Assembly: GCA_027486655.1 (NCBI GenBank) | Contig: JAIXOR010000027.1 | Coordinates: 1 to 64,000, forward strand | Reading direction: 5' to 3' | DNA from: Verrucomicrobiaceae bacterium | GTDB taxonomy: Bacteria > Verrucomicrobiota > Verrucomicrobiia > Verrucomicrobiales > Akkermansiaceae | Length of the DNA: 64,000 nucleotides | Shown here: positions 1-64,000 of the stretch, piece after piece | Layout of the letters: each line of letters opens with the position of its first letter | Position numbering within the stretch: the stretch's first letter is position 1 | Program-made: the position numbers and the translations under genes | Notes under the pieces: model-generated | What the model saw: the letters and a program-made list of their open reading frames with translations, nothing else | What the model was told of the DNA's origin: nothing | Databases searched by the model: none

Positions 1-860
1 GGTAACGCATGACTTCCTTGAGGGTGCTGTGGCCGAGGTAGGCGGCGACTTGACGGACCGAGGCTCCGCCTTCGAGCATGTGGGTGCCATAACTGTGGCG
101 CAGGGTGTGAGGAGTGAGCAGTTCGTGCTTTTTGGATAGACCGCACTCGGCTTTGGCGACCTTGATGGCAGACCAGACGGCGGATTTGTTCATCGGCTGC
201 GAGCAGCGGTGCATGGCCTGGCGCAAGGTGATGCCGGATGATTTCCACCCGCGGCCCACGCCGGGGAAGAGCCAATGGGGGTTCCGGTGAAAGGCATAGA
301 ACTTGCGCAGGCGGCGGAGGAGTTTGGGAGTGATGGGAACTTCGCGTGCCTTGTGGTTCTTGGTCTTGGGGATGTAAATGACGAGTCGTTCGCCGTTGAT
401 GTGACGGGGCTTGATGGCAAGTGCCTCGCTGATGCGCAGGCCGCATTGATAGAGGACGGTGAAGAAGGCCCGGTAGCGCCCGTCGCGGAAGGTTCGCAGC
501 AGCAGGGCAATCTCGTCACGAGTCAGGACGTGGGGAAGCGGTTCCTCGCGTTTGATGTGGATCTTTTTCCAAACATCCCAGTCGAGCCCGAGGTGGTCGC
601 GGTAAAGGGTGCGCAGTCCGCAGACGGCTTGATTGACGGTGGCCGGCGCGAGCTTGCGGTCGTTCTGGAGGTGGACGAGAAAATCGAGCACGCGGGCCGG
701 TGGCAGATCGGGAAGCTCGTCATCCGGGTAGTGGGTGTCGAGTTGATGGACCCAGCCGTGGTAGCTCTGCCGGCTCCGCTCGGAGAGACCTTTGAGCTGG
801 ACGAAGCGGGTGAAGTCCTGATACCAAGGAGCCGACGTGAGTGCGTTATCTTTTTTTCAT
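1..860 (-). CDS. Tyrosine recombinase (integrase), 3' end beyond window, start out of frame
   Basis: Site-specific DNA strand exchange enzyme. About 286 residues are visible: an N-terminal SAM-like core-binding domain (about 10-95) and a catalytic domain with Arg142 (CGLRISEA), the basic beta-2/3 region (PKTKNHKAREVPI), H251/R254 (PHTLRHSYGTHMLE), H277 (YLGH) and the probable nucleophile Tyr286 as the last whole codon. The stretch HRNPHWLFPG with a following QPMNKSAV region resembles integrases that accompany IS91-type transposases; the extra patch of integron IntI is not evident. Reading from the only ATG (858-860), a run of seven A residues puts TAA in frame at codon 5; with six A the product reads MKKDNALTSAPW and continues open to base 1. 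It is therefore frameshifted, slippage-dependent or a sequencing indel. It points away from the cassette-like genes at 1083-3321. Confidence 0.85.
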
Positions 861-932
861 AGACGTAAACAGGATGAACGCTCACGTCACCCCTTTCAAC
901 GCCGAAACAAGGAGTCGCCGCACAGCGGCTCT

Positions 933-1061
933 GTTCAACAAGTAGCGGCATGACAACCCCGATCAGCCGCCCAGTTTTCATGCCCACCCCACGCCATAAC
1001 TCCAACCCCGCGTCCACCGCCCGCCCCCGCTGATCGGGGTGCATGCGCTTTGGCGTTCGGT
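933..1061 (+). repeat. attC-like recombination site A (imperfect inverted repeat)
   Basis: Starts with GTTCAAC (933-939, fits the attC R'' consensus RYYYAAC) and ends with GTTCGGT (1055-1061). Inside, CCCCGATCAGC (957-967) is perfectly complementary to GCTGATCGGGG (1029-1039). Pairing continues outward with unpaired bases (GCGgCATGaCA against TGCATGCGC), as in folded attC sites. The 129 bp span is within the attC size range. It lies between the recombinase start and the first secreted-protein gene. The R' box deviates from GTTRRRY at its fourth base. The end of an IS91-like element is the main alternative. Confidence 0.5.
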
Positions 1062-1082
1062 AAAACAATCTCAATAACGATT

Positions 1083-1775
1083 ATGAAATTCCTACTTTTG
1101 CCGATAATCACTGCTCTTATTTCAATCTCTGCCAGGGGCGATGGACTCCCATTCGATCCAGAAACGCAGCTTGTTTCAGTGCCCTCTCTTCGACTCAAGC
1201 TGAATTCGGAGCAGATCAAAGAGATTTCATCGAAGGGCATCTTAACGTTTGACAGTGAGCAACTTCAATTGGTGAAACTTCTTTATCCTGCAGCAACCAG
1301 CCGCACCCAAGTGGTAGCTGCTACTTTCAACGATAATACGGAAGGATGGCAGACGCCGTGTTTTTGGGTCGCGCCAGATGAAGTAGCCATCACAATAGAT
1401 AAGAATCACCCTAAAGATAAATCGCCTTTTTCAGAGGTAGACAGTCCATTATTCCCATCAGAGGAGGAGCTTGAAAAATCCTCGGAACGTTTCATTCGCC
1501 TCAGTCCCGAGGGGGCTATTTTCTTCAGGGGTGAAGAAATCACTCTTTTGCAAGCCTTCCGACTTATCGACGATCTTGCGAACTACATGAAATCTAACCC
1601 TACTTTGGGCGAAAACAAAAATCACGGGACACTTTTAGTCACGATCCCGCCACCTCGCTCTAAGAGCGAAGAAGAGCATGACCGTGGACAAGGGCAGCTG
1701 TCTCCAAGGCAAATTTTTGAAGCCCTGGTCGTTTATGGAAAATCGAAGTCGATTGGTGTCGGCAATTCTTGGTAA
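1083..1775 (+). CDS. Secreted hypothetical protein, cassette-like gene 1
   Basis: A 230-residue protein of unknown function. I chose the ATG at 1083 because it gives a clean signal peptide (MKFLLLPIITALISISARG); earlier in-frame codons would put an unlikely stretch before it. The mature part is mixed alpha/beta. Its last third has a pattern (SPEGAIFFRGEEITL, then TLLVTIPP, then QIFEALVVYGKSKSIGVGN) vaguely like the periplasmic fold of ExbD/TolR-type proteins, but no transmembrane anchor follows that plan. Base composition is clearly lower in GC than the flanking chromosome. It is the first of three same-strand genes separated by inverted-repeat sites, each lacking an obvious ribosome binding site, which is typical of integron cassette genes. 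Confidence 0.65.
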   Translation: MKFLLLPIITALISISARGDGLPFDPETQLVSVPSLRLKLNSEQIKEISSKGILTFDSEQLQLVKLLYPAATSRTQVVAATFNDNTEGWQTPCFWVAPDEVAITIDKNHPKDKSPFSEVDSPLFPSEEELEKSSERFIRLSPEGAIFFRGEEITLLQAFRLIDDLANYMKSNPTLGENKNHGTLLVTIPPPRSKSEEEHDRGQGQLSPRQIFEALVVYGKSKSIGVGNSW

Positions 1776-1791
1776 GCCAAGCAGCCAGGAT

Positions 1792-1880
1792 TCCGAACCA
1801 GACGCTACGTCCTACGGCGGGTAACGCTCCAGTTTGAATTCAGGCTTCCTTCCCCGCCTTGGATGAGCTAGACGTTGGGC
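1792..1880 (+). repeat. attC-like recombination site B (best of the three)
   Basis: The left end TCCGAAC (1792-1798) pairs imperfectly with the right end GTTGGGC (1874-1880, exact GTTRRRY consensus). Inner arms pair in the order expected of an attC stem: GCTnnnTCC against GGATGAGC, GGCGGG against CCCGCC, and a central palindrome TGAATTCA. Bulged bases lie between the paired blocks. The site starts 16 bases after the stop of gene 1 and ends just before the ATG of gene 2, the usual layout of cassette junctions. Confidence 0.55.
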
Positions 1881-1883
1881 CAC

Positions 1884-2573
1884 ATGCATATGACACGAAT
1901 TCCAATTACTTTTGCCTTGGCAATATCTCTGTCTGGATTCTGTTCGGCGGATTTGGAATCTGCCAATGGCGAGGTCAACGCCTTGTTGTCGAGAGCAGCA
2001 CAAAATCAAGAAGACTTTGATGCGCGCGGGCAACTGGCCTCCCTATGTAGTAAGTTTCCAGGAATATTCAGCGAGCTTATCCTCAAGGAGCCCGACAAGA
2101 CAAAGCGTTGGATGGCAGTTTACGCGGTGCGGATGTCGGGCCAGACCAAATGTGACAAGGCGCTGATTGCTGTTTTCAATGACGCCAAGGAATCTCAAGA
2201 ATTACGAATTCAGATCATGATGGCTCTGGTGCAAGCTGACAACCTTATGAAGGACAGACTGCGGCCATTTCTTGCCGGATTACACTTGTTGATCAAGGAG
2301 TCTCCGAAGCCAAGTGATCTTGAAATAGCAATCGATCTTTCCGGTTCTATTGGTGACAAGTCATCTTTACCCTTTCTGGTTCCTCTGCTGGACGACAACA
2401 AAGTCCATTCATACACAGTTGACGACAACGGCCAGAAGGTGCCCAACACATTGAGTAAATCGGCATACGCGGCCCTACTGCAAATCACTGGGCGAAATGA
2501 CATCCCTCAAGATCGCCAAGCTTGGAAGGAGTTCCAAGAAGCCCAAAAAGTTGTGCCTGCTAATGGGCCATAA
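1884..2573 (+). CDS. Secreted HEAT-like hypothetical protein, cassette-like gene 2
   Basis: A protein of about 229 residues; ATG at 1884 or 1890, both giving a signal peptide (MTRIPITFALAISLSGFCSA). The mature region is almost all helical with recurring amphipathic pairs (TKRWMAVYAVRMSG, ELRIQIMMALVQ, SLPFLVPLLDD, SKSAYAALLQITG), which is how short HEAT/armadillo-like scaffolds look. No catalytic motif is visible. The ATG lies 4 to 10 bases after the right box of attC-like site B and there is no Shine-Dalgarno sequence. Codon use is AT-richer than that of the neighbours at 3522 and beyond. The role is unknown; protein binding in the periplasm is the best guess from the fold pattern. Confidence 0.65.
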   Translation: MHMTRIPITFALAISLSGFCSADLESANGEVNALLSRAAQNQEDFDARGQLASLCSKFPGIFSELILKEPDKTKRWMAVYAVRMSGQTKCDKALIAVFNDAKESQELRIQIMMALVQADNLMKDRLRPFLAGLHLLIKESPKPSDLEIAIDLSGSIGDKSSLPFLVPLLDDNKVHSYTVDDNGQKVPNTLSKSAYAALLQITGRNDIPQDRQAWKEFQEAQKVVPANGP

Positions 2574-2635
2574 GCAACTCAAACGCATTTCATAATCCAC
2601 CCAATCGCTCCCGTAGGAGCAATCAATCGTTCGGC
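2572..2635 (+). repeat. Degenerate attC-like site C
   Basis: A short perfect hairpin GCTCC-CGTA-GGAGC (2607-2620) followed by CGTTCGGC (2628-2635), nine bases before the start of cassette-like gene 3. A matching left box is not clear; AGCAAC near 2573 is the only weak candidate. It is supported mainly by sharing the CGTTSGGY end and position with sites A and B. Confidence 0.35.
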
Positions 2636-2643
2636 AGGAAATC

Positions 2644-3321
2644 ATGCAGCTCTCATTCTGTTGTCTTACGCTAATACTGCTCTCGATTACATCCTGTCGA
2701 GATGTGGCGCATGGCGACACCGCTGGTAGGAATCCACCTGTTCAGTTGGCCTTTCCGAATGGTATTTCGTGGAAGGCAGTTTTCGACGCTGGCTTTCGCC
2801 CAAAGCATCTTCCCGGTCTGGAGAGGAAGAAGGCAGAATGTGTTGATCAGGGAGTCATGTTCACGTTCCGTCAACAGCCTGGATTTGAATTGGACAAGGG
2901 ACGATTGATGTTCGAGCTGCAGAGTGACGACAGCATCAGGATAATCGAGGACGTCAGCCGTGTGCCTATTTCGATGGAAGATGCGGAGAAGCGCTTGAAG
3001 GCATTCCACGCATTGTTTGCCAGTGAACTACGCAAGAAAGGATCTGTGCCCCCTTTGATGGATAAGGCTCGTGGTGGCGTGATGGCGCTTTCTGACTACT
3101 ACGCGATGGCAGAAGACGAAGGCTACACTATCCACTACGGATTTACGGGATCCTTTCAGCCGAAGACTCCTCTTCTTCCTGTTTTCATGATCGCATTGCG
3201 GCACAGTATGAAAGCTCCGCCGCTGCCAATTCGACGGAAGGTGGTCGAGCCGCCAGCGGGTTACGAATGGTATAGTCTTGATCCTAAGGTGAGCACGCCC
3301 GATCCAAAACCACCAAAATAG
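2644..3321 (+). CDS. Putative lipoprotein, cassette-like gene 3
   Basis: A 225-residue protein with a lipoprotein signal peptide: a hydrophobic stretch from residue 5, then the lipobox ITSC with Cys18 as the likely lipidated residue. The mature part is mixed alpha/beta (FELDKGRLMFELQSDD, ISMEDAEKRLKAFHALF) with a proline-rich end (PDPKPPK). No family was recognised. The start lies nine bases after attC-like site C. Like its two upstream neighbours it is AT-richer than the chromosome and encodes an exported protein, so the three look like one imported set. No fourth junction site is seen after its stop. Confidence 0.65.
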   Translation: MQLSFCCLTLILLSITSCRDVAHGDTAGRNPPVQLAFPNGISWKAVFDAGFRPKHLPGLERKKAECVDQGVMFTFRQQPGFELDKGRLMFELQSDDSIRIIEDVSRVPISMEDAEKRLKAFHALFASELRKKGSVPPLMDKARGGVMALSDYYAMAEDEGYTIHYGFTGSFQPKTPLLPVFMIALRHSMKAPPLPIRRKVVEPPAGYEWYSLDPKVSTPDPKPPK

Positions 3322-3331
3322 AATTCAAGCC

Positions 3332-3466
3332 TCACTTTTCAGCCATCCAAAAGGCAAAACAAATGCCGAAGACGACGTGGGTGGCAACGGCGGGTAAGAG
3401 GGATTGGAGGAATGGATCCAGGGTGCGGTTCAGCCAGTGAATCCGCCGTGCAGCCAATCCGTGTTG
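3332..3466 (-). pseudogene. Possible 3' remnant of a membrane protein gene
   Basis: On the minus strand this stretch reads IHWLNRTLDPFLQ, then SLLPAVATHVVFGICFAF and WMAEK before a stop at 3332. That is one convincing transmembrane helix with a charged tail. No start or upstream domain of its own exists, because the frame runs back into the photolyase gene. It could be a gene end left when the cassette-like block was inserted, or chance. The remainder of the gap up to 3521 shows nothing else. Confidence 0.25.
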
Positions 3467-3521
3467 GGATGGGTGGTGAGGGGAGGGGAGCCCTCCGAGA
3501 TGTGAGATCGGGAATTGGCGA

Positions 3522-4934
3522 TCACCCCGCCCGGTGTTTTTTGAAGATGGCGAGGGTGCGTTCGCGTTCGGTGTGGTGGTCGACGCAGGGCAGGGGGTAT
3601 CCCTGGGCGATGGGGCGGCCGTCTTTGGGGGCTTCGAGGAAGCGTTTGGGGTGGACCTGGGCGAGTTCGGGGATCCAGCGTTTGATGTAGAGGCCGTCGG
3701 GGTCGTAGCGAGCGGTTTGGGACCAGGGATTCTGGATGCGGAAGTAGGGTGCGGCGTCGGCTCCGGTGCCGGCGGACCATTGCCATCCGCCATTGTTGGA
3801 GGCGATTTCGCCATCGAGCAGGTGTTGCATGAAGTGGGACTCGCCGAGTTTCCAATCGAGGTGGAGGTCCTTGGTGAGGAACATGGCGGTGATCATGCGG
3901 ACGCGGTTGTGCATGAATCCGGTGGCGAGGAGTTCGCGCATTCCGGCATCGACGATGGGGAAGCCGGTGTTTCCGGATTTCCAGGCATCGAAGGTGGGGC
4001 CGGGATCGTTCCAGGGGAGTCCGCGCCAATCCGGGTTGAATTCCTCGTCGAGGACGTTGGGGAAGTGGTGGAGGATGGCGAAGTAGAACTCACGCCAGGC
4101 GAGTTCCTTGATGAAGGTATCGAAGCCGGCGTGGTGGGACTTCGGTGCGGCGGCGATGGCCTTGTGGGTCTCGGCGAGGACGGTGCGGATGGAGATCAGC
4201 CCGAAGCGGAGGTCCTGGGAGATGCGCGAGGTGCCGTCGAGTGCGGGGAAATCGCGTTGGGACGAGTAGAGTCCGATTTTCGCGGCGAGGGCGGATTTGA
4301 GGCGGAGTCTGGCGGCGCGTTCGCCGGGTTCCGGCAAGAGTGTCTGCGGAGTTTGGAGTCCCCAGTGGGCGACGGTGGGCAGCGGGAGGGACTTGAGGTG
4401 GGCGGGGGTGTTCAGGCGGGAGGGTTTCCCGGCGGGGGCGGGTTTTTCCAACGAGAGCCAGTTCCGGCTGTAGGGAGTGTAGACGCGGTAGGGTTGGCCG
4501 CCCTGGGTGAGGACTTCGGTGGGGCCGTGGAGGGCGGCATCCGGGCGGGAATGGCAGGAAACGCCGAGACGCGAGCACATGGCCCGGATTTTTTTCTCGA
4601 TCTCCTTGCCGTGGGGATCGGGGTCCTCGTTGAAATGCAGGGCGACGGCGCCGGACTCGAGGATGAGGGCCTGGAGTCCCTCGACGGGATCACCGGCGCG
4701 AATCAGGAGTCGGCCGCCGAGGGTATCGAGGTTTTTAGCGAGCGACTCCAGACATCCGCAGAGGAAGTGCTGGCGGTTCGGGCCGGTCCAGGAGTGGTTC
4801 TTTTTCCAGGTGCTGAGGAAATAGACCGGGACGACGGGCAATCCGGAGGCGCTCGCGTGGAGGAGGGCAGTATTGTCGGCTACCCGGAGGTCGCGGCGAT
4901 ACCAATGGATGACGGAAGGTGTGGGATCAGGCAT
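3522..4934 (-). CDS. phr: Deoxyribodipyrimidine photolyase (class I)
   Basis: Uses blue light and FADH- to split cyclobutane pyrimidine dimers in DNA. The length of 470 residues matches class I photolyases. The N-terminal alpha/beta antenna domain carries HWYRRDLRVADNTAL. The C-terminal FAD-binding helical domain has ELAWREFYFAILHHFP, FPIVDAGMRELLATG, MHNRVRMI and HLLDGEIASNNGGWQWSAG, with the conserved Asn and the Trp residues of the electron chain. Whether the antenna is MTHF or 8-HDF cannot be told from reading alone. It is a monocistronic minus-strand gene, and codon use is typical of this chromosome, unlike the AT-rich block to its left. A cryptochrome role is possible but less likely. 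Confidence 0.93.
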   Translation of the reverse strand: MPDPTPSVIHWYRRDLRVADNTALLHASASGLPVVPVYFLSTWKKNHSWTGPNRQHFLCGCLESLAKNLDTLGGRLLIRAGDPVEGLQALILESGAVALHFNEDPDPHGKEIEKKIRAMCSRLGVSCHSRPDAALHGPTEVLTQGGQPYRVYTPYSRNWLSLEKPAPAGKPSRLNTPAHLKSLPLPTVAHWGLQTPQTLLPEPGERAARLRLKSALAAKIGLYSSQRDFPALDGTSRISQDLRFGLISIRTVLAETHKAIAAAPKSHHAGFDTFIKELAWREFYFAILHHFPNVLDEEFNPDWRGLPWNDPGPTFDAWKSGNTGFPIVDAGMRELLATGFMHNRVRMITAMFLTKDLHLDWKLGESHFMQHLLDGEIASNNGGWQWSAGTGADAAPYFRIQNPWSQTARYDPDGLYIKRWIPELAQVHPKRFLEAPKDGRPIAQGYPLPCVDHHTERERTLAIFKKHRAG

Positions 4935-4999
4935 GAAGGTCGCCAGCCGCGGCCGGAGGGTCGGACGGGTGTGTCTGGACCCCCAGTCCGGTGGAGGGA

Positions 5000-5263
5000 T
5001 CAGACGGCATCGGCGAGCATTTTTTCCACCTTGCGAACGGTGGTGGCGGTCAGTTTGCCGTCCACGCGTTTGGCACCGTCGAGGATCGCCTTGGCGTCAG
5101 CGAGGGCTTTTTCGGCAGCTGCGAGCGATTTTTTGCCCCCACCGAACTTCTTGTCCGGGAAATAGCGGGTGAATGTGGAGCCGGCCCTGCTGATGCAGAG
5201 ACGCCAACCCTCGAAGGCCGCGCTTTCATAGGTGAACCGGGTCAGATTTTTCTTCGATTTCAT
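5000..5263 (-). CDS. Small AP2-like hypothetical protein
   Basis: An 87-residue protein. The front half (AFEGWRLCISRAGSTFTRYF followed by DKKFGGGKKSLAAAEKAL) has a three-strand-plus-helix look with a GG turn, resembling the AP2/integrase-DNA-binding-like fold found in small bacterial proteins. The rear half is a lysine/alanine helix (TATTVRKVEKMLADAV). No catalytic residues are visible. It lies between phr and rpoA, both probably transcribed separately. DNA binding is inferred from fold resemblance and net positive charge only. Confidence 0.6.
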   Translation of the reverse strand: MKSKKNLTRFTYESAAFEGWRLCISRAGSTFTRYFPDKKFGGGKKSLAAAEKALADAKAILDGAKRVDGKLTATTVRKVEKMLADAV

Positions 5264-5306
5264 TGGGGTAGTGGTTTTGAGTGCGTTTCACTTATGGTGC
5301 CCATCT

Positions 5307-5329
5307 GCTAGAAAATCTAGCGATTTTTT
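5307..5329 (+). terminator. Hairpin with T-run in the rpoA upstream gap
   Basis: GCTAGA-AAA-TCTAGC followed by GATTTTTT has the form of a small intrinsic terminator reading rightward, yet no plus-strand gene ends before it. It sits about 190 bases before rpoA, so it may be a leader attenuator or a chance hairpin. The rest of the 5264-5515 gap contains a GC-rich stretch and no promoter I could place with confidence. Confidence 0.35.
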
Positions 5330-5515
5330 GCGGGGGAGTGCCGAAATGATCATTTTTTTGCCCTGAATTCGGCAGAAAATGCTTTGCAAGCGGGGTCGCC
5401 CCGCCTTTTAGTCGCCGCCCGCGGGCTTCCAAAGCACGCCGTAGGTCCTCCTGTCTCCGGATTTTCCCGGGGTCATTTGCCCGCTGGAGGGTAACCCGGC
5501 ATACGAACCACATCC

Positions 5516-6598
5516 ATGTCAGCAGTCAAACTCGCTCGTTTCGAGCTACCCAACCGCCTCGTTCGCAACGAGGAAACCGCCACCGATACTTACGCCCAGT
5601 TCGTCGCCGAGCCCTTCGAGCGCGGATACGGCCACACGATCGGCAACTCCCTGCGCCGCGTCCTGCTTTCCTCGCTGGAAGGCGCGGCCATCACCTCCGT
5701 CCGCATCGCGGGCGTGCAGCACGAATTCTCCAGCCTCCCGGGCGTGGTGGAGGACGTGACGGACATCGTTCTCAACCTGAAGAAGGTCAAATTCGCCCAC
5801 AACGACAAGGAGCCCCGCATCCTCACCATCAAGGTCGAGAAAGAAGGCGTGGTCACCGCCGGTGACATCCAGGGCGATCACATCTACGACGTGGTCAACA
5901 AGGACCAGGTCATCTGCACCCTCGACAAGAAGGTGAAGTTCGATTGCGAATTCGAAGTGCGCGTCGGCCGTGGATTCTCCACTGGCGACGAAAACAAGCG
6001 CAAGGACCAGCCGATCGGCGTGATCGCCATCGACTCGATCTTCTCGCCGGTGACCCGCGTGAAGTATTCCGTGGAAACCACCCGCGTGGGTCAGATGACC
6101 GACTTCGACAAGCTGGTTCTGGACATCTGGACCGACGGCCGCATCACTCCGCAGGACGCGCTGCTCCAGGCCTCCGCCATCCTCCGCCACCACCTCGACG
6201 TGTTCGTCAACTACGACGAGAACGCCGTGGACTTCGAAGAGGCTCCGGCCGAGTCGAGCGAGGAGAACGCCGCGCTCAAGAAACTTCTCAACATGTCGGT
6301 GAACGAGATCGAGCTCTCGGTCCGCGCCGCCAACTGCCTCAACAACGCGAACATCACCACGGTGGGCCAGCTCGCGATGAAGTCCGAGGCGGAAATGCTC
6401 AAGTACCGCAACTTCGGCAAGAAGTCGCTCAACGAGATCAAGGACAAGCTCGTCGAGCTCGGCCTCGGCCTCGGCATGTCCTTCGAACCCTCGCTGCTCT
6501 CCGGTCCGTCCGCCGCCTCGCGCGGTCCGCGTCTGGGTGCGGAAGATGAAGCACCGGTCGGACTCGCCGACCTGATCGCCCAGAACCTCGACGACTGA
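5516..6598 (+). CDS. rpoA: RNA polymerase alpha subunit
   Basis: Alpha subunit of DNA-directed RNA polymerase; it dimerises to seed assembly and its C-terminal domain contacts UP elements and activators. The protein has 360 residues. The N-terminal domain carries EPFERGYGHTIGNSLRRVLL and GVVEDVTDIVLNLK, and the C-terminal domain carries ELSVRAANCLNNANI and YRNFGKKSLNEIKDKL. A short acidic tail follows residue 320. rplQ follows after 30 bases, the usual end of the ribosomal alpha operon, but rpsK and rpsD do not precede it here. It therefore probably has its own promoter in the 5264-5515 gap. Confidence 0.97.
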   Translation: MSAVKLARFELPNRLVRNEETATDTYAQFVAEPFERGYGHTIGNSLRRVLLSSLEGAAITSVRIAGVQHEFSSLPGVVEDVTDIVLNLKKVKFAHNDKEPRILTIKVEKEGVVTAGDIQGDHIYDVVNKDQVICTLDKKVKFDCEFEVRVGRGFSTGDENKRKDQPIGVIAIDSIFSPVTRVKYSVETTRVGQMTDFDKLVLDIWTDGRITPQDALLQASAILRHHLDVFVNYDENAVDFEEAPAESSEENAALKKLLNMSVNEIELSVRAANCLNNANITTVGQLAMKSEAEMLKYRNFGKKSLNEIKDKLVELGLGLGMSFEPSLLSGPSAASRGPRLGAEDEAPVGLADLIAQNLDD

Positions 6599-6628
6599 AC
6601 AACCCCATTTTAGAAAAGGAAGCACCCG

Positions 6629-7111
6629 ATGAGACATCGCAGCAAAACCGTCAAACTCAAACGCAACGCCTCGCACCGCAAGGCGCTGCTCTCCAACCTG
6701 GCGTGCAGCCTGATCGAGCACGGCCGCATCAAGACCACCCTCGGCAAGGCGAAGGCCCTGCGTCCGGTGGCCGAGAAGCTGGTCACGCTCGCCAAGCGCG
6801 ACGACCTTCACTCCCGCCGTCTGGCGATCGCGTATCTTCACCAGAAGGACGTGGTCAAGAAGCTGTTCTCCGAAGTGGCTCCCGCTTCGAAGGACCGCCA
6901 GGGTGGCTACTGCCGGATCACCAAGCTGGGCGCCCGCATGAGCGACTCCGCGCCGATGGCCGTGATCGAGTGGGTGGACCGCACCGAGAAGACCGAAGCC
7001 GCCGCCGAGGCCCCCGCCGCTGAGGCTGTGGTGGAAGTGGCAGCCGAGGAAAAGCCCGCCAAGAAGGCAGCCAAGAAAAAGGCCGCTCCGGCGGACGAAG
7101 CCGCGGAGTAA
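6629..7111 (+). CDS. rplQ: 50S ribosomal protein L17
   Basis: Large-subunit protein near the exit tunnel. Residues 1-115 are a standard L17 core (MRHRSKTVKLKRNASHRKAL, IKTTLGKAKALRPVAEKLV, GGYCRITKLGARMSDSAPM). Residues 120-160 add an alanine/glutamate/lysine-rich tail (EEKPAKKAAKKKAAP), a common low-complexity extension in this phylum. It is co-transcribed with rpoA and followed by a strong terminator. Confidence 0.97.
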   Translation: MRHRSKTVKLKRNASHRKALLSNLACSLIEHGRIKTTLGKAKALRPVAEKLVTLAKRDDLHSRRLAIAYLHQKDVVKKLFSEVAPASKDRQGGYCRITKLGARMSDSAPMAVIEWVDRTEKTEAAAEAPAAEAVVEVAAEEKPAKKAAKKKAAPADEAAE

Positions 7112-7141
7112 TCCCCGGTTCAGGAACCTGAACATCCTCAA

Positions 7142-7174
7142 AACCGCCTGTGCCCCGTGCGCAGGCGGTTTTTT
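7142..7174 (+). terminator. Intrinsic terminator of rpoA-rplQ
   Basis: AACCGCCTG (7142-7150) pairs with CAGGCGGTT (7162-7170), and the stem runs into six T residues. It lies 31 bases after the rplQ stop. Confidence 0.85.
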
Positions 7175-7239
7175 CGTGGGGTGGAGGTTTTCCGAGATCG
7201 GCATGGTGATCGGGCGCGGGATCGGCTAGGTTGGCGGCC

Positions 7240-7590
7240 ATGAACGACTCGATTTCCTCGCTGACCGGCCGGATCCAGGCATTTGTCGATGCCCGGGACT
7301 GGCGGCAGTTTCACAATGCCAAGGACCTGAGCGTGGCCATCGCCGCGGAGGCTGGGGAGTTGATGCAGCACTTCGTGTGGCAGCAGGACGGACAGATTGA
7401 GGAGCGGGTGGCGAAGCGCCGCGATGAGATCGCCTCGGAGATCGCGGATGTGGGGATTCTTCTGTTCGAGCTTGCCGACAATCTCGGCCTCAAGCTTGGC
7501 GACGTGATGGCGGAGAAAATCGCCCGCAACGAGACGCGCTATCCGGTGGAGAAGGCGAGGGGGAACAATCTGAAGTATTCCGAGCTTTGA
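7240..7590 (+). CDS. MazG-like nucleotide pyrophosphohydrolase
   Basis: All-alpha NTP pyrophosphohydrolase of the RS21-C6/dCTPase type, expected to hydrolyse (d)NTPs to the monophosphate and PPi for pool cleaning. The ATG at 7240 gives 116 residues. The metal-binding signature is present: EAGELMQHFVW (ExxE-like), then DEIASEIADVGILLFELADN (EIADV with E and D ligands). It ends with RYPVEKARGNNLKYSEL, typical of the family. It is a single gene that converges tightly with the next one: its TGA ends at 7590 and the opposite gene's stop codon begins at 7591. Confidence 0.85.
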   Translation: MNDSISSLTGRIQAFVDARDWRQFHNAKDLSVAIAAEAGELMQHFVWQQDGQIEERVAKRRDEIASEIADVGILLFELADNLGLKLGDVMAEKIARNETRYPVEKARGNNLKYSEL

Positions 7591-8319
7591 TCACTCGGGC
7601 CACCTGAGGTCCGGTTTCGTGCCACCCCAGAAGGGTTGGGAAGGGTCTAACAGGTTGTTCCCGGCGTGAAGAACGGCTCCGGACTTGTCCACGCGCATCG
7701 TGAAGACGGATTGGTCCGCTTGGAGGATGACGGCTTTGTCGAAGAAGAATCGCGAGGAGGTCCGGGCGTCGAAGGTATGCTTTCCGTGAAGCAGGGGAGT
7801 CATCACCAGCGGAGTGTCAGGAGGCCTCACGGCAGGGATCCCGGCGACGTAGGTGAATGCGACTTCGCCCTTCTCGAGGGCGCGGGTGCCGGTGAACACG
7901 TTGTCGGGTTTCCGGCTCGCCGGGCCGCGGGCGTAGAACATGCTTTCGGCTTGCAAGATTTCCGAGGCGATCAACTGCCGGAAGCAGGCATTGGCGCTGC
8001 TGCCTGATAGATCGAGCGGGCTGAGGGTGGCCGCCTTCACCTCTTTCGCGGTCGCGGCATTGGGAAACGAACCATAGCTGGTCTCGAATTCCTCCAAAGC
8101 GAGGCCGATCTGCCGGGCGTTGTTCACCGCCTCGACGAGATCGGATTTCTTGCGGGAGCGTATCACCAGGGGCGAGGTGATTCCTGCTAACAGAAGCATG
8201 AGGATCGACCCCAGTCCCACGATGAGCGTCCATCGCCACCATGTCTGCGAGCGGATGGCCGCAGCCGTGGGAGGCGGCGGCGGGGCATTCGGAGGCGGTT
8301 GGGGAAGCGGGGTGGACAT
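7591..8319 (-). CDS. Prepilin-like membrane-anchored protein with proline-rich N-terminus
   Basis: A 242-residue protein of unknown role. A proline-rich cytoplasmic head (PLPQPPPNAPPPPP) is followed by one transmembrane helix (about 30-52) and RSRKKSDLVEAVNNARQIGLALEEFETSYG. This resembles the stalk of type II secretion/type IV pseudopilins (DUF1559-like), but without the GFTLxE processing site. The periplasmic part ends with FTMRVDKSGAV and a Pro/Trp-rich tail (DPSQPFWGGTKPDLRWPE). Two TTA codons, both in TGTTAG words, fall in this gene. Such proteins are frequent in Verrucomicrobiota; the function is unproven. Confidence 0.65.
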   Translation of the reverse strand: MSTPLPQPPPNAPPPPPTAAAIRSQTWWRWTLIVGLGSILMLLLAGITSPLVIRSRKKSDLVEAVNNARQIGLALEEFETSYGSFPNAATAKEVKAATLSPLDLSGSSANACFRQLIASEILQAESMFYARGPASRKPDNVFTGTRALEKGEVAFTYVAGIPAVRPPDTPLVMTPLLHGKHTFDARTSSRFFFDKAVILQADQSVFTMRVDKSGAVLHAGNNLLDPSQPFWGGTKPDLRWPE

Positions 8320-8477
8320 TCAGAGTCAGGTGCCAGTCTGGCCGACCCGAGGCCGGATGCAAGCCGGCGATGGCGTGAATCGTCCGGACCCGTGCGCATG
8401 GGAAACAAATCGAGGTTTTTCCCATCGATTTGCCGAATCGTGACATTAGCATGGTGCGCATCCGCGCCAGCCAAGCC

Positions 8478-11204
8478 ATGAAGATTGTTTTCCGCCTGAG
8501 TTTCCACACCACGCCCGGCCAATCGCTGTGGCTCAAGCTTGCGACCGTGGCCCCGGGAGGAGGCCTGCGTCTGGAGCAAGTGCTGCCGATGCGCTGGATC
8601 AACGAACGCCAGTGGCAGGCCGAGCTGGATCTGGATGCAAACGGACCGGTGGAGATCGAGTATGCCTATCAGTTCCGCCAGGAGGGGAATGGCGTGCAGT
8701 TGGATGAGTGGAAGGGCCCGCGAAAGGCGGCCGCCGATCCCTCGCTGCGGGGGGCTTTGATGCTGCATGACACGTGGTGCTCGGCGGGCACCTTGGATTA
8801 CGCGTTTGAGACCACTGCGTTCCAAACGCTGCTGCCGCCCCGCAAGGATCTTGCCGGGCCGGAGATTCCCGATGGTGCGAACCATGAGTTCCGCCTGCGG
8901 ATGGCCGCGGTGCCGGCGGGGATGGTGCCTTGCGTGATCGGCAGCGTGAACGAGCTCGGCGACTGGGGCTGGCACCGAGCGGTGCCGCTGCGCGAGATCG
9001 AGCCGGATCTGTGGCACGCCGCGCTTCACCTGCCTGCGGATTGGTGGATCGATTACAAATACGGTCTCTACGACCCGGCCCGGGGCTGCGTCGTGAGCCT
9101 GGAGCATGGGGAAAACCGTCAGCTTGAGCCGCGCTCGATCGCGGAGGGGCAATGGACGGTGGTGCATGACGAGGCCTACCGGCGGGATGCCTCGCAGCTC
9201 CCGCGGGCGGCGGGTGTGGCGATTCCCGTGTTTTCCCTGCGCGGCGAGCAGAGCCTGGGCGTCGGGGAATTCGCCGACCTCAAGCCTCTGGCCGATTGGT
9301 CGGCAAAGGTCGGTCTCAAGCTCATCCAGATCCTGCCGATCAACGACACGACTTCTTCGCACGATTGGACGGATTCCTATCCCTATTCCGCCATCAGCGT
9401 ATTCGCGCTGCACCCCTTGTATCTTCGCATCGAGGACCTTTCCTACCCCATGCCTGCGGCCTTTGCAGAGGATCTGGATACCGCGCGCGAGTGGCTCAAT
9501 GCGATGGAGCACGTGGACTACGAAGAGGTCATGAAGGCCAAGACCGCGCTCACGCGGCGGGTCTTTGCGGCTCACTCCAAGGCCATCCTCGCGAGCCGGG
9601 GTTTTCGGGATTTCCTCGAAGAGAACCGCGACTGGCTGGTGCCCTATGCGGTCTTTTGCGTGAAGCGCGATGAGTTCGGCACCGCGGACTTCAGCCGCTG
9701 GGGGGACTGGGCGGTGTTCGATCACGAGCGGGCCGAGGCCCTTGACACGCCGGGCGATCCCTCATGGCCGGAGGTGGCCTATCATGTTTGGCTTCAGCAT
9801 GAACTCGATCGCCAGCTCGCCGATGCGGTGGCGCATCTCCACCAGCGCGGCATTTGTCTCAAGGGCGATCTGCCGATCGGCATCGACCGCCAGTCGGTGG
9901 ATGCCTGGTCGCTGCCACATCTATTCAAGATGGATTCCCAGGCGGGAGCTCCGCCGGATGCCTTTGCCGTCAAGGGGCAGAACTGGGGCTTTCCCACCTA
10001 TCACTGGGAGGTCATGGCCAAGGACGGATACGCCTGGTGGCGTTCGCGCTTCGCCCAATTGAGCCGCTATTTCGATGCCTATAGGATCGATCACATCCTC
10101 GGATTCTTCCGCATCTGGCAGGTGCCCTTGGATCACGTCGAGGGCATCATGGGCTGGTTCGATCCGGCGATGCCCGTGCATGTGGACGAGATCCGCGCTC
10201 GCGGGATTCCCTGGGATTTCCACCGCCACTGCCGCCCGTACATCCGCGGGCACTTCCTGTGGGAGCGCTTCGGCGATGCGACGGACGAGGTGCTGCGTGA
10301 GTATCTCGACGATTGCGGAAACGGCGTCTATCAGCTCAAGCCGCATGTCTCCACCCAGAGAAAGGTGCAGGAGCATTTCGCCGCGAAAAACGCCGCGGAT
10401 CCGGTGGCGGGGGAGCGGAGCGCGCGCATCCGCCAAGGACTCTTCGATTGCGTGAGCGAGGTGCTTTTCCTCGAAGTCCCCGGCTCGCAGGGCACGCTGT
10501 TCCATCCCCGGTGTTCCCTGCAATCGACGCGGTCGTTCCAGGAACTCGACGACGACACACGGCGGCGGGTGGACGAGCTTTACGTCGATTACTTCTTCCG
10601 CCGCCAGGAGGCTTACTGGCAGGCCCGCGGGTATGAGAAACTGCCGGCGATGCGGCGTGCCAGCCCGATGCTGCTGTGCGGCGAGGACCTTGGCATGGTG
10701 CCCGATTGCGTGCCCGGCGTGCTCAAGGAGCTGGGCATCCTTTCCTTGGAAATCCAGCGCATGCCCAAGTCCTCGAAAGTCCGCTTCGCCGATCCGGCCC
10801 AGGCTCCCTATCTCAGCGTGGTGAGTCCCTCCACCCACGACATGCCGACCCTGCGCGGCTGGTGGCGGGAGGATGCAAACCTGACCGCCGAATTCGCCTG
10901 GCACTGCCTCGGTGCGGCCTTCCCGCCCCACGAGCTCAGCGGAGAGCTGGCCACGCGGATTCTCCACCAGCACCTCCAGTCGCAGGCCATGTGGGCGATC
11001 TTCCCGCTGCAGGACCTGCTGGCGATCGACGAATCCCTGAGGCACCCGGACCCGGATGCCGAGCGGATCAACGTGCCGGCCATCATGCCTTACTACTGGC
11101 GTTACCGCTGCCACCTGATGCTGGAGGAGCTTTCCGCGGCCGATGAGTTCAACTCGCGGCTCGCCCGGCTGCTTCAGGCCACAGGCCGGACGGTCGGAAT
11201 CTGA
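8478..11204 (+). CDS. malQ: 4-alpha-glucanotransferase (DPE2-like amylomaltase)
   Basis: Transfers glucan segments between alpha-1,4-glucans, in the cytosol for maltose/glycogen use. The ATG at 8478 gives 908 residues starting MKIVFRLSFHTTPGQSLWLK; longer starts add an unlikely head. Two tandem CBM20-like starch-binding domains (about 1-90 and 135-230; the second has GSVNELGDWGWHRAVPL) precede a GH77 barrel from about 250. Catalytic residues are visible: D538 in YRIDH (nucleophile), E736 in GEDLG (acid/base) and D788 in STHDMP. PPDAFAVKGQNWGFP is the GH77 substrate loop. The domain order is that of plant DPE2, which uses maltose and heteroglycan, rather than the shorter E. coli MalQ. Confidence 0.92.
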   Translation: MKIVFRLSFHTTPGQSLWLKLATVAPGGGLRLEQVLPMRWINERQWQAELDLDANGPVEIEYAYQFRQEGNGVQLDEWKGPRKAAADPSLRGALMLHDTWCSAGTLDYAFETTAFQTLLPPRKDLAGPEIPDGANHEFRLRMAAVPAGMVPCVIGSVNELGDWGWHRAVPLREIEPDLWHAALHLPADWWIDYKYGLYDPARGCVVSLEHGENRQLEPRSIAEGQWTVVHDEAYRRDASQLPRAAGVAIPVFSLRGEQSLGVGEFADLKPLADWSAKVGLKLIQILPINDTTSSHDWTDSYPYSAISVFALHPLYLRIEDLSYPMPAAFAEDLDTAREWLNAMEHVDYEEVMKAKTALTRRVFAAHSKAILASRGFRDFLEENRDWLVPYAVFCVKRDEFGTADFSRWGDWAVFDHERAEALDTPGDPSWPEVAYHVWLQHELDRQLADAVAHLHQRGICLKGDLPIGIDRQSVDAWSLPHLFKMDSQAGAPPDAFAVKGQNWGFPTYHWEVMAKDGYAWWRSRFAQLSRYFDAYRIDHILGFFRIWQVPLDHVEGIMGWFDPAMPVHVDEIRARGIPWDFHRHCRPYIRGHFLWERFGDATDEVLREYLDDCGNGVYQLKPHVSTQRKVQEHFAAKNAADPVAGERSARIRQGLFDCVSEVLFLEVPGSQGTLFHPRCSLQSTRSFQELDDDTRRRVDELYVDYFFRRQEAYWQARGYEKLPAMRRASPMLLCGEDLGMVPDCVPGVLKELGILSLEIQRMPKSSKVRFADPAQAPYLSVVSPSTHDMPTLRGWWREDANLTAEFAWHCLGAAFPPHELSGELATRILHQHLQSQAMWAIFPLQDLLAIDESLRHPDPDAERINVPAIMPYYWRYRCHLMLEELSAADEFNSRLARLLQATGRTVGI

Positions 11205-11230
11205 GGGGTGTTTTTTTCCAAGAGGAGGCC

Positions 11231-11279
11231 TTGACCGGGCAAGGGACGGGGAAATAGGGTCCGGGCGGTTTTTCGCCCG
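11231..11279 (+). promoter_or_regulatory. Possible sucC promoter and leader hairpin
   Basis: TTGACC (11231-11236) and TAGGGT (11255-11260) are spaced 18 bases apart, a plausible but weak -35/-10 pair. A CGGGCG-gttttt-CGCCCG hairpin (11262-11279) follows, ending about 20 bases before the sucC ATG. It was found by eye only. Confidence 0.3.
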
Positions 11280-11300
11280 CCCATCCCGAACTTCCTCATC

Positions 11301-12479
<1,179 letters not shown>

Positions 12480-12497
12480 TTTCTCCGGTGAATTTCC

Positions 12498-13028
12498 ATG
12501 ACGCTCCGGCAATTCTACGACTGGCAAACCGAGGGAGGCGCGAAAGACGTCTCCCGTCTGGTTGCCGCGTTGGAGGAGCGTGAAATTCCCTGGTGCATGA
12601 TTGGCGGACTTGCCGTGAATCATTGGGCGCAGGAACCGATGGCCACCGCGGATGTCGATCTGGTGATCGTTTCCGAACGGGTTGAAGAAGCCGCGGAAGC
12701 CATCCGGAGTCTCGGATTCTCCGAAAGCCGTTTCGAGTGGTCGATCAACTACAAGGGCGCATCGAAAGTCTCCATCCAGATCAGCACAGAAGCAATGTAT
12801 CTGGATTTTCCAGCCCGCTCTGTGGCAGCGAATGTCCACGGAATCCTCATGCATGTGGCGTCCTTGGAAGACACCCTTGCAGGAAAACTTGCAGCCTACC
12901 TTGACCCCCAGCGGCGAAGCACCAAAAAGCTCAAAGACCTATTGGACATCGGGCGTCTCATCGAAGCCCATCCGGAACTGGTGACGAAGGTTCCCGAGCA
13001 AGTCCTCGTCAAACTCAACAATCCCTGA
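12498..13028 (+). CDS. Nucleotidyltransferase-fold protein inserted between sucC and sucD
   Basis: A 176-residue protein with the minimal nucleotidyltransferase core: helix LVAALEEREIPWCMIGG, then GGLAVNHWAQEPMATADVDL with the GG and DxD (DVDLVI) metal motif at about residues 35-55. A later AGKLAAYLDPQRRSTKKLKD resembles the helper region of AbiEii/MNT-type proteins. It has no adjacent HEPN or AbiEi-type partner, so a toxin role is not supported. The start is 18 bases after the sucC stop and the end 25 bases before sucD, so it is transcribed with them. It could be a cryptic mobile passenger or a regulator by nucleotidylation. Confidence 0.75.
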   Translation: MTLRQFYDWQTEGGAKDVSRLVAALEEREIPWCMIGGLAVNHWAQEPMATADVDLVIVSERVEEAAEAIRSLGFSESRFEWSINYKGASKVSIQISTEAMYLDFPARSVAANVHGILMHVASLEDTLAGKLAAYLDPQRRSTKKLKDLLDIGRLIEAHPELVTKVPEQVLVKLNNP

Positions 13029-13053
13029 CTCTCCCAACTAGAAGCATAACACC

Positions 13054-13950
13054 ATGGCCATCCTCATTGACGAAAACACCAAGGTCCTCGTGCAGGGCAT
13101 CACCGGCAGCTTTGGCGCGCGCCATGCCAAGCTCTCGCTCGAATACGGCACCCAGGTGGTGGCCGGCGTCACCCCGGGCAAGGGTGGGCAGAAGTTTGAA
13201 AACGTGGTCCCGATCTTTGACACGGTCGGCGATGCCGTGAAGGAGACCGGAGCCAACGCCTCCGCCATCTTTGTGCCGCCCGCCTTTGCCGCGGACGCCA
13301 TCCTTGAGGCCGCGGATGCCGGTGTGGACCTGATCGTCTGCATCACCGAAGGCATTCCGGTGATGGACATGATGCGGGTGAAGGCCATGCTCCAGGGTTC
13401 CAAGTGCCGATTGGTCGGCCCGAACTGCCCCGGACTGGTGACTCCCGGTCTTGGCGAGAAGAGCCACGGCGGCTGCCGCATCGGCATTGCGCCGGGATAC
13501 ATTCACAAGCGTGGCAACGTCGGTGTCGTTTCGCGCTCCGGCACGCTGACCTACGAGGCCGTCTGGCAGCTCACCCAGCTTGGCTACGGCCAGAGCACCT
13601 GCGTCGGCATCGGTGGCGACCCGATCAACGGCACCAACCACCAGGAGGTGTTGGAAATGTTCAACAACGATCCCGAGACCGAGGCCATCATCATGATCGG
13701 CGAGATCGGCGGCACGGCGGAAGTCGAGGCCGCGCGTTGGGCGAAGGAGCACTGCAAGAAGCCGATCGCCGGATTCATCGCCGGTGCCACCGCGCCTCCG
13801 GGACGCCGGATGGGCCACGCCGGTGCCATCGTCGGCGGTGAGGAGGACACCGCGCAGGCCAAGAAGAAGATTCTGGCAGAGTGCGGCATCGCCGTGGCGG
13901 AGACGCCCAGTGTGATGGCCAAGACCCTGCTTGAGCGCTGGGGCAAGTGA
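13054..13950 (+). CDS. sucD: Succinyl-CoA synthetase alpha subunit
   Basis: CoA-binding and phospho-histidine subunit of succinyl-CoA synthetase. It has 298 residues. The N-terminal Rossmann domain has [16 protein letters not shown] and VTPGKGGQ; the C-terminal domain has [22 protein letters not shown] and [13 protein letters not shown], whose His is the phosphorylated residue. It is complete and normal, so the interposed gene upstream has not damaged it. A terminator follows. Confidence 0.96.
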
Positions 13951-13985
13951 TGCCCGGTGTTTGAGAGGAAGTGCCTCACGGATTG

Positions 13986-14016
13986 GCGCATGCTGCTTGG
14001 ACGGCATGCGCTTTTT
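13986..14016 (+). terminator. Intrinsic terminator after sucD
   Basis: GCGCATGC (13986-13993) and GCATGCGC (14004-14011) form an 8 bp stem followed by TTTTT. It lies 36 bases after the sucD stop. Confidence 0.8.
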
Positions 14017-14078
14017 CGTGTAGGTATCGTTCGTCGCCGCGGAGCTCCCGCAAGGGGGGCGCGCCGTGACTGGCTGTT

Positions 14079-15059
14079 ATGAAACTCCCGATCTCCCCCG
14101 TTGTCGCCCTGTGGATGTTCATGATTTCCGCCGTGCAGGCGGCGCAGGAAGGAGGCTTTCTTTTCGCCACCTTCAAGGGCGAGGCCACGCCGATGGACGA
14201 GCAGATCCACTTCGGGCTGAGCCGTGACGGGTTGCGCTGGAAGGCGCTGCGGGGTGGCAGGCCGGTGCTGGTTTCCAAACTGGGCGAGAAGGGCGTCCGC
14301 GATCCCTTCCTTTTGCGTTCGCACGACGGGCAGAAGACCTATCTGATCGCCACCGATCTATCCATTTACCATCACCCGGATTGGAAGCGCTCGCAGGAAA
14401 AAGGCAGCCGCTCGATTGTGGTTTGGGAGTCGGTGGATCTGGTGAAGTGGTCCGAACCGCGCTTGGTCGAGGTGGCGGCGCCGGACGCCGGGTGCACCTG
14501 GGCTCCGGAAGCAGTGTATGATGCGGAGGCCGGGGACTACCTGGTTTTCTGGGCCTCCAAGCATGGGGCGGATGCTTACGCAAAACAACGCATCTGGGCA
14601 GCGCGCACCCGGGATTTCCGTCAATTCGGCAAGCCCTTCCTTTATCTGGAGCAGTCCAATGACGTCATCGACACCACGATCATCCGCGAGCAGGAGTGGT
14701 ATTACCGGTTCTCGAAGGATGAGACCGTCAAGTCCGTGACGATGGAGCGCAGCCGCCGCCTGATGGGGGGCTGGGAGCCGGTGAAGGGCTACAGCCTCGG
14801 GGGGCTGGTGGGTTATGAAGGCCCCACCTGTTTCCCGCTGGAAGCTGCCGCGGATGGCAGGCCCGGGCGCTGGTGCCTGCTGCTGGATTTCTATCAGAAG
14901 GGTCTCGGCTACCAGCCGTATGTGACGGAGGATCTCGCCGCCGGAACCTTCCGGCCGGTCGATGGGGTGGATTTCCCGTTCCCGTTCCGCCACGGGGCGG
15001 TGCTGCGGGTGACGGAGGCCGAGTATCAGAAGCTGGAAAAGGCCTTCCCGGGCGATTGA
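14079..15059 (+). CDS. Secreted GH43-type glycoside hydrolase
   Basis: Predicted five-bladed beta-propeller glycosidase acting on arabinose- or xylose-containing glycans outside the cytoplasm. It has 326 residues with a signal peptide ending near AVQA-AQEGG (residue 21). Family-43 residues are recognisable: VRDPFLL (Asp), TWAPEAVYD (Glu region), DVIDTTI (Asp) and VGYEGPTCF (acid Glu). It is short, with no accessory carbohydrate module. It stands alone on the plus strand with its own terminator-bounded start region. The exact subfamily and substrate cannot be assigned by eye; arabinofuranosidase and beta-xylosidase are both possible. Confidence 0.8.
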   Translation: MKLPISPVVALWMFMISAVQAAQEGGFLFATFKGEATPMDEQIHFGLSRDGLRWKALRGGRPVLVSKLGEKGVRDPFLLRSHDGQKTYLIATDLSIYHHPDWKRSQEKGSRSIVVWESVDLVKWSEPRLVEVAAPDAGCTWAPEAVYDAEAGDYLVFWASKHGADAYAKQRIWAARTRDFRQFGKPFLYLEQSNDVIDTTIIREQEWYYRFSKDETVKSVTMERSRRLMGGWEPVKGYSLGGLVGYEGPTCFPLEAAADGRPGRWCLLLDFYQKGLGYQPYVTEDLAAGTFRPVDGVDFPFPFRHGAVLRVTEAEYQKLEKAFPGD

Positions 15060-15068
15060 AGCGCGGGC

Positions 15069-16211
15069 TCACTCCTCGGGCAGGGTGAGGAGCTCCTCGT
15101 CCTCCTCGCGGTATTGTTCGAGCAGGAATCCGTCGTTGGCATGCCAGCGCAGCCAGACTTCGTCGCCCCATTTGGGCGGTGATTCGTCTAACAAAAACGT
15201 GCGGTGCTGCTGTTCGGCGCAGATCCGGTATTCCCCGCAGCGCACCCAGTAGCGGGTGTGGGAGCCGAAGTAGATGACGTCCTCGATGGTTCCGGGCAGG
15301 GCGTTGTCCCATCCGCCGGTGGCGGGTTTCTCGCGGGAGACGACGAGTTTTTCCGGGCGCAGCGAGAGGTGGATGCGGTCGCCTGGGCGGACGGGCTTGT
15401 CGTTGTCGATCATGACCGGGCCGAGTCCCGGGATGTCCGCGCGGGAGAAGCGTTCGCTGATGGATTCGGTCACGCGGCCTTCGAGGAAGTTCGTGTCCCC
15501 GATGAAGGCGGCGACGAAGGAAGTACGAGGAGTCTCGTAGATCTCGGCGGGTTTGCCGATCTGTTCGATGCGGCCCTTGTTCATCACGGCGATGGAGTCC
15601 GAGATGGACATGGCCTCGCCCTGGTCGTGGGTGACATAGAGGAAGGTGATGCCGACCTCGTCGTGGATGGCGTCGAGTTCGACGAGGAGGCGCTGGCGGA
15701 GTTTGAGATCGAGGGCGGCGAGCGGTTCGTCGAGCAGCAGCACGCGGGGTTTGTTGGCGAGGGCGCGGGCGATGCCGACGCGTTGTTTCTGCCCGCCGGA
15801 GAGTTTGGCGGGGAGTTTGTCCGCGTGTTCGGCGAGGTCGACGAGATCGAGCATGCGGTCCACTTCCGTGCGGATCCGGTCTTTGGGGAGTTTGCGGATG
15901 TTGAGGCCGAAGGCGATGTTCTCGCGGATGCTGAGGTGGGGGAAGAGGGCGTAGTTCTGGAAGACGGTGTTGACGGGGCGTTTTTCGGGAGGGAGGTCGG
16001 TGATGTCCACGCCGTCGAGGAAGACGCGGCCGGAGTCGGGTTTCTCGAATCCGGCGGCCATGCGGAGGAGGGTGGTTTTCCCGCAGCCGGAGGGGCCGAG
16101 CAGGGAGAAGGTCATGCCATGGCGGATTTCGAGCGTGACGTTGTCCACGGCGGTGAAGGCGCCGAAGCGTTTGGTCACGTTTTCAAAGCGGAGGGATCCT
16201 GCGGCGGACAT
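15069..16211 (-). CDS. PotA-type ABC transporter ATPase
   Basis: ATP-hydrolysing subunit of an importer for polyamines or a similar small solute. It has 380 residues. Walker A GPSGCGKTT, Q-loop FQNYALFPHLS, signature LSGGQKQRVGIARAL, Walker B RVLLLDEPLAALD and the switch His in YVTHDQGEA are all intact. A C-terminal TOBE-like regulatory domain (about 235-350) carries HLSLRPEKLVVS. No permease or binding-protein gene is in the window. It follows a pilT-linked membrane-protein gene by 36 bases, an unusual neighbourhood; readthrough from that group is likely. Substrate class is by family resemblance only. Confidence 0.88.
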   Translation of the reverse strand: MSAAGSLRFENVTKRFGAFTAVDNVTLEIRHGMTFSLLGPSGCGKTTLLRMAAGFEKPDSGRVFLDGVDITDLPPEKRPVNTVFQNYALFPHLSIRENIAFGLNIRKLPKDRIRTEVDRMLDLVDLAEHADKLPAKLSGGQKQRVGIARALANKPRVLLLDEPLAALDLKLRQRLLVELDAIHDEVGITFLYVTHDQGEAMSISDSIAVMNKGRIEQIGKPAEIYETPRTSFVAAFIGDTNFLEGRVTESISERFSRADIPGLGPVMIDNDKPVRPGDRIHLSLRPEKLVVSREKPATGGWDNALPGTIEDVIYFGSHTRYWVRCGEYRICAEQQHRTFLLDESPPKWGDEVWLRWHANDGFLLEQYREEDEELLTLPEE

Positions 16212-16247
16212 GGCGGTGGCCTTGAAATCGATGGGGCTGCGGATGGC

Positions 16248-16934
16248 TCAAGGCGCGGGTTTGGAGAGCTCGTCGATGATTTTCTTGCCGACGGGTTCCT
16301 CGATGACGCGGGCCTCGGCGAGGTCGCGGGCGAGTTGTTTGGCGGCGGCGATCTGGATGTCCGTGGGTTTCTGCCCATCCGCCTGGGGAGGGCGGATTTC
16401 GAAGTTGGCGAGCACCTTCTCAATGCCGGGAGAGATCTCCGGATTGATGAGGGTGTGGAGTTCCGGTTTGCGACCGGACTGGGGTCCGCTGGGGATGGGC
16501 GGGAGTTCGCCCTTCTTGAGCGAGTCGAGCGTGTGGAAGTCCGGCTTGTAACCGAGCTTGATGAAGTTGTCGTAGTTCGCGCGGAGTGAGGAGCGGATGA
16601 GTCGTTCGCGGGCGGGTGGTTCGTCTTCCTCGGCCTCGTTGGCGAAGAACTCGGGCTCGATGCCCATGCCGAGGTCGATGACGGCATCCGGAGCCATGCC
16701 GAGGGTGGTGGCCTCGGCGATCAGGCCGATCGAGCGGACGAGGGATTTGCGGGCATCCTCGGCGTAGAACTGGCGGAAGAAGCTGCTGTCGCTGGTGATG
16801 GACTTGAGTTCGGCGACGATGGCGTTCTGGCGTTGTTTCTTTTTCACCCAGCCGTATCCGTAGAGGAGGACGACAAGCGCGCCGATGAGGAAGGCGGCGC
16901 GGGTGAGGATGTAACGTGGGCTTGGTGTTTCCAT
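16248..16934 (-). CDS. Membrane-anchored hypothetical protein linked to pilT
   Basis: A 228-residue protein with one N-terminal transmembrane helix (about 9-29, AAFLIGALVVLLYGYGWV) followed by a long, charged, mostly helical domain on the far side. No known motif was recognised. It starts 6 bases after the stop of the PilT-type ATPase gene, so the two are translationally linked. This suggests a role in the pilus retraction machinery or its inner-membrane platform. It is a candidate lineage-specific pilus accessory protein; that assignment is context only. Confidence 0.65.
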   Translation of the reverse strand: METPSPRYILTRAAFLIGALVVLLYGYGWVKKKQRQNAIVAELKSITSDSSFFRQFYAEDARKSLVRSIGLIAEATTLGMAPDAVIDLGMGIEPEFFANEAEEDEPPARERLIRSSLRANYDNFIKLGYKPDFHTLDSLKKGELPPIPSGPQSGRKPELHTLINPEISPGIEKVLANFEIRPPQADGQKPTDIQIAAAKQLARDLAEARVIEEPVGKKIIDELSKPAP

Positions 16935-16940
16935 GATGTG

Positions 16941-18026
16941 TCAGGTCCAGATGGATTTTTGTTTCTTCTCCTTGGGCGGTTCTTCGAAGGGCTTGCGTTC
17001 GCGGCAGTGGAAGAGGGCTTCCTCGCGGGTGATGTAGCCGCCTTCGAACAGGGCCATGAGGCTTTGGTCGATGGTGCGGTTTCCCTCGCGGTAGCCGATT
17101 TCCATGAGGCCGACGATTTGTTCGAGTTTGCGCTCACGGATGCAATTGCGGATGCCATGGCCGGGGATGAGGATCTCGCTGGCGAGCACCCGGCCGGCGC
17201 CATCGGCACGTGGGAGGAGCCTTTGGCAAACGATGCCCTGCAAGGCACTCGCAAGTTGGGCGATGATCTGCGGCTGCTGGTCCGCGGGGAAGACATCGAC
17301 GAGGCGGTCGATGGTCTGGGGGGCGTCCGGCGTGTGGAGGGTGGCCAGAACCAGATGCCCGGTCTCGGCGGCGGTGAGGGCGATGCGGATGGTGTCCAGA
17401 TCGCGCATTTCCGAGACGACGATGACGTCCGGATCCTGGCGGAGGGCCTGGCGGAGAGCGCGTGGAAAGCTTTTGGTATCACCGCCGACCTCGCGTTGTT
17501 TGATGAGGCAGGAGCTGTGCTGGAAGAGGAACTCGATGGGGTCCTCCAGGGTGATGATCACGCCGCTGCGGGTGTCCGAAATGCGCTTCACCATGGAGGC
17601 GAGGGTGGTGGACTTGCCGGATCCGGTCACGCCGGTGACGAGGATCAATCCGCTGCGCAGGCCGCAGAGATCGGTGGCGACCGAGTGGTGGCCGAGGTTT
17701 TCGATTTCCGGGATTTCCTGGGTGATGAAGCGGAAGGCGGCCTCGACGTTGCCGCGGGCGATGTGGACGTTGCCGCGGAAGCGGCCGACGCCTTCGACGT
17801 GCAGGGCGTAGTCGAGTTCCCAGTCCTGTTCGAGGGTGGAGCGTTGGGACTCGGTGAGGGTGTCGAGCACGAGGTTTCGCACGGTCTCGGGGTCGAGCGG
17901 GATGTCACCGATCGGGTGGAGAGTGCCATTCACCCGTGAACAGGGTGGAGCCCATGAGCTGAGGTGGAGATCGGAGCCCCCGCGGGCGACGGTCTCACGG
18001 AGGTATTCGGTGATGTCTTGGGTCAT
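16941..18026 (-). CDS. pilT: Type IV pilus retraction ATPase, PilT-type
   Basis: Hexameric ATPase that depolymerises type IV pili (twitching, DNA uptake). It has 361 residues: an N-terminal PAS-like domain (GGSDLHLSSWAPP), Walker A GVTGSGKST (132-140), Asp box ITLEDPIEFLF, a Walker B-type VVSEMRDLDTI in which the usual GEMRD is SEMRD, and His box AAETGHLVLATLHT. The PilT-specific GIRNCIRERK motif (near AIRNLIRE) is present. A second PilT-like gene ends 12 bases before it. Confidence 0.92.
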   Translation of the reverse strand: MTQDITEYLRETVARGGSDLHLSSWAPPCSRVNGTLHPIGDIPLDPETVRNLVLDTLTESQRSTLEQDWELDYALHVEGVGRFRGNVHIARGNVEAAFRFITQEIPEIENLGHHSVATDLCGLRSGLILVTGVTGSGKSTTLASMVKRISDTRSGVIITLEDPIEFLFQHSSCLIKQREVGGDTKSFPRALRQALRQDPDVIVVSEMRDLDTIRIALTAAETGHLVLATLHTPDAPQTIDRLVDVFPADQQPQIIAQLASALQGIVCQRLLPRADGAGRVLASEILIPGHGIRNCIRERKLEQIVGLMEIGYREGNRTIDQSLMALFEGGYITREEALFHCRERKPFEEPPKEKKQKSIWT

Positions 18027-18038
18027 GGGAAGAGCGGA

Positions 18039-19106
18039 TCAGCCGGAGATGCCGCGCATGGCGCGGTCGAAGTCCTGGGGGCGTGGGCAGGCGGAGCGGG
18101 CGACGTCCGCCTCGACAAATCCCTGGCGGGTGGAGGCGACGAGGTAATCGAGCAGCGAGCAGGCGGTGGCGGTGCTTGCTTTTTGCAAGTGGTCCTGGAG
18201 CTCGGCGAGTTTGTTGTCGAGGATCCAGCGGCGGGTGGCGGCCTCGTTTTGCATGTATTCGAGGGCGGGGAACAATCCGCCGCCGAGGCGGGGGAGGAGT
18301 TGTTGGGAAAGGATGCCGACGAGTTGGGAGGCGAGCAGGTTGAGAGCGCCCGAGGATTCGGAGCGGATGAGGTGGGTGAAGCGGTCGAGGGTCTCGGTGA
18401 CGCTGGAGCTGTGGAGGGTGGAAATGACGAGGTGTCCGGTCTCCGCGGCATGGAGGGCGGTGATGGCGGTTTCCGCGTCGCGGATCTCGCCGAGGAAGAG
18501 CACGTCCGGGCTTTGACGGAGGGCGGCGCGCAGGGCGCTGGAGAAGCTGGCGGAGTCCTGCCGGATCTCGCGTTGGGAGAAGAACGAGAGATCGTTTTCG
18601 AAAAGGTATTCGATGGGGTCCTCGAGCGTCACGATGTGGCGGGCGAGGTGATGGTTGATCCAATCGAGGCAGGAAGCGACGGTGGTGGACTTGCCGGAGC
18701 CGGTGGGTCCGGTGACGAGAATGAGGCCGTAGCGGCGCTGCATCCAGGATTGCAGTAGATCCGCGGGCAGTCCGAGATTGGCGAGCGGTGGGATGTCGTT
18801 GCGGATGGGGCGGAGCACGGCGGCGAGGCGGCCGAGCGTGCGATAGAGGTTCACGCGGAGCCGGTGGCCGTCGGGGATCCGCCATGAGACGTCGGCTTCC
18901 TGGGTGGTGGCGGGGTCCACGCCGCAGGATGTCCAGAAGGCGGCGAGCGCCTCGTGCGGGATGGGGCCGGGGTGGAGTTCGGTGACGTCGCCTTCGATGC
19001 GGACGCGCGGGGCCTCGTTTTCGACGATGAACACATCCGTGGCACCGCCGGCGAAGGCGTCTCGGATCAGTTGGGTGAGGGCGGATTCGATCGCGGTGCC
19101 GGTCAT
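18039..19106 (-). CDS. Second PilT/PilU-like ATPase
   Basis: A 355-residue PilT paralogue; the ATG at 19106 (MTGTAIESALTQ) was chosen because upstream codons read as low-complexity noise. Walker A GPTGSGKST, Asp box VTLEDPIEYLF, Walker B DVLFLGEIRDAETA and His box HAAETGHLVISTLHS are intact. The AIRNLIRE retraction motif is replaced by ATRRWILDNK, as expected for PilU-like accessory motors that need PilT. It forms an operon with pilT and the membrane protein at 16248. It may modulate retraction force or be specialised for DNA uptake. Confidence 0.88.
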   Translation of the reverse strand: MTGTAIESALTQLIRDAFAGGATDVFIVENEAPRVRIEGDVTELHPGPIPHEALAAFWTSCGVDPATTQEADVSWRIPDGHRLRVNLYRTLGRLAAVLRPIRNDIPPLANLGLPADLLQSWMQRRYGLILVTGPTGSGKSTTVASCLDWINHHLARHIVTLEDPIEYLFENDLSFFSQREIRQDSASFSSALRAALRQSPDVLFLGEIRDAETAITALHAAETGHLVISTLHSSSVTETLDRFTHLIRSESSGALNLLASQLVGILSQQLLPRLGGGLFPALEYMQNEAATRRWILDNKLAELQDHLQKASTATACSLLDYLVASTRQGFVEADVARSACPRPQDFDRAMRGISG

Positions 19107-19182
19107 CGTTGATCCGCACTCTATCGATCGTGGAGGCCGGGTGAAGCGAAAACACCGCGGCGGTGGCTTGTCGCAGGCCGGC

Positions 19183-20418
19183 TCAGGCGGCGTGGTCGCC
19201 GGTGAGCTTTTGTTCCATGGGCACGCGGATGAGGAAGCGGGTCTCGCGCCCGGGAGTGGAGGAGACACCGATGTTGCCGCCGTGGGCTTCGACGGCGCGT
19301 TTCACGATCGAGAGTCCGAGGCCGGTGCCCTTGATCTCGCGTTGCGAGTGGTGTTTCTCGACGCGGTAGAAGCGCCGGAAGATGTGGGGCAGGTCCGCAC
19401 TGGGGATGCCGATGCCGTCGTCCGCCACCCAGATGTCGAGCTGGCCGCCGGTGCTGGTGCAGCCGATTTCGACACGGAGTCCGGGGTGGGGGTTTTGTTT
19501 GAGGGCGTTTTCCACCAGATTGAAAAGCACCTGGGTCCAGTAGAAGCGGTCACCTTGGAGGATGAGGGTAGGGTCCGGCATCTCGACCACGATGGTGGCG
19601 GACTGGCTGCGGATGACGGATTCGAGGCGCTCGAGCACGTCGGTGATGCAGGAGCGGAACTTGAAGGGCTCGATTTTCAGCGAGTTGGCCTCACCGGATT
19701 CGAGGCGGGAGATGACCAGCATGTCCTCGACGATGCGCGAGATGCGGTCCGAGTGCTTGCGCATGACCGAGAGGAAGCGGCGGGCGACGGCGGGATCGTC
19801 GACCATATTGTCGTCCAGCAGGTTCTCGAGGTAGCCATTGATGATGGCCATCGGGGTGCGCAGTTCGTGGGAGGCATTTGCCACGAAGTCTTTGCGGATT
19901 TGGTCGATTTGGTGTTCGGCGGTCACGTCCCGGAGTATGACGCGGGTGAGGGGATCCCCATCGGGTGAGGACGGAAGGCGGGCGGCATCGAGAATCCACG
20001 CGTTGATGCCGCGGTTTTCGTGATCTCCGCGTGGGGAGGTTTGCTGTGGAAGGACGACCTTGGCCTGCACGGATTCGCCGGTTTCAAGGCACTGGAAGAG
20101 TGCTTTGGAGAGCCGGGTCTCGAGCAGGGTCTCGCGGACGGGGCGGTCCGTGAGGTCGCGTTCACCGAAAAGTTCGCGTGCGGCGGAGTTGGTGAAGCGG
20201 ATGCTGCCGCTGGAATCCACCAGCATGAACGCGTCGCCGAGGGCGTCGAGCAGGCGGTTGCGTTCCTCTCGGGCTTGGAGGAGGTCTTGTTCGATGCGGA
20301 GTTTCCAGGCATGGGCGTCGGCTTTGGATTGCCGGATCGCACCGCGCAGGCGCAGGGCGACGATGGTGAGTGCGGCGAGCGCCGCGACGGCGGCGGTGAT
20401 GGCGATTCCGGTGGTCAT
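19183..20418 (-). CDS. phoR: Sensor histidine kinase, PhoR-like
   Basis: Membrane kinase of a two-component pair. It has 411 residues: one N-terminal transmembrane helix (about 3-25), a PAS-like domain (about 55-165, LVDSSGSIRFTNSAARELFG), and HisKA with the phospho-acceptor His in FVANASHELRTPM. The catalytic ATPase part has an N box LVENALKQN, DIWVADDGIGIP and REIKGTGLGLSIVK. The single membrane segment and PAS arrangement match PhoR of the phosphate regulon. Its ATG overlaps the stop of the regulator gene by 4 bases. No pst or phoU genes are in view, so the phosphate role rests on family resemblance. Confidence 0.88.
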   Translation of the reverse strand: MTTGIAITAAVAALAALTIVALRLRGAIRQSKADAHAWKLRIEQDLLQAREERNRLLDALGDAFMLVDSSGSIRFTNSAARELFGERDLTDRPVRETLLETRLSKALFQCLETGESVQAKVVLPQQTSPRGDHENRGINAWILDAARLPSSPDGDPLTRVILRDVTAEHQIDQIRKDFVANASHELRTPMAIINGYLENLLDDNMVDDPAVARRFLSVMRKHSDRISRIVEDMLVISRLESGEANSLKIEPFKFRSCITDVLERLESVIRSQSATIVVEMPDPTLILQGDRFYWTQVLFNLVENALKQNPHPGLRVEIGCTSTGGQLDIWVADDGIGIPSADLPHIFRRFYRVEKHHSQREIKGTGLGLSIVKRAVEAHGGNIGVSSTPGRETRFLIRVPMEQKLTGDHAA

Positions 20419-21098
20419 TCTTCGGCTCTGACCACGCGATAGCCGACGCCGCGGACGGTTTCAATCAGCGATCCGTGCGGACCGAGTTTCTGGCGGAGGC
20501 GTTTCATGTGGGTGTCGAGCGTACGGCTGTGGGCGGCATCGCTGTAGCCCCAGACGGAGCGGAGGAGGTCATTGCGGTCCTGGGGCTTGCCGGCGCGCTC
20601 GCAGAGGTAGAGGAGCAGCTTGAACTCGGTGGAGGTGAGTTCGCCGGGTTCGTTGTCCAGATAGAACTTGAGGGCGTTCTTGTCGAAGCGGAAGGGACCG
20701 AAGGAAAAATCCACGGCACCGGGCGGGCCGTCGGCGCGTTTCAGGATGGCTTGGACGCGGAGGAGGAGTTCCTTGGGGCTGAAGGGTTTGGTGAGATAGT
20801 CATCCGCACCTGCCTCAAGGCCCTGGATGCGGTCTTCCGTCTGTGCGCGAGCGGTGAGCATGATCACCGGGATGCCGACTCCACGTGGATCGCGGCGGAG
20901 TTCCCTGAAAACCGCATAGCCGTCCCGGCCCGGGAGCATCAGGTCGAGGACGATGAGGTCCGGACGCTCGCGAAGAGCCATCTCGGTGCCCTCGATGCCA
21001 TCATGGGCCTTGAGGACCTCGAACCCTGCGCGCTGCAGGTTGAATCCGATGAGCTCGGCGATGTCCTGTTCGTCCTCTACAATCAGAATGCGATGCAT
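20415..21098 (-). CDS. phoB: OmpR/PhoB-family response regulator
   Basis: DNA-binding partner of the adjacent kinase. It has 227 residues. The receiver domain has ILIVEDEQDIAEL, the phospho-acceptor Asp in LIVLDLMLPGRDGY, and LTKPFSPKEL with the conserved Lys. The winged-helix effector ends with RTLDTHMKRLRQKLG and VRGVGYRVV, as in PhoB. A TGTGAC-N6-GTCACA palindrome lies about 50 bases upstream of its start. Confidence 0.9.
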   Translation of the reverse strand: MHRILIVEDEQDIAELIGFNLQRAGFEVLKAHDGIEGTEMALRERPDLIVLDLMLPGRDGYAVFRELRRDPRGVGIPVIMLTARAQTEDRIQGLEAGADDYLTKPFSPKELLLRVQAILKRADGPPGAVDFSFGPFRFDKNALKFYLDNEPGELTSTEFKLLLYLCERAGKPQDRNDLLRSVWGYSDAAHSRTLDTHMKRLRQKLGPHGSLIETVRGVGYRVVRAEE

Positions 21099-21146
21099 TA
21101 CGGCTGGAGGCTAGGGCGTCTCGCGGACGGGGGTGAACCCGCCACA

Positions 21147-21164
21147 TGTGACGATTTGGTCACA
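21147..21164 (-). promoter_or_regulatory. Palindrome upstream of phoB
   Basis: TGTGAC-gatttg-GTCACA is a perfect 6+6 inverted repeat spaced by 6, about 50 bases upstream of phoB, overlapping the 3' end of the preceding gene. It has no T-run, so it reads as an operator candidate and not a terminator. The inner spacing differs from the CRP consensus. Confidence 0.35.
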
Positions 21165-22086
21165 GTAGGTCCTTGCTGATCACGCTGCCTGGAGAGGTGG
21201 TGCGGGCGACGCCGATTTTCACTCCGGCTTCGATGGAAGTGTTGACTCCGGTGCGTACGCCGTCGCCGAGGATGGCGCCGAGTTTGAGGCGGCCGGTGTT
21301 GACCGGCTTGCCTTGGATGAGGGAAACGTGGTGCCTGCCGTCGTGGCGATGGTTTTCCGTGCAGGTGCCCGCGCCGAGGGTGACGTGGGTGCCGATGATG
21401 GAATCCCCGACATAGCATTGGCGGGAGATGTAGGTGTTGTTGTAGATGATCGAGTTCTTCACTTCCGCGCCGTTGCCGACGAAGCAGTTGGCTCCGATGC
21501 TGGTGGCACCGCGGATGTAGGCATTCGGCCCGATCTGGCTGTTGGGGCCGATGAGGACGGGGCCCTCGATGACGGTTCCGGGCAGGATGCGGGAGCCGTT
21601 GGCCAGCCGGATGGTGCCGGAAAGGCTGGCGAGGGGGCTGACATCACCGAGCAGCGAGGTTTCATCCATCAGGGCGAGGACCTCCTCGTTCATGCGGAGC
21701 AGGTCCCAGGGGTAGATGACCGGGAAGCAGTTTGCATCGGTGACGATCTTTTCTTCGCACTCCTCGGGGTTGGCCGATCCTTTCCAGGCGAGGATGTGGT
21801 TTTCGGAGTCGAGCAGGCAGGCGGTTTTCGGGTTTCTTCCGAGCAGGAGGAGGGCTCCGAGTTCGATCCAGTTGTCGATGGGGATGCGCAGCGTCCTGGG
21901 GCCGGCTTCCTTGGGATCCACCAATTGGAGGCCCGCCCGGCGGAGGTCTGCGGAGAGCAACTCCCGCATCGGGATGTTGGCGATGAGGCACGCTCCGAGG
22001 TCGCGGTTTGAGGTGATCGGAGCACAATAAGCGGGGTGGCGCGGAGGTAAGAGTGTCGCCTGCATGGGTTGAAAACAGTCCATCAC
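21160..22086 (-). CDS. Left-handed beta-helix sugar-phosphate nucleotidyl/acyltransferase-like protein
   Basis: A 308-residue protein. The C-terminal two thirds (about 140-300) are hexapeptide repeats (GPVLIGPNSQIGPNAYI, GATSIGANCFVGNGAEV, GDSIIGTHVTLGAG), the coil of GlmU/LpxA-type enzymes. The N-terminal part lacks the LxxGxGTRM loop of active nucleotidyltransferases, so uridylyl transfer looks unlikely. HRHDGRHHVSLIQG may supply catalytic His residues for acyl transfer. The ATG at 22086 or 22065 (MQATLLPPRH) is possible. It is probably an acetyl- or acyltransferase in cell-envelope sugar metabolism. Confidence 0.7.
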   Translation of the reverse strand: MMDCFQPMQATLLPPRHPAYCAPITSNRDLGACLIANIPMRELLSADLRRAGLQLVDPKEAGPRTLRIPIDNWIELGALLLLGRNPKTACLLDSENHILAWKGSANPEECEEKIVTDANCFPVIYPWDLLRMNEEVLALMDETSLLGDVSPLASLSGTIRLANGSRILPGTVIEGPVLIGPNSQIGPNAYIRGATSIGANCFVGNGAEVKNSIIYNNTYISRQCYVGDSIIGTHVTLGAGTCTENHRHDGRHHVSLIQGKPVNTGRLKLGAILGDGVRTGVNTSIEAGVKIGVARTTSPGSVISKDLL

Positions 22087-22180
22087 GAAGCCCGGGGGGA
22101 TTCACGAAAATTCTCCGCCGGGGAGCAAAAATCCGCAGGCTCACGGGGCGGCTCGACCGTGCCTGCCGTGCCGTCCGGGA

Positions 22181-22567
22181 TCAGGCGAAAAACCCGGGAG
22201 CCCGTTGGCAGAGCTGGATGCAGAAGCCCCAGGGATCGCGCAGCATGGCCACCCGGCCGCCGTCCGGCAGTGCTTGGTCGGAAACGGCCAAGGCTCCGGC
22301 GGCGAGAAGGCTCCGGAGGTCCTCGTCCATCCGATCGGTGACAAAGGCGAGGTGAAGCAGCAGCGGGTCCATGGCCGCGTAGTCCGGGATCTGGTCGGGC
22401 GGGTTCCGATAGATTTCGATCATCACCCCGCTTTCCGGGTCGCGGAGGAAGTGGGCGAAGGCAGGTCCCTCGCCGGCCCGGGCGATTTCAAAACCCAGGT
22501 GCCGGACATACCAGTCGGCGACGGCCCGCGGGTCCTCCACGTTGAGGGCGAAGTGCTCGATTTTCAT
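22181..22567 (-). CDS. VOC (glyoxalase/bleomycin resistance) family protein
   Basis: A 128-residue single-chain paired beta-alpha-beta-beta-beta metalloprotein of the vicinal oxygen chelate superfamily. It opens with MKIEHFALNVEDPRAVADWY (His5 as first metal ligand), has GVMIEIYRNP (Glu) and LLHLAFVTDRMDED (His), and ends with MLRDPWGFCIQL. Substrate unknown; the family includes lactoylglutathione lyases and dioxygenases. It follows the siroheme-decarboxylase-like gene after 12 bases, so it is likely co-transcribed. Confidence 0.82.
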   Translation of the reverse strand: MKIEHFALNVEDPRAVADWYVRHLGFEIARAGEGPAFAHFLRDPESGVMIEIYRNPPDQIPDYAAMDPLLLHLAFVTDRMDEDLRSLLAAGALAVSDQALPDGGRVAMLRDPWGFCIQLCQRAPGFFA

Positions 22568-22579
22568 GGTGGCTCAGCT

Positions 22580-23686
22580 TCAACCGGCGTGTTGGGCATG
22601 CCACTCGGCATAGACCTTGGGCGAAATTTCGGAGGGCTTGATCTCGGACCGGCCGCCCCAGAAGACGTTGGTGTAGGAAACCGGGATGCCTACTGACTCC
22701 AGATGGCGGTCGATCGCCGCCTTGTGCGCCAGCACCCGGTCTTTCTCGGTGCCGTGGACCACGCCCATGATGTTCACATTGCCAAACTGCGGCCCGCCTT
22801 CGCGCCAGTAGCAATGCGTCATGCAGAAATGGCGGCCGACCTCGGCTCCGCCTTCGATCTCACGGCCCTTTGGAACAGCCCAATGAAACAATCCATTGAA
22901 ACGAGTGACCCGCTCGCCGCTGGCGGAGGGTTTGACGTGTTCGAGGAAGGTGGAGAAGCGGCCGATGACCTTTTTCGAGTTGAGCGTCTCGGCGACCTCG
23001 CAGAAGCGCTCCAGACTGACTCCGGCGATCTTCGCGCGGTCGTCCCACGGGTTTTCGCGGATTTCGTCGAGCGTGAGTTCTTCCTTGAGGGCAAGGAGGA
23101 CGTTCCATTCCTCCGGGCTGAGTTCGACCGTGGCGGTGGTCATCATGACGGCGGGTTCGTCGGATTTGTCGCCGGGTTCGAGGGACTTGCGGCGGGTGTG
23201 TCCGACGCCGAGGGCGAAGACGCCGTTGGCAGGCATGAGGAGGTATTCAGTGGCGCCGGTGAGGCGGAGCAGGGCGGTGGCGTGGTGGTCCAGGGACTCG
23301 CCGACGGGCACCTTGAGGGTGGTCCAGAGGCGGTAGCCGGAGCCGGAGACCTCGGTGTCGGTGGAGCGGATCACGACGTGGCCCGAAAAGGGGTCCTGCT
23401 TGGCCATGAAATCGAAGGCGTCGTTGAGTTTGTCCTCCGGCACTTTCCAGGCGACCAAGGCGCCGTGGGCGAGTTTGGTGGAGAGGAGGGTCTGGCGGAC
23501 GCGGCGGATGATGCCGGCTTCCTGCATGGCGCGGATGCGGACGAGCACCGTTTCGAGCGGGACTCCGGATTTTTCAGCGATGACGTGGAAGGGTTGGCGC
23601 TGGAATCCGGCGACAAGATCCTCGGAAATCGAGAGGATCTGGGCGTTTACGGGATCGGTGTGCTCGACGGGGATGGTGGTGGACAT
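22580..23686 (-). CDS. Fused AhbA/AhbB-like (NirD/L-like) siroheme decarboxylase
   Basis: A 368-residue protein made of two Lrp/AsnC-like units in one chain (about 15-175 and 188-365). Each unit starts with a winged HTH (QILSISEDLVAGF; EEWNVLLALKEELTL). The second unit has the decarboxylase signatures HFCMTHCYWREGGPQ and NVNIMGVVHG that distinguish AhbB/NirL from true regulators. The expected reaction is removal of acetate carboxyl groups from siroheme to give 12,18-didecarboxysiroheme, for the alternative heme or heme d1 pathways. No other heme genes flank it, and it may instead act as a tetrapyrrole-linked regulator. The neighbours are a VOC gene and the CCA enzyme. Confidence 0.7.
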   Translation of the reverse strand: MSTTIPVEHTDPVNAQILSISEDLVAGFQRQPFHVIAEKSGVPLETVLVRIRAMQEAGIIRRVRQTLLSTKLAHGALVAWKVPEDKLNDAFDFMAKQDPFSGHVVIRSTDTEVSGSGYRLWTTLKVPVGESLDHHATALLRLTGATEYLLMPANGVFALGVGHTRRKSLEPGDKSDEPAVMMTTATVELSPEEWNVLLALKEELTLDEIRENPWDDRAKIAGVSLERFCEVAETLNSKKVIGRFSTFLEHVKPSASGERVTRFNGLFHWAVPKGREIEGGAEVGRHFCMTHCYWREGGPQFGNVNIMGVVHGTEKDRVLAHKAAIDRHLESVGIPVSYTNVFWGGRSEIKPSEISPKVYAEWHAQHAG

Positions 23687-23722
23687 GGGAAAATGAGGGA
23701 TGGGGATTCGGGGATTCCGCGT

Positions 23723-25057
23723 TCAGTCCTCGGTGACGAGGCGACGGAGGTATTCCAGGGCCGGGCCGCGATCAAGGATTCTTCCCTCGAGCTGTTCGGT
23801 TTGGATGCGTTCGAGGATGTCCTTGAAGCGCGGGCCGGGCGTCATGCCGAGCCCGATGAGATCGCGCCCGGTGACCAGTGGAGGGGGGATGAGCGGCTCG
23901 GCGGAGAACTCGGATTCCTTTGCCTGGAGGAATTCGTAGTTGTCGGTGAATCCGTTGGAGGATCCGCAATCGACGCGATGAAGCTCCATTTCCATGGAGA
24001 ACGTGGGTGCGGCCATGAAGCGCTTCAGTTTTGCCACGCGCATCTTCTGCACGTTCATGAACTGCATGTGGCGGGCCACCATGGGCACCACGGCGGCGAT
24101 CACATCGTTTGGATAGCGGAGGCGGCGGAGGATGGATTCCGCCATCTCGGCTCCGAGCGCGTCGTGGCCGTTGAAGCGGATGCGGCCGGTCTCGTCGACG
24201 CTTCGTGTCGGAGGTTTGGCCACATCGTGAAGCAACACCGCGAGGCAGAGTTCGAGCGGTGCATCGGGCTCGAGCATCTCCAGCATGATCATCGTGTGGG
24301 TGAACACATCCCCCTCCGGATGCCACTCCGGTGGTTGATCGCAGCCGATGGTTTCCAGAAACTCTGGCATGAAGCGGGCAAGCAGCCCCGTTTCAATCAG
24401 GCAGCGGACCCCGTCCTGGCGGCGGGGAGTGGTGAGTATGCGCGAGAATTCATCACGGATGCGTTCCGGTGAGATCCGGTCCAGAAGAAGAGCCCTGTCC
24501 CTCAGCGCGACTTCGGTCTCGGGTTCAATCGCGAATCCAAGCCTGGTGGAAAACCGGACGGCGCGCAGCAGGCGCAGGCCGTCCTCCTCGAAGCGGGCGG
24601 CCGGATTGCCGATCGCGCGGATCACTCCGGCCTTCAAGTCCGCGAGGCCGCCCACATGGTCGATCACCTCACCGGTTTCCGGGTCTTCGAACAAGCCGTT
24701 GATCGTGAAATCCCGCCTCATCGCGTCCTCGCGGGCGGTTGAGAACGTGACGCTCTCCGGACGCCGGCCGTCCTTGTAACTGCCATCGGTCCGGAACGTG
24801 GCGATCTCGATGGCGTGGCCGCCGTGTTTGGCGATCACCACGCCGAAGTGGGCGCCCACTTCGTTCGATCCGGGAAACAGGCGGATCACCTCCCGCGGCG
24901 TGGCCGAGGTGGCGATGTCGTAGTCCTTCGGCTCGTGACCTAACAGAAGATCGCGCACGCAGCCACCCGCGAAAAGCGCCTCGTGGCCGGCTGCCCGGAG
25001 GCTTGCTGCCAGCCCGTTGGCCGCCTCCCTTGCGGACATGGTCGCTTCCTTGCTCAT
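23723..25057 (-). CDS. cca: CCA tRNA nucleotidyltransferase / poly(A) polymerase family, with HD domain
   Basis: Adds or repairs the 3' CCA of tRNAs. It has 444 residues. The class II nucleotidyltransferase head has LFAGGCVRDLLLG (GG) and KDYDIATSATP (DxD). RRDFTINGLFEDPETGEVID and GDPxxRF-like NPAARFEEDGLRLLRAVRF follow. A C-terminal HD phosphohydrolase-like region has LAVLLHDVAKPP. The stop overlaps the start of nothing downstream, but its start overlaps the end of the ubiE gene by 4 bases, so the two are co-translated. A-adding versus CCA-adding specificity cannot be told by eye. Confidence 0.9.
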   Translation of the reverse strand: MSKEATMSAREAANGLAASLRAAGHEALFAGGCVRDLLLGHEPKDYDIATSATPREVIRLFPGSNEVGAHFGVVIAKHGGHAIEIATFRTDGSYKDGRRPESVTFSTAREDAMRRDFTINGLFEDPETGEVIDHVGGLADLKAGVIRAIGNPAARFEEDGLRLLRAVRFSTRLGFAIEPETEVALRDRALLLDRISPERIRDEFSRILTTPRRQDGVRCLIETGLLARFMPEFLETIGCDQPPEWHPEGDVFTHTMIMLEMLEPDAPLELCLAVLLHDVAKPPTRSVDETGRIRFNGHDALGAEMAESILRRLRYPNDVIAAVVPMVARHMQFMNVQKMRVAKLKRFMAAPTFSMEMELHRVDCGSSNGFTDNYEFLQAKESEFSAEPLIPPPLVTGRDLIGLGMTPGPRFKDILERIQTEQLEGRILDRGPALEYLRRLVTED

Positions 25058-25740
25058 GGGCCTGGGCGGACTCCCTGATAGATGGTGACCACGCCGAATT
25101 GAAGCGGCGTGGCCTCGGTCTCGGCAAAGCCGCAGGACTCCAGCAATCCGGTCATCCCGGTGCCGGATGGAAACTGTTCGATGGAGCCGCCGAGATATTC
25201 GTAAGCATCCCTCTGGCCGGTGAGCCAGCCCGCCATGCGCGGCAGCACGTGGTGGAGATAGAGCCGGTAAGGCGCGCGCAGGATGCCCTCCGGCAGTGAG
25301 AAATCGAGGATGACCAGCCTGCCGCCGGGCTTCAGGACGCGCAGCATTTCGCGCAGCGCGGCCGGGTAATCCGCCATGTTCCGGAGACCGAAGGCCACCG
25401 TGACCACATCAAAGGAGCCCGCGGGAAAAGGCAGGTTGAGCGCATCTGCGACCAGGGTTTTGGCAAGTCCCCGGCTCGAGGCATGGGCGAGCATCTCCGC
25501 ACAGAAATCCGAGGCGATCACTTCGCAATCCGGGCAGGCGTCCTGGATCTCCAGTGCCAGGTCCCCGGTGCCGGAGGCCACGTCCAGAAGACGCTGCGGT
25601 TTCCATCTGCGGATGCGGGCGGTCACCACCTTGCGCCACCAGATGTCCGCACCGCAGCTCAGCACGTGGTTGGTCAGCACATAGCGATCGGCGATCCGGG
25701 CAAAGGCGTCGCGCACGTAAGCGGCATCGGGCATGCCCAA
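25054..25740 (-). CDS. ubiE: Demethylmenaquinone/ubiquinone methyltransferase
   Basis: SAM-dependent C-methylation of the quinone ring, the last step of menaquinone synthesis (MenG) in anaerobic or menaquinone-using bacteria. It has 228 residues. The SAM motifs are LLDVASGTGDLALEI and VVTVAFGLRNMADY. KPGGRLVILDFSLPEG is the UbiE signature, and YLGGSIEQFPSGTGM is near the C-terminus. Verrucomicrobiota generally use menaquinone, so menG may be the better name. It heads the minus-strand run to cca. Confidence 0.92.
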   Translation of the reverse strand: MGMPDAAYVRDAFARIADRYVLTNHVLSCGADIWWRKVVTARIRRWKPQRLLDVASGTGDLALEIQDACPDCEVIASDFCAEMLAHASSRGLAKTLVADALNLPFPAGSFDVVTVAFGLRNMADYPAALREMLRVLKPGGRLVILDFSLPEGILRAPYRLYLHHVLPRMAGWLTGQRDAYEYLGGSIEQFPSGTGMTGLLESCGFAETEATPLQFGVVTIYQGVRPGP

Positions 25741-25852
25741 CCTTTGGGGGGGATCGCCTGCGAATCAAGCGGCAAGGACCAATGCTTTTTCCACCCCCAA
25801 TGCTTGCACGCTCCGGGCGGACAACTATCGTCGCGGCCTCCCACACACCGCC

Positions 25853-27067
25853 ATGGCCACCGTCACTCCCTTCGCCGCCCTCCGTCCCGATCCGAAGCTT
25901 GCCTCCAAAGTCTGCGAGCTTCCCTACGACGTCATGTCCTCCTCGGAAGCCAAGGCGATGGCCGACGGCAACGCGCTTTCCTTCCTGCGGGTCTCCAAGC
26001 CCGAGATCGACCTGCCCGAGGGCACCGATCTCTACTCGGATGCGGTTTATGCCAAGGGCGCGGAAAACTTCGGCAAGTTGATCGAAGAGGGCGTGCTGCG
26101 CCGCGACGAGTCGCCGGTGTTCCACCTCTACCGCCAGGTCATGGGCTCCCACAGCCAGATCGGGCTGGTCGCTCTCGCCAGTTGTCAGGAATACCTCGAC
26201 GGGATCGTGAAGAAACACGAGCTGACCCGCCCGGACAAGGAGGACGACCGCGTCCGCCACATCGAGACTCTCAACGCCCAGACCGGCCCCGTGTTCCTCA
26301 CCTACAAGTCCGAGCCGGAGATCGATGCACTGGTCGCCCGCATCACCGCCGCTGCTCCGGAGATCGACTTCACCGCGCCCGATGGCGTGCGTCACAGCTC
26401 GTGGCCGGTGGCGTCCCGTGAGGACATGGATTTCCTGGTGGCCGCGTTTGCAAAGATGCCCGCGCTTTACATCGCGGACGGTCATCACCGCAGTGCCGCC
26501 GCGGGCCGGGTCTATCAGAGTCGCGGCGGCGAGGGCGGCAGCTCCGGGTTTCTCACGGTCATCTTCCCGCACGACCAGATGAACATCCTTGCCTACAACC
26601 GGGTGCTCAAGGACCTCAACGGCCATTCAAGCGAGGCCATCCTTGCCGCCCTCGGCCAGGTTTTCGACATCACAGCGGACGCGGATCCGGTGCCTGCCGG
26701 AAAGCACCGCCTCGCTTTCTATCAGGAGGGCCGCTGGCACGGGCTTGTGTTCAAGCCGGAGTTCACCACCGGCCGTTCCGCGATCGATCTGCTCGACGTT
26801 TCCCTTCTCCAGACCGAGATCCTCGCTCCGCTGTTTGACATCGAAGACCCGCGCACCAGCAAGCGCATCGCCTTCGTCGGAGGCATCCGCGGCACGGCCG
26901 AACTCGAAAAACTCGTGGACTCCGGAGAATTCGCCTGCGCGTTTTCCATGTTCCCGACGGGCATCGAGGACCTCATGGAAATCGCCGACGCCGGTGGCAT
27001 CATGCCGCCGAAGAGCACCTGGTTCGAGCCGAAGCTCCGCGACGCGATGTTCTCCCACCTCATCTGA
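25853..27067 (+). CDS. DUF1015 family protein (SerK-like)
   Basis: A 404-residue cytosolic protein; the ATG at 25853 gives MATVTPFAALRPDPKLASKV, the family's usual opening. Further hallmarks are ELPYDVMSSSEAKAM, VFHLYRQVM, ALYIADGHHRSAAAGRVY and AFVGGIRGTAEL. Members of this family include archaeal free-serine kinases and the staphylococcal SbnI, so a serine kinase or ParB-like nucleotide-using activity is possible. In many bacteria it lies next to serA; here no serine pathway gene is near. It is divergent from ubiE, sharing a 112-base gap. Confidence 0.85.
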   Translation: MATVTPFAALRPDPKLASKVCELPYDVMSSSEAKAMADGNALSFLRVSKPEIDLPEGTDLYSDAVYAKGAENFGKLIEEGVLRRDESPVFHLYRQVMGSHSQIGLVALASCQEYLDGIVKKHELTRPDKEDDRVRHIETLNAQTGPVFLTYKSEPEIDALVARITAAAPEIDFTAPDGVRHSSWPVASREDMDFLVAAFAKMPALYIADGHHRSAAAGRVYQSRGGEGGSSGFLTVIFPHDQMNILAYNRVLKDLNGHSSEAILAALGQVFDITADADPVPAGKHRLAFYQEGRWHGLVFKPEFTTGRSAIDLLDVSLLQTEILAPLFDIEDPRTSKRIAFVGGIRGTAELEKLVDSGEFACAFSMFPTGIEDLMEIADAGGIMPPKSTWFEPKLRDAMFSHLI

Positions 27068-27224
27068 GGAGGGCCTTCATCCGGCATGGACGGCTGCGGT
27101 TGCGGCAGTGCTGTTTCTGAAATCAAGAAAAATCCTGCGGTGCGAGACCTCTCGCGCCCCGTGATTTCTCTGGCCAGCGGGTGGGGAAACTGCTTTCAAA
27201 AGCGCGCGGGCGATCCGTCCCGTA

Positions 27225-29126
27225 ATGATGAGCAATCCCCATTCCGGCCATCACGGCCACACACCGAAGCTTGCGGCAAGCACACTGGCCGCGCTCGGAA
27301 TCGTATTCGGAGATATCGGCACGAGCCCCCTCTATGCGTTCCGCGAATGTTTCTCCGGCCCCCACGCCGCTCCCCTCGATCCGAGGAATCTCACCGGTGC
27401 CGCATCGCTGGTCGTCTGGTCGCTGTTGCTGGTCGTGTCCGTGAAGTATCTCTTCATCATCCTCAAACTCGACAACAAGGGTGAGGGGGGGATTCTCGCG
27501 CTTTCCGCACTCATCCGCGGGGCCGTGCGCAAGCTCGGCGGCAAAGACCCGCGGCGCGCCCTCCTGCTGGGATTGGCCGGTGCGGCCTTGATCTATGCGG
27601 ACGGCATGCTCACGCCCGCCATCTCGGTGCTCAGCGCCGTGGAGGGTCTCGCCGTGAGCGCCCCGATGCTCTCCCACTGGTCGATTCCCCTCGCCGTGCT
27701 CATTCTAGCCGGTTTGTTCACCATCCAGCAGTTCGGCACCGGAAAAGTGGGCGTGCTGTTCGGCCCGGTCGTGCTCCTATGGTTCCTCACCATCGGTCTG
27801 CTCGGTGCCAAGGCCATGTTGGCCCATCCCCAGGTGCTGCTGGCACTCAGCCCGTCCGAAGGCGTGCTGTTCCTGATCCGGGAATGGAAGCATGCGTTCC
27901 CACTGCTCGCGGCGGTCTTCCTTGCAGTGACCGGTGGCGAGGCTCTCTACGCCGACCTCGGCCACTTTGGAATCAAGCCGATCCGTCTCGGTTGGTTCGT
28001 CGTGGTGCTGCCAGCCCTTGTGTTCAACTATCTGGGTCAGGCGGCCCTGCTCACCGTGGATCCCTCCGCCATCCGCAGCCCGTTTTTCCTGCTCGCCCCG
28101 GAGTATTTGCAACTCCCGCTCACCATCATGGCCACCGCTGCGGCCATCATCGCAAGCCAGGCGCTCATCTCGGGAGCTTTCTCGCTCACCACCCAGGCCA
28201 TCCAGCTCGGCTGCCTGCCGCGCTTCCGCGTCCGCTACACGTCGGAACACTCCGCCGGCCAGGTCTACGTGCCTTCCGTCAACTGGATGCTCGCCATCGC
28301 CTGTATCCTGCTCGTGGTCTCGTTCAAGACGTCCACCGCTCTCGCCGGTGCATACGGCATTGCCATCGCACTGACCATGGCGATCACCTCGATCCTCTTC
28401 TACGCCGCCGCGCGCACCGCGTGGCGCTGGTCCTTTGCAAAGGCCGCCTCGCTCACGCTGCTCTTCCTGTTGCTTGATGGTGCCTTCCTCGCCGCCAACA
28501 CCCTGAAGATCATCCACGGCGGATGGTTCCCGCTGGTCATCGGCATCGTGGTCATGGGCCTCATGCTCATCTGGATCTGGGGCCGCGCCCGCCTCTTTGT
28601 CCGCATCTCCCAGGAATCCCTGCCTGTTGAAAACCTGCTCAAGGACCTCGGAAAGGGCAAGATCCACCGGGTCTCCGGCACTGCGATCTACATGAGCGGA
28701 AAAGGCACGCAGGTGCCCACCGCGCTTCTTCACAACCTCAAGCACAACCAGGTCATCCACGAGCGGGTCATGCTGCTCCATGTGATGACCCTCGATCAAC
28801 CACACGCCGCGCGGCGGGAGATGCTCGACTATCAGGAACTCGGCGAAGGATTCCACCGCGTGACCCTCAAGTTCGGCTTTGCCGACAATCCCGAGGTCCC
28901 CGGAGCCCTCAAGGATCTTCTGCCCGCCGAGCTCCGCTTCAATCCCGGCAAGGCCACCTACTTCCTCGGTCGCGAGACCTACGGTGTGGGCAGGAAGGCC
29001 GGTTTGTTCGACCGCGTGCGTCTCTTCCTCTTTGCCATGATGGCCCGCAACGCCTCGCCCGCGACCGCTTACTTCCAGCTGCCGCCTGGCCGTGTGGTGG
29101 AGTTGGGCGCGCAGATCACCTTATAA
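27225..29126 (+). CDS. kup: Kup-type potassium uptake permease
   Basis: Proton-coupled K+ importer of the KUP/HAK family in the inner membrane. It has 633 residues: twelve predicted transmembrane helices in the first 450, starting with the family signature ALGIVFGDIGTSPLYAF, then KGEGGILALSALI and YADGMLTPAISVLSAVEG. The cytoplasmic C-terminal domain (about 480-633) has the usual VERVMLLHV-like HERVMLLHVMTL. I see no c-di-AMP riboswitch in the 158-base leader. The last sense codon is TTA, one of the few outside a TGTTAG word. Confidence 0.94.
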   Translation: MMSNPHSGHHGHTPKLAASTLAALGIVFGDIGTSPLYAFRECFSGPHAAPLDPRNLTGAASLVVWSLLLVVSVKYLFIILKLDNKGEGGILALSALIRGAVRKLGGKDPRRALLLGLAGAALIYADGMLTPAISVLSAVEGLAVSAPMLSHWSIPLAVLILAGLFTIQQFGTGKVGVLFGPVVLLWFLTIGLLGAKAMLAHPQVLLALSPSEGVLFLIREWKHAFPLLAAVFLAVTGGEALYADLGHFGIKPIRLGWFVVVLPALVFNYLGQAALLTVDPSAIRSPFFLLAPEYLQLPLTIMATAAAIIASQALISGAFSLTTQAIQLGCLPRFRVRYTSEHSAGQVYVPSVNWMLAIACILLVVSFKTSTALAGAYGIAIALTMAITSILFYAAARTAWRWSFAKAASLTLLFLLLDGAFLAANTLKIIHGGWFPLVIGIVVMGLMLIWIWGRARLFVRISQESLPVENLLKDLGKGKIHRVSGTAIYMSGKGTQVPTALLHNLKHNQVIHERVMLLHVMTLDQPHAARREMLDYQELGEGFHRVTLKFGFADNPEVPGALKDLLPAELRFNPGKATYFLGRETYGVGRKAGLFDRVRLFLFAMMARNASPATAYFQLPPGRVVELGAQITL

Positions 29127-29187
29127 TCCGCGCCTGTCCTCGCATCCGCCATTTTCGCATTGTCCGGACCACCTCCGTTGATACTTC

Positions 29188-30357
29188 GTGGCCATCCAAC
29201 CGCCACTTTCCATCACCGGCCTGGGCGCGCTTTCCGCCCTTGGAAACGACGTGTCATCCCACCATCGCGCCGTGATGGAGGGCCGTGCGTCCTTCCGTCC
29301 GCTGGCCGGTTTGTTAGGAAATGACAGTCCGCACGCCCGGCTCCCCGCCGCCTGGATCGAGGACCGCCGCATGCTCACCCACCGCAAGTGGAGCCCCGCC
29401 ACCATGGCCGCGCTGCACGTGGCCGGCCAGGCCGTCGCCGCGGCCTCGTGGTCCGCGGCCGACCTGAAGGACGCCGCACTCGTGCTCGGCACCAGCCGCG
29501 GCAATGCGGCGGGTTGGCTGGGCCCGTGGCCGGGCCGCAGGCCGTTCCGCCTGATGGCCGCCAGCAACACCATTCACAGCGAGCCGGCCTCCGCCATCAG
29601 CATCGAGTTCGGCATCACCGGCCCCAATCATGTCCTTGCCTCCGGATGCGCCGCGGGGCTCGACGCCATCGGCATCGCCATGATGCTTGTGCGCTGCGGC
29701 ATGGCTCCCCGTGCCCTCGCCGTGGCGGTGGATCTGCCGCTGGTGCCTCTGCTGTTGGACAACTACGCCGCCTCCGGCATTCTAACAGACAGCTTCTCGC
29801 CGGATCCCTATCATCCGGACACCCGCGGATTCATCCCTGCGGAAGGTGCCGCCGCTCTGACGATCGAACCCGGCTCCGGGGACTTCGTCCGGCTTCATCA
29901 TTACGGTTGCAACTCGGATGCCGCGGACGCCGTGGGCATCCCCAAAAACGGGGGGAACACTCCCGATCTCTTCCAGGCAGCCGAGGCGGCCGGCCTGCAT
30001 GCGGCGTCGGTATGTCCCCACGCCACCGGCACCGCCGTGCAGCGCGCCGCGGATCCTGCGGCGCTGCGCAGGGCCTTTCCGAATGAGCTTCCAGGCCTGC
30101 ATCTTCTCAAGCCCATCCTCGGCCACTCCATCGGTGCAAGCGGCCTGCTCGAAAGCGTGGTCCTCGCAAGCTTCCTCGAAAAAGGGCTGCTCCCGCCCAA
30201 TGTGGCGGGTCTTCACGCGCCGGAGGGCTTCCGTCTTCCCTCATCACCGGACCCCGCCACGGGCCCGGTTGCCAAGCTTTCCCACGGCATGGGCGGACAC
30301 AATGCGATGATTGTTCTAACATCACCGGGCTGCGATATGAATGGTGGCAGGGGATGA
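29188..30357 (+). CDS. Beta-ketoacyl synthase-like protein, orphan
   Basis: A thiolase-fold condensing enzyme of 389 residues, starting at GTG 29188. The catalytic triad is present: C154 in LASGCAAGLDA, H278 in CPHATGTAV, and K308/H313 in LKPILGHSIGASG. This is the FabF/KAS layout, but with many deletions and substitutions elsewhere. No ACP, acyltransferase or reductase gene is beside it. It may serve an aryl polyene or other specialised lipid pathway whose genes lie elsewhere, or be a diverged FabF. It holds two of the TCTGTTAG-type words discussed in the findings, and a third TGTTAG near its start. Confidence 0.82.
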   Translation: MAIQPPLSITGLGALSALGNDVSSHHRAVMEGRASFRPLAGLLGNDSPHARLPAAWIEDRRMLTHRKWSPATMAALHVAGQAVAAASWSAADLKDAALVLGTSRGNAAGWLGPWPGRRPFRLMAASNTIHSEPASAISIEFGITGPNHVLASGCAAGLDAIGIAMMLVRCGMAPRALAVAVDLPLVPLLLDNYAASGILTDSFSPDPYHPDTRGFIPAEGAAALTIEPGSGDFVRLHHYGCNSDAADAVGIPKNGGNTPDLFQAAEAAGLHAASVCPHATGTAVQRAADPAALRRAFPNELPGLHLLKPILGHSIGASGLLESVVLASFLEKGLLPPNVAGLHAPEGFRLPSSPDPATGPVAKLSHGMGGHNAMIVLTSPGCDMNGGRG

Positions 30358-30487
30358 TTTCATCTTCAGATGTCATGATTTCCCGCTGATGCACGTCCTG
30401 GAGTGCTTTCTATCCGCCGGATGGGCCCGCGGGCTTTACAAATAAAGACTTGCGGGAGGCCGCCCAGCCCATAGCTTGGGGCCCGTC

Positions 30488-31171
30488 ATGAGTACCAAAA
30501 GTAAAAAGTCGCCAGGCACCGGAGTGAGATATTCCGATGCGCAGAAGCAGGAGATCGTGGACTTCGTGTCCCAGTATAACTCGAAAAACGGCCGTGGTGG
30601 TCAGAGCGCCGCCGCCAAGAAGTTCAACGTGACCCAGCTCACCATCTCCGCATGGCTCAAGGCCGCCGGCGTGAAGAAGCCCAAGGCCGCGAAGGCTCCC
30701 AAGGCTGAGAAAGCCGCGAAAGCACCGAAGGCAGCGAAGGCTCCCAAGGCTGAGAAGGCCGCGAAAGCACCGAAGGCCGCCAAGGCACCGAAAGCCGCGA
30801 AGGCTCCCAAGGAAGGTGTCAACAGCAAGAAGGGCATGCGCTACACCTCCGAGCAAAAGCAGGAGGTCATCGATTTCGTGAATTCCTGGAATGCTTCCAA
30901 GGGCCGTGGCGGTCAAAGCCAGGCTGCGAAGAAGTTCAACCTTTCCGTCCTCACCGTTTCCTCCTGGTTGAAGAGCGGTGGTACCTCCAAGCGTGCGCCG
31001 AAGGCTCTGGTGATCAGCAGCCCCGCCGCCATTGCCGTTCCTTCGAGCCTTTCCTCCAAGGTCTCCTCGCTCCTTCAAGTGGGCGACCAGATCCGCAAGG
31101 CCGAGATCGAACTCCAGCAGCTCCGCACCAAGTACGATGCCATCGCGTCGTCGGTCCGCGCTGCTCTCTGA
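30488..31171 (+). CDS. Tandem-HTH protein with histone H1-like linker
   Basis: A 227-residue basic protein; ATG at 30488. Two closely similar helix-turn-helix units (about 14-60 and 118-163), each RYS/T-x-x-QKQE-I/V-V/I-DFV followed by GRGGQSxAAKKFN and a WLK end, resemble the transposase orfA-type HTH. Between them lies a 50-residue lysine/alanine/proline linker built of KAPKAAKA-type repeats, like histone H1 tails. The C-terminus (190-227, QIRKAEIELQQLRTKYDAIA) is a likely coiled coil. No catalytic domain is present, so it is not a transposase. A nucleoid-associated architectural protein bridging two sites is the best inference. It has a strong terminator. Confidence 0.8.
   Translation: MSTKSKKSPGTGVRYSDAQKQEIVDFVSQYNSKNGRGGQSAAAKKFNVTQLTISAWLKAAGVKKPKAAKAPKAEKAAKAPKAAKAPKAEKAAKAPKAAKAPKAAKAPKEGVNSKKGMRYTSEQKQEVIDFVNSWNASKGRGGQSQAAKKFNLSVLTVSSWLKSGGTSKRAPKALVISSPAAIAVPSSLSSKVSSLLQVGDQIRKAEIELQQLRTKYDAIASSVRAAL
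30691..30812 (+). repeat. 45 bp tandem repeat encoding the KAPKAAKA linker
   Basis: Two near-identical 45-base units (30691-30735 and 30736-30780) plus a partial third, all in frame within the tandem-HTH gene. Unit 2 differs from unit 1 at two positions. It may be length-variable between strains. Confidence 0.85.
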
Positions 31172-31206
31172 GGTTTCCCCGGATTCACATCACAATCACT
31201 TCTCAG

Positions 31207-31238
31207 GAAGCCGCCCCGCAATGGGCGGCTTCTTTGTT
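31207..31238 (+). terminator. Intrinsic terminator after the tandem-HTH gene
   Basis: A perfect 10 bp stem, GAAGCCGCCC (31207-31216) with GGGCGGCTTC (31223-31232), loop CGCAAT, followed by TTTGTTTT. It lies 36 bases after the stop. Confidence 0.9.
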
Positions 31239-31274
31239 TTCAGGCGGGATCGCCGATCCGGGTGGTGCCGGTGT

Positions 31275-31808
31275 TCAGCCGTCCCGCCAGTCGATGCCGG
31301 TGCGCATGTCCATCCAGCGCATGGCTTCGCCCTCGAAGACGAAGCGCCCGTGGAATCCCGTCTCCGAGATCACCAGCGGCAGCCAGTGGCGGTCGTCCTC
31401 CCACATTCTTCCATAGGGGATCTGGTCGAGCGGCGTCCATGCGGGCACCGCCTCGTCGGTCTCGGTGGGCTCGCCCACATGATCGTCCGCGCGGTAGACG
31501 TGGCAGAGGATGTCCGGGCAATCGGACATGGCGAACCAGAGCTCACCCAGTTTGCGGGAGTTGACCGGAGAAATGAGCAGTTCCTCGCGGGTCTCACGGA
31601 TCACGGCCTCCAGCGGAGTCTCACCGGGATCGATCTTGCCTCCCGGACCATTCATCTTGCCGGCACCCAGGCCGCGCTTCTTCTCGATCAGGAGAATCGA
31701 GCCGTCCTTGATGATGAACATCAGGGTGGCGTGGATGACTCCCTGCCAGGAGCTCCAATCGATCGGTGAGGGTGTGCCGTGTGGTGAGGCTGTGTCCATG
31801 GCATGCAT
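31275..31808 (-). CDS. MTH1-like Nudix hydrolase (8-oxo-dGTP diphosphatase)
   Basis: Removes oxidised purine nucleotides from the pool. It has 177 residues; ATG at 31808 or at 31799 (MDTAS). The Nudix box is GGKIDPGETPLEAVIRETREEL with all acidic ligands, but the closing GU is replaced by LI. Outside the box it follows human MTH1/NUDT1 closely in pattern: KMNGPGGK, VGEPTETDEAVPAW, LDQIPYGRMWEDDRHWLPL and FHGRFVFEG. This makes it an MTH1-type rather than an E. coli MutT-type enzyme. Single gene. Confidence 0.88.
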   Translation of the reverse strand: MHAMDTASPHGTPSPIDWSSWQGVIHATLMFIIKDGSILLIEKKRGLGAGKMNGPGGKIDPGETPLEAVIRETREELLISPVNSRKLGELWFAMSDCPDILCHVYRADDHVGEPTETDEAVPAWTPLDQIPYGRMWEDDRHWLPLVISETGFHGRFVFEGEAMRWMDMRTGIDWRDG

Positions 31809-31838
31809 TCGTGTGGGAACCTGCCTCCCTTTCCAGGC

Positions 31839-34670
<2,832 letters not shown>

Positions 34671-34851
34671 GGGCGGGGTGATTGAGGGGCTGTGGAGAAT
34701 TCAAAGGCAGTGGAACAAACGGAACGCCCCCTCCATAGTGGAAATCGCTCCCGGCGCAACCCCGGCCCTCCGGAAAATGACGGAAAATCACCCGGGGCCA
34801 TCGCTCATGGCCTATTGACCGGCACCCTTGGCCAAGGCCTCCGCCCGCATG

Positions 34852-35658
34852 TTAGGGCGAGGCGGGCAGGCGTCTCGCGTCCTTGATCGCCTTGCGCTGG
34901 AGCCTGTCTCTCGCCGATTCGATCGATTCCCACAATCCCGGAGCGAAGCGCTCCGTGAACCCGTGCCCGCCGAGCCAGGCCGAGAGTGTGGCCAGATCGT
35001 TCTCATCTCCGAGAAACTCGGCCATTTCTTCGATGAGAGGATCGGTTTCCACCATCCCTTCCGGCAGGAAACCTGCGGCACCCAGCCAGGCCTTGATCGC
35101 CTTGCGGGCCTCATGGAAGTCCTCTTCGCCGCGGCGTTTCATGCGGGAGCAGCGTTTGGCGAGGCGGCGTTGCAGGCGCCGCGCTCCTCCGCGCAGGCGT
35201 TCGGCAAGATCTTCGGCGGGAAGCCCATCGAGCTCGGCGCGGGCGGCAGCCACACGCTCCAGGCACCAGGCCACGGTTTCCTCCGGCGGGCGTCTTGCCG
35301 CCGCGTGCGTATGCACGTCCAGCAGGCCGGCGATCGCCGCAGCCACGGCGGGATCCTCGGCCCACCCGAGTTTGGTCCACGTGCTTTGACGCGAGACCGC
35401 ATCCCTGGGGCCGGAGAGCAGTCGGCCGATGGCTTGGATTTCCGATGCCGCGGATTTCTCAAGACGGAACAGGAAGAAGCCCCCGCGCAGGGATTTTCCG
35501 AGTTTGCGGATGGCGTGAACTTCCTCAGCCACCCGTCCTTGCGAGTCCAGCAACCCATGCAGCAGTCCCTTCATCCGGTCGCAGCCATCCGCCAGCCTCT
35601 GCCTCGCCGCCTGCGCATCTTCGTCCGTCATCGATTTCATCGCAAAATGTGAAAGCAT
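34852..35658 (-). CDS. CHAD domain protein
   Basis: A 268-residue, all-alpha, Arg/Lys-rich protein of the CHAD family, which binds inorganic polyphosphate through conserved basic and His residues. Two symmetric repeats show the hallmark: EVHAIRKLGKSLRGGFFLF (about 45-63) and DFHEARKAIKAWLGAAGFL (about 178-196). No CYTH (triphosphatase) domain is fused or adjacent. A polyphosphate-granule or phosphate-storage role is plausible; a phoR/phoB pair lies 15 kb away. It is transcribed away from nagA. Confidence 0.85.
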   Translation of the reverse strand: MLSHFAMKSMTDEDAQAARQRLADGCDRMKGLLHGLLDSQGRVAEEVHAIRKLGKSLRGGFFLFRLEKSAASEIQAIGRLLSGPRDAVSRQSTWTKLGWAEDPAVAAAIAGLLDVHTHAAARRPPEETVAWCLERVAAARAELDGLPAEDLAERLRGGARRLQRRLAKRCSRMKRRGEEDFHEARKAIKAWLGAAGFLPEGMVETDPLIEEMAEFLGDENDLATLSAWLGGHGFTERFAPGLWESIESARDRLQRKAIKDARRLPASP

Positions 35659-35727
35659 GGATCATGCGCCTTGTCATCGGCGATCGTGTGACAAATGATC
35701 CGTTCGTTCTTTTTGTATCGATTCGCC

Positions 35728-36867
35728 ATGAAAACCTTGATCACCAACGCCCGCATTGTCTCCCCCGATCTGGATCTCTCCGGATCCTCCCTGTTGATCG
35801 AAAACGACCGCATCTCCCAGCTAATCCAGCCCGGAGTGCCGCTTCCCGCCGCGGATGCGGTCATCGACGCCGCCGGCCGCATGGTCATGCCCGGGTTCTT
35901 CGACATCCACTGCCACGGTGCGGACCGCAACGACGTCTGCGACAACACGGTGGAAGCCATCCGCCACATCGCGATGCGCAAACTGCAGGAAGGCGTCACC
36001 ACCTGGCTGCCCACCACCCTGACCCAGCCTCAGGACAAGCTGGAGGAGATCGCCGCGAAGTGCGCCGAATACATGGCCAACCCGGAGTTCTGCCGCACGC
36101 CGGGCCTGCATGTGGAGGGGCCCTTCATCAATCGCAAGAACGCAGGCGCACAGAATCCGGAATACGTCCGCCCGCCGAACTTCGACGAGCTCAAGCGCAT
36201 CCACGATATCGCACCCGCAAGGATTGTCTCTCTGGCCCCCGACATCGAGGGTGCCGATGAAGTGATCCGCCGTGCCGCGGAAATCGGCATCACGAGTTCC
36301 GCAGCCCACACCTCCAGCACTGCTGAGCGGATTTTCGAGGCCAAGAAAGCCGGGCTCAGGCACCTCACCCATTTCTGCAACGCGATGACCCCGGTGCACC
36401 ATCGCGAGATCGGCGTGGTCGGCGCCGGGTTCCTGGACGATTCACTGATGATCGAACTCATCGGCGATGGCATCCATCTGTGTCCGGACATGCTGCGCCT
36501 CATTTTCAAGATTGTTCCGATCGACCGCCTCATGCTCATCACCGACTCGATGGCGGCCTCGTGGATCGGCGAAGGAGAAGTGATGCTGGGCGGTCTCGCC
36601 GTGCTGGTGAAGGATGGCAAGGCGGTGCTCAAGGAAGGCGGTGCCCTCGCTGGTTCCGCCCTGCTTTACAACGAAGGCGTCCGCAACGTCGCCGAGATCA
36701 CCGGCATCCCGCTCTCCCAGCTGGTCAAGGCCACTTCCTGGAACCAGGCCCGCTCGCTGGGCATGGAAGGCTACGGCAAACTCGAGCCCGGATTCATCGC
36801 GGACATCGTCATCCTCGATCCGGACTTCTCGGTGTGGAAAACCCTCGTCGGCGGCGAGCCTCGCTGA
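35728..36867 (+). CDS. nagA: N-acetylglucosamine-6-phosphate deacetylase
   Basis: Converts GlcNAc-6-P to GlcN-6-P and acetate in amino-sugar and cell-wall recycling. ATG at 35728, 379 residues. Amidohydrolase fold: metal site VMPGFFDIHCHGAD, LHVEGPFINRKNAGAQ (Glu), AAHTSSTAE (His), HFCNAMTPVHHRE (His) and LITDSMAAS (catalytic Asp). ATSWNQARSLGMEGYGKLE is the family's C-terminal motif. nagB is not adjacent. recQ begins 65 bases downstream on the same strand. Confidence 0.93.
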   Translation: MKTLITNARIVSPDLDLSGSSLLIENDRISQLIQPGVPLPAADAVIDAAGRMVMPGFFDIHCHGADRNDVCDNTVEAIRHIAMRKLQEGVTTWLPTTLTQPQDKLEEIAAKCAEYMANPEFCRTPGLHVEGPFINRKNAGAQNPEYVRPPNFDELKRIHDIAPARIVSLAPDIEGADEVIRRAAEIGITSSAAHTSSTAERIFEAKKAGLRHLTHFCNAMTPVHHREIGVVGAGFLDDSLMIELIGDGIHLCPDMLRLIFKIVPIDRLMLITDSMAASWIGEGEVMLGGLAVLVKDGKAVLKEGGALAGSALLYNEGVRNVAEITGIPLSQLVKATSWNQARSLGMEGYGKLEPGFIADIVILDPDFSVWKTLVGGEPR

Positions 36868-36931
36868 TGTCCTGCGCGCGCCGCCCGATCCGGGGTTTTC
36901 AAACGCCTCGGGTCCGTGCAGCATCGCCGCC

Positions 36932-38848
36932 ATGGCATCCGATCCGGTCCTTGAGATCCTCCGCGAACGCTTCGGCTTCGACGCGTTCCGCGGCGGGCAG
37001 GAGGCCGTGACACGCGCCCTGCTCGATGGCCGGCCCGCCCTCGCCGTGTTTCCGACGGGAGGTGGCAAGTCGCTTTGCTATCAACTCCCCGCGCTGCTCC
37101 TGGACGGGCCCACGCTGGTGGTGTCCCCGTTGATCGCATTGATGAAGGATCAGGTGGACGCCCTCCGCGCCAAGGGAATCGCGGCCGCCCGGCTGGACTC
37201 CACCCTCGGTCCCGCGGAACTCGCCGGACTCTATCAGGATCTCGATGCCGGACGCGTCCGGATCCTCTACATCGCTCCGGAACGCCTGGCCAACGAGGCC
37301 TTCCGCAAGCGTGTTCGGAAACTCGGCGTGAGCATGGTGGCCATCGATGAAGCCCACTGCATCTCCGAGTGGGGACACAACTTCCGGCCGGACTATCTCA
37401 AGCTCGCCGCCTTCTGCAGGTCGCTCAAAGTGAAACGGGTCCTCGCACTCACCGCCACCGCCACGCCCAAGGTCGCCCGCGACATCCGCAGGAGCTTCCG
37501 CATCGCCGCGGCCGATCAGGTCCAGCTCAGCTTCCACCGGCCGAACCTGGATCTCCGCATCACCCCCTGCAAGGCGGAGGAGAGGAAGAGTGTTCTGTTA
37601 GGGAGACTCGCCTCCATCGAAGGCCCGGCGGTCGTTTACGTCACGCGCCAGGAAACCGCCGAGGAGGTGGCCACCTTCCTCGGCCGGCAGGGGGTGGATG
37701 CACGCGCCTATCATGCCGGGCTTCCGGATGAATTCCGGGCGGACGCACAGCAGTCCTTCATGGACGGCCGGACGCGCGTGATGGTGGCGACGATCGCGTT
37801 TGGCATGGGCATCGACAAGTCGGACATCCGCGCGGTGATCCACTACAACCTGCCGAAGAGCCTGGAGAACCACACCCAGGAGATCGGCCGCGCCGGTCGC
37901 GATGGGCAACCCGCCATCTGCGAGATGCTCGCCTGCGGGGACGACCTGACGGTTCTGGAGAACTTCATCCACTCGGACACGCCGTCGCCGCGTGCCCTTG
38001 AGAACCTGATCGACCGGGTCCTCCGGCTGGGAGAGACCTTTGATGTATCGATCTACGATCTGGCGCTGACCACGGATATCCGGAATTCGGTGGTTGCCAC
38101 GGTATTGGCCTATCTGGAAACCGACGGGATTCTGGAAGCCACCGGGGTGTTCTACGGCACCTATCGGCTCAAGCTGCTGCGCACGCGCGCGCACGCCCTG
38201 GCCGGGCGCCCGCCGGCGGAGCGGAAGTTTCTCGATCGCCTGCTGGACGCAGGGAGCGAAGGTCGTTCATGGCTTGGCTTCGAGCCCTCGGCCATTGCTG
38301 CGGAACTGGGTGTCGCCCGCGAGCGGATCGTTTCCGCGCTGTCCTCGCTGGAAGCCTCCGGGGATGCCGCGCTCTCGCTTTCCGGAGTGAGGCACGGGTT
38401 CCGGATGAAGCGCGATCCCGGGGATCTCAAAGGGCTTTCCGCGGCTCTGGCGGAGACCTTCAGCCGCCGTGAGTCCGCGGACCTGCAGCGGCTCCAGCAA
38501 GTGCTCGGACTTGCCTCCCACCGCGGTTGCCTCACCGCGTATCTCACCCGCCACTTCGGTGAAAAACTCGCGACCGCCTGTGGCCATTGCGACCGTTGTC
38601 GTGGCGTGCCACCCACCGTCGTCCGGAGGGCAAAACCCAGGAAAGCCAGCGATGCCGAGTGGTGGTGCGTCCGCGAACTGGTGCGCGAAAACCATGCGGC
38701 GCTCGGCACGCCCCGCCAGCTCGCCCGGTTTCTCTGCGGCATGAGCAGCCCGGCCTCCACCCGCGCACGGCTTTCCCGGCACTCCAGCTTCGGCTTGCTC
38801 GCCGATCTTCCCTTTGCCGAGGTGCTTGCCATCGCCGAGGCGGTGTGA
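36932..38848 (+). CDS. recQ: ATP-dependent DNA helicase RecQ
   Basis: 3'-5' helicase for recombination and fork repair. ATG at 36932, 638 residues. Motifs: RGGQEAVTRALL (motif 0), FPTGGGKSLCYQLPAL (Walker A), VAIDEAHCISEWGHNFRP (DEAH), LTATATP and TQEIGRAGRDGQP (motif VI). The Zn site is formed by GCLTAYLTRHFGE and ACGHCDRC near 530-560, with a winged helix before it. There is no HRDC domain; the last 60 residues are a short helical tail (WWCVRELVRENHAALG). One TCTGTTAG word lies in it. Confidence 0.94.
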   Translation: MASDPVLEILRERFGFDAFRGGQEAVTRALLDGRPALAVFPTGGGKSLCYQLPALLLDGPTLVVSPLIALMKDQVDALRAKGIAAARLDSTLGPAELAGLYQDLDAGRVRILYIAPERLANEAFRKRVRKLGVSMVAIDEAHCISEWGHNFRPDYLKLAAFCRSLKVKRVLALTATATPKVARDIRRSFRIAAADQVQLSFHRPNLDLRITPCKAEERKSVLLGRLASIEGPAVVYVTRQETAEEVATFLGRQGVDARAYHAGLPDEFRADAQQSFMDGRTRVMVATIAFGMGIDKSDIRAVIHYNLPKSLENHTQEIGRAGRDGQPAICEMLACGDDLTVLENFIHSDTPSPRALENLIDRVLRLGETFDVSIYDLALTTDIRNSVVATVLAYLETDGILEATGVFYGTYRLKLLRTRAHALAGRPPAERKFLDRLLDAGSEGRSWLGFEPSAIAAELGVARERIVSALSSLEASGDAALSLSGVRHGFRMKRDPGDLKGLSAALAETFSRRESADLQRLQQVLGLASHRGCLTAYLTRHFGEKLATACGHCDRCRGVPPTVVRRAKPRKASDAEWWCVRELVRENHAALGTPRQLARFLCGMSSPASTRARLSRHSSFGLLADLPFAEVLAIAEAV

Positions 38849-38875
38849 AGCTACCGCATTCACCCCGCTCCGTCG

Positions 38876-39481
38876 CTAGTCCCTTGTGACCCGGTAGTTC
38901 TTCGGTCTGCGGATGCCGAGCGGCATCTGATAGTCCATCATCGCCGCGAGCCAGACCAGTGCGATGCCCCAGAGTTCGAGAAGCCAGTTGAGCCGCAGAC
39001 CGCCCACGCTCGTCTTCAGGAGAACGTCCACGTGGTGGAAGGAAACCGCACGCACCGCGATGAACGTGAAGAGAAAGGCCAGTCCCGACGCGAGCAGGAA
39101 ATGGCGTTTCCAGAAAGCCCGGAAACGCAGCACGAGAAAGAGCGTGGTGCTCAGTGAAAGCGCCAGCAGTGCGATGATGAAATGCATCTGGAACTCGCGG
39201 CGGTTTTCATACCAGCCCTGCTTCCACGCGATCACGCGGCCGATGTCGGTGAGCAGCGATTGCAGGTCGAGCTGCTTGTTGATGCAGAGAAAACCCATGA
39301 TCATGGCCACGCAGAGCCAAAGTCCGCGGCTGCCCTTCTCGGTGCCGGGTGCCCTGCCGGTCCGCACGGCGGCGAGCCAGCAGGTGAGCGCGGCAAGACC
39401 GTAAGCCAGCACGGTGAACCACCCCATGGGCGTGGGATCGCCAATCTCCGGACGCCAGTGGATCTCGTGCAGGAAGTTCAT
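38876..39481 (-). CDS. Polytopic membrane protein of unknown function
   Basis: A 201-residue protein with about five transmembrane helices (roughly 18-40, 53-72, 98-118, 127-150, 165-185). Charged loops include VIAWKQGWYENRREFQMH and a His pair in AVSFHHVDVLL. No family was recognised. The tail RRPKNYRVTRD is positively charged and probably cytoplasmic. It converges with recQ and starts 12 bases after the stop of the ArsC/Spx-like gene on the same strand, so those two may be co-transcribed. Confidence 0.65.
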   Translation of the reverse strand: MNFLHEIHWRPEIGDPTPMGWFTVLAYGLAALTCWLAAVRTGRAPGTEKGSRGLWLCVAMIMGFLCINKQLDLQSLLTDIGRVIAWKQGWYENRREFQMHFIIALLALSLSTTLFLVLRFRAFWKRHFLLASGLAFLFTFIAVRAVSFHHVDVLLKTSVGGLRLNWLLELWGIALVWLAAMMDYQMPLGIRRPKNYRVTRD

Positions 39482-39493
39482 GGCAAGGGGATC

Positions 39494-39847
39494 TCAGGAA
39501 AGGCCCCGCTCCCATGCCTCCGGTTGGAAACCGGCGAAGGCCACGCCCTGTCCGATGACGAAGGGGCGTTTCACGAGGTTGCCATTCGAGGCGAGCAGGG
39601 ACAGCGCATCGTCCTCGCTCATCGATGCCAGCCGGTCTTTCAATCCGAGTTCGCGGTAGTCGCCGCCGGAGGTGTTGAAAAGCCGGCGGAGCTCGCCATC
39701 CAGCGCGCCCAGGGCGATGCGCAGTTCCTCCACGCCGGGCGGCTGCTCGCGGATGGGGATGACTTCATGGTCCACTCCGCGGGACTTCAACCACTTGAGC
39801 GCTGCGCGGCAGCTGTCGCAGTTCCGGTAGGCATACACTTTCCACAT
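39494..39847 (-). CDS. ArsC/Spx family thioredoxin-fold protein
   Basis: A 117-residue protein starting at MWKVYAYRNCDSCRAALKWL; an earlier ATG adds an unlikely 23-residue head. The CDSC motif replaces the CxxC or CxxS of arsenate reductase and Spx. IPIREQPPGVEELRIAL, LFNTSGGDYRELGLKDRL and GNLVKRPFVIG complete the family pattern (YffB/Spx-like). The conserved RP before a beta strand is typical. It could act as a reductase or a redox regulator; an arsenate role is not supported by context. Confidence 0.85.
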   Translation of the reverse strand: MWKVYAYRNCDSCRAALKWLKSRGVDHEVIPIREQPPGVEELRIALGALDGELRRLFNTSGGDYRELGLKDRLASMSEDDALSLLASNGNLVKRPFVIGQGVAFAGFQPEAWERGLS

Positions 39848-39951
39848 GCCGCCCAGCGTCTCATGCCCGCCCGCCGGTAGCAAGCCGGCTTGCCGATGGC
39901 GCATCGATTCTTGCACAGCGCCACCCGCTCGCGGATCATCCGCGCCCGCCC

Positions 39952-40410
39952 ATGAAGTCCGCCTTGCTCGAAAAGATCCGTGCCGACCTGCGAGCCCGTC
40001 TCGAAGTCCTCACCCGCGCCGCAGTGGAGGCCCATGCCGCCGCCACCGATCCCGGCAGCAAGGCGGAGGGCAAGTACGACACCCGCAGCCTGGAGGCCTC
40101 CTACCTCGCCGCCGGACAGGCCAGGCAGGTGGAGGAGCTCGCGGAGGCCCTGCGCGTCTTCGAAACCCTCTCGCTGCCGGATTTCGACATCGAGGACCCC
40201 ATTGATGCCGGAGCACTCGTCGAGGCGGACCTTTCCGGGGCCACGGTCTTCTTTCTCATGGCTCCCGCGTCCGGCGGGCTCGTCGTCGAACAGGAGGGGG
40301 CCGAGGTCACCCTGCTCACCCCGGCCAGCCTGCTCTATCAGAAATTGCTGGGACTCCGCACCGGCGATGCGCTCGACGATCCGCCGCTGCTGGTCACCGA
40401 GGTGTCCTGA
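39952..40410 (+). CDS. GreA/GreB C-terminal-like domain protein
   Basis: A 152-residue protein. A short helical N-terminal part (ALLEKIRADLRARLEVLTRA, about 3-40) is followed by EGKYDTRSLEASYLAAGQAR and a beta-rich C-terminal half like the FKBP-like GreA/GreB C-domain (VFFLMAPASGGLVVEQEG, TLLTPASLLYQKLLGL). The long coiled-coil tip of true Gre factors is shortened, so RNA cleavage in the polymerase active site is unlikely. It may bind RNA polymerase, in the manner of Rnk. It is divergent from the ArsC-like gene and followed by xseA. Confidence 0.75.
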   Translation: MKSALLEKIRADLRARLEVLTRAAVEAHAAATDPGSKAEGKYDTRSLEASYLAAGQARQVEELAEALRVFETLSLPDFDIEDPIDAGALVEADLSGATVFFLMAPASGGLVVEQEGAEVTLLTPASLLYQKLLGLRTGDALDDPPLLVTEVS

Positions 40411-40454
40411 GATTTTCCCGCTCGAAAAATCCGTCCCGCCTGCCAGTTTCCGGC

Positions 40455-41831
40455 GTGGACCTGTTTTCGTCACCCAAGCCCGCCGGCGGCAAGGCGCTCT
40501 CCGTCACGCAACTGCTGCGGCGGATGAAGAACCTTCTCGAAGTCCAGATCGGCGAACTCTGGGTGGAGGGAGAGGTTTCCAACCTTCGGAAACAGGGCTC
40601 CGGACACTGGTATTTCTCGCTCAAGGACGAAGGGGCCCAGATTTCCTGCGCGATGTTCGGCGCGCGGAAACGCGAGGGATCGGAAGCTCTTGAGGACGGT
40701 GCGAAGGTCCGCGTCTTCGCCGAGGCCAGCGTTTACGAGGCGCGTGGACAGTTGCAGATCATCGTCCAAAAGGCCGAGCGGGCCGGACTCGGTGATCTCC
40801 AGGCGCGCTTCGAGGCCCTCAAACGCAAGCTCCAGGCGGAAGGGCTCTTCGAGGCATCACGCAAACAAGCCATTCCCCGCTTTCCGCGCACCATCGGGCT
40901 GATCACCTCCGGCAGCGGAGCCGCGCTTCAGGACATCCTCAACGTGCTCGGCCGCCGGGCTCCCTGGGTGCAGCCGGTGCTTTTCCCCGTCAGGGTGCAG
41001 GGCAAGGGCGCCGAACTGGAAATCGCCGATGCCATCCGCAAGATGGGCCAGCCGGAAACCTTCGGATATCCTCGTTGCGATGTCCTCATCGTCGGCCGGG
41101 GCGGTGGATCCATCGAGGACCTTTGGAACTTCAACGAGGAAGTGGTCGCACGCGCCATCGCCGCTTGTCCGATCCCGATCATTTCCGCCGTCGGACATGA
41201 GATCGATTTCACCATCGCGGATTTTGTCGCGGACCTCCGGGCTCCCACACCCAGCGCCGCCGCAGAGCTCGCGGTGGCGGATGGCGCGGAGTTGTTAGAA
41301 AAAATCTCCCAGCTCCGCCGCAGGCTCGCCCGGCCGGTCTTCGAGCGCGTGGCCCGTTCCCGCATGGCGCTCGACTCCCTCAAGCGTGGTGTCCTCCAAC
41401 GCGATGGCGAGAGGCTTCTGCGTGAACCGATGATGCGCGTGGACAGCGCCCGCAGCCGTCTCCACTCGGCCCTGCGCTCCTCTCTGGAAACGCTCGCCAA
41501 TCGCCTGACGGAAGCCCGTTCCGCCCACCGCGCCTGTCACCCGGCCCGGATTGTCGAGCGGCGCATCGAAAGCCTCGCCACACTCGGCCGCCGCCTCCAA
41601 CTCGCCGCCTCCCACCCGCTGGACCGCCGCGCCGAGCGGCTCATCCGCCTGCGCGGACTGCTTCGGGCACTCGGCCCGGAATCCGCATTCCAGCGCGGTT
41701 TTTCCCTCACGCTTGGCCCGGATGGACGCCTTATCCGTTCTCCGCAGGATGTGAAACCGGGCGATCTCCTGCTCACCAAACTGGCCCATGGCCAGATCTC
41801 CAGCCGGGTGGAAGGCGACCCCGCTCCCTGA
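40455..41831 (+). CDS. xseA: Exodeoxyribonuclease VII large subunit
   Basis: Catalytic subunit of the single-strand exonuclease. GTG start at 40455 (VDLFSSPKPAGGKAL), 458 residues. The N-terminal OB fold has LWVEGEVSNLRKQGSGHWYFSL; the nuclease core has IGLITSGSGAALQDIL, VLIVGRGGGSIEDLWNFN and ISAVGHEIDFTIADFVADLRAPTPS. A coiled-coil region (about 280-390) precedes a short tail. The small subunit gene xseB is not adjacent, although the pair is often joined. Confidence 0.95.
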   Translation: MDLFSSPKPAGGKALSVTQLLRRMKNLLEVQIGELWVEGEVSNLRKQGSGHWYFSLKDEGAQISCAMFGARKREGSEALEDGAKVRVFAEASVYEARGQLQIIVQKAERAGLGDLQARFEALKRKLQAEGLFEASRKQAIPRFPRTIGLITSGSGAALQDILNVLGRRAPWVQPVLFPVRVQGKGAELEIADAIRKMGQPETFGYPRCDVLIVGRGGGSIEDLWNFNEEVVARAIAACPIPIISAVGHEIDFTIADFVADLRAPTPSAAAELAVADGAELLEKISQLRRRLARPVFERVARSRMALDSLKRGVLQRDGERLLREPMMRVDSARSRLHSALRSSLETLANRLTEARSAHRACHPARIVERRIESLATLGRRLQLAASHPLDRRAERLIRLRGLLRALGPESAFQRGFSLTLGPDGRLIRSPQDVKPGDLLLTKLAHGQISSRVEGDPAP

Positions 41832-41836
41832 TTTCG

Positions 41837-41850
41837 CCCGTGTTTACGGG
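41837..41850 (+). promoter_or_regulatory. CCCGT-N4-ACGGG inverted repeat before the GH106 gene
   Basis: CCCGT-gttt-ACGGG lies 46 bases before the start of the rhamnosidase gene. It resembles better-matched repeats before two PATR genes (45700-45713 and 52088-52101). Confidence 0.35.
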
Positions 41851-41896
41851 AAACGGAGATGATCGATCCAGGGGGGGCGGATCCGTTTCCTGAGCG

Positions 41897-44800
41897 GTGA
41901 TGAAATCAGCCCTGCTTCGTATCCTCATCCTCTTGTTGGCGTCATTCGGCGCATGCCTTCCCGCGGCGGCCGCGGAGCGGAGTTGGGAGGAGTCCTTTGC
42001 GTCTCCGGCCGAAGATACCAGACCGCGTTGTTATTGGTATTGGATGGACGGGGTGTTCACCAAGGATGGCATCACCCGGGATCTGGAGGCGATGAAACGC
42101 GTGGGCATCGGCGGCGCTTACATCGGCATCATCAGCGGACAGGGCGGCCCCGCCGATGGCTCCGGCATGCAGGCCCTCAGCGAACCGTGGTGGGACCATC
42201 TCGCACATGCCGTCCGCGAGGGCACACGACTTGGCGTGGATATCGGGTTGTTCAACTGCCCGGGCTGGAGCCAATCCGGCGGCCCTTGGGTGAAACCCGG
42301 CGAATCCATGCGCCATCTGGTCTCCACCGAGCGCAGAATCTCCGGCCCCGCACGCCTGAAATCCATCCCGCCGCCCGCTGCCGCCGATTTCCAACGCGTG
42401 GCCGTGCTCGCCTGCCCGGCTCCCGCCGAAGACGGCGTGACCGCCGAGTCAAGCGGTGCCCGCGTGACCCGCTCCGCCGGAAGCGTCACCTATGAGTTCG
42501 ACAAGCCCTTCACCGCCCGCAGCATCACCATCCGGCCCGTGGCCGAAGTCCGTGCCACCGCGGACTATCAGGTGGCCGGGGACAACGGTGAGTTTCGAAC
42601 CGTGCGGAGGTTTTCCATCGACCGCCACAAGCTCAGCCCTGGCGTCGGGCCCGTGCCGCTCGCTCCGGTGGTCATCGCACTGGCTCCCAGCAGCTCAAGG
42701 CGTCACCGCATTCTCCTCTCGTCGGATGCCGGAGTCGGGACCATCGAGCTTTCACCGGCGGCGCGCGTCGAGTCGATCGCGGAAAAGTCGCTGGCCAAGA
42801 TGTTCCAGGAGCCCCTCCCACCCTTTGATTTCTACTCATGGCCACCCCAGCCGGAACCCGGGGCTGCCGGGCTCGCCATTGCCCCGGACAAGGTGGTGAA
42901 TCTAACGGAATCGGCCGCCGCCGATGGATCGATCGACTGGGAAGTGCCGCCGGGCGAGTGGATCATCACCACGCTGGGCATGGCACCCACCGCTACCAGG
43001 AACAGCCCCGCCCCGCCCGAGGCGACCGGCATGGAGGTGGACAAGATGAACCGCGCGGCGCTCAAGTCCCACTTCGATGCCTATGTCGGCGAGCTCCATC
43101 GCCGGCTCCGCCCGGAGGAACGCAAGTCATGGAAACAGGTGGTTGCGGACAGTTATGAGATGGGACCGCAGAACTGGACGGATGGATTCGAGACGGTCTT
43201 CCGGGAAACCTATGGATACGACCCGCTGCCGTGGCTGCCGGTGCTTTCCGGGCGCATCGTCGGCACTGCGGATCGTTCCAACCGTTTCCTCTGGGACCTG
43301 CGGCGCCTGGTGGCGGAAAGAGTGGCACGCGAATACGTCGGCGGGCTGCGCGATCTCTGTCACGGCAAAGGCCTGCGGATGTGGCTGGAAAACTACGGAC
43401 ACTGGGGCTTTCCCAGCGAGTTTTTGTTGTACGGCGGCTACTGCGATGAAATCAGCGGGGAGTTCTGGGAATCCGGATCCCTGGGCGAGGTCGAGTTGCG
43501 CGCCGCTTCATCAGCCGCCCACATCTATGGCCGCGAGGAGGTCTTCGCGGAAGCCTGGACCGGCGGCCCTTCCTTCACCAGCACCCCCTGGTCCCTCAAG
43601 AAACGCGGGGACTGGGCACTCTGCCAGGGCATCAACCGCTTTGTGTTCCACGTTTACATCCATCAGCCATGGGAAGATCGCAAACCCGGAGTCAACGCAT
43701 GGTTCGGCACGGAGTTCAACCGGCATAACACGTGGTTCGATGCATCGAAGTCATGGGTCGATTATCAGCGACGCTGCACGGTCATGCTCCGCAAGGGCGT
43801 ACACGTGGCGGACGTGGCCTACTTCATCGGGGAAGACGCACCGAAGATGACCGGAATCTGCGACCCCCCGCTGCCTGCCGGACATGATTTCGATTTCATC
43901 AACTCCGATGTCCTCCTCCGCGATGCCTCCGCGGACCATGGCTGGCTGTGCCTGCCTCATGGCACCCGCTACCGCATCCTCGTGCTGCCGCCGATCGACA
44001 CGATGCGCCCGGAAGTGCTCCGCAAAATCGCCGGACTTGCCAAGGCCGGTGTCCGCGTGGTCGGTCGCCGCCCGCTGCGGGCACCGGGCATGAAGGACTT
44101 CCCGAAAGCGGATGAAGAGGTGCGCCGCATTGCTTCGGAAGTCTGGGACTCAGGCCTGATCCGCGATGCCAGGGATCTCGCTGCCGAACTCGCATCGCTC
44201 CAGACGCCGCCCGATCTCTCCGGGGTCGATCCCGCGGAAGTGCTCTTCACGCACCGCAGGGAAGGGGACTCACACGTGTATTTCCTCTCCAACCAAACCG
44301 ATCGCAAACTGGACCTCAAACCCGTGTTTCGCGTCAAAGGACTCGCCCCGGAGTTCTGGGACCCGGTCACCGGTTCCATCGAAAAGCCAGCCCTGTATGA
44401 TGACTCATCCGGGCGCTGCGTGGTGCCGCTCACGCTCACTCCCCGCGGATCCCTGTTGGTGGTCTTCCGATCTCCTTCAAGCGGCGGTCGCATCGTCGAG
44501 GCGCGCCGCGATGATGGATGGGTGCTTGATGCAGCTCCCGCATCCCCACCGGCCGCCGGGGGTGGCCTTCCCGGTTTCACGATCGGATCGTGGGTGAATC
44601 CCTCCGCGGATACCACGCTCCCGGTCGAGGCGAACCGCGGCGTGATCGGCCTCAAGGATGCCCGCAACGAACTGATGCCCGCCGAACACGGGAACTCGCT
44701 GGTCCCCGCCGGCCAGCATGCGGGGGTGGGAGTCTCGGTGGGCTTGAATGGCGTGGTGGTCTATGAACACGGCGCGGGCAGCCATGTCCCAGTGCTGGTG

Positions 44801-45661
44801 CACGCCGCTCCCATCCGCGGGTGGACCCACCTGGCCGTGGTCTATCAGAATGGTTTTCCCGTGCTCCACCTCAACGGCCGCCCGGTCCGCACGGGCCTCA
44901 AGGGGCCTCTCCAACCCACGCCCTCCCGCTTCGGCACCGCCTTCCGCGGATCCATCAGGGATTCGCGAATCCTCCGCCGCGCGGCCACACCCGACGAGAT
45001 CGAAGCCCTCGCCGCCGCACGTCCCGGCTCGGAGACCTTGCCGGACCGCTTCATCGCCGCAGGCCGTGATGCCGGAATCCTCACCTCTCGCTCCGCATCC
45101 TGGTCACTGAAAACCGCCGATGGCCGGACACTCCAACGCATCACCCCGGAGGTTCCGGCCGACCTCCCGCTCACCGGTCCGTGGAAACTCCGTTTTCCAT
45201 TCATGGGGGAGGGCGAAGCGGATCTCGATCTAACAGAAATGAGGTCGTGGACCGAGCTTGGCGACAAACGCATGGTCCATCACTCCGGCTCGGCCACCTA
45301 CAGCACCCGCTTCGACATCAGCTCCTCGCTGTTGGATAAAAAGCCCTTGGCCATGATCGATCTCGGAGAAGTGGCGTCGCTCGCAGCCATCGTCATCAAC
45401 GGTCATGAGCTTGAGGTGATGTGGTGCGCTCCGTTCCGCGCCGATGTCACGCGGTGGCTCCAACCCGGATCCAACTCGATCCAAATCCGCGTCTGGAACA
45501 CCTGGAACAACCGCCTCGCCGCGCAGGGACTGGGCATCGACGGACTTCCCGGAAACGCACCCCACCTGACCACCACGCCGCGCCGGACCAACCCGCCTTC
45601 TCTGCAGCCCGCGGGTCTGTTAGATCCGGTGGTGATCCGCTTCTCGATGCCCGCCCGTTGA
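41897..45661 (+). CDS. Secreted GH106-type alpha-L-rhamnosidase with LamG-like insert
   Basis: A large 1254-residue secreted glycosidase with signal peptide (about 1-26, cleavage near AAAA-ERSW). The catalytic region opens with the GH106 pattern RCYWYWMDGVFTKDGITRDLEAM and GIGGAYIGI, and has FNCPGWSQSGGPWV, VVADSYEMGPQNWTDGF and RMWLENYGHWGFPSEF (with the likely acidic residues). A concanavalin/LamG-like module (about 892-1013, GFTIGSWVNPSADTTLP) is inserted before the C-terminal galactose-binding-like end (MIDLGEVASLAAIVINGHELEVMW and IQIRVWNTWNNR). It should release L-rhamnose from plant or algal polysaccharide. Four PATR genes follow on the same strand. Confidence 0.83.
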   Translation: MMKSALLRILILLLASFGACLPAAAAERSWEESFASPAEDTRPRCYWYWMDGVFTKDGITRDLEAMKRVGIGGAYIGIISGQGGPADGSGMQALSEPWWDHLAHAVREGTRLGVDIGLFNCPGWSQSGGPWVKPGESMRHLVSTERRISGPARLKSIPPPAAADFQRVAVLACPAPAEDGVTAESSGARVTRSAGSVTYEFDKPFTARSITIRPVAEVRATADYQVAGDNGEFRTVRRFSIDRHKLSPGVGPVPLAPVVIALAPSSSRRHRILLSSDAGVGTIELSPAARVESIAEKSLAKMFQEPLPPFDFYSWPPQPEPGAAGLAIAPDKVVNLTESAAADGSIDWEVPPGEWIITTLGMAPTATRNSPAPPEATGMEVDKMNRAALKSHFDAYVGELHRRLRPEERKSWKQVVADSYEMGPQNWTDGFETVFRETYGYDPLPWLPVLSGRIVGTADRSNRFLWDLRRLVAERVAREYVGGLRDLCHGKGLRMWLENYGHWGFPSEFLLYGGYCDEISGEFWESGSLGEVELRAASSAAHIYGREEVFAEAWTGGPSFTSTPWSLKKRGDWALCQGINRFVFHVYIHQPWEDRKPGVNAWFGTEFNRHNTWFDASKSWVDYQRRCTVMLRKGVHVADVAYFIGEDAPKMTGICDPPLPAGHDFDFINSDVLLRDASADHGWLCLPHGTRYRILVLPPIDTMRPEVLRKIAGLAKAGVRVVGRRPLRAPGMKDFPKADEEVRRIASEVWDSGLIRDARDLAAELASLQTPPDLSGVDPAEVLFTHRREGDSHVYFLSNQTDRKLDLKPVFRVKGLAPEFWDPVTGSIEKPALYDDSSGRCVVPLTLTPRGSLLVVFRSPSSGGRIVEARRDDGWVLDAAPASPPAAGGGLPGFTIGSWVNPSADTTLPVEANRGVIGLKDARNELMPAEHGNSLVPAGQHAGVGVSVGLNGVVVYEHGAGSHVPVLVHAAPIRGWTHLAVVYQNGFPVLHLNGRPVRTGLKGPLQPTPSRFGTAFRGSIRDSRILRRAATPDEIEALAAARPGSETLPDRFIAAGRDAGILTSRSASWSLKTADGRTLQRITPEVPADLPLTGPWKLRFPFMGEGEADLDLTEMRSWTELGDKRMVHHSGSATYSTRFDISSSLLDKKPLAMIDLGEVASLAAIVINGHELEVMWCAPFRADVTRWLQPGSNSIQIRVWNTWNNRLAAQGLGIDGLPGNAPHLTTTPRRTNPPSLQPAGLLDPVVIRFSMPAR

Positions 45662-45699
45662 ACGGCGATCGTCTCCATCCTCCGTGGAATGCGGGGTTT

Positions 45700-45713
45700 C
45701 CCGTGAAAACGGG
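45700..45713 (+). promoter_or_regulatory. CCCGTG-AAAA-CGGG inverted repeat before PATR gene 1
   Basis: CCCGT-gaaa-ACGGG, 106 bases before the start at 45820 and preceded by a near copy (CCGTGGAATGCGGGG). The stretch TTCCCGTGAAAACGGGATG closely matches the one before PATR gene 3. Confidence 0.4.
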
Positions 45714-45819
45714 ATGATTTCAACGGCTTGGATCGACTACAGTGCCGATGGTCGATTGTGCCGTGCGCGACGTTTCCGCACCGCAATCCGGCGAATCCAA
45801 ACCCTCCGTCCTTTCCCTG

Positions 45820-48273
45820 ATGAAACCCGTTCTTCATTCCCTTGGTGCCTTCCTGACCGTCGCGAGTCTCGCCACCTATTCCCATGCGACCGACTTTTTC
45901 TGGGATGGTGCGGACACCACGGCGAATGCGGACGGTGGAACCGGCACCTGGGATGCGGGAGTCACCGCCAACTGGGACAGTCTCGCGAGCGCAGGCAGCA
46001 GCGTCACCTGGCCCTTGTCGAGTTCCGGCAATGACGACGCGTTCTTCGGCGGAAGCGCCGGCACCGTCACCCTCAGCGGAGGAGTCACCGCCAACAGCCT
46101 CACCTTCTCCACGGCGGGATACTCGCTCGCCGGTGGTTCGCTCACCCTGGACGGCGCCACGCCCTCCATCACCAACGATGGCGCGGCCTCCATCTCGTCC
46201 AGCCTCATCGGCAGCGCAGGCCTCAACAAGATCGGCAACGGAACGCTCACTCTCAGCGGCACGAATTCCGGCCTCTCCGGTGCTCTCGTGCTGTCCGGTG
46301 CCACCAGCGGCAACAACGGCGGCGTCGTCATCAGCAGCACGGCCGCCTTCGGCGGGCTCTCCTCGGTCGATATCCAAAACAACAGCTTCCTCCAACTCAA
46401 CGGAGCCACTCTCGGCAGCAGTGTATCCATCAGCGTCGTCGGTGGCGGTGGAACCGCCGCCCCCCAGGGAGCCCTTCGTGGCGGCTCCGGTGCCAGTGTG
46501 ATCAACGGTGCGGTCGCCATAGGCGCCGGTGTTCGCCTCGGCAACCTGGGAACATCCACCACGTTCAACGGTGCGGTCACCGCCACCGTCGGATCCGGCA
46601 ACGGCATCACCTTCCGCAACAGCAACAACCAGGGAACCATCCTCACCAGCACCTCCAACTACTGGGAGGGCAGCACGACCCTCGGTGACGGCTCGGTGTA
46701 TTTCCAGAACGGTGCTTTCCCGACCGCGACCAACCTCGTGATGTCCGGCTCCGCAAACACGTGGTTTGAAACCAACGGAACCTTCTCCCGTGCCATCGGT
46801 ACCGCTGCCAACCAGATCCAGTTCAACGCTACTGCCGCCCGCATCAACGGCTTCTCCGCCCGCGGTGGGGATCTCACGATGAACCTCGGCGGCGGCACTG
46901 CCCTTACCTGGGGGACGGGAGGATTTGTGCCCGGCATCCTCGGCCTGGCCGGTGCCAACGCCACGGGCACGCTCACCTGGCAGAACGCGATCAACCTCGG
47001 CGCCGCCACCCGCATCGTCGATGTCGCCAATGGATCCGCGGCCACCGATGCAATCATCAGCGGTGTCCTCAGCAACGGCACGCTCCAGGTCCAGGGTGCA
47101 GGAAATCTCACCCTCTCCGGAAACAACACGCTGGCCACCATCACCAAGGGTGCCTCCGGTTCCGATACGGGAACCCTCACGCTCTCCGGATCCAACACGT
47201 TCTCCACCACCACCCTCGCCTTCGGCACCGCCAGCCAGAACCGCGGCGCGATCCGCCTGGAAAACAACAACGCGCTCGGCGGCGTCACCACCATCAACGG
47301 CAGCACCGGAACCGGCTCGTCCATCGCACAGATCCAGCTCGCCAACAACGTCACCATCTCCGGCATCACCTATCAGGCAGGCGGCCGCTCGAGCGTCACC
47401 ACCACCGGCGCGTCGATCGTCAATGTCTCCGGCAACAACACCTGGGGTGGAACCATTTCGATCACCAACACGGGCGGCTCCTACGGCATCCGCAGCGATG
47501 CCGGCCAGCTCACGCTGAGCGGCAACCTGCGCAACGGCCTCGGCAGCACACGCGTCTGGACCCTCGGCGGCTCCGGAAACATCGCCATCTCGGGAACGAT
47601 CACCAACGGCGGCGCTTCTCCGCTCGGCCTCGACAAGTTCGGGTCCGGAACGATGACCATCACCGGAAGCTCCAACACCTTCACCGGCGGTGTCACGATG
47701 AGTGGCGGCACCCTGCTCGCGAACAATGCCTCCGGCTCCGCCCTTGGAACCGGCAGCGTCACCGTCAGCGGCGGCACGATCGGTGGCACAGGCGCTTTCA
47801 CCGGTGCCCTCACCATCAACACCACCGGCGTGCTCTCCCCGGGGGCCTCCATCGAGACTCTCGGAACCGGGGCGCTCACCCTCAACACCGGATCCACCTT
47901 CGCTTACGAAATCAACACGACCGCAGTCACCGGCGATGTGCTCAACGTCAACGGCAACCTCGACCTGAACGGCACCGTCACCCTCAATCTCACAGACCTC
48001 GGATCCGGCAGCCTGCTCGCCGATGGCACCAAGTTCACGCTGATCAGCTACGCCGGCACCTGGACCGCGGGCGATGTCTTCAACGGCTACGCGGATGGAG
48101 CCGTGTTCTCCATGTTCAACAACGACTGGATCATCAACTACGACGACACTTCCGCCGGATCGGTCAATGGCGGGGACTTTGCCAACGCCGTCACCCTCAC
48201 CGCCGTGCCCGAGCCCTCCGCATTTCTGTTAGCCGGGTTGGGACTGCTCCCGCTTCTCCGCCGCCGCCGTTGA
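45820..48273 (+). CDS. PATR autotransporter-repeat protein with PEP-CTERM tail (PATR 1)
   Basis: An 817-residue exported protein. The ATG at 45820 gives a signal peptide (MKPVLHSLGAFLTVASL, cleavage near SHA-TDFFW). The body is Gly/Thr/Ser/Asn-rich beta helix made of PATR units such as LTLSGTNSGLSGALVLSG. The shared opening is FFWDGADTTANADGGTGTWD. It ends with VPEPSAFLLAGLGLLPLLRRRR, a complete PEP-CTERM signal (PEP, hydrophobic helix, Arg cluster) for exosortase processing to the outer surface. No beta-barrel autotransporter domain is present. It heads a tight group with PATR 2 and the prepilin-like gene. It probably forms a surface adhesin or matrix layer. Confidence 0.88.
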   Translation: MKPVLHSLGAFLTVASLATYSHATDFFWDGADTTANADGGTGTWDAGVTANWDSLASAGSSVTWPLSSSGNDDAFFGGSAGTVTLSGGVTANSLTFSTAGYSLAGGSLTLDGATPSITNDGAASISSSLIGSAGLNKIGNGTLTLSGTNSGLSGALVLSGATSGNNGGVVISSTAAFGGLSSVDIQNNSFLQLNGATLGSSVSISVVGGGGTAAPQGALRGGSGASVINGAVAIGAGVRLGNLGTSTTFNGAVTATVGSGNGITFRNSNNQGTILTSTSNYWEGSTTLGDGSVYFQNGAFPTATNLVMSGSANTWFETNGTFSRAIGTAANQIQFNATAARINGFSARGGDLTMNLGGGTALTWGTGGFVPGILGLAGANATGTLTWQNAINLGAATRIVDVANGSAATDAIISGVLSNGTLQVQGAGNLTLSGNNTLATITKGASGSDTGTLTLSGSNTFSTTTLAFGTASQNRGAIRLENNNALGGVTTINGSTGTGSSIAQIQLANNVTISGITYQAGGRSSVTTTGASIVNVSGNNTWGGTISITNTGGSYGIRSDAGQLTLSGNLRNGLGSTRVWTLGGSGNIAISGTITNGGASPLGLDKFGSGTMTITGSSNTFTGGVTMSGGTLLANNASGSALGTGSVTVSGGTIGGTGAFTGALTINTTGVLSPGASIETLGTGALTLNTGSTFAYEINTTAVTGDVLNVNGNLDLNGTVTLNLTDLGSGSLLADGTKFTLISYAGTWTAGDVFNGYADGAVFSMFNNDWIINYDDTSAGSVNGGDFANAVTLTAVPEPSAFLLAGLGLLPLLRRRR

Positions 48274-48311
48274 TTCAACCAACCCCTCCATCCACCTCCC
48301 ATCCAGATTCC

Positions 48312-51293
48312 ATGAAAACCCGCTCCAATCCGTTCCTGCTTCTCGCCCTCTCCCTCTCGGCCTGCGCCTCCCTTCCCGCCGCCGTTCTGTATTGGGATGG
48401 GACGGATACCAATGCCGACGCAAATGGTGGTGCCGGAACCTGGGATACAACGACCACCAACTGGGACAGCGCCGCCACCGCAGGGAGTTCCGTCGCCTGG
48501 CCCGCCTCCTCCACGGGTGATGACGACGCGCTGTTTGGAGGCGCGGCAGGCTCGGTGACCGTCGATGCGGGCGGCGTCACCGTGAATGACATCACGTTCT
48601 CGATTGCCGGATACACGCTGTCCGGCGGCACGCTCAACTTCGACAACCTCGATCCGGACGGCGGCGGCCCGCTCACGGCCCCGCTGCCCGTCATCAACGC
48701 GGGCCCCACCTCACACACCCAGTCTGCCACGATCAATTCCAAGATCGTCTCCTCCTCCGGCCTCGAAAAGAAGGGCGGAAGCACCGTCAGCCTCGGTGGT
48801 GACCTCGCCTCGCTCTCCGGAACCATCCTGATCAATGGCGGAGTGGTCAGCAGCCCCGCGAACAACAACTCGGGATTCACGCTCGCCAATACATCGACTC
48901 CGCCAAACACCGCGTCCTTCGACATCCGCAACAACAATTTCCTCGCTCTCGGTGGCGTCACCGTGGGCTCGGGCGTGAGCTACACCCTGGCGGGTGGCGG
49001 CGGATACAACGCCCCTCAGGGAGCCATCCGGGGAACTGCCGGCTCAAACGTGGTGCAGGGAGCCATTTCAATTGCCGATGCTGCCGTCCGACTTGGCAAC
49101 ACCGGAACCTCGATCACCTTTGCCGGCCCCATCACGGCTCCACCTTTGTCAGGGTTTGGACTGACTCTCCGGATCGGCCTCAATCAGGGAGTCACTCTTT
49201 CCAACACATCCAATTCATGGGAAGGGCTGACCACGCTGGGGGAAGGGACCTTCTTTTTTCATCCGGGAGCCTTGCCCAACTCCACCAACCTTCTGATCGC
49301 GGGTTCGAACAACACCTGGTTCGAATCCAATGGAACCTTCACCCGCTCGGCGGGGACGGCGGCCGGTCAGGTTCAGTTCAACGCCACCGCAAACCGCATC
49401 AACGGATTCTCGGCCAGGGGAGGGGATCTCAGCGTGAACCTGGGAGGGGCGGTTTCGCCCGCTCCTCTGGTTTGGGGGGCTGCCGGCTTCGTTCCCGGCG
49501 CTCTCGGGCTGTCGTCCACTAACGCCACAGGAACGGTCACCTGGCTCAATGCGATCGATCTGGGAGCCGCCACCCGCACGATCGATTGCGCCAATGGCAG
49601 CGCCGAGGTGGATGCCCGAATCAGCGCTTCCCTCAGCAACGGCGGAATGACCAAAACCGGCAACGGCACCCTCGCACTGGCTGCCGCCAATACGTTCACC
49701 CTGCCCACTCTGACCATGGGCGCGGCCAGCGCGGACCGCGGGGCCATTCGTATCGAAAACGGTGCTGCTCTGTCTGGAATCACCCTGGTGGACATGAACT
49801 CGGCGGTGAACTCCTCCGCCAGAGCGCGGATCGAACTTCTGGGCGGCGTGTCCGTGACCGGCGTCGATATCCGCACCGGTGGACGCGGCGATGTGGCCGC
49901 AGCTGGCGTCGCACTGGCCAACCTTTCCGGAAACAACACCTGGGGAGGTGTCATCCGCATCAGCAATACCGGCGGTTCCTATGGCATCCGCAGCGATGCG
50001 GACACTCTCACCCTTTCCGGTACTCTCCAGAATGGGATCGGCTCTGCCCGTGACTGGACCCTCGGTGGTGCAGGAAACATCCGCATTTCCGGAAACGTGG
50101 TGAACGGCTCGACCGGTGGACTCAGTTTCACCAAGCATGGTGAAGGCACGCTGATTCTATCAGGAGCAGCCAACACCTTCACCCTGGGCGGCACCGTCGC
50201 GGGTGGCACGCTGCAGATCGGCGAAGGCGGCACGACCGGCAGCTTCGGCACGGGATCGGTGATCAACAATGCCACGCTGGTTTTTGATCGCGATGGAACA
50301 CTCAACGTTCCAGGCGCGGTATCCGGTTCGGGTGTTCTCATCAACCGGGGCCCCGGTGTCGTCACGCTCAACGGCGCATTGAGCCACAGCGGAGGCATTC
50401 AGATCCAGAACGGCTCCCTGCTCATCGGTGCAAACTCCTCCGCCGCTACCGGAGACGTGACGGTGGGCGACGGGACCGGAGCGGCCTCCTCCGCCGTGCT
50501 TGGAGGCGTCGGTCCTCTCGGAGGAACCGTCACCCTTTCAACGGACGGAGCCATCGCCCCGGGGCTCGGCGTGGGCAGTCTCGAACTCACCGGGACGGTC
50601 TCGGGCACGGGCGGGCTCCTTGTGGAAATCGATGGCAGCACCGCCGACAAACTCACCGCCAGTGGTTCTCTCGATATCAGCGGGCTTTCGTTGAGCCTTT
50701 CGCAACTCACTGCCCCCAGCGCCCCCGTTTATGTGATCGTGGATGCCGCATCGCCGATCACCGGGGCCGCCTTTACGTCGGTCTCCGGTGTGCCCTCCGG
50801 CTACACGCTCACCTACAACTACAACGACGGGGTGGATTCGAACAACATCGCCCTCGTTCAGGTCGGGACTCCCTTCACCCTCTGGGCCTCCGGCAATGGC
50901 CTCGCCGGTGGCGATGCCTCGCCCACGGCGGATCCGGACAACGACGGGCTGGACAACGCCGTCGAATTCGTGATCGGCGGGCAGCCGAATCCCGCCAATC
51001 CCAATGCAGCCTCCAACAGCCTGGCCCCGGTCGCGGATGCCTCTGGATCGAATCTGGTCTTCAGCTTCCGCAGCACGGACCTCGCCCAATCGCAGCCCGG
51101 AATCGCCATCCAGGCCGAATACGGGTCCTCGCTCAGCGGCTGGACACCCGCCGTGCACGGTGTGAACGGCGTCTCGATCGCCACCACCCAGGACGGCTAC
51201 GGCGCGGGCGTGGACAAGGTCGATGTGACCATTCCGAAAGCCCTCGCCACCGGATCGACTCTTTTTGTCCGCCTCAACGTCTCCATTCCCTGA
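48312..51293 (+). CDS. PATR protein with TSP3-like C-terminal module (PATR 2)
   Basis: A 993-residue exported protein; ATG at 48312 with signal peptide (MKTRSNPFLLLALSLSACAS, cleavage near PAA-VLYWD). It is a paralogue of PATR 1 over most of its length: both have INGFSARGGDL, then a LxWGxxGFVPGxLGL segment and NAIxLGAATR. Instead of PEP-CTERM it ends with TADPDNDGLDNAVEFVIGG (calcium-binding TSP3-like, near residue 875) and a beta-sandwich-like block ending LFVRLNVSIP. The same module closes PATR 4. It may be an alternative anchoring or sorting module. The prepilin-like gene starts 6 bases after its stop. Confidence 0.87.
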   Translation: MKTRSNPFLLLALSLSACASLPAAVLYWDGTDTNADANGGAGTWDTTTTNWDSAATAGSSVAWPASSTGDDDALFGGAAGSVTVDAGGVTVNDITFSIAGYTLSGGTLNFDNLDPDGGGPLTAPLPVINAGPTSHTQSATINSKIVSSSGLEKKGGSTVSLGGDLASLSGTILINGGVVSSPANNNSGFTLANTSTPPNTASFDIRNNNFLALGGVTVGSGVSYTLAGGGGYNAPQGAIRGTAGSNVVQGAISIADAAVRLGNTGTSITFAGPITAPPLSGFGLTLRIGLNQGVTLSNTSNSWEGLTTLGEGTFFFHPGALPNSTNLLIAGSNNTWFESNGTFTRSAGTAAGQVQFNATANRINGFSARGGDLSVNLGGAVSPAPLVWGAAGFVPGALGLSSTNATGTVTWLNAIDLGAATRTIDCANGSAEVDARISASLSNGGMTKTGNGTLALAAANTFTLPTLTMGAASADRGAIRIENGAALSGITLVDMNSAVNSSARARIELLGGVSVTGVDIRTGGRGDVAAAGVALANLSGNNTWGGVIRISNTGGSYGIRSDADTLTLSGTLQNGIGSARDWTLGGAGNIRISGNVVNGSTGGLSFTKHGEGTLILSGAANTFTLGGTVAGGTLQIGEGGTTGSFGTGSVINNATLVFDRDGTLNVPGAVSGSGVLINRGPGVVTLNGALSHSGGIQIQNGSLLIGANSSAATGDVTVGDGTGAASSAVLGGVGPLGGTVTLSTDGAIAPGLGVGSLELTGTVSGTGGLLVEIDGSTADKLTASGSLDISGLSLSLSQLTAPSAPVYVIVDAASPITGAAFTSVSGVPSGYTLTYNYNDGVDSNNIALVQVGTPFTLWASGNGLAGGDASPTADPDNDGLDNAVEFVIGGQPNPANPNAASNSLAPVADASGSNLVFSFRSTDLAQSQPGIAIQAEYGSSLSGWTPAVHGVNGVSIATTQDGYGAGVDKVDVTIPKALATGSTLFVRLNVSIP

Positions 51294-51299
51294 ACGCTC

Positions 51300-52004
51300 A
51301 TGAAACCCACCTGCAACCCGTTTCCGATCCGCCGGGGCTTCACTCTCACCGAGATGATGGTGGTGGTGCTCGTCATCACCGTGATCGCACTGCTCTCGCT
51401 GATGATGATCTCAAGAGCCAGGGAATCCGCCAGACGCAGCGCCAGCGCGGGAAACCTTCGTCAGTTCGGCGTGGCCATCACCTCCTTCGTCGCGGACAAC
51501 AGCGGCTACCTTCCCGCATCCCGAAGCTCCCAGGGTGCCTACTGGCCCCAGATCGTCTGGCCCTACATCGAATCGCTCGACCCCTACATGATTCCCAAGT
51601 CCCCGAATCGTCCGATGGATCCTAAGAAGAACGACGGCGAGGGCTACTTCCCCATGGCGGACAACGCGGCGATGAATCCGCAGAAACAACCCATCCGTTG
51701 GAACTACGTGATCAACGGAGGTCACAGCAAGCTTCCCTTCGCCGAGCTCGCCGATGACGGCAAGGCCCTTCCCGGCGTCGGCAGGGGATGGTCGAGGCCC
51801 TACATGCAGATCACCGACCCGGGCCGCACGGTGATGATCACCGAGGGCACCTCATGGTGGCTCAACGCCGAGGCAAAGCCCAACAGCAACCGCATCCGCC
51901 GGTGGAAGAACAAGACCGCCAACATCCTCTGGTGCGATGGCAGCCTGCAACTCCTCAACCCGAAAACCGAGCTCCGTCAGGAACACTTCTTCGCCGTCAA
52001 GTAA
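51300..52004 (+). CDS. Type II secretion/type IV pilus prepilin-like protein (DUF1559-like)
   Basis: A 234-residue protein with a canonical prepilin leader RRGFTLTEMMVV (cleaved after Gly15, N-methylated Phe), a hydrophobic helix to about residue 37, then RARESARRSASAGNLRQFG and a C-terminal beta domain ending IRRWKNKTANILWCDGSLQL, typical of the verrucomicrobial and planctomycete prepilin-like group. It is processed by PilD-type peptidase. The start follows the PATR 2 stop by 6 bases, so it is part of the same transcript. This suggests a joint role in surface display or secretion of the repeat proteins. Function unproven. Confidence 0.85.
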   Translation: MKPTCNPFPIRRGFTLTEMMVVVLVITVIALLSLMMISRARESARRSASAGNLRQFGVAITSFVADNSGYLPASRSSQGAYWPQIVWPYIESLDPYMIPKSPNRPMDPKKNDGEGYFPMADNAAMNPQKQPIRWNYVINGGHSKLPFAELADDGKALPGVGRGWSRPYMQITDPGRTVMITEGTSWWLNAEAKPNSNRIRRWKNKTANILWCDGSLQLLNPKTELRQEHFFAVK

Positions 52005-52087
52005 CCCGAAGCTGAATCCCTCCGTTCCACCCCATGAGGCCTCCCAGTCCGCTTTTCTCGCGGAAACCAGCAGCAGGGGTCCTGGTT

Positions 52088-52101
52088 CCCGTGAATGCGG
52101 G
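52088..52101 (+). promoter_or_regulatory. CCCGTG-AATG-CGGG inverted repeat before PATR gene 3
   Basis: TTCCCGTGAATGCGGGATG shares 17 of 19 positions with the stretch before PATR gene 1. It lies 120 bases before the GTG start at 52222. TTGACG occurs 14 bases further on, without a convincing -10 partner. Confidence 0.4.
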
Positions 52102-52221
52102 ATGTCCTCGTGAATTGACGCTCCGAAGCTCCCCGGTGTTTCCTAGAGATTCTGATCAGGAAGAGGAGTGTTTTTCCACCTGCCTTTCCTTTCAAACCCA
52201 AACCCAATCCCAGATCCTCCC

Positions 52222-55200
52222 GTGAAACCCAGGAGAAATGTTTCTTTTTTCGGTCTCTCTTCGTTGGCCGCCCTTGCTTTTGCCCTTCCCCCGACCGCTC
52301 ATGCGGCGACCTTCACCTGGGATGGCGGCGGTATCGACAACCAAACCGTCACCGGCGCCAACTGGGTCGGTGATGTGGCTCCAGGCACCGGTCAGGATCT
52401 GGTGTTCTCCGGGACCAGCTCCATCGGCACGTCCATCAACTGGAACCTGACCAATGGCAACAACCCGCGTTCGCTCACCTTCGATGCGAGCTCTCTTGCC
52501 TACGACATCACCGGCACCAATTTCATCCAGTTCACCCAGGGCATCACGGTTCTGGCCAATAACAGCTCAAACGCCCAATCGATCTCAAATCCGATCCATG
52601 TCTTCGGCAACAACACGAAGACCTTCAGCGCCGGAACCGCCGCGCTGAATCTCGGGCTGGTCACCTTTCGTGCGGACGGGCTTGTCAGTGGAAACAACAG
52701 CCAGCTCACCCTCTCTGGATCCTCCAACGGCACGATTTCCGGCGGAATCACCGAGACCGGAGGGTTCGCGGCGGGAGTCGTCCGCACCCTCAACAAAACC
52801 GGTACCGGCACCTGGACGGTCAATGGCGCGATGACCGGGGCTTACGCCGTCAACGCCAACGCCGGAAGTCTCGTGATCGGAGGCTCCGGGACGAACACCT
52901 ACAGCGGTGCCATCACTGTCAACGGCGGCAACTTGGTCATCCAGAAAGCTTCGGGGCTGGGAGCCACCTCGGCGGGCACCTCGATCGCCGGGGCCACCAG
53001 CCAGGGCTCGCTCCAGTTTGACTCATCATCCGGCGCGTTCACTTCTGCGGAAGGCATCGCCATCACCATGCGCTCCTCCGTCACCAACGGCGGTGCTTCC
53101 GCCATGGTCCCGCACATCAACAACATCGGCGGCTCCACCACTTTGTCCGGGGCGATCAACTCGACCACCGGAGGCGCCGTGGCCAAGATCGCCGCGGATG
53201 CCGGCACGCTCACGCTTTCCGGCAGCCTGAATGCCCAGGGGGCCTCGCCCACCGCTTCCACCCGCATCACCACCCTGCAAGGCGCGGGAACCGGCATCAT
53301 CAGCGGCCTGATCACGCAAAGCACCGCCATCACCCATCGCTTGGACAAGTTCGGCTCCGGCACCTGGCAGTTGACCAACGCCGGCAACACCTTCACCGGT
53401 GAAATCCGCCTCGTCGAAGGTACCATCTCCATCCCTTCCATCGGAAACGGCGGCTTGGCCAGCACGGTCGGTGCCTCGTCCAATGCCGCATCCAACCTCC
53501 AGTTCAATGGAGGAACCCTGCGCTACACCGGCAGCGGACACACCACCGACCGCTTGTTCACCATCGGGGCGAACGGGGCCACTCTGAATGCGTCGGGCAC
53601 TGGAGCCATCGTGTTCGGCAACACCGGATCCGCCGTCAGCGCCGATGGGGGAGGCACCGGCATTCAATACAGCTTCGCCAGCGGCTCGAACACCATCGCC
53701 ACCAACGATAGCACCACCCTGCGGGTCGGCATGAGCATCGGCGGCGTCGCGGGCATTCCTGCCGGTGCCACCATCACGGCGATCAACCATTCCACCGGGA
53801 TCCTCACCCTCAGCGCGCCCACCACGGCCGCCGCCAATATCACGTCAACAGGAACCGCATCCGGAAACTTCGACCGCACGCTTACCCTGACAGGCACCAA
53901 CCTCGCCTCCAACGAAATCAAGGCCTCCCTCGCCAATGCCACTGGCGGCGGCAAACTCGGTGTCACCAAGAACGGCGCGGGCACCTGGGTCCTCTCCGGG
54001 ACCAACACCTACACCGGCCCGACCCAGGTCGATGCCGGCAAACTCGTTCTCACGGGCTCCATCGCCGCGGGCAGCGCCTTCAGTCTCAACAATGGTGCAA
54101 CCCTTTCCGGCGAGGGCTCCATCAATGGCTCCGCGACCTTCGGCGGTACCACCGGCTCCACCTTCCTCGCCGATGGCTCCACCCCCGGGACTCTTTCGGT
54201 CGGTGGAAACCTCACCCTTTCCGGCCCGGTTGATGTCGCTGTGGAAGGCATCACCTCCGCAGGAACCTACAACATCGTAAGCTACTCCTCCATCACCGGC
54301 GGTGCCAACTTCACCTCCACCTTCCACCGCAATCCGGTGTTCAATGTGGGTGCTTCGGTGACCTCGCTCACGCTGTCATCCGGCCTCGCACTCACCTGGA
54401 CCGGAAACAACGGCTCATCCTGGGATTCCGCCAGCACCGTGAACTGGTCCGGTGCCGAAAAATTCTACGCTCTCGATGCGGTGACTTTCGATGACACCTC
54501 ATCCGTCACCTCGATCTCCATCAACGGCGACCTGCGTCCCCTGTCCATCCAGGTTTCATCCAACACGAATCAGTTCACCTTCGGCGGCACCGGGGTCATC
54601 AACGGCGCCGGAACCCTCACCAAATCCGGCTCCTCCACCCTCGTTCTCAATGGCTCGAATGGTTGCACGGGAACCAACACCCTGAATGGCGGACTCGTCG
54701 AGTTCTCCGCCAATTCGCTCGGCACCGGGGCCATCAACTTCAACGGCGGCGGCCTGCGCTGGGCCACAGGAAACAGCGCCGACGTTTCGGCCCGTTTCGG
54801 CCCGCTCGGATCATCCGGTGCGGTCTTTGATATCAACGGAAACAGCGTCACGCTCGGATCCGCTCTCACCGGATCCGGCGGATTCACCCGCGACGGCTCC
54901 GGCTCGCTCGTCCTCTCCGGCACCAATACCTACAGCGGAGTCACCACCCTCAACGCGGGCACCACTTTCACCAACACCACCTCCGCACTCGGAAGCACTG
55001 CCGCTGGAACCACCGTCGCCTCCGGAGCGCAGCTCAACGTCGGCAACCTTGCCAACAACAGCACGCTTGCAGAGCCTCTCACGGTTTCCGGAAACGGCGA
55101 TGGATCCGGTGTCCTCCGCGTCGGCGGATCCAGGGCCATCACGCTGTCCGGTGCCATCACGCTGGCCGCCGCATCCACCTTCAAGGCGGATGGCGGCTCA

Positions 55201-56646
55201 TCCTTCATCTTCAGCGGAGGCATCACCGGATCCGGAAACGATGCCACTTTCAGCCTGGATGGCAGTGCGGTCTCACGGGTGGACAGTTCCCTCAATCTCG
55301 GCTCTGGCAACCTAGTCAAGTCCGGCACCGCCACGCTCGTTCTCAACGGCTCGTCTTCCTACGCCGCCACCCAGATCAGTGCGGGCACCCTCATGATCGG
55401 AAACCAGTCGGCTGCCGGTAGCCCGGGCAGCGGTTCCATCGTGAACAACGGCACCCTCCACCTCAATCGCTCGGACTCGTCGCTCGTCGTCAACAACACG
55501 ATTTCCGGAACCGGAAACCTCGTTGTCGGAATCACCACCGGTGGCAGCGCATCCGCCATCGTCACCGTCGGAGGCAACAACTCGTTTGCCGGAAACATCG
55601 ACGTCCGCTCCGGCGGATTGCGTATCACCCAGTCGAATGCTCTCGGCACCGGAACCAAGAACATCGCCCTCTCCAACGGCACCGCCGGCAAGCCCCAGCT
55701 CCGACTCGATGGCTCAGGCGGCTCCATTCTTCTTCCTTCCACCATCTCGCTCACCACCAGCAACAACGACGTCACCAACCCCGCCGTGCGCAACGAGGCG
55801 GGCAACAACACCATCGCCGGAAACTTCATCCTCACCTCCGGCGGCGGAGACACCCGCATCATCGTCAGCGGCGGAACCCTCTCCCTCACCGGAAACATCG
55901 AGCCCAATGTCAGCGGCAGAACGCTCATTCTCGACGGCCCGGCCAACGGCAGCGCCAGTGGTATCCTCTCGAATGATTTTGACACCCCGGCCAACACCAT
56001 GGCTGTGCGCAAGGAAGGTGCCGGCGTCTGGACCCTCAGCGGGGCAAACACCTACAGCGGCGTCACTACGGTCACCGCAGGCACCCTGCTCGCCAACAAC
56101 AGCACCGGATCCGCCACCGGCTCCGGTGCGGTCTCCGTGACCGGCGGCACGCTCGGCGGCACCGGCAGCATTGCCGGTAACGTCACCATCGGCTCCACCG
56201 GCACCCTCTCACCGGGTGCCTCCATCGAGACCCTCGGCACTGGCGCACTCGCGTTCACCACCGGCTCCACCTTCCTCTACGAACTGGATACCACACTCGC
56301 CGCGGGCGACCGGTTGGATGCCAACGGAAACCTCACACTGGATGGCACCGTCACCCTCACCCTGGCCGATCTCGGCGGAGGTGCAGCCCTTCCCATGGGC
56401 ACCAAGTTCAACCTCATCTCCTACTTCGGAACCTGGGATGGGGATGTGTTCAACGGCCTCGCCAACGGCTCTTCCTTCAGCCTCTTCAACAACGAGTGGC
56501 TGATTCGTTACGACGACTCCTCCTCCGGTGCCGTCAACTCGACCGATGCCTTCGCCAACGCCGTCACCCTCACCGTGATCCCCGAACCCGCCGCCGGTCT
56601 CCTCGGCGGCATCGGCCTTCTCGTGCTGCTCCGCCGCCGCCGCTGA
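52222..56646 (+). CDS. PATR autotransporter-repeat protein with PEP-CTERM tail (PATR 3)
   Basis: The largest of the four, 1474 residues from GTG at 52222 (VKPRRNVSFFGLSSLAALAF, signal cleavage near AHA-ATFTW); upstream ATG codons give a hydrophobic-proline head that fits less well. It carries many PATR units of the form GAGTWVLSGTNTYTGPTQVD and GSLVLSGTNTYSGVTTLN. It ends with VIPEPAAGLLGGIGLLVLLRRRR, a full PEP-CTERM signal. No barrel, protease or carbohydrate module was seen. Its own upstream inverted repeat suggests a separate promoter from the PATR 1-2 group. Confidence 0.87.
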   Translation: MKPRRNVSFFGLSSLAALAFALPPTAHAATFTWDGGGIDNQTVTGANWVGDVAPGTGQDLVFSGTSSIGTSINWNLTNGNNPRSLTFDASSLAYDITGTNFIQFTQGITVLANNSSNAQSISNPIHVFGNNTKTFSAGTAALNLGLVTFRADGLVSGNNSQLTLSGSSNGTISGGITETGGFAAGVVRTLNKTGTGTWTVNGAMTGAYAVNANAGSLVIGGSGTNTYSGAITVNGGNLVIQKASGLGATSAGTSIAGATSQGSLQFDSSSGAFTSAEGIAITMRSSVTNGGASAMVPHINNIGGSTTLSGAINSTTGGAVAKIAADAGTLTLSGSLNAQGASPTASTRITTLQGAGTGIISGLITQSTAITHRLDKFGSGTWQLTNAGNTFTGEIRLVEGTISIPSIGNGGLASTVGASSNAASNLQFNGGTLRYTGSGHTTDRLFTIGANGATLNASGTGAIVFGNTGSAVSADGGGTGIQYSFASGSNTIATNDSTTLRVGMSIGGVAGIPAGATITAINHSTGILTLSAPTTAAANITSTGTASGNFDRTLTLTGTNLASNEIKASLANATGGGKLGVTKNGAGTWVLSGTNTYTGPTQVDAGKLVLTGSIAAGSAFSLNNGATLSGEGSINGSATFGGTTGSTFLADGSTPGTLSVGGNLTLSGPVDVAVEGITSAGTYNIVSYSSITGGANFTSTFHRNPVFNVGASVTSLTLSSGLALTWTGNNGSSWDSASTVNWSGAEKFYALDAVTFDDTSSVTSISINGDLRPLSIQVSSNTNQFTFGGTGVINGAGTLTKSGSSTLVLNGSNGCTGTNTLNGGLVEFSANSLGTGAINFNGGGLRWATGNSADVSARFGPLGSSGAVFDINGNSVTLGSALTGSGGFTRDGSGSLVLSGTNTYSGVTTLNAGTTFTNTTSALGSTAAGTTVASGAQLNVGNLANNSTLAEPLTVSGNGDGSGVLRVGGSRAITLSGAITLAAASTFKADGGSSFIFSGGITGSGNDATFSLDGSAVSRVDSSLNLGSGNLVKSGTATLVLNGSSSYAATQISAGTLMIGNQSAAGSPGSGSIVNNGTLHLNRSDSSLVVNNTISGTGNLVVGITTGGSASAIVTVGGNNSFAGNIDVRSGGLRITQSNALGTGTKNIALSNGTAGKPQLRLDGSGGSILLPSTISLTTSNNDVTNPAVRNEAGNNTIAGNFILTSGGGDTRIIVSGGTLSLTGNIEPNVSGRTLILDGPANGSASGILSNDFDTPANTMAVRKEGAGVWTLSGANTYSGVTTVTAGTLLANNSTGSATGSGAVSVTGGTLGGTGSIAGNVTIGSTGTLSPGASIETLGTGALAFTTGSTFLYELDTTLAAGDRLDANGNLTLDGTVTLTLADLGGGAALPMGTKFNLISYFGTWDGDVFNGLANGSSFSLFNNEWLIRYDDSSSGAVNSTDAFANAVTLTVIPEPAAGLLGGIGLLVLLRRRR

Positions 56647-56679
56647 TCCGGCTGCCTTTTTGTCTTCGTCCATCTTCAT

Positions 56680-56698
56680 CCACCGGAACAACCGGTGG
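56680..56698 (+). repeat. CCACCGG-aacaa-CCGGTGG hairpin between PATR 3 and PATR 4
   Basis: A perfect 7 bp inverted repeat with a 5-base loop, 33 bases after the PATR 3 stop. It lacks a T-run, so it is a weak terminator candidate or a leader structure of PATR 4. Confidence 0.35.
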
Positions 56699-56730
56699 CT
56701 CCAACCCTCGAACCTGAATCCTCCAATTCT

Positions 56731-59700
56731 ATGAAAGCCAAACGTCATCTACTTCTTCCATTTCTCGGTTTTATTGCCCTGACTTCCAGTCTCGATGCGA
56801 CCATTCTTACTTGGGACATCACCCCTGGGGACAGTGCCATCACCGGAGGTGCTGGCACTTGGAATACGAGTACAGCCAACTGGACTAGCGACTCCGGTGC
56901 CACCAATGTCAATTGGCCTGGCACCTCCTCGGGTGATGACGACGCGGTCTTCTCGGGAACCGCAGGTACGGTCCTTGTCGATGGCACCCAGTTTGCCAAT
57001 GACATTACCTTCTCCACCGCCAACTACATTCTTAGCGGGGGGACGATCAATCTAAGCGGTGTTTCCAATACACTCACGTCCACCGCTGCCGCCACCATCT
57101 CCTCGGCCCTGACGGGGGCAAATGGATTTACAAAGTCGGGCAGTAGCGCGCTCACTCTCAATGGCAACAATTCCGGACTCTCGGGCACCATATCCATCAG
57201 CAACGCGGCCGGTACCAACAATGCTGGCCTGATTCTTTCAGGTGCCGATGCCATTGGCACGGGAATCACCTCGATCACCGCCGATGGCACAAGTGGTGCC
57301 GACGGCGGTTGGCTCGGCCTTGCCAGTGGTGCTATCATCTCTTCTTCAACGACGGTCAACCTCTCCGGACAAGGCGGCAACAGCGCGCCTCCGGGAACTC
57401 TCCGCGGCACCGCAGGACAGTCCACGGTCAATGGGCCCGTCAACGTGCTAACGCCAAACGTCCGGATCTCCTGCTCAGGTGGTTCCGAACTCCGGATCAA
57501 TGGCGCGATTACCGCCTCGCCGTCTACCAACGGCATCCTTTTCCGCTTCGGTGACAACAACGGGGTCTATCTAACCAACGGCAGTAACTCGTGGTCAGGC
57601 GATTCCTTGGTTGCCGCAGGCACCTTGCGTGCCGAACCCGGAGCCATTCCTGCGGCTTCCACCATCAGAGTGGCCGGTTCGGGTAGTGCTTGGTTTCAAA
57701 CTTCAGGAACATTTAGCCGCCCGCTTGGCACCACGAGCGCCACCGGGCAGATCGATCTAAGCAATTCGGCCGCCGGCCGCGTCGGTGGTATCGCGGCCAG
57801 AGGTGCGGACCTCACGGTGAACTTCGGAGGAGCCGGGGCGGATTTGGTCTGGGGAACTACCACGGGTTTCAACCCAGGGGTTTTCGGTCTTAACTCCTCG
57901 ACATCAGATTCGAGGATCACTTTGGTCAATGCCATCGATCTCAATGGCGGTGCACGTGGCATCGATGTGGGCGGCAATACTGCGATCCTCCAAGGTGGTA
58001 TAAAGAACAGTGGTTCCGCCGCCACTGCTTCGATCCGGAAAACTGGTGCTGGAATTCTTCCCTATGACCCGGGTTCCAGTTATACCTTGAGCTTGCTCGG
58101 CCTGAATACATCGGGAGGAACTTTGGAGCTTAAATCCGGGACTTACACCATCACAGGCAATGGAGCAACGAGCGCGCCGGCAGGAACTGCGGGCTTTGTC
58201 GTCGCCACCGGCGGTTCATTCCGGTTGAACGGTGCCACAGTCAACGTGACTGGAGGAGGTAATGTGTTCCCGGCGGGCAACACAAACGGCGGTAGCAGCA
58301 GCTTCATTCTGGACAGTGGAACCTTCGATTCAGGAACCAAGGAAAGCCTGAATGCGTATGGAGCGGCCGGAACCACAACGATCAACGGTGGCCTTTACAT
58401 CTGTGGAACCTTCCGCGTCACTCAAAACGTCGGTGTACTCAATCTCAATGGTGGAACGCTTCGCGCCAACAACCTGTCGACAGGGGGCGGCACTGGAACA
58501 GTCAACTTTAATGGGGGCGCACTCCAGGCAAGGGTTGCAAGCGCTACCTTCATCGCAGCGGGAATCAACAATGTCGTGATCAAGTCCGGAGGGGCCGTCA
58601 TTGATTCGAATGGATTCAATATCACGATTCCAAGGTCGCTCACGGAAGATCCCCTATCTACAGGCGGAAGCCTCGTTAAAAGAGGTGGCGGCGTTCTCGA
58701 TCTCACGGCGCCCAACTCTCATACCGGAGACAATACGATTCAGGGCGGCGTGCTCAGGATTTCTGATAACGCGCATCTCGGTGCGGCCGCCGCGACGGTC
58801 ACTGTCAATGGCGGACAGTTCGGTGTCTCGGGCACAGCTATCCCTTCCATCAGTTCGCTTGGGCGGACATTTAATTACCTGACTGGTGGATTCAACGTCT
58901 CATCGGCGGCTCATGTGCTTGATGTGGACATCGATTTGACGGGAGCAGCCTCATTGTCAAAGTCGGGTTCAGGAACCATCAAACTCAGCGGCAACAACAG
59001 CTTTACCGGCGGAATCAGCGGCTCCGGAGATCTTGGATGGATCGAGGTGGATTCCAATACTGATCTCGGTAGCGGAGTGAAGATCGCTGACTTCAGTGGT
59101 TCGGCTACAAGCGGAGTTGGTGGCATTCGGCTTCTCAACAATGTGATTGTCTCCGGAGTTTCAATGAACATCGCCGGACGTTCCAATTCGAGCCAACATG
59201 TTCTCTGGAATGTTTCGGGAAACAACAAGTGGACGGGCGATATCCGCATCACCAACACCGGTGGCACGTATTTCCTGCGTTCGGATTCGGGTTCCTTGGA
59301 GCTTGCAGGAAATCTCCGCAATGCTCAGGCCGCATCCGTTTCATCAGATATACGTGCATTCAATCTTGAGGGGCCGGGTGATTTCCTGATAAGCGGCACC
59401 ATCACCAATGGCGCCACCAACCGCTTCACGGCGCTCAATGCGAATGGAGGAGGGACGGTCACTCTAACCGGGGTAAACACCTACACTGGCACTACTTCGG
59501 TTACCAGCGGCAAGTTAAAGATTAATGGCAACAACAGTGGAGCGATTGGCGCTATTTCCGTCAACAACAGTGCCTCACTTGAGGGGTCTGGCAGCATCGG
59601 CGGCGCTGTGACGCTCGCCGCGGCAGCGACTCTCGCTCCTGGTGACGGCGTCGGCACGCTCACCACCTCCGCCAATGTCGGAGGCACGGGAACCCTGGTC

Positions 59701-60384
59701 GTGGAAGTCGATGGCACCTCCGCGGACAAACTCGCCCTCACCGGATCCGGCACGCTCGATATCAGCACGCTGAACCTCGACGTCGCCACTCTCGGCGGTG
59801 GCGCCACCCAACCGGTTTACGTGATCGTGGACTCGGCCGCAGCAATCACCGGCACGGTTTTCGCCTCGGTCACCAACGTGCCCTCCGGTTACACGCTCAC
59901 CTACAACTACAACGATGGTGTGGATTCCAACAACATCGCCCTCGTTTCCGGAACCGGCAGCCCCTTCACCAGCTGGGCCACCACCAATGGTCTCACGGGA
60001 GGCGACGCCCTGCCCACGGCGGATCCCGACAACGACGGCCTCGACAACGCCGTGGAGTTCGTCATCGGCGGCCAACCGAATCCAGCCAATCCCAACGCAG
60101 CCTCCAACGCCCTCGCGCCGGTGGCGGATGCCTCGGGTGCCAACCTGGTCTTCAGCTTCCGCAGCACCGACCTCGCCCAATCGCAGCCCGGAATCGCCAT
60201 CCTGGCGGAATACGGTTCCTCGCTCACCGGTTGGACAACCGCCGTGCACGGTGTGAACGGCGTGACGGTCGTGACCACCCAGGACGGCTACGGCGCGGGC
60301 GTGGACAGGGTCGATGTGACCATCCCGAAAGCCCTTGCTGCCGGCTCCACCCTGTTTGCCCGACTGAACGTCTCGATTCCCTGA
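56731..60384 (+). CDS. PATR protein with TSP3-like C-terminal module (PATR 4), mosaic
   Basis: A 1217-residue exported protein from ATG 56731 (MKAKRHLLLPFLGFIALTSS, cleavage near DAT-ILTWD). PATR units include GTVTLTGVNTYTGTTSVTSG. Residues from about 970 on are GC-rich and close to PATR 2 in sequence, ending with TADPDNDGLDNAVEFVIGG and LFARLNVSIP. Most of the preceding part is AT-richer, with codons (TTA, CTA, AAT, GGT) that the other three avoid. This points to recombination joining an imported repeat body to a local C-terminal module. No PEP-CTERM. A bidirectional terminator follows. Confidence 0.86.
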   Translation: MKAKRHLLLPFLGFIALTSSLDATILTWDITPGDSAITGGAGTWNTSTANWTSDSGATNVNWPGTSSGDDDAVFSGTAGTVLVDGTQFANDITFSTANYILSGGTINLSGVSNTLTSTAAATISSALTGANGFTKSGSSALTLNGNNSGLSGTISISNAAGTNNAGLILSGADAIGTGITSITADGTSGADGGWLGLASGAIISSSTTVNLSGQGGNSAPPGTLRGTAGQSTVNGPVNVLTPNVRISCSGGSELRINGAITASPSTNGILFRFGDNNGVYLTNGSNSWSGDSLVAAGTLRAEPGAIPAASTIRVAGSGSAWFQTSGTFSRPLGTTSATGQIDLSNSAAGRVGGIAARGADLTVNFGGAGADLVWGTTTGFNPGVFGLNSSTSDSRITLVNAIDLNGGARGIDVGGNTAILQGGIKNSGSAATASIRKTGAGILPYDPGSSYTLSLLGLNTSGGTLELKSGTYTITGNGATSAPAGTAGFVVATGGSFRLNGATVNVTGGGNVFPAGNTNGGSSSFILDSGTFDSGTKESLNAYGAAGTTTINGGLYICGTFRVTQNVGVLNLNGGTLRANNLSTGGGTGTVNFNGGALQARVASATFIAAGINNVVIKSGGAVIDSNGFNITIPRSLTEDPLSTGGSLVKRGGGVLDLTAPNSHTGDNTIQGGVLRISDNAHLGAAAATVTVNGGQFGVSGTAIPSISSLGRTFNYLTGGFNVSSAAHVLDVDIDLTGAASLSKSGSGTIKLSGNNSFTGGISGSGDLGWIEVDSNTDLGSGVKIADFSGSATSGVGGIRLLNNVIVSGVSMNIAGRSNSSQHVLWNVSGNNKWTGDIRITNTGGTYFLRSDSGSLELAGNLRNAQAASVSSDIRAFNLEGPGDFLISGTITNGATNRFTALNANGGGTVTLTGVNTYTGTTSVTSGKLKINGNNSGAIGAISVNNSASLEGSGSIGGAVTLAAAATLAPGDGVGTLTTSANVGGTGTLVVEVDGTSADKLALTGSGTLDISTLNLDVATLGGGATQPVYVIVDSAAAITGTVFASVTNVPSGYTLTYNYNDGVDSNNIALVSGTGSPFTSWATTNGLTGGDALPTADPDNDGLDNAVEFVIGGQPNPANPNAASNALAPVADASGANLVFSFRSTDLAQSQPGIAILAEYGSSLTGWTTAVHGVNGVTVVTTQDGYGAGVDRVDVTIPKALAAGSTLFARLNVSIP

Positions 60385-60415
60385 GCGGATCGGCAGACCG
60401 ATCGGCTCCAGCTCG

Positions 60416-60450
60416 AAACGCCCGCCGCGATGGGTTTCCGGCGGGCGTTT
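60416..60450. terminator. Bidirectional terminator between PATR 4 and araC-type gene
   Basis: AAACGCCCGCC (60416-60426) pairs perfectly over 11 bp with GGCGGGCGTTT (60440-60450). Convergent genes end on either side. T-rich flanks exist for the plus direction only briefly. Confidence 0.75.
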
Positions 60451-61352
60451 CATTTGCCGCGCACCTGCTTCCGCCGCCATGGATCGGGAGCGATGCCGTA
60501 GGCCTTCTTGAACGCGTGGGACAGGTGAAAGGCGGAGCCGAAACCGACCCGCGTGGCGATGTCTTCGAGTGTGGCGTCACCGGAAACGAGGAGCCGCCGC
60601 GCCCGGTTGAGGCGCAGCTGGATCACATACTTCCAAGGTGGTAGCCCGGTCTGCCTGCGGAAGGCCCGGCGGAAATGCGAGTAGGCCACCCCCAGATCCC
60701 TGGCGAGCTGCTCCATATCCACCGCTTCCGCATGGTGCTCCGCAAGATGGCGCACCGCGCGGGCCACCGCGTGATCGACCCTCGCGGAAGTCATCGCACT
60801 CCGCTCCCCCACGGCACAGCGCGCCAGCATCTCCAAGGCCGCGGCGGAAAGCAGGGGAGGGGGTGCAGGCTGTTCCGCCAGCAGCAGGAGGTGCATTCTT
60901 TCTAACAACTCCTCGATCCCCGCGGAGATCGCGTCCTCCATCACATGGCGCGCCGCATGAAGATGACCATCCCGGATCAGGCGGCCCACCACCGGCCCCT
61001 GCACCTCCACCCAGCTCTCCCACCACCCGGTCTGCGCATCGGGGCGGTATCGGTGCCAGGTCCCGGGAAAAATCAGAAACGCCATGCCCGCTCCGATCTC
61101 CCGCATGCCGCCGGCCTTGGTCTCCAGCCAGCCGCCGCCTTCGCGGATCAGGACGATCTGCAGCGATTCCAGCACCCGGCCCCGCTCCCAATCGAGCTGG
61201 TGGTCTGCCGGATGGGCTTCCAACGGATACGCTGCGCCCGGTGCCACCCGCGTCCTTCCCGCCGCGGTGACTCCAATGCCCCAGGATTTCATCTCCGGGG
61301 TGAAGGCGAAGTAGCGGAAATAGTCGGGAGTATCCGTGATCAGATTTTGCAT
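60450..61352 (-). CDS. AraC-family transcriptional regulator
   Basis: A 300-residue sugar-responsive regulator (ATG 61352, MQNLITDTPDYFRYF; an ATG at 61373 adds 7 residues). The N-terminal cupin-like domain (about 25-120) has LIREGGGWLET and FLIFPGTWHRYRPD. The C-terminal double HTH (about 195-300) has DMEQLARDLGVAYSHFRRAF and EDIATRVGFGSAFHLSHAFKK. It is divergent from the isomerase gene with only 54 bases between, so it very likely controls that gene and itself. One TGTTAG word falls in the linker (EELLERM). Confidence 0.9.
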   Translation of the reverse strand: MQNLITDTPDYFRYFAFTPEMKSWGIGVTAAGRTRVAPGAAYPLEAHPADHQLDWERGRVLESLQIVLIREGGGWLETKAGGMREIGAGMAFLIFPGTWHRYRPDAQTGWWESWVEVQGPVVGRLIRDGHLHAARHVMEDAISAGIEELLERMHLLLLAEQPAPPPLLSAAALEMLARCAVGERSAMTSARVDHAVARAVRHLAEHHAEAVDMEQLARDLGVAYSHFRRAFRRQTGLPPWKYVIQLRLNRARRLLVSGDATLEDIATRVGFGSAFHLSHAFKKAYGIAPDPWRRKQVRGK

Positions 61353-61406
61353 GCGGAGGATCAATACACCCATTCACCCCCGGCGGGCCATCGGATAGTG
61401 TGGGAC

Positions 61407-62834
61407 ATGCAGCAAGCACCTGTCCGCATCGGGCTTTTTGGCATTGGCCTGGACGCCTACTGGCCCCAGTTCTCCGGATTGAAGGAACGCCTGGAAGGCT
61501 ACCTCGCCGAAGTGCATGGCAAACTCGCCCGCTCCGGCGTGGAGATCGTGGATCTCGGACTCATCGACAATCCGGTCAAGGCGATGGAGGCCGGGCACCG
61601 CTTCCGTCGCGAGGATGTGGACCTCATTTTCCTCCACGTCACCACGTACGCGCTCTCCTCCACCGTGCTGCCGGTGGTCCGCCGCGCCAAGGTGCCGGTC
61701 ATCATCCTCAACCTGTCGCCGGAGCAGGCCATCGATTATCCGGCTTTCAACCGCATGGGAAACCGCACCGCGATGACCGGCGAGTGGCTCGCCCATTGCT
61801 CCGCGTGTCCCGTCCCGGAAATCGCCAATGTCTTCAAGCGCGCGGGCATTCCCTTCGAACAGGTGACCGGCATGCTTGGCGAGGATCCCGAGTGCTGGAA
61901 CGAGGTGGACGAATGGATCGAAGCCGCCCGCGTCGCCCACATCATGGAGCACAACCGCCTCGGGCTCATGGGCCATTATTACAATGGCATGCTCGACATC
62001 TACTCGGATACCACCCTCCAGTGCGCCGTGTTTGGCGGACATCTGGAGATCCTCGAGGTGGACGAACTCGCCGCCCTCCGCGATGAGGTGTCCGATGATG
62101 AAATCGCCTCTCGCGTGGCGGAGTTTCACGAGGTGTTCGAAGTCCAGCCGGATTGTCCGCACGCGGAACTCCAGCGCGCGGCCCGCACCTCCGTGGCTCT
62201 CGACCGCCTCGTCAGTGAGCGCGGGCTGGGCTCACTCGCCTATTACTACATGGGTTCCGGAAATCCGGCGAACGAGGATGCGATCAGCTCGATCATTCTC
62301 GGCAACTCGCTCCTCACCGCCCGCGGCGTGCCCGTGGCGGGGGAATACGAAGTGAAGAACGCGCAGGCCATGAAGATCATGGACAGCTTCGGCGCGGGCG
62401 GTTCGTTCACCGAATACTATGCACTCGATTGGAAGGACGATGTCGTTCTGATGGGCCACGACGGACCCGGCCACATCGCCATCGCGGAGGGCCGCACGAA
62501 AGTCCGCCCGCTCGATGTCTATCACGGCAAGGTCGGCCGCGGGCTCTCGGTGGAGATGTCGGTGAAAAACGGACCCGTCACCCTGCTCTCGGTGGTGGAA
62601 TCCGGTGGATCCCTGATGCTGCTGTATGCGGAGGGCGAGTCGGTCCCGGGCCCGGTTCTGGAGATCGGCAACACCAACAGCCGCTACCGCTTTCCCATCG
62701 GTGCCCGCCGCTTCGTCAACGACTGGAACTCCCACGGCCCCGCCCATCACTGCGCGGTGGGCGTCGGCCACATCGGCTCGAAGATCGGGAAACTGGCCCG
62801 CCTGCTCGGCGTCGAGGCCGTCCGGGTTTGCTGA
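61407..62834 (+). CDS. L-fucose/L-arabinose isomerase family protein
   Basis: A 475-residue cytosolic aldose-ketose isomerase of the AraA/FucI fold. ATG at 61407 (MQQAPVRIGLFGIGLDAYWP) follows the AraC-type gene. Family traits: DLIFLHVTTYALSSTVLPV, GMLDIYSDTTLQC, NPANEDAISSIILGNSLLTARG and AVGVGHIGSKIGKLARLLG near the C-terminus, with metal-binding Glu/Asp/His expected around EYEVKNAQAMKIM and HHCAVGVGH. Exact substrate (L-arabinose, L-fucose, L-rhamnose-like or D-arabinose) cannot be read off. Neighbouring GH106 and GH43 genes make a plant-wall pentose or deoxysugar plausible. Confidence 0.82.
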   Translation: MQQAPVRIGLFGIGLDAYWPQFSGLKERLEGYLAEVHGKLARSGVEIVDLGLIDNPVKAMEAGHRFRREDVDLIFLHVTTYALSSTVLPVVRRAKVPVIILNLSPEQAIDYPAFNRMGNRTAMTGEWLAHCSACPVPEIANVFKRAGIPFEQVTGMLGEDPECWNEVDEWIEAARVAHIMEHNRLGLMGHYYNGMLDIYSDTTLQCAVFGGHLEILEVDELAALRDEVSDDEIASRVAEFHEVFEVQPDCPHAELQRAARTSVALDRLVSERGLGSLAYYYMGSGNPANEDAISSIILGNSLLTARGVPVAGEYEVKNAQAMKIMDSFGAGGSFTEYYALDWKDDVVLMGHDGPGHIAIAEGRTKVRPLDVYHGKVGRGLSVEMSVKNGPVTLLSVVESGGSLMLLYAEGESVPGPVLEIGNTNSRYRFPIGARRFVNDWNSHGPAHHCAVGVGHIGSKIGKLARLLGVEAVRVC

Positions 62835-62908
62835 GTGGTTCAGCGGAGTTTTGTATTCCCGTTTCGTTCTTGGCAGGGCGGGGGAGGATCGCCAAGGATC
62901 GGCACACG

Positions 62909-64000
62909 ATGCCGAAGATCCTCCGTGTCCTCATCTGGACCGCCGTCGCCTCCCTCGGAGCCCTGGCGGTGGCCGTCGCCGCTTTCCAGCGCAACGAACC
63001 CGTGAATGCCCTCTGGCTGGTCATCGCCGGCGTCTGCACCTTTGCCATCGGCTACCGATTCTACTCGGCATGGCTGGTCGCCAAGGTGCTCACCATCGAT
63101 GACACCCGCGCCCCGGCGGCGGTGACCAAGGCGGATGGCAAGGACTTCGTGCCCACGCCGAAGTGGGTGGTCTTCGGCCATCACTTCGCCGCCATCGCCG
63201 GACCAGGCCCTCTGGTGGGGCCGGTGCTCGCCGCGCAGTTCGGCTACCTGCCCGGCACACTGTGGATCCTCGTGGGGGCCACCCTCGGCGGCGGCGTGCA
63301 CGATGCGGTGGTGCTCTTCGCCAGCATGCGTCGCGATGGGAAATCCCTTGGCCAAATGCTCAAGGAGGAGATCCACCCGGTGATCGGCCTGATTGCGATG
63401 GTCTCGCTGCTTGCCATCATGACGATCCTGCTCGCCGTGCTTGGCCTGGTGGTGGTCAAGGCCCTCGCCGAAAGCCCGTGGGGCCTCTTCACGATCGCCG
63501 CGACCATCCCGCTGGCGATGATCATGGGACTCCTGCTTCGCAGTGGCTTGATGAAGGTCACCGGCGTTTCCATCCTCGGCGTGCTCGGTCTGTTCGCGGC
63601 CGTGGCTGCCGGGAAATACCTGCCACCATCCTGGAACCAGGCGCTGCTGTGGGAAGCCAAGGATCTTGCCTGGGCCATCATGATCTACGGCTTCGCCGCA
63701 TCCGTGCTGCCGGTCTGGCTGCTGCTTGCCCCGCGCGATTACCTCAGCACCTTCATGAAGCTCGGCACGGTGGCCGTGCTTGGCGTGTTCATCGTGATCG
63801 CCATGCCGCCGCTCCACATGCCGGCGGTCACGCCCTTCGTCGATGGCAGCGGCTTCGTAGTGCCCGGCCCGGTGTTTCCCTTCGTCTGCATCACCATCGC
63901 CTGCGGCGCGGTGAGCGGCTTCCATGCGCTCATTTCCTCCGGCACCACACCCAAGCTCCTCGCGCGGGAAAAGGACATCCGCCTCATCGGCTACGGTGCG
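62909..64000 (+). CDS. cstA: Carbon starvation protein CstA family, truncated by window end
   Basis: Polytopic peptide or pyruvate transporter induced on carbon limitation. ATG at 62909 (MPKILRVLIWTAVASLGALA); 364 codons are visible, open to the last base. The family core is seen in FGHHFAAIAGPGPLVGPVLAAQFGY, GATLGGGVHDAVVLFASMRRDG and ISSGTTPKLLAREKDIRLIGYG. About nine transmembrane helices are present; the rest, including the C-terminal part, lies outside. It starts 74 bases after the isomerase gene on the same strand and may be co-expressed with it. Confidence 0.93.
   Translation, partial: MPKILRVLIWTAVASLGALAVAVAAFQRNEPVNALWLVIAGVCTFAIGYRFYSAWLVAKVLTIDDTRAPAAVTKADGKDFVPTPKWVVFGHHFAAIAGPGPLVGPVLAAQFGYLPGTLWILVGATLGGGVHDAVVLFASMRRDGKSLGQMLKEEIHPVIGLIAMVSLLAIMTILLAVLGLVVVKALAESPWGLFTIAATIPLAMIMGLLLRSGLMKVTGVSILGVLGLFAAVAAGKYLPPSWNQALLWEAKDLAWAIMIYGFAASVLPVWLLLAPRDYLSTFMKLGTVAVLGVFIVIAMPPLHMPAVTPFVDGSGFVVPGPVFPFVCITIACGAVSGFHALISSGTTPKLLAREKDIRLIGYGA

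Follow-up and report, generated by a model that had tools for sequence, protein, structure and literature searches.

The window analyzed here is a stretch of 64,000 nucleotides that begins at base 1 of contig C74 in a genome of 5.33 Mb and 87 contigs. Its left segment holds part of a tyrosine recombinase gene, three short cassette genes and a series of attC sites (Table 1), and is followed downstream by a photolyase gene and then rpoA. Neither Rfam, searched at gathering thresholds, nor a tRNA scan had any match in the window.

Table 1. Features at the left end of the window, with window coordinates.
Feature	Coordinates	Strand	Description
terIS-side part of IS91-family element	1..939	-	identical in C74, C28 and C55 up to GTTCAACAAG; complete relatives carry the recombinase gene, then an IS91 transposase gene
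Accessory tyrosine recombinase of IS91-like element	2..860	-	C-terminus cut by contig end
terIS end	911..939	-	G+C-rich stem-loop and GTTCAAC, doubling as R'' box of attC A
attC site A	933..1061 (129 bp)	+	R'' GTTCAAC supplied by IS; R' GTTCGGT 1055-1061; models R2 and R3, covariation
Cassette gene 1	1083..1775	+	230 aa exported protein, function unassigned; signal-like N-terminus (by eye), no confident Pfam family
attC site B	1792..1880	+	R'' TCCGAAC 1792-1798, R' GTTGGGC 1874-1880; R1 101.9 bits
Cassette gene 2	1890..2573, alternative start 1884	+	227 aa exported protein; weak HEAT-repeat similarity; signal-like N-terminus
attC site C	2578..2635 (short, 58 bp)	+	R' GTTCGGC 2629-2635; weaker, E about 0.1 in local search
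Cassette gene 3	2644..3321	+	225 aa putative lipoprotein; no Pfam match
Possible degenerate attC D	3369..3469	+	right end of array; R1 12.8 bits, E=0.019, unfiltered local search; tentative

Cassette genes

The initial annotation had described three same-strand, AT-richer genes with export signals, and all three are present: their GC contents are 47%, 48% and 52% (genes 1, 2 and 3) against 63% for the window, and their N-termini are hydrophobic by eye. The boxes proposed for them, CGTTCGGT (1054-1061), CGTTGGGC (1873-1880) and CGTTCGGC (2628-2635), each lie shortly 5' of a start codon. The HEAT_2 match of gene 2 (E=3.6e-4) is below the cut-off, and gene 3 starts with a lipobox-like LLSITSC (by eye). 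The claim of exported products extends to the genome at large, because a strongly hydrophobic start was found in 16 of the 25 open reading frames scored behind its attC sites, by a crude scoring in which at least one frame, the one behind the doubtful site D, does not represent a genuine cassette gene.

The cassettes vary among relatives. Homologues of gene 1 occur in 8/288 other genomes of the order and those of gene 3 in 6/288, both together in none, and at the 19 same-genus photolyase loci examined the models gave no attC match and the downstream gene differs from one to another. Conservation of the genes and their spacers together in all relatives, named beforehand as evidence against an array, is thus absent, since genes 1 and 3 are patchy and the conserved photolyase-rpoA neighborhood of those 19 relatives is cassette-free.

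attC sites of the array

Three covariance models were built: R1 from copies of site B, R2 from copies of site A, and R3 only from attCs that touch no insertion sequence (IS). They revealed more than 20 sites in clusters on eight contigs of the source genome (C24, C28, C31, C55, C57, C76, C6 and C74), often at contig ends. At E<1e-5, R1 matched 11 places and R2 matched 9, model-building sites counted in; the best E-values of further places for the site B and site A models ranged from 1e-26 to 1e-15. Site B carries the attC boxes claimed for it around the centre TGAATTCA and has five close copies elsewhere in the genome, and site C has a relative at C76:26462-26540.

Across 29 aligned sites, compensatory double changes were found in 23 of the 25 stem pairs, and the covariation score, from an alignment fitted to the model, was 0.58; shuffling lowered it to 0.16, and slid pairings reached no more than 0.12. 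Folded singly and compared with shuffles, the sites did not reach significance, and the structural case therefore depends on covariation. R1 or R2 also matched near integrases (IntI) above the TIGR02249 cut-off at seven loci in relatives (L027, L029, L030, L031, L033, L034 and L036). The cassette-array claim is supported by these matches to attCs beside true IntI genes. The boxes GTTCGGT, GTTGGGC and GTTCGGC are loose relative to the RYYYAAC/GTTRRRY type. The locus has the features of an array of attC sites: at least two with a conserved fold, cassettes that vary among relatives, and an attC type found beside true IntI.

The prediction for site A stood in part. Its perfect 11 bp stem (957-967/1029-1039) is present and GTTCAAC does lie at 933-939, but this left box is the end of an IS. 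The cassette to which site A belongs has its gene on the far side of the IS element. A type-A hairpin belonging to the IS itself was also considered, and is excluded by intact IS-free type-A sites and by the different hairpins found behind identical IS ends.

An IS91-family element at the array edge

The IS copies on C74, C28 and C55 are identical over more than 100 bp and end in CCGCACAGCGGCTCTGTTCAACAAG; at GTTCAACAAG their sequences part abruptly, each running into a different attC. On C6, a distant IS with the terminus GCGTAGCGGCTTAGTTCAACAAG borders a fourth attC at that same point, where intact attCs of the same type read TCCGAACAAG. GTTCAAC at 933-939, which falls within the R'' box of attC A, forms the end of the window element. 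The stem-loop and GTTCAAC terminus recurs in about 25 relatives with differing flanks.

On C6, a recombinase homologue is followed by an IS91-family transposase gene of the HUH/Y2 type (NF033538 337 bits, PF04986 155 bits, PF14319). This is the only such gene in the assembly, and the transposase of the window element was not found there. Judging from relatives whose recombinases are 65-67% identical, that transposase and the oriIS end would lie beyond base 1, off the contig. The order recombinase, then IS91 transposase holds in 10/10 relatives with a complete recombinase region. On the oriIS side, complete elements show an RYYYAAC-like flank and then a hairpin (AATAAAGGGTG, CCTCAAGTTAG, CCCAAAGATAG). 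These flanks end in AAC in all 11 complete elements; the right ends are GTTCAAC, mostly followed by an attC, and the AAC triplet is the only sequence common to both junctions. The oriIS and terIS ends, the target tetranucleotide and the lack of a target duplication, all typical of the IS91 family, were found in the 11 elements and in a plasmid copy described below. At L074 (4380-4570, genome G027), three tandem copies of the oriIS hairpin end adjoin an element, as if from repeated insertion or failed termination.

Junctions in relatives and on plasmids

The same insertion point recurs in complete genomes. In G566, five copies of one element, including a truncated one, sit at attCs. G348 has five right and seven left ends of one element at successive attCs, with a cassette gene between them, and in G488 a second IS copy sits inside the box made by the end of the first. 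The crossover falls inside the A(A/T)C triplet, because the right-hand triplet in G566 follows each attC's own R' (ATC with GAT, AAC with GTT) in 4/5 copies. The attCs of G472, G495, L092, L147 and a Salinivibrio plasmid were called by inspection, without a model score, and a clear attC was not seen at the terIS end of the same-clade elements G123, G048 and L087. The G348 array (L225; G348:C1:2470000-2483500), in which single cassette genes stand between IS-occupied attCs, would make a useful experimental system. IS110-type transposase genes also occur in or beside arrays, at L018 (C28) 2010-3152 and near a terIS junction at L224 (G348).

The Escherichia coli IncC plasmid RCS41_p carries a related gene pair between aadA1 and qacEdelta1 in a class 1 integron. 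Its junctions read GGCAAATAATGTCTAAC/AAATAAGGATAGGCCGCG on one side and GCGGCTTCGTTCAAC/AATTCGTTCAAGCCGACGCCGC...GCGTTAGATGC on the other. The aadA1 attC is split as TAATGTCTAAC, then the element ending in GTTCAAC, then AATTCGTTCAAGCCGACGCC...GCGTTAGATGC, that is, at GTCTAAC/AATTCG in R'', and the R'' box at the split is rebuilt by the IS. At ≥99% identity, no fewer than 1,880 plasmids have the undivided aadA1 site, whereas the element is in that one plasmid record only. By inspection, the Salinivibrio plasmid shows the same IS-in-attC arrangement; in a Photobacterium ganghwense plasmid copy the insertion site is not an attC.

These junctions bear on the reading that the IS91 genes are a gene cassette captured by IntI, with site A as their own attC. 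The cassette order, an attC after the genes, agrees with that reading, and so does the description of ISShvi3 of a Shewanella integron, said to form a new cassette structure (PMC9229058). In RCS41_p, however, the attC behind the IS is that of aadA1 and the R'' end of the same attC stands before the IS; the IS split an existing site, since both flanks derive from one attC. Different attCs also stand behind identical IS copies, and the IS ends are conserved beyond the genes on both sides. We regard a captured cassette as very improbable and reject it on the RCS41_p junctions.

Of about 30 IS junctions, 18 coincide exactly with the start of a match to the IS-free model R3 (E<0.01 in 15 cases); the chance of an exact start is about 0.001 per junction. 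At the junctions of 11 related elements with other termini R3 started in 0/11, and in the photolyase loci it gave one weak match (E 0.17), away from any junction. R3 replaced an energy-only arm-pairing test, which had separated the attC-clade set (combined p = 7e-9) from control elements (0.36) but is biased by GC content and weak for individual sites. A single branch of the recombinase tree (support 93/79) sets the attC-associated elements apart on one side, with one character change for attC association compared with 9.8 in shuffles. That side holds Verrucomicrobiota, Endozoicomonas, a gammaproteobacterial metagenome-assembled genome and Fimbriimonadaceae; elements with different ends, from Sphingobium, Mesorhizobium, Devosia, Bosea and others, make up the other.

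If the IS had no site preference and took any GAAC- or CAAG-like tetranucleotide as IS801 does, arrays would merely tolerate its insertions. Some clade members do lie away from attC, the R'' boxes of attCs contain NAAC, and the IS91 family is known to use targets such as GAAC, GGAC, CAAG and CGAC, with a left end homologous to the target (PMC3189936). Yet AAC is ubiquitous and most insertions fall at a single attC R'' position in one orientation, whereas mere tolerance would permit insertions elsewhere between cassettes or in the opposite orientation; sister elements with other termini, moreover, lack attC. We therefore consider indifference to the site improbable. The left segment of the window is very probably the edge of an integron cassette array, broken by an attC-specific IS91-family element. 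At the sequence level, the comparisons establish the anatomy of this element, the exact point and orientation of insertion, the restored R'' box, the empty site and the recurrence across phyla.

The recombinase gene and the search for intI

The recombinase had been claimed to be divergent from the cassette genes, which is correct, and to stand to them as intI does in integrons, which did not hold up. The encoded protein belongs to the tyrosine recombinases (PF00589 105 bits, PF13495 57 bits), and the catalytic R-K-H-R-H-Y residues are intact in the alignment. Read as a self-contained small integron, the locus would have in this gene the integrase that captured the three cassettes; its divergent position beside attC-like sites and the integron integrase as its best-scoring family fit that proposal. 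The score against TIGR02249, at 130 bits, is nevertheless far under the cut-off of 265, compared with 335-412 for the IntIs of relatives, and the IntI-specific insertion motif is absent from the alignment. Site A is an attC and not an attI, relatives of the recombinase precede an IS91 transposase, and identical copies occur at several separate attCs. As it stands, this proposal is refuted by these results, and we hold it to be extremely improbable.

In the usual integron layout, intI is divergent from the cassettes. Divergence is no argument for intI in this group, because intI is co-directional with the array in 7/7 of the relatives' IntI loci at which the models found attCs. A recombinase gene next to an attC array is not evidence of IntI. 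G162 (L079) does have a divergent IntI (344.7 bits), and the same contig also carries an attC and an inserted IS. No complete intI and no attI was seen on C74. The only IntI pieces elsewhere in the genome are two near-identical C-terminal fragments of a true IntI that start contigs C31 (L019, 2-145; TIGR02249 68.8 bits) and C86 (L026, 2-214; 105.7 bits), the remainder of which is missing from the assembly, probably as a collapsed repeat.

Several further observations concern these genes. At L083, as at the seven loci in relatives listed above, the array lies behind the 3' end of a co-directional intI. The likely start of the window recombinase, ATG at 858-860, is followed by a run of seven A and is then one base out of frame (844-860). 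The same offset after six or seven A was seen in the identical copy on C28 (C28:1-60) and in G157, G295 and G032 (L075, L085 and L083), and slippage in transcription or translation possibly controls the recombinase. A second copy of the last 40 codons of the recombinase in the window lies at L020 (C31) 7115-7233; its 119 bases are common to window positions 1-119 and then join abruptly to different sequence, and either truncation of an IS copy or a fork in the assembly may explain it.

Proposed mechanism

An attC is recombined as a folded single strand. In the explanation we favor, the element combines a tyrosine-recombinase gene with an IS91 (HUH, Y2) transposase gene and is bounded by an oriIS hairpin at one end and, at the other, by a terIS stem-loop whose last bases are GTTCAAC. 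Its insertions at attC share one orientation and fall in the R'' box, at the A(A/T)C triplet. The target RYYYAAC remains at the oriIS side, and the GTTCAAC of the element, itself an RYYYAAC, takes its place before the rest of the attC. The cassette gene is separated from its attC, yet a consensus attC is rebuilt, and the IS should therefore be carried along as cargo whenever IntI moves the cassette.

IS91-type transposases move single strands by a rolling circle (PMC5714925), and rolling-circle transposition would be the process of insertion here. The attC hairpin would be the recognised form, with the transposase inserting its strand after the RYYYAAC of the exposed hairpin. The restored attC is predicted to be functional, so that gene, IS and attC would be movable together by IntI. 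The tyrosine recombinase may target, resolve or assist.

A variant of this explanation would have the accessory recombinase, and not the HUH transposase, integrate at attC as IntI does. The junction lies in A(A/T)C, the integron crossover triplet, and follows the attC's own R' in the G566 copies noted above; the catalytic residues are intact, and no named family is closer to the protein than the integron integrase. Sister elements that share both genes but end differently, however, make no use of attC, and the ends of the element resemble IS91 ori and ter with their hairpins. We think this variant unlikely, if a serious contender. Also unlikely, and somewhat more doubtful, is a composite element in which an IntI-related recombinase directs or performs integration at the attC triplet and cassette-like excision while the rolling-circle transposase replicates. 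This lineage of elements makes it testable which enzyme reads the attC hairpin.

Comparison with known systems

The gene capture behind multi-resistance relies mainly on integrons, and few attC invaders are known to us: IS1111-attC elements and attC-targeting group II introns. An IS91-type lineage that lands in attC and rebuilds its consensus can spread through arrays without destroying them and travel inside cassettes, and one-ended transposition could take neighboring cassettes along. We found this lineage in Verrucomicrobiota, Gammaproteobacteria and Armatimonadota; the class 1 integron on the E. coli resistance plasmid provides a single case.

Like sedentary chromosomal integrons and CALINs, the source genome has attC-bounded cassette arrays with many exported proteins, spread over several contigs, and IntI C-terminal fragments at C31 and C86. 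Unlike in those systems, the array edge on C74 is occupied by an IS, with no complete intI or attI visible on the contig. The IS1111-attC group of the IS110/IS1111 family likewise comprises insertion sequences that specifically target attC, and its invasion of attC sites is documented (PMC11187229, PMC9229058). Those elements use an RNA-guided DEDD transposase (PMC11187229), an unrelated enzyme with another mode of insertion; the transposase here is of the IS91 type and not DEDD.

Two IS91-like elements come closer. ISShvi3 adjoins an attC in a cassette array but, unlike the present clade, is a single case; PMC9229058 reports no IS interrupting an attC, and the sections consulted describe neither the exact site nor how general it is. 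ISCR28 in sul4 modules has attC sites at its end or directly after it, and its authors weighed attC as a possible target; by that description it resembles the present clade, although the sections of the report consulted give no junction or R'' rule (PMC12772301). Single IS91-like elements next to attC were thus already known from ISShvi3 and ISCR28. What appears new, as we found no description of it in the open-licence literature, is the exact insertion site, the rebuilt R'' box and the clade-wide rule. With the IS91 family (IS91, IS801, ISCR), the element shares the transposase (NF033538, PF04986, PF14319), an oriIS hairpin, a G+C-rich terIS stem-loop and an NAAC-type target tetranucleotide kept at the oriIS side without a long target duplication. 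It differs from that family in carrying an upstream tyrosine recombinase gene, inserting at one attC position and restoring the R'' box.
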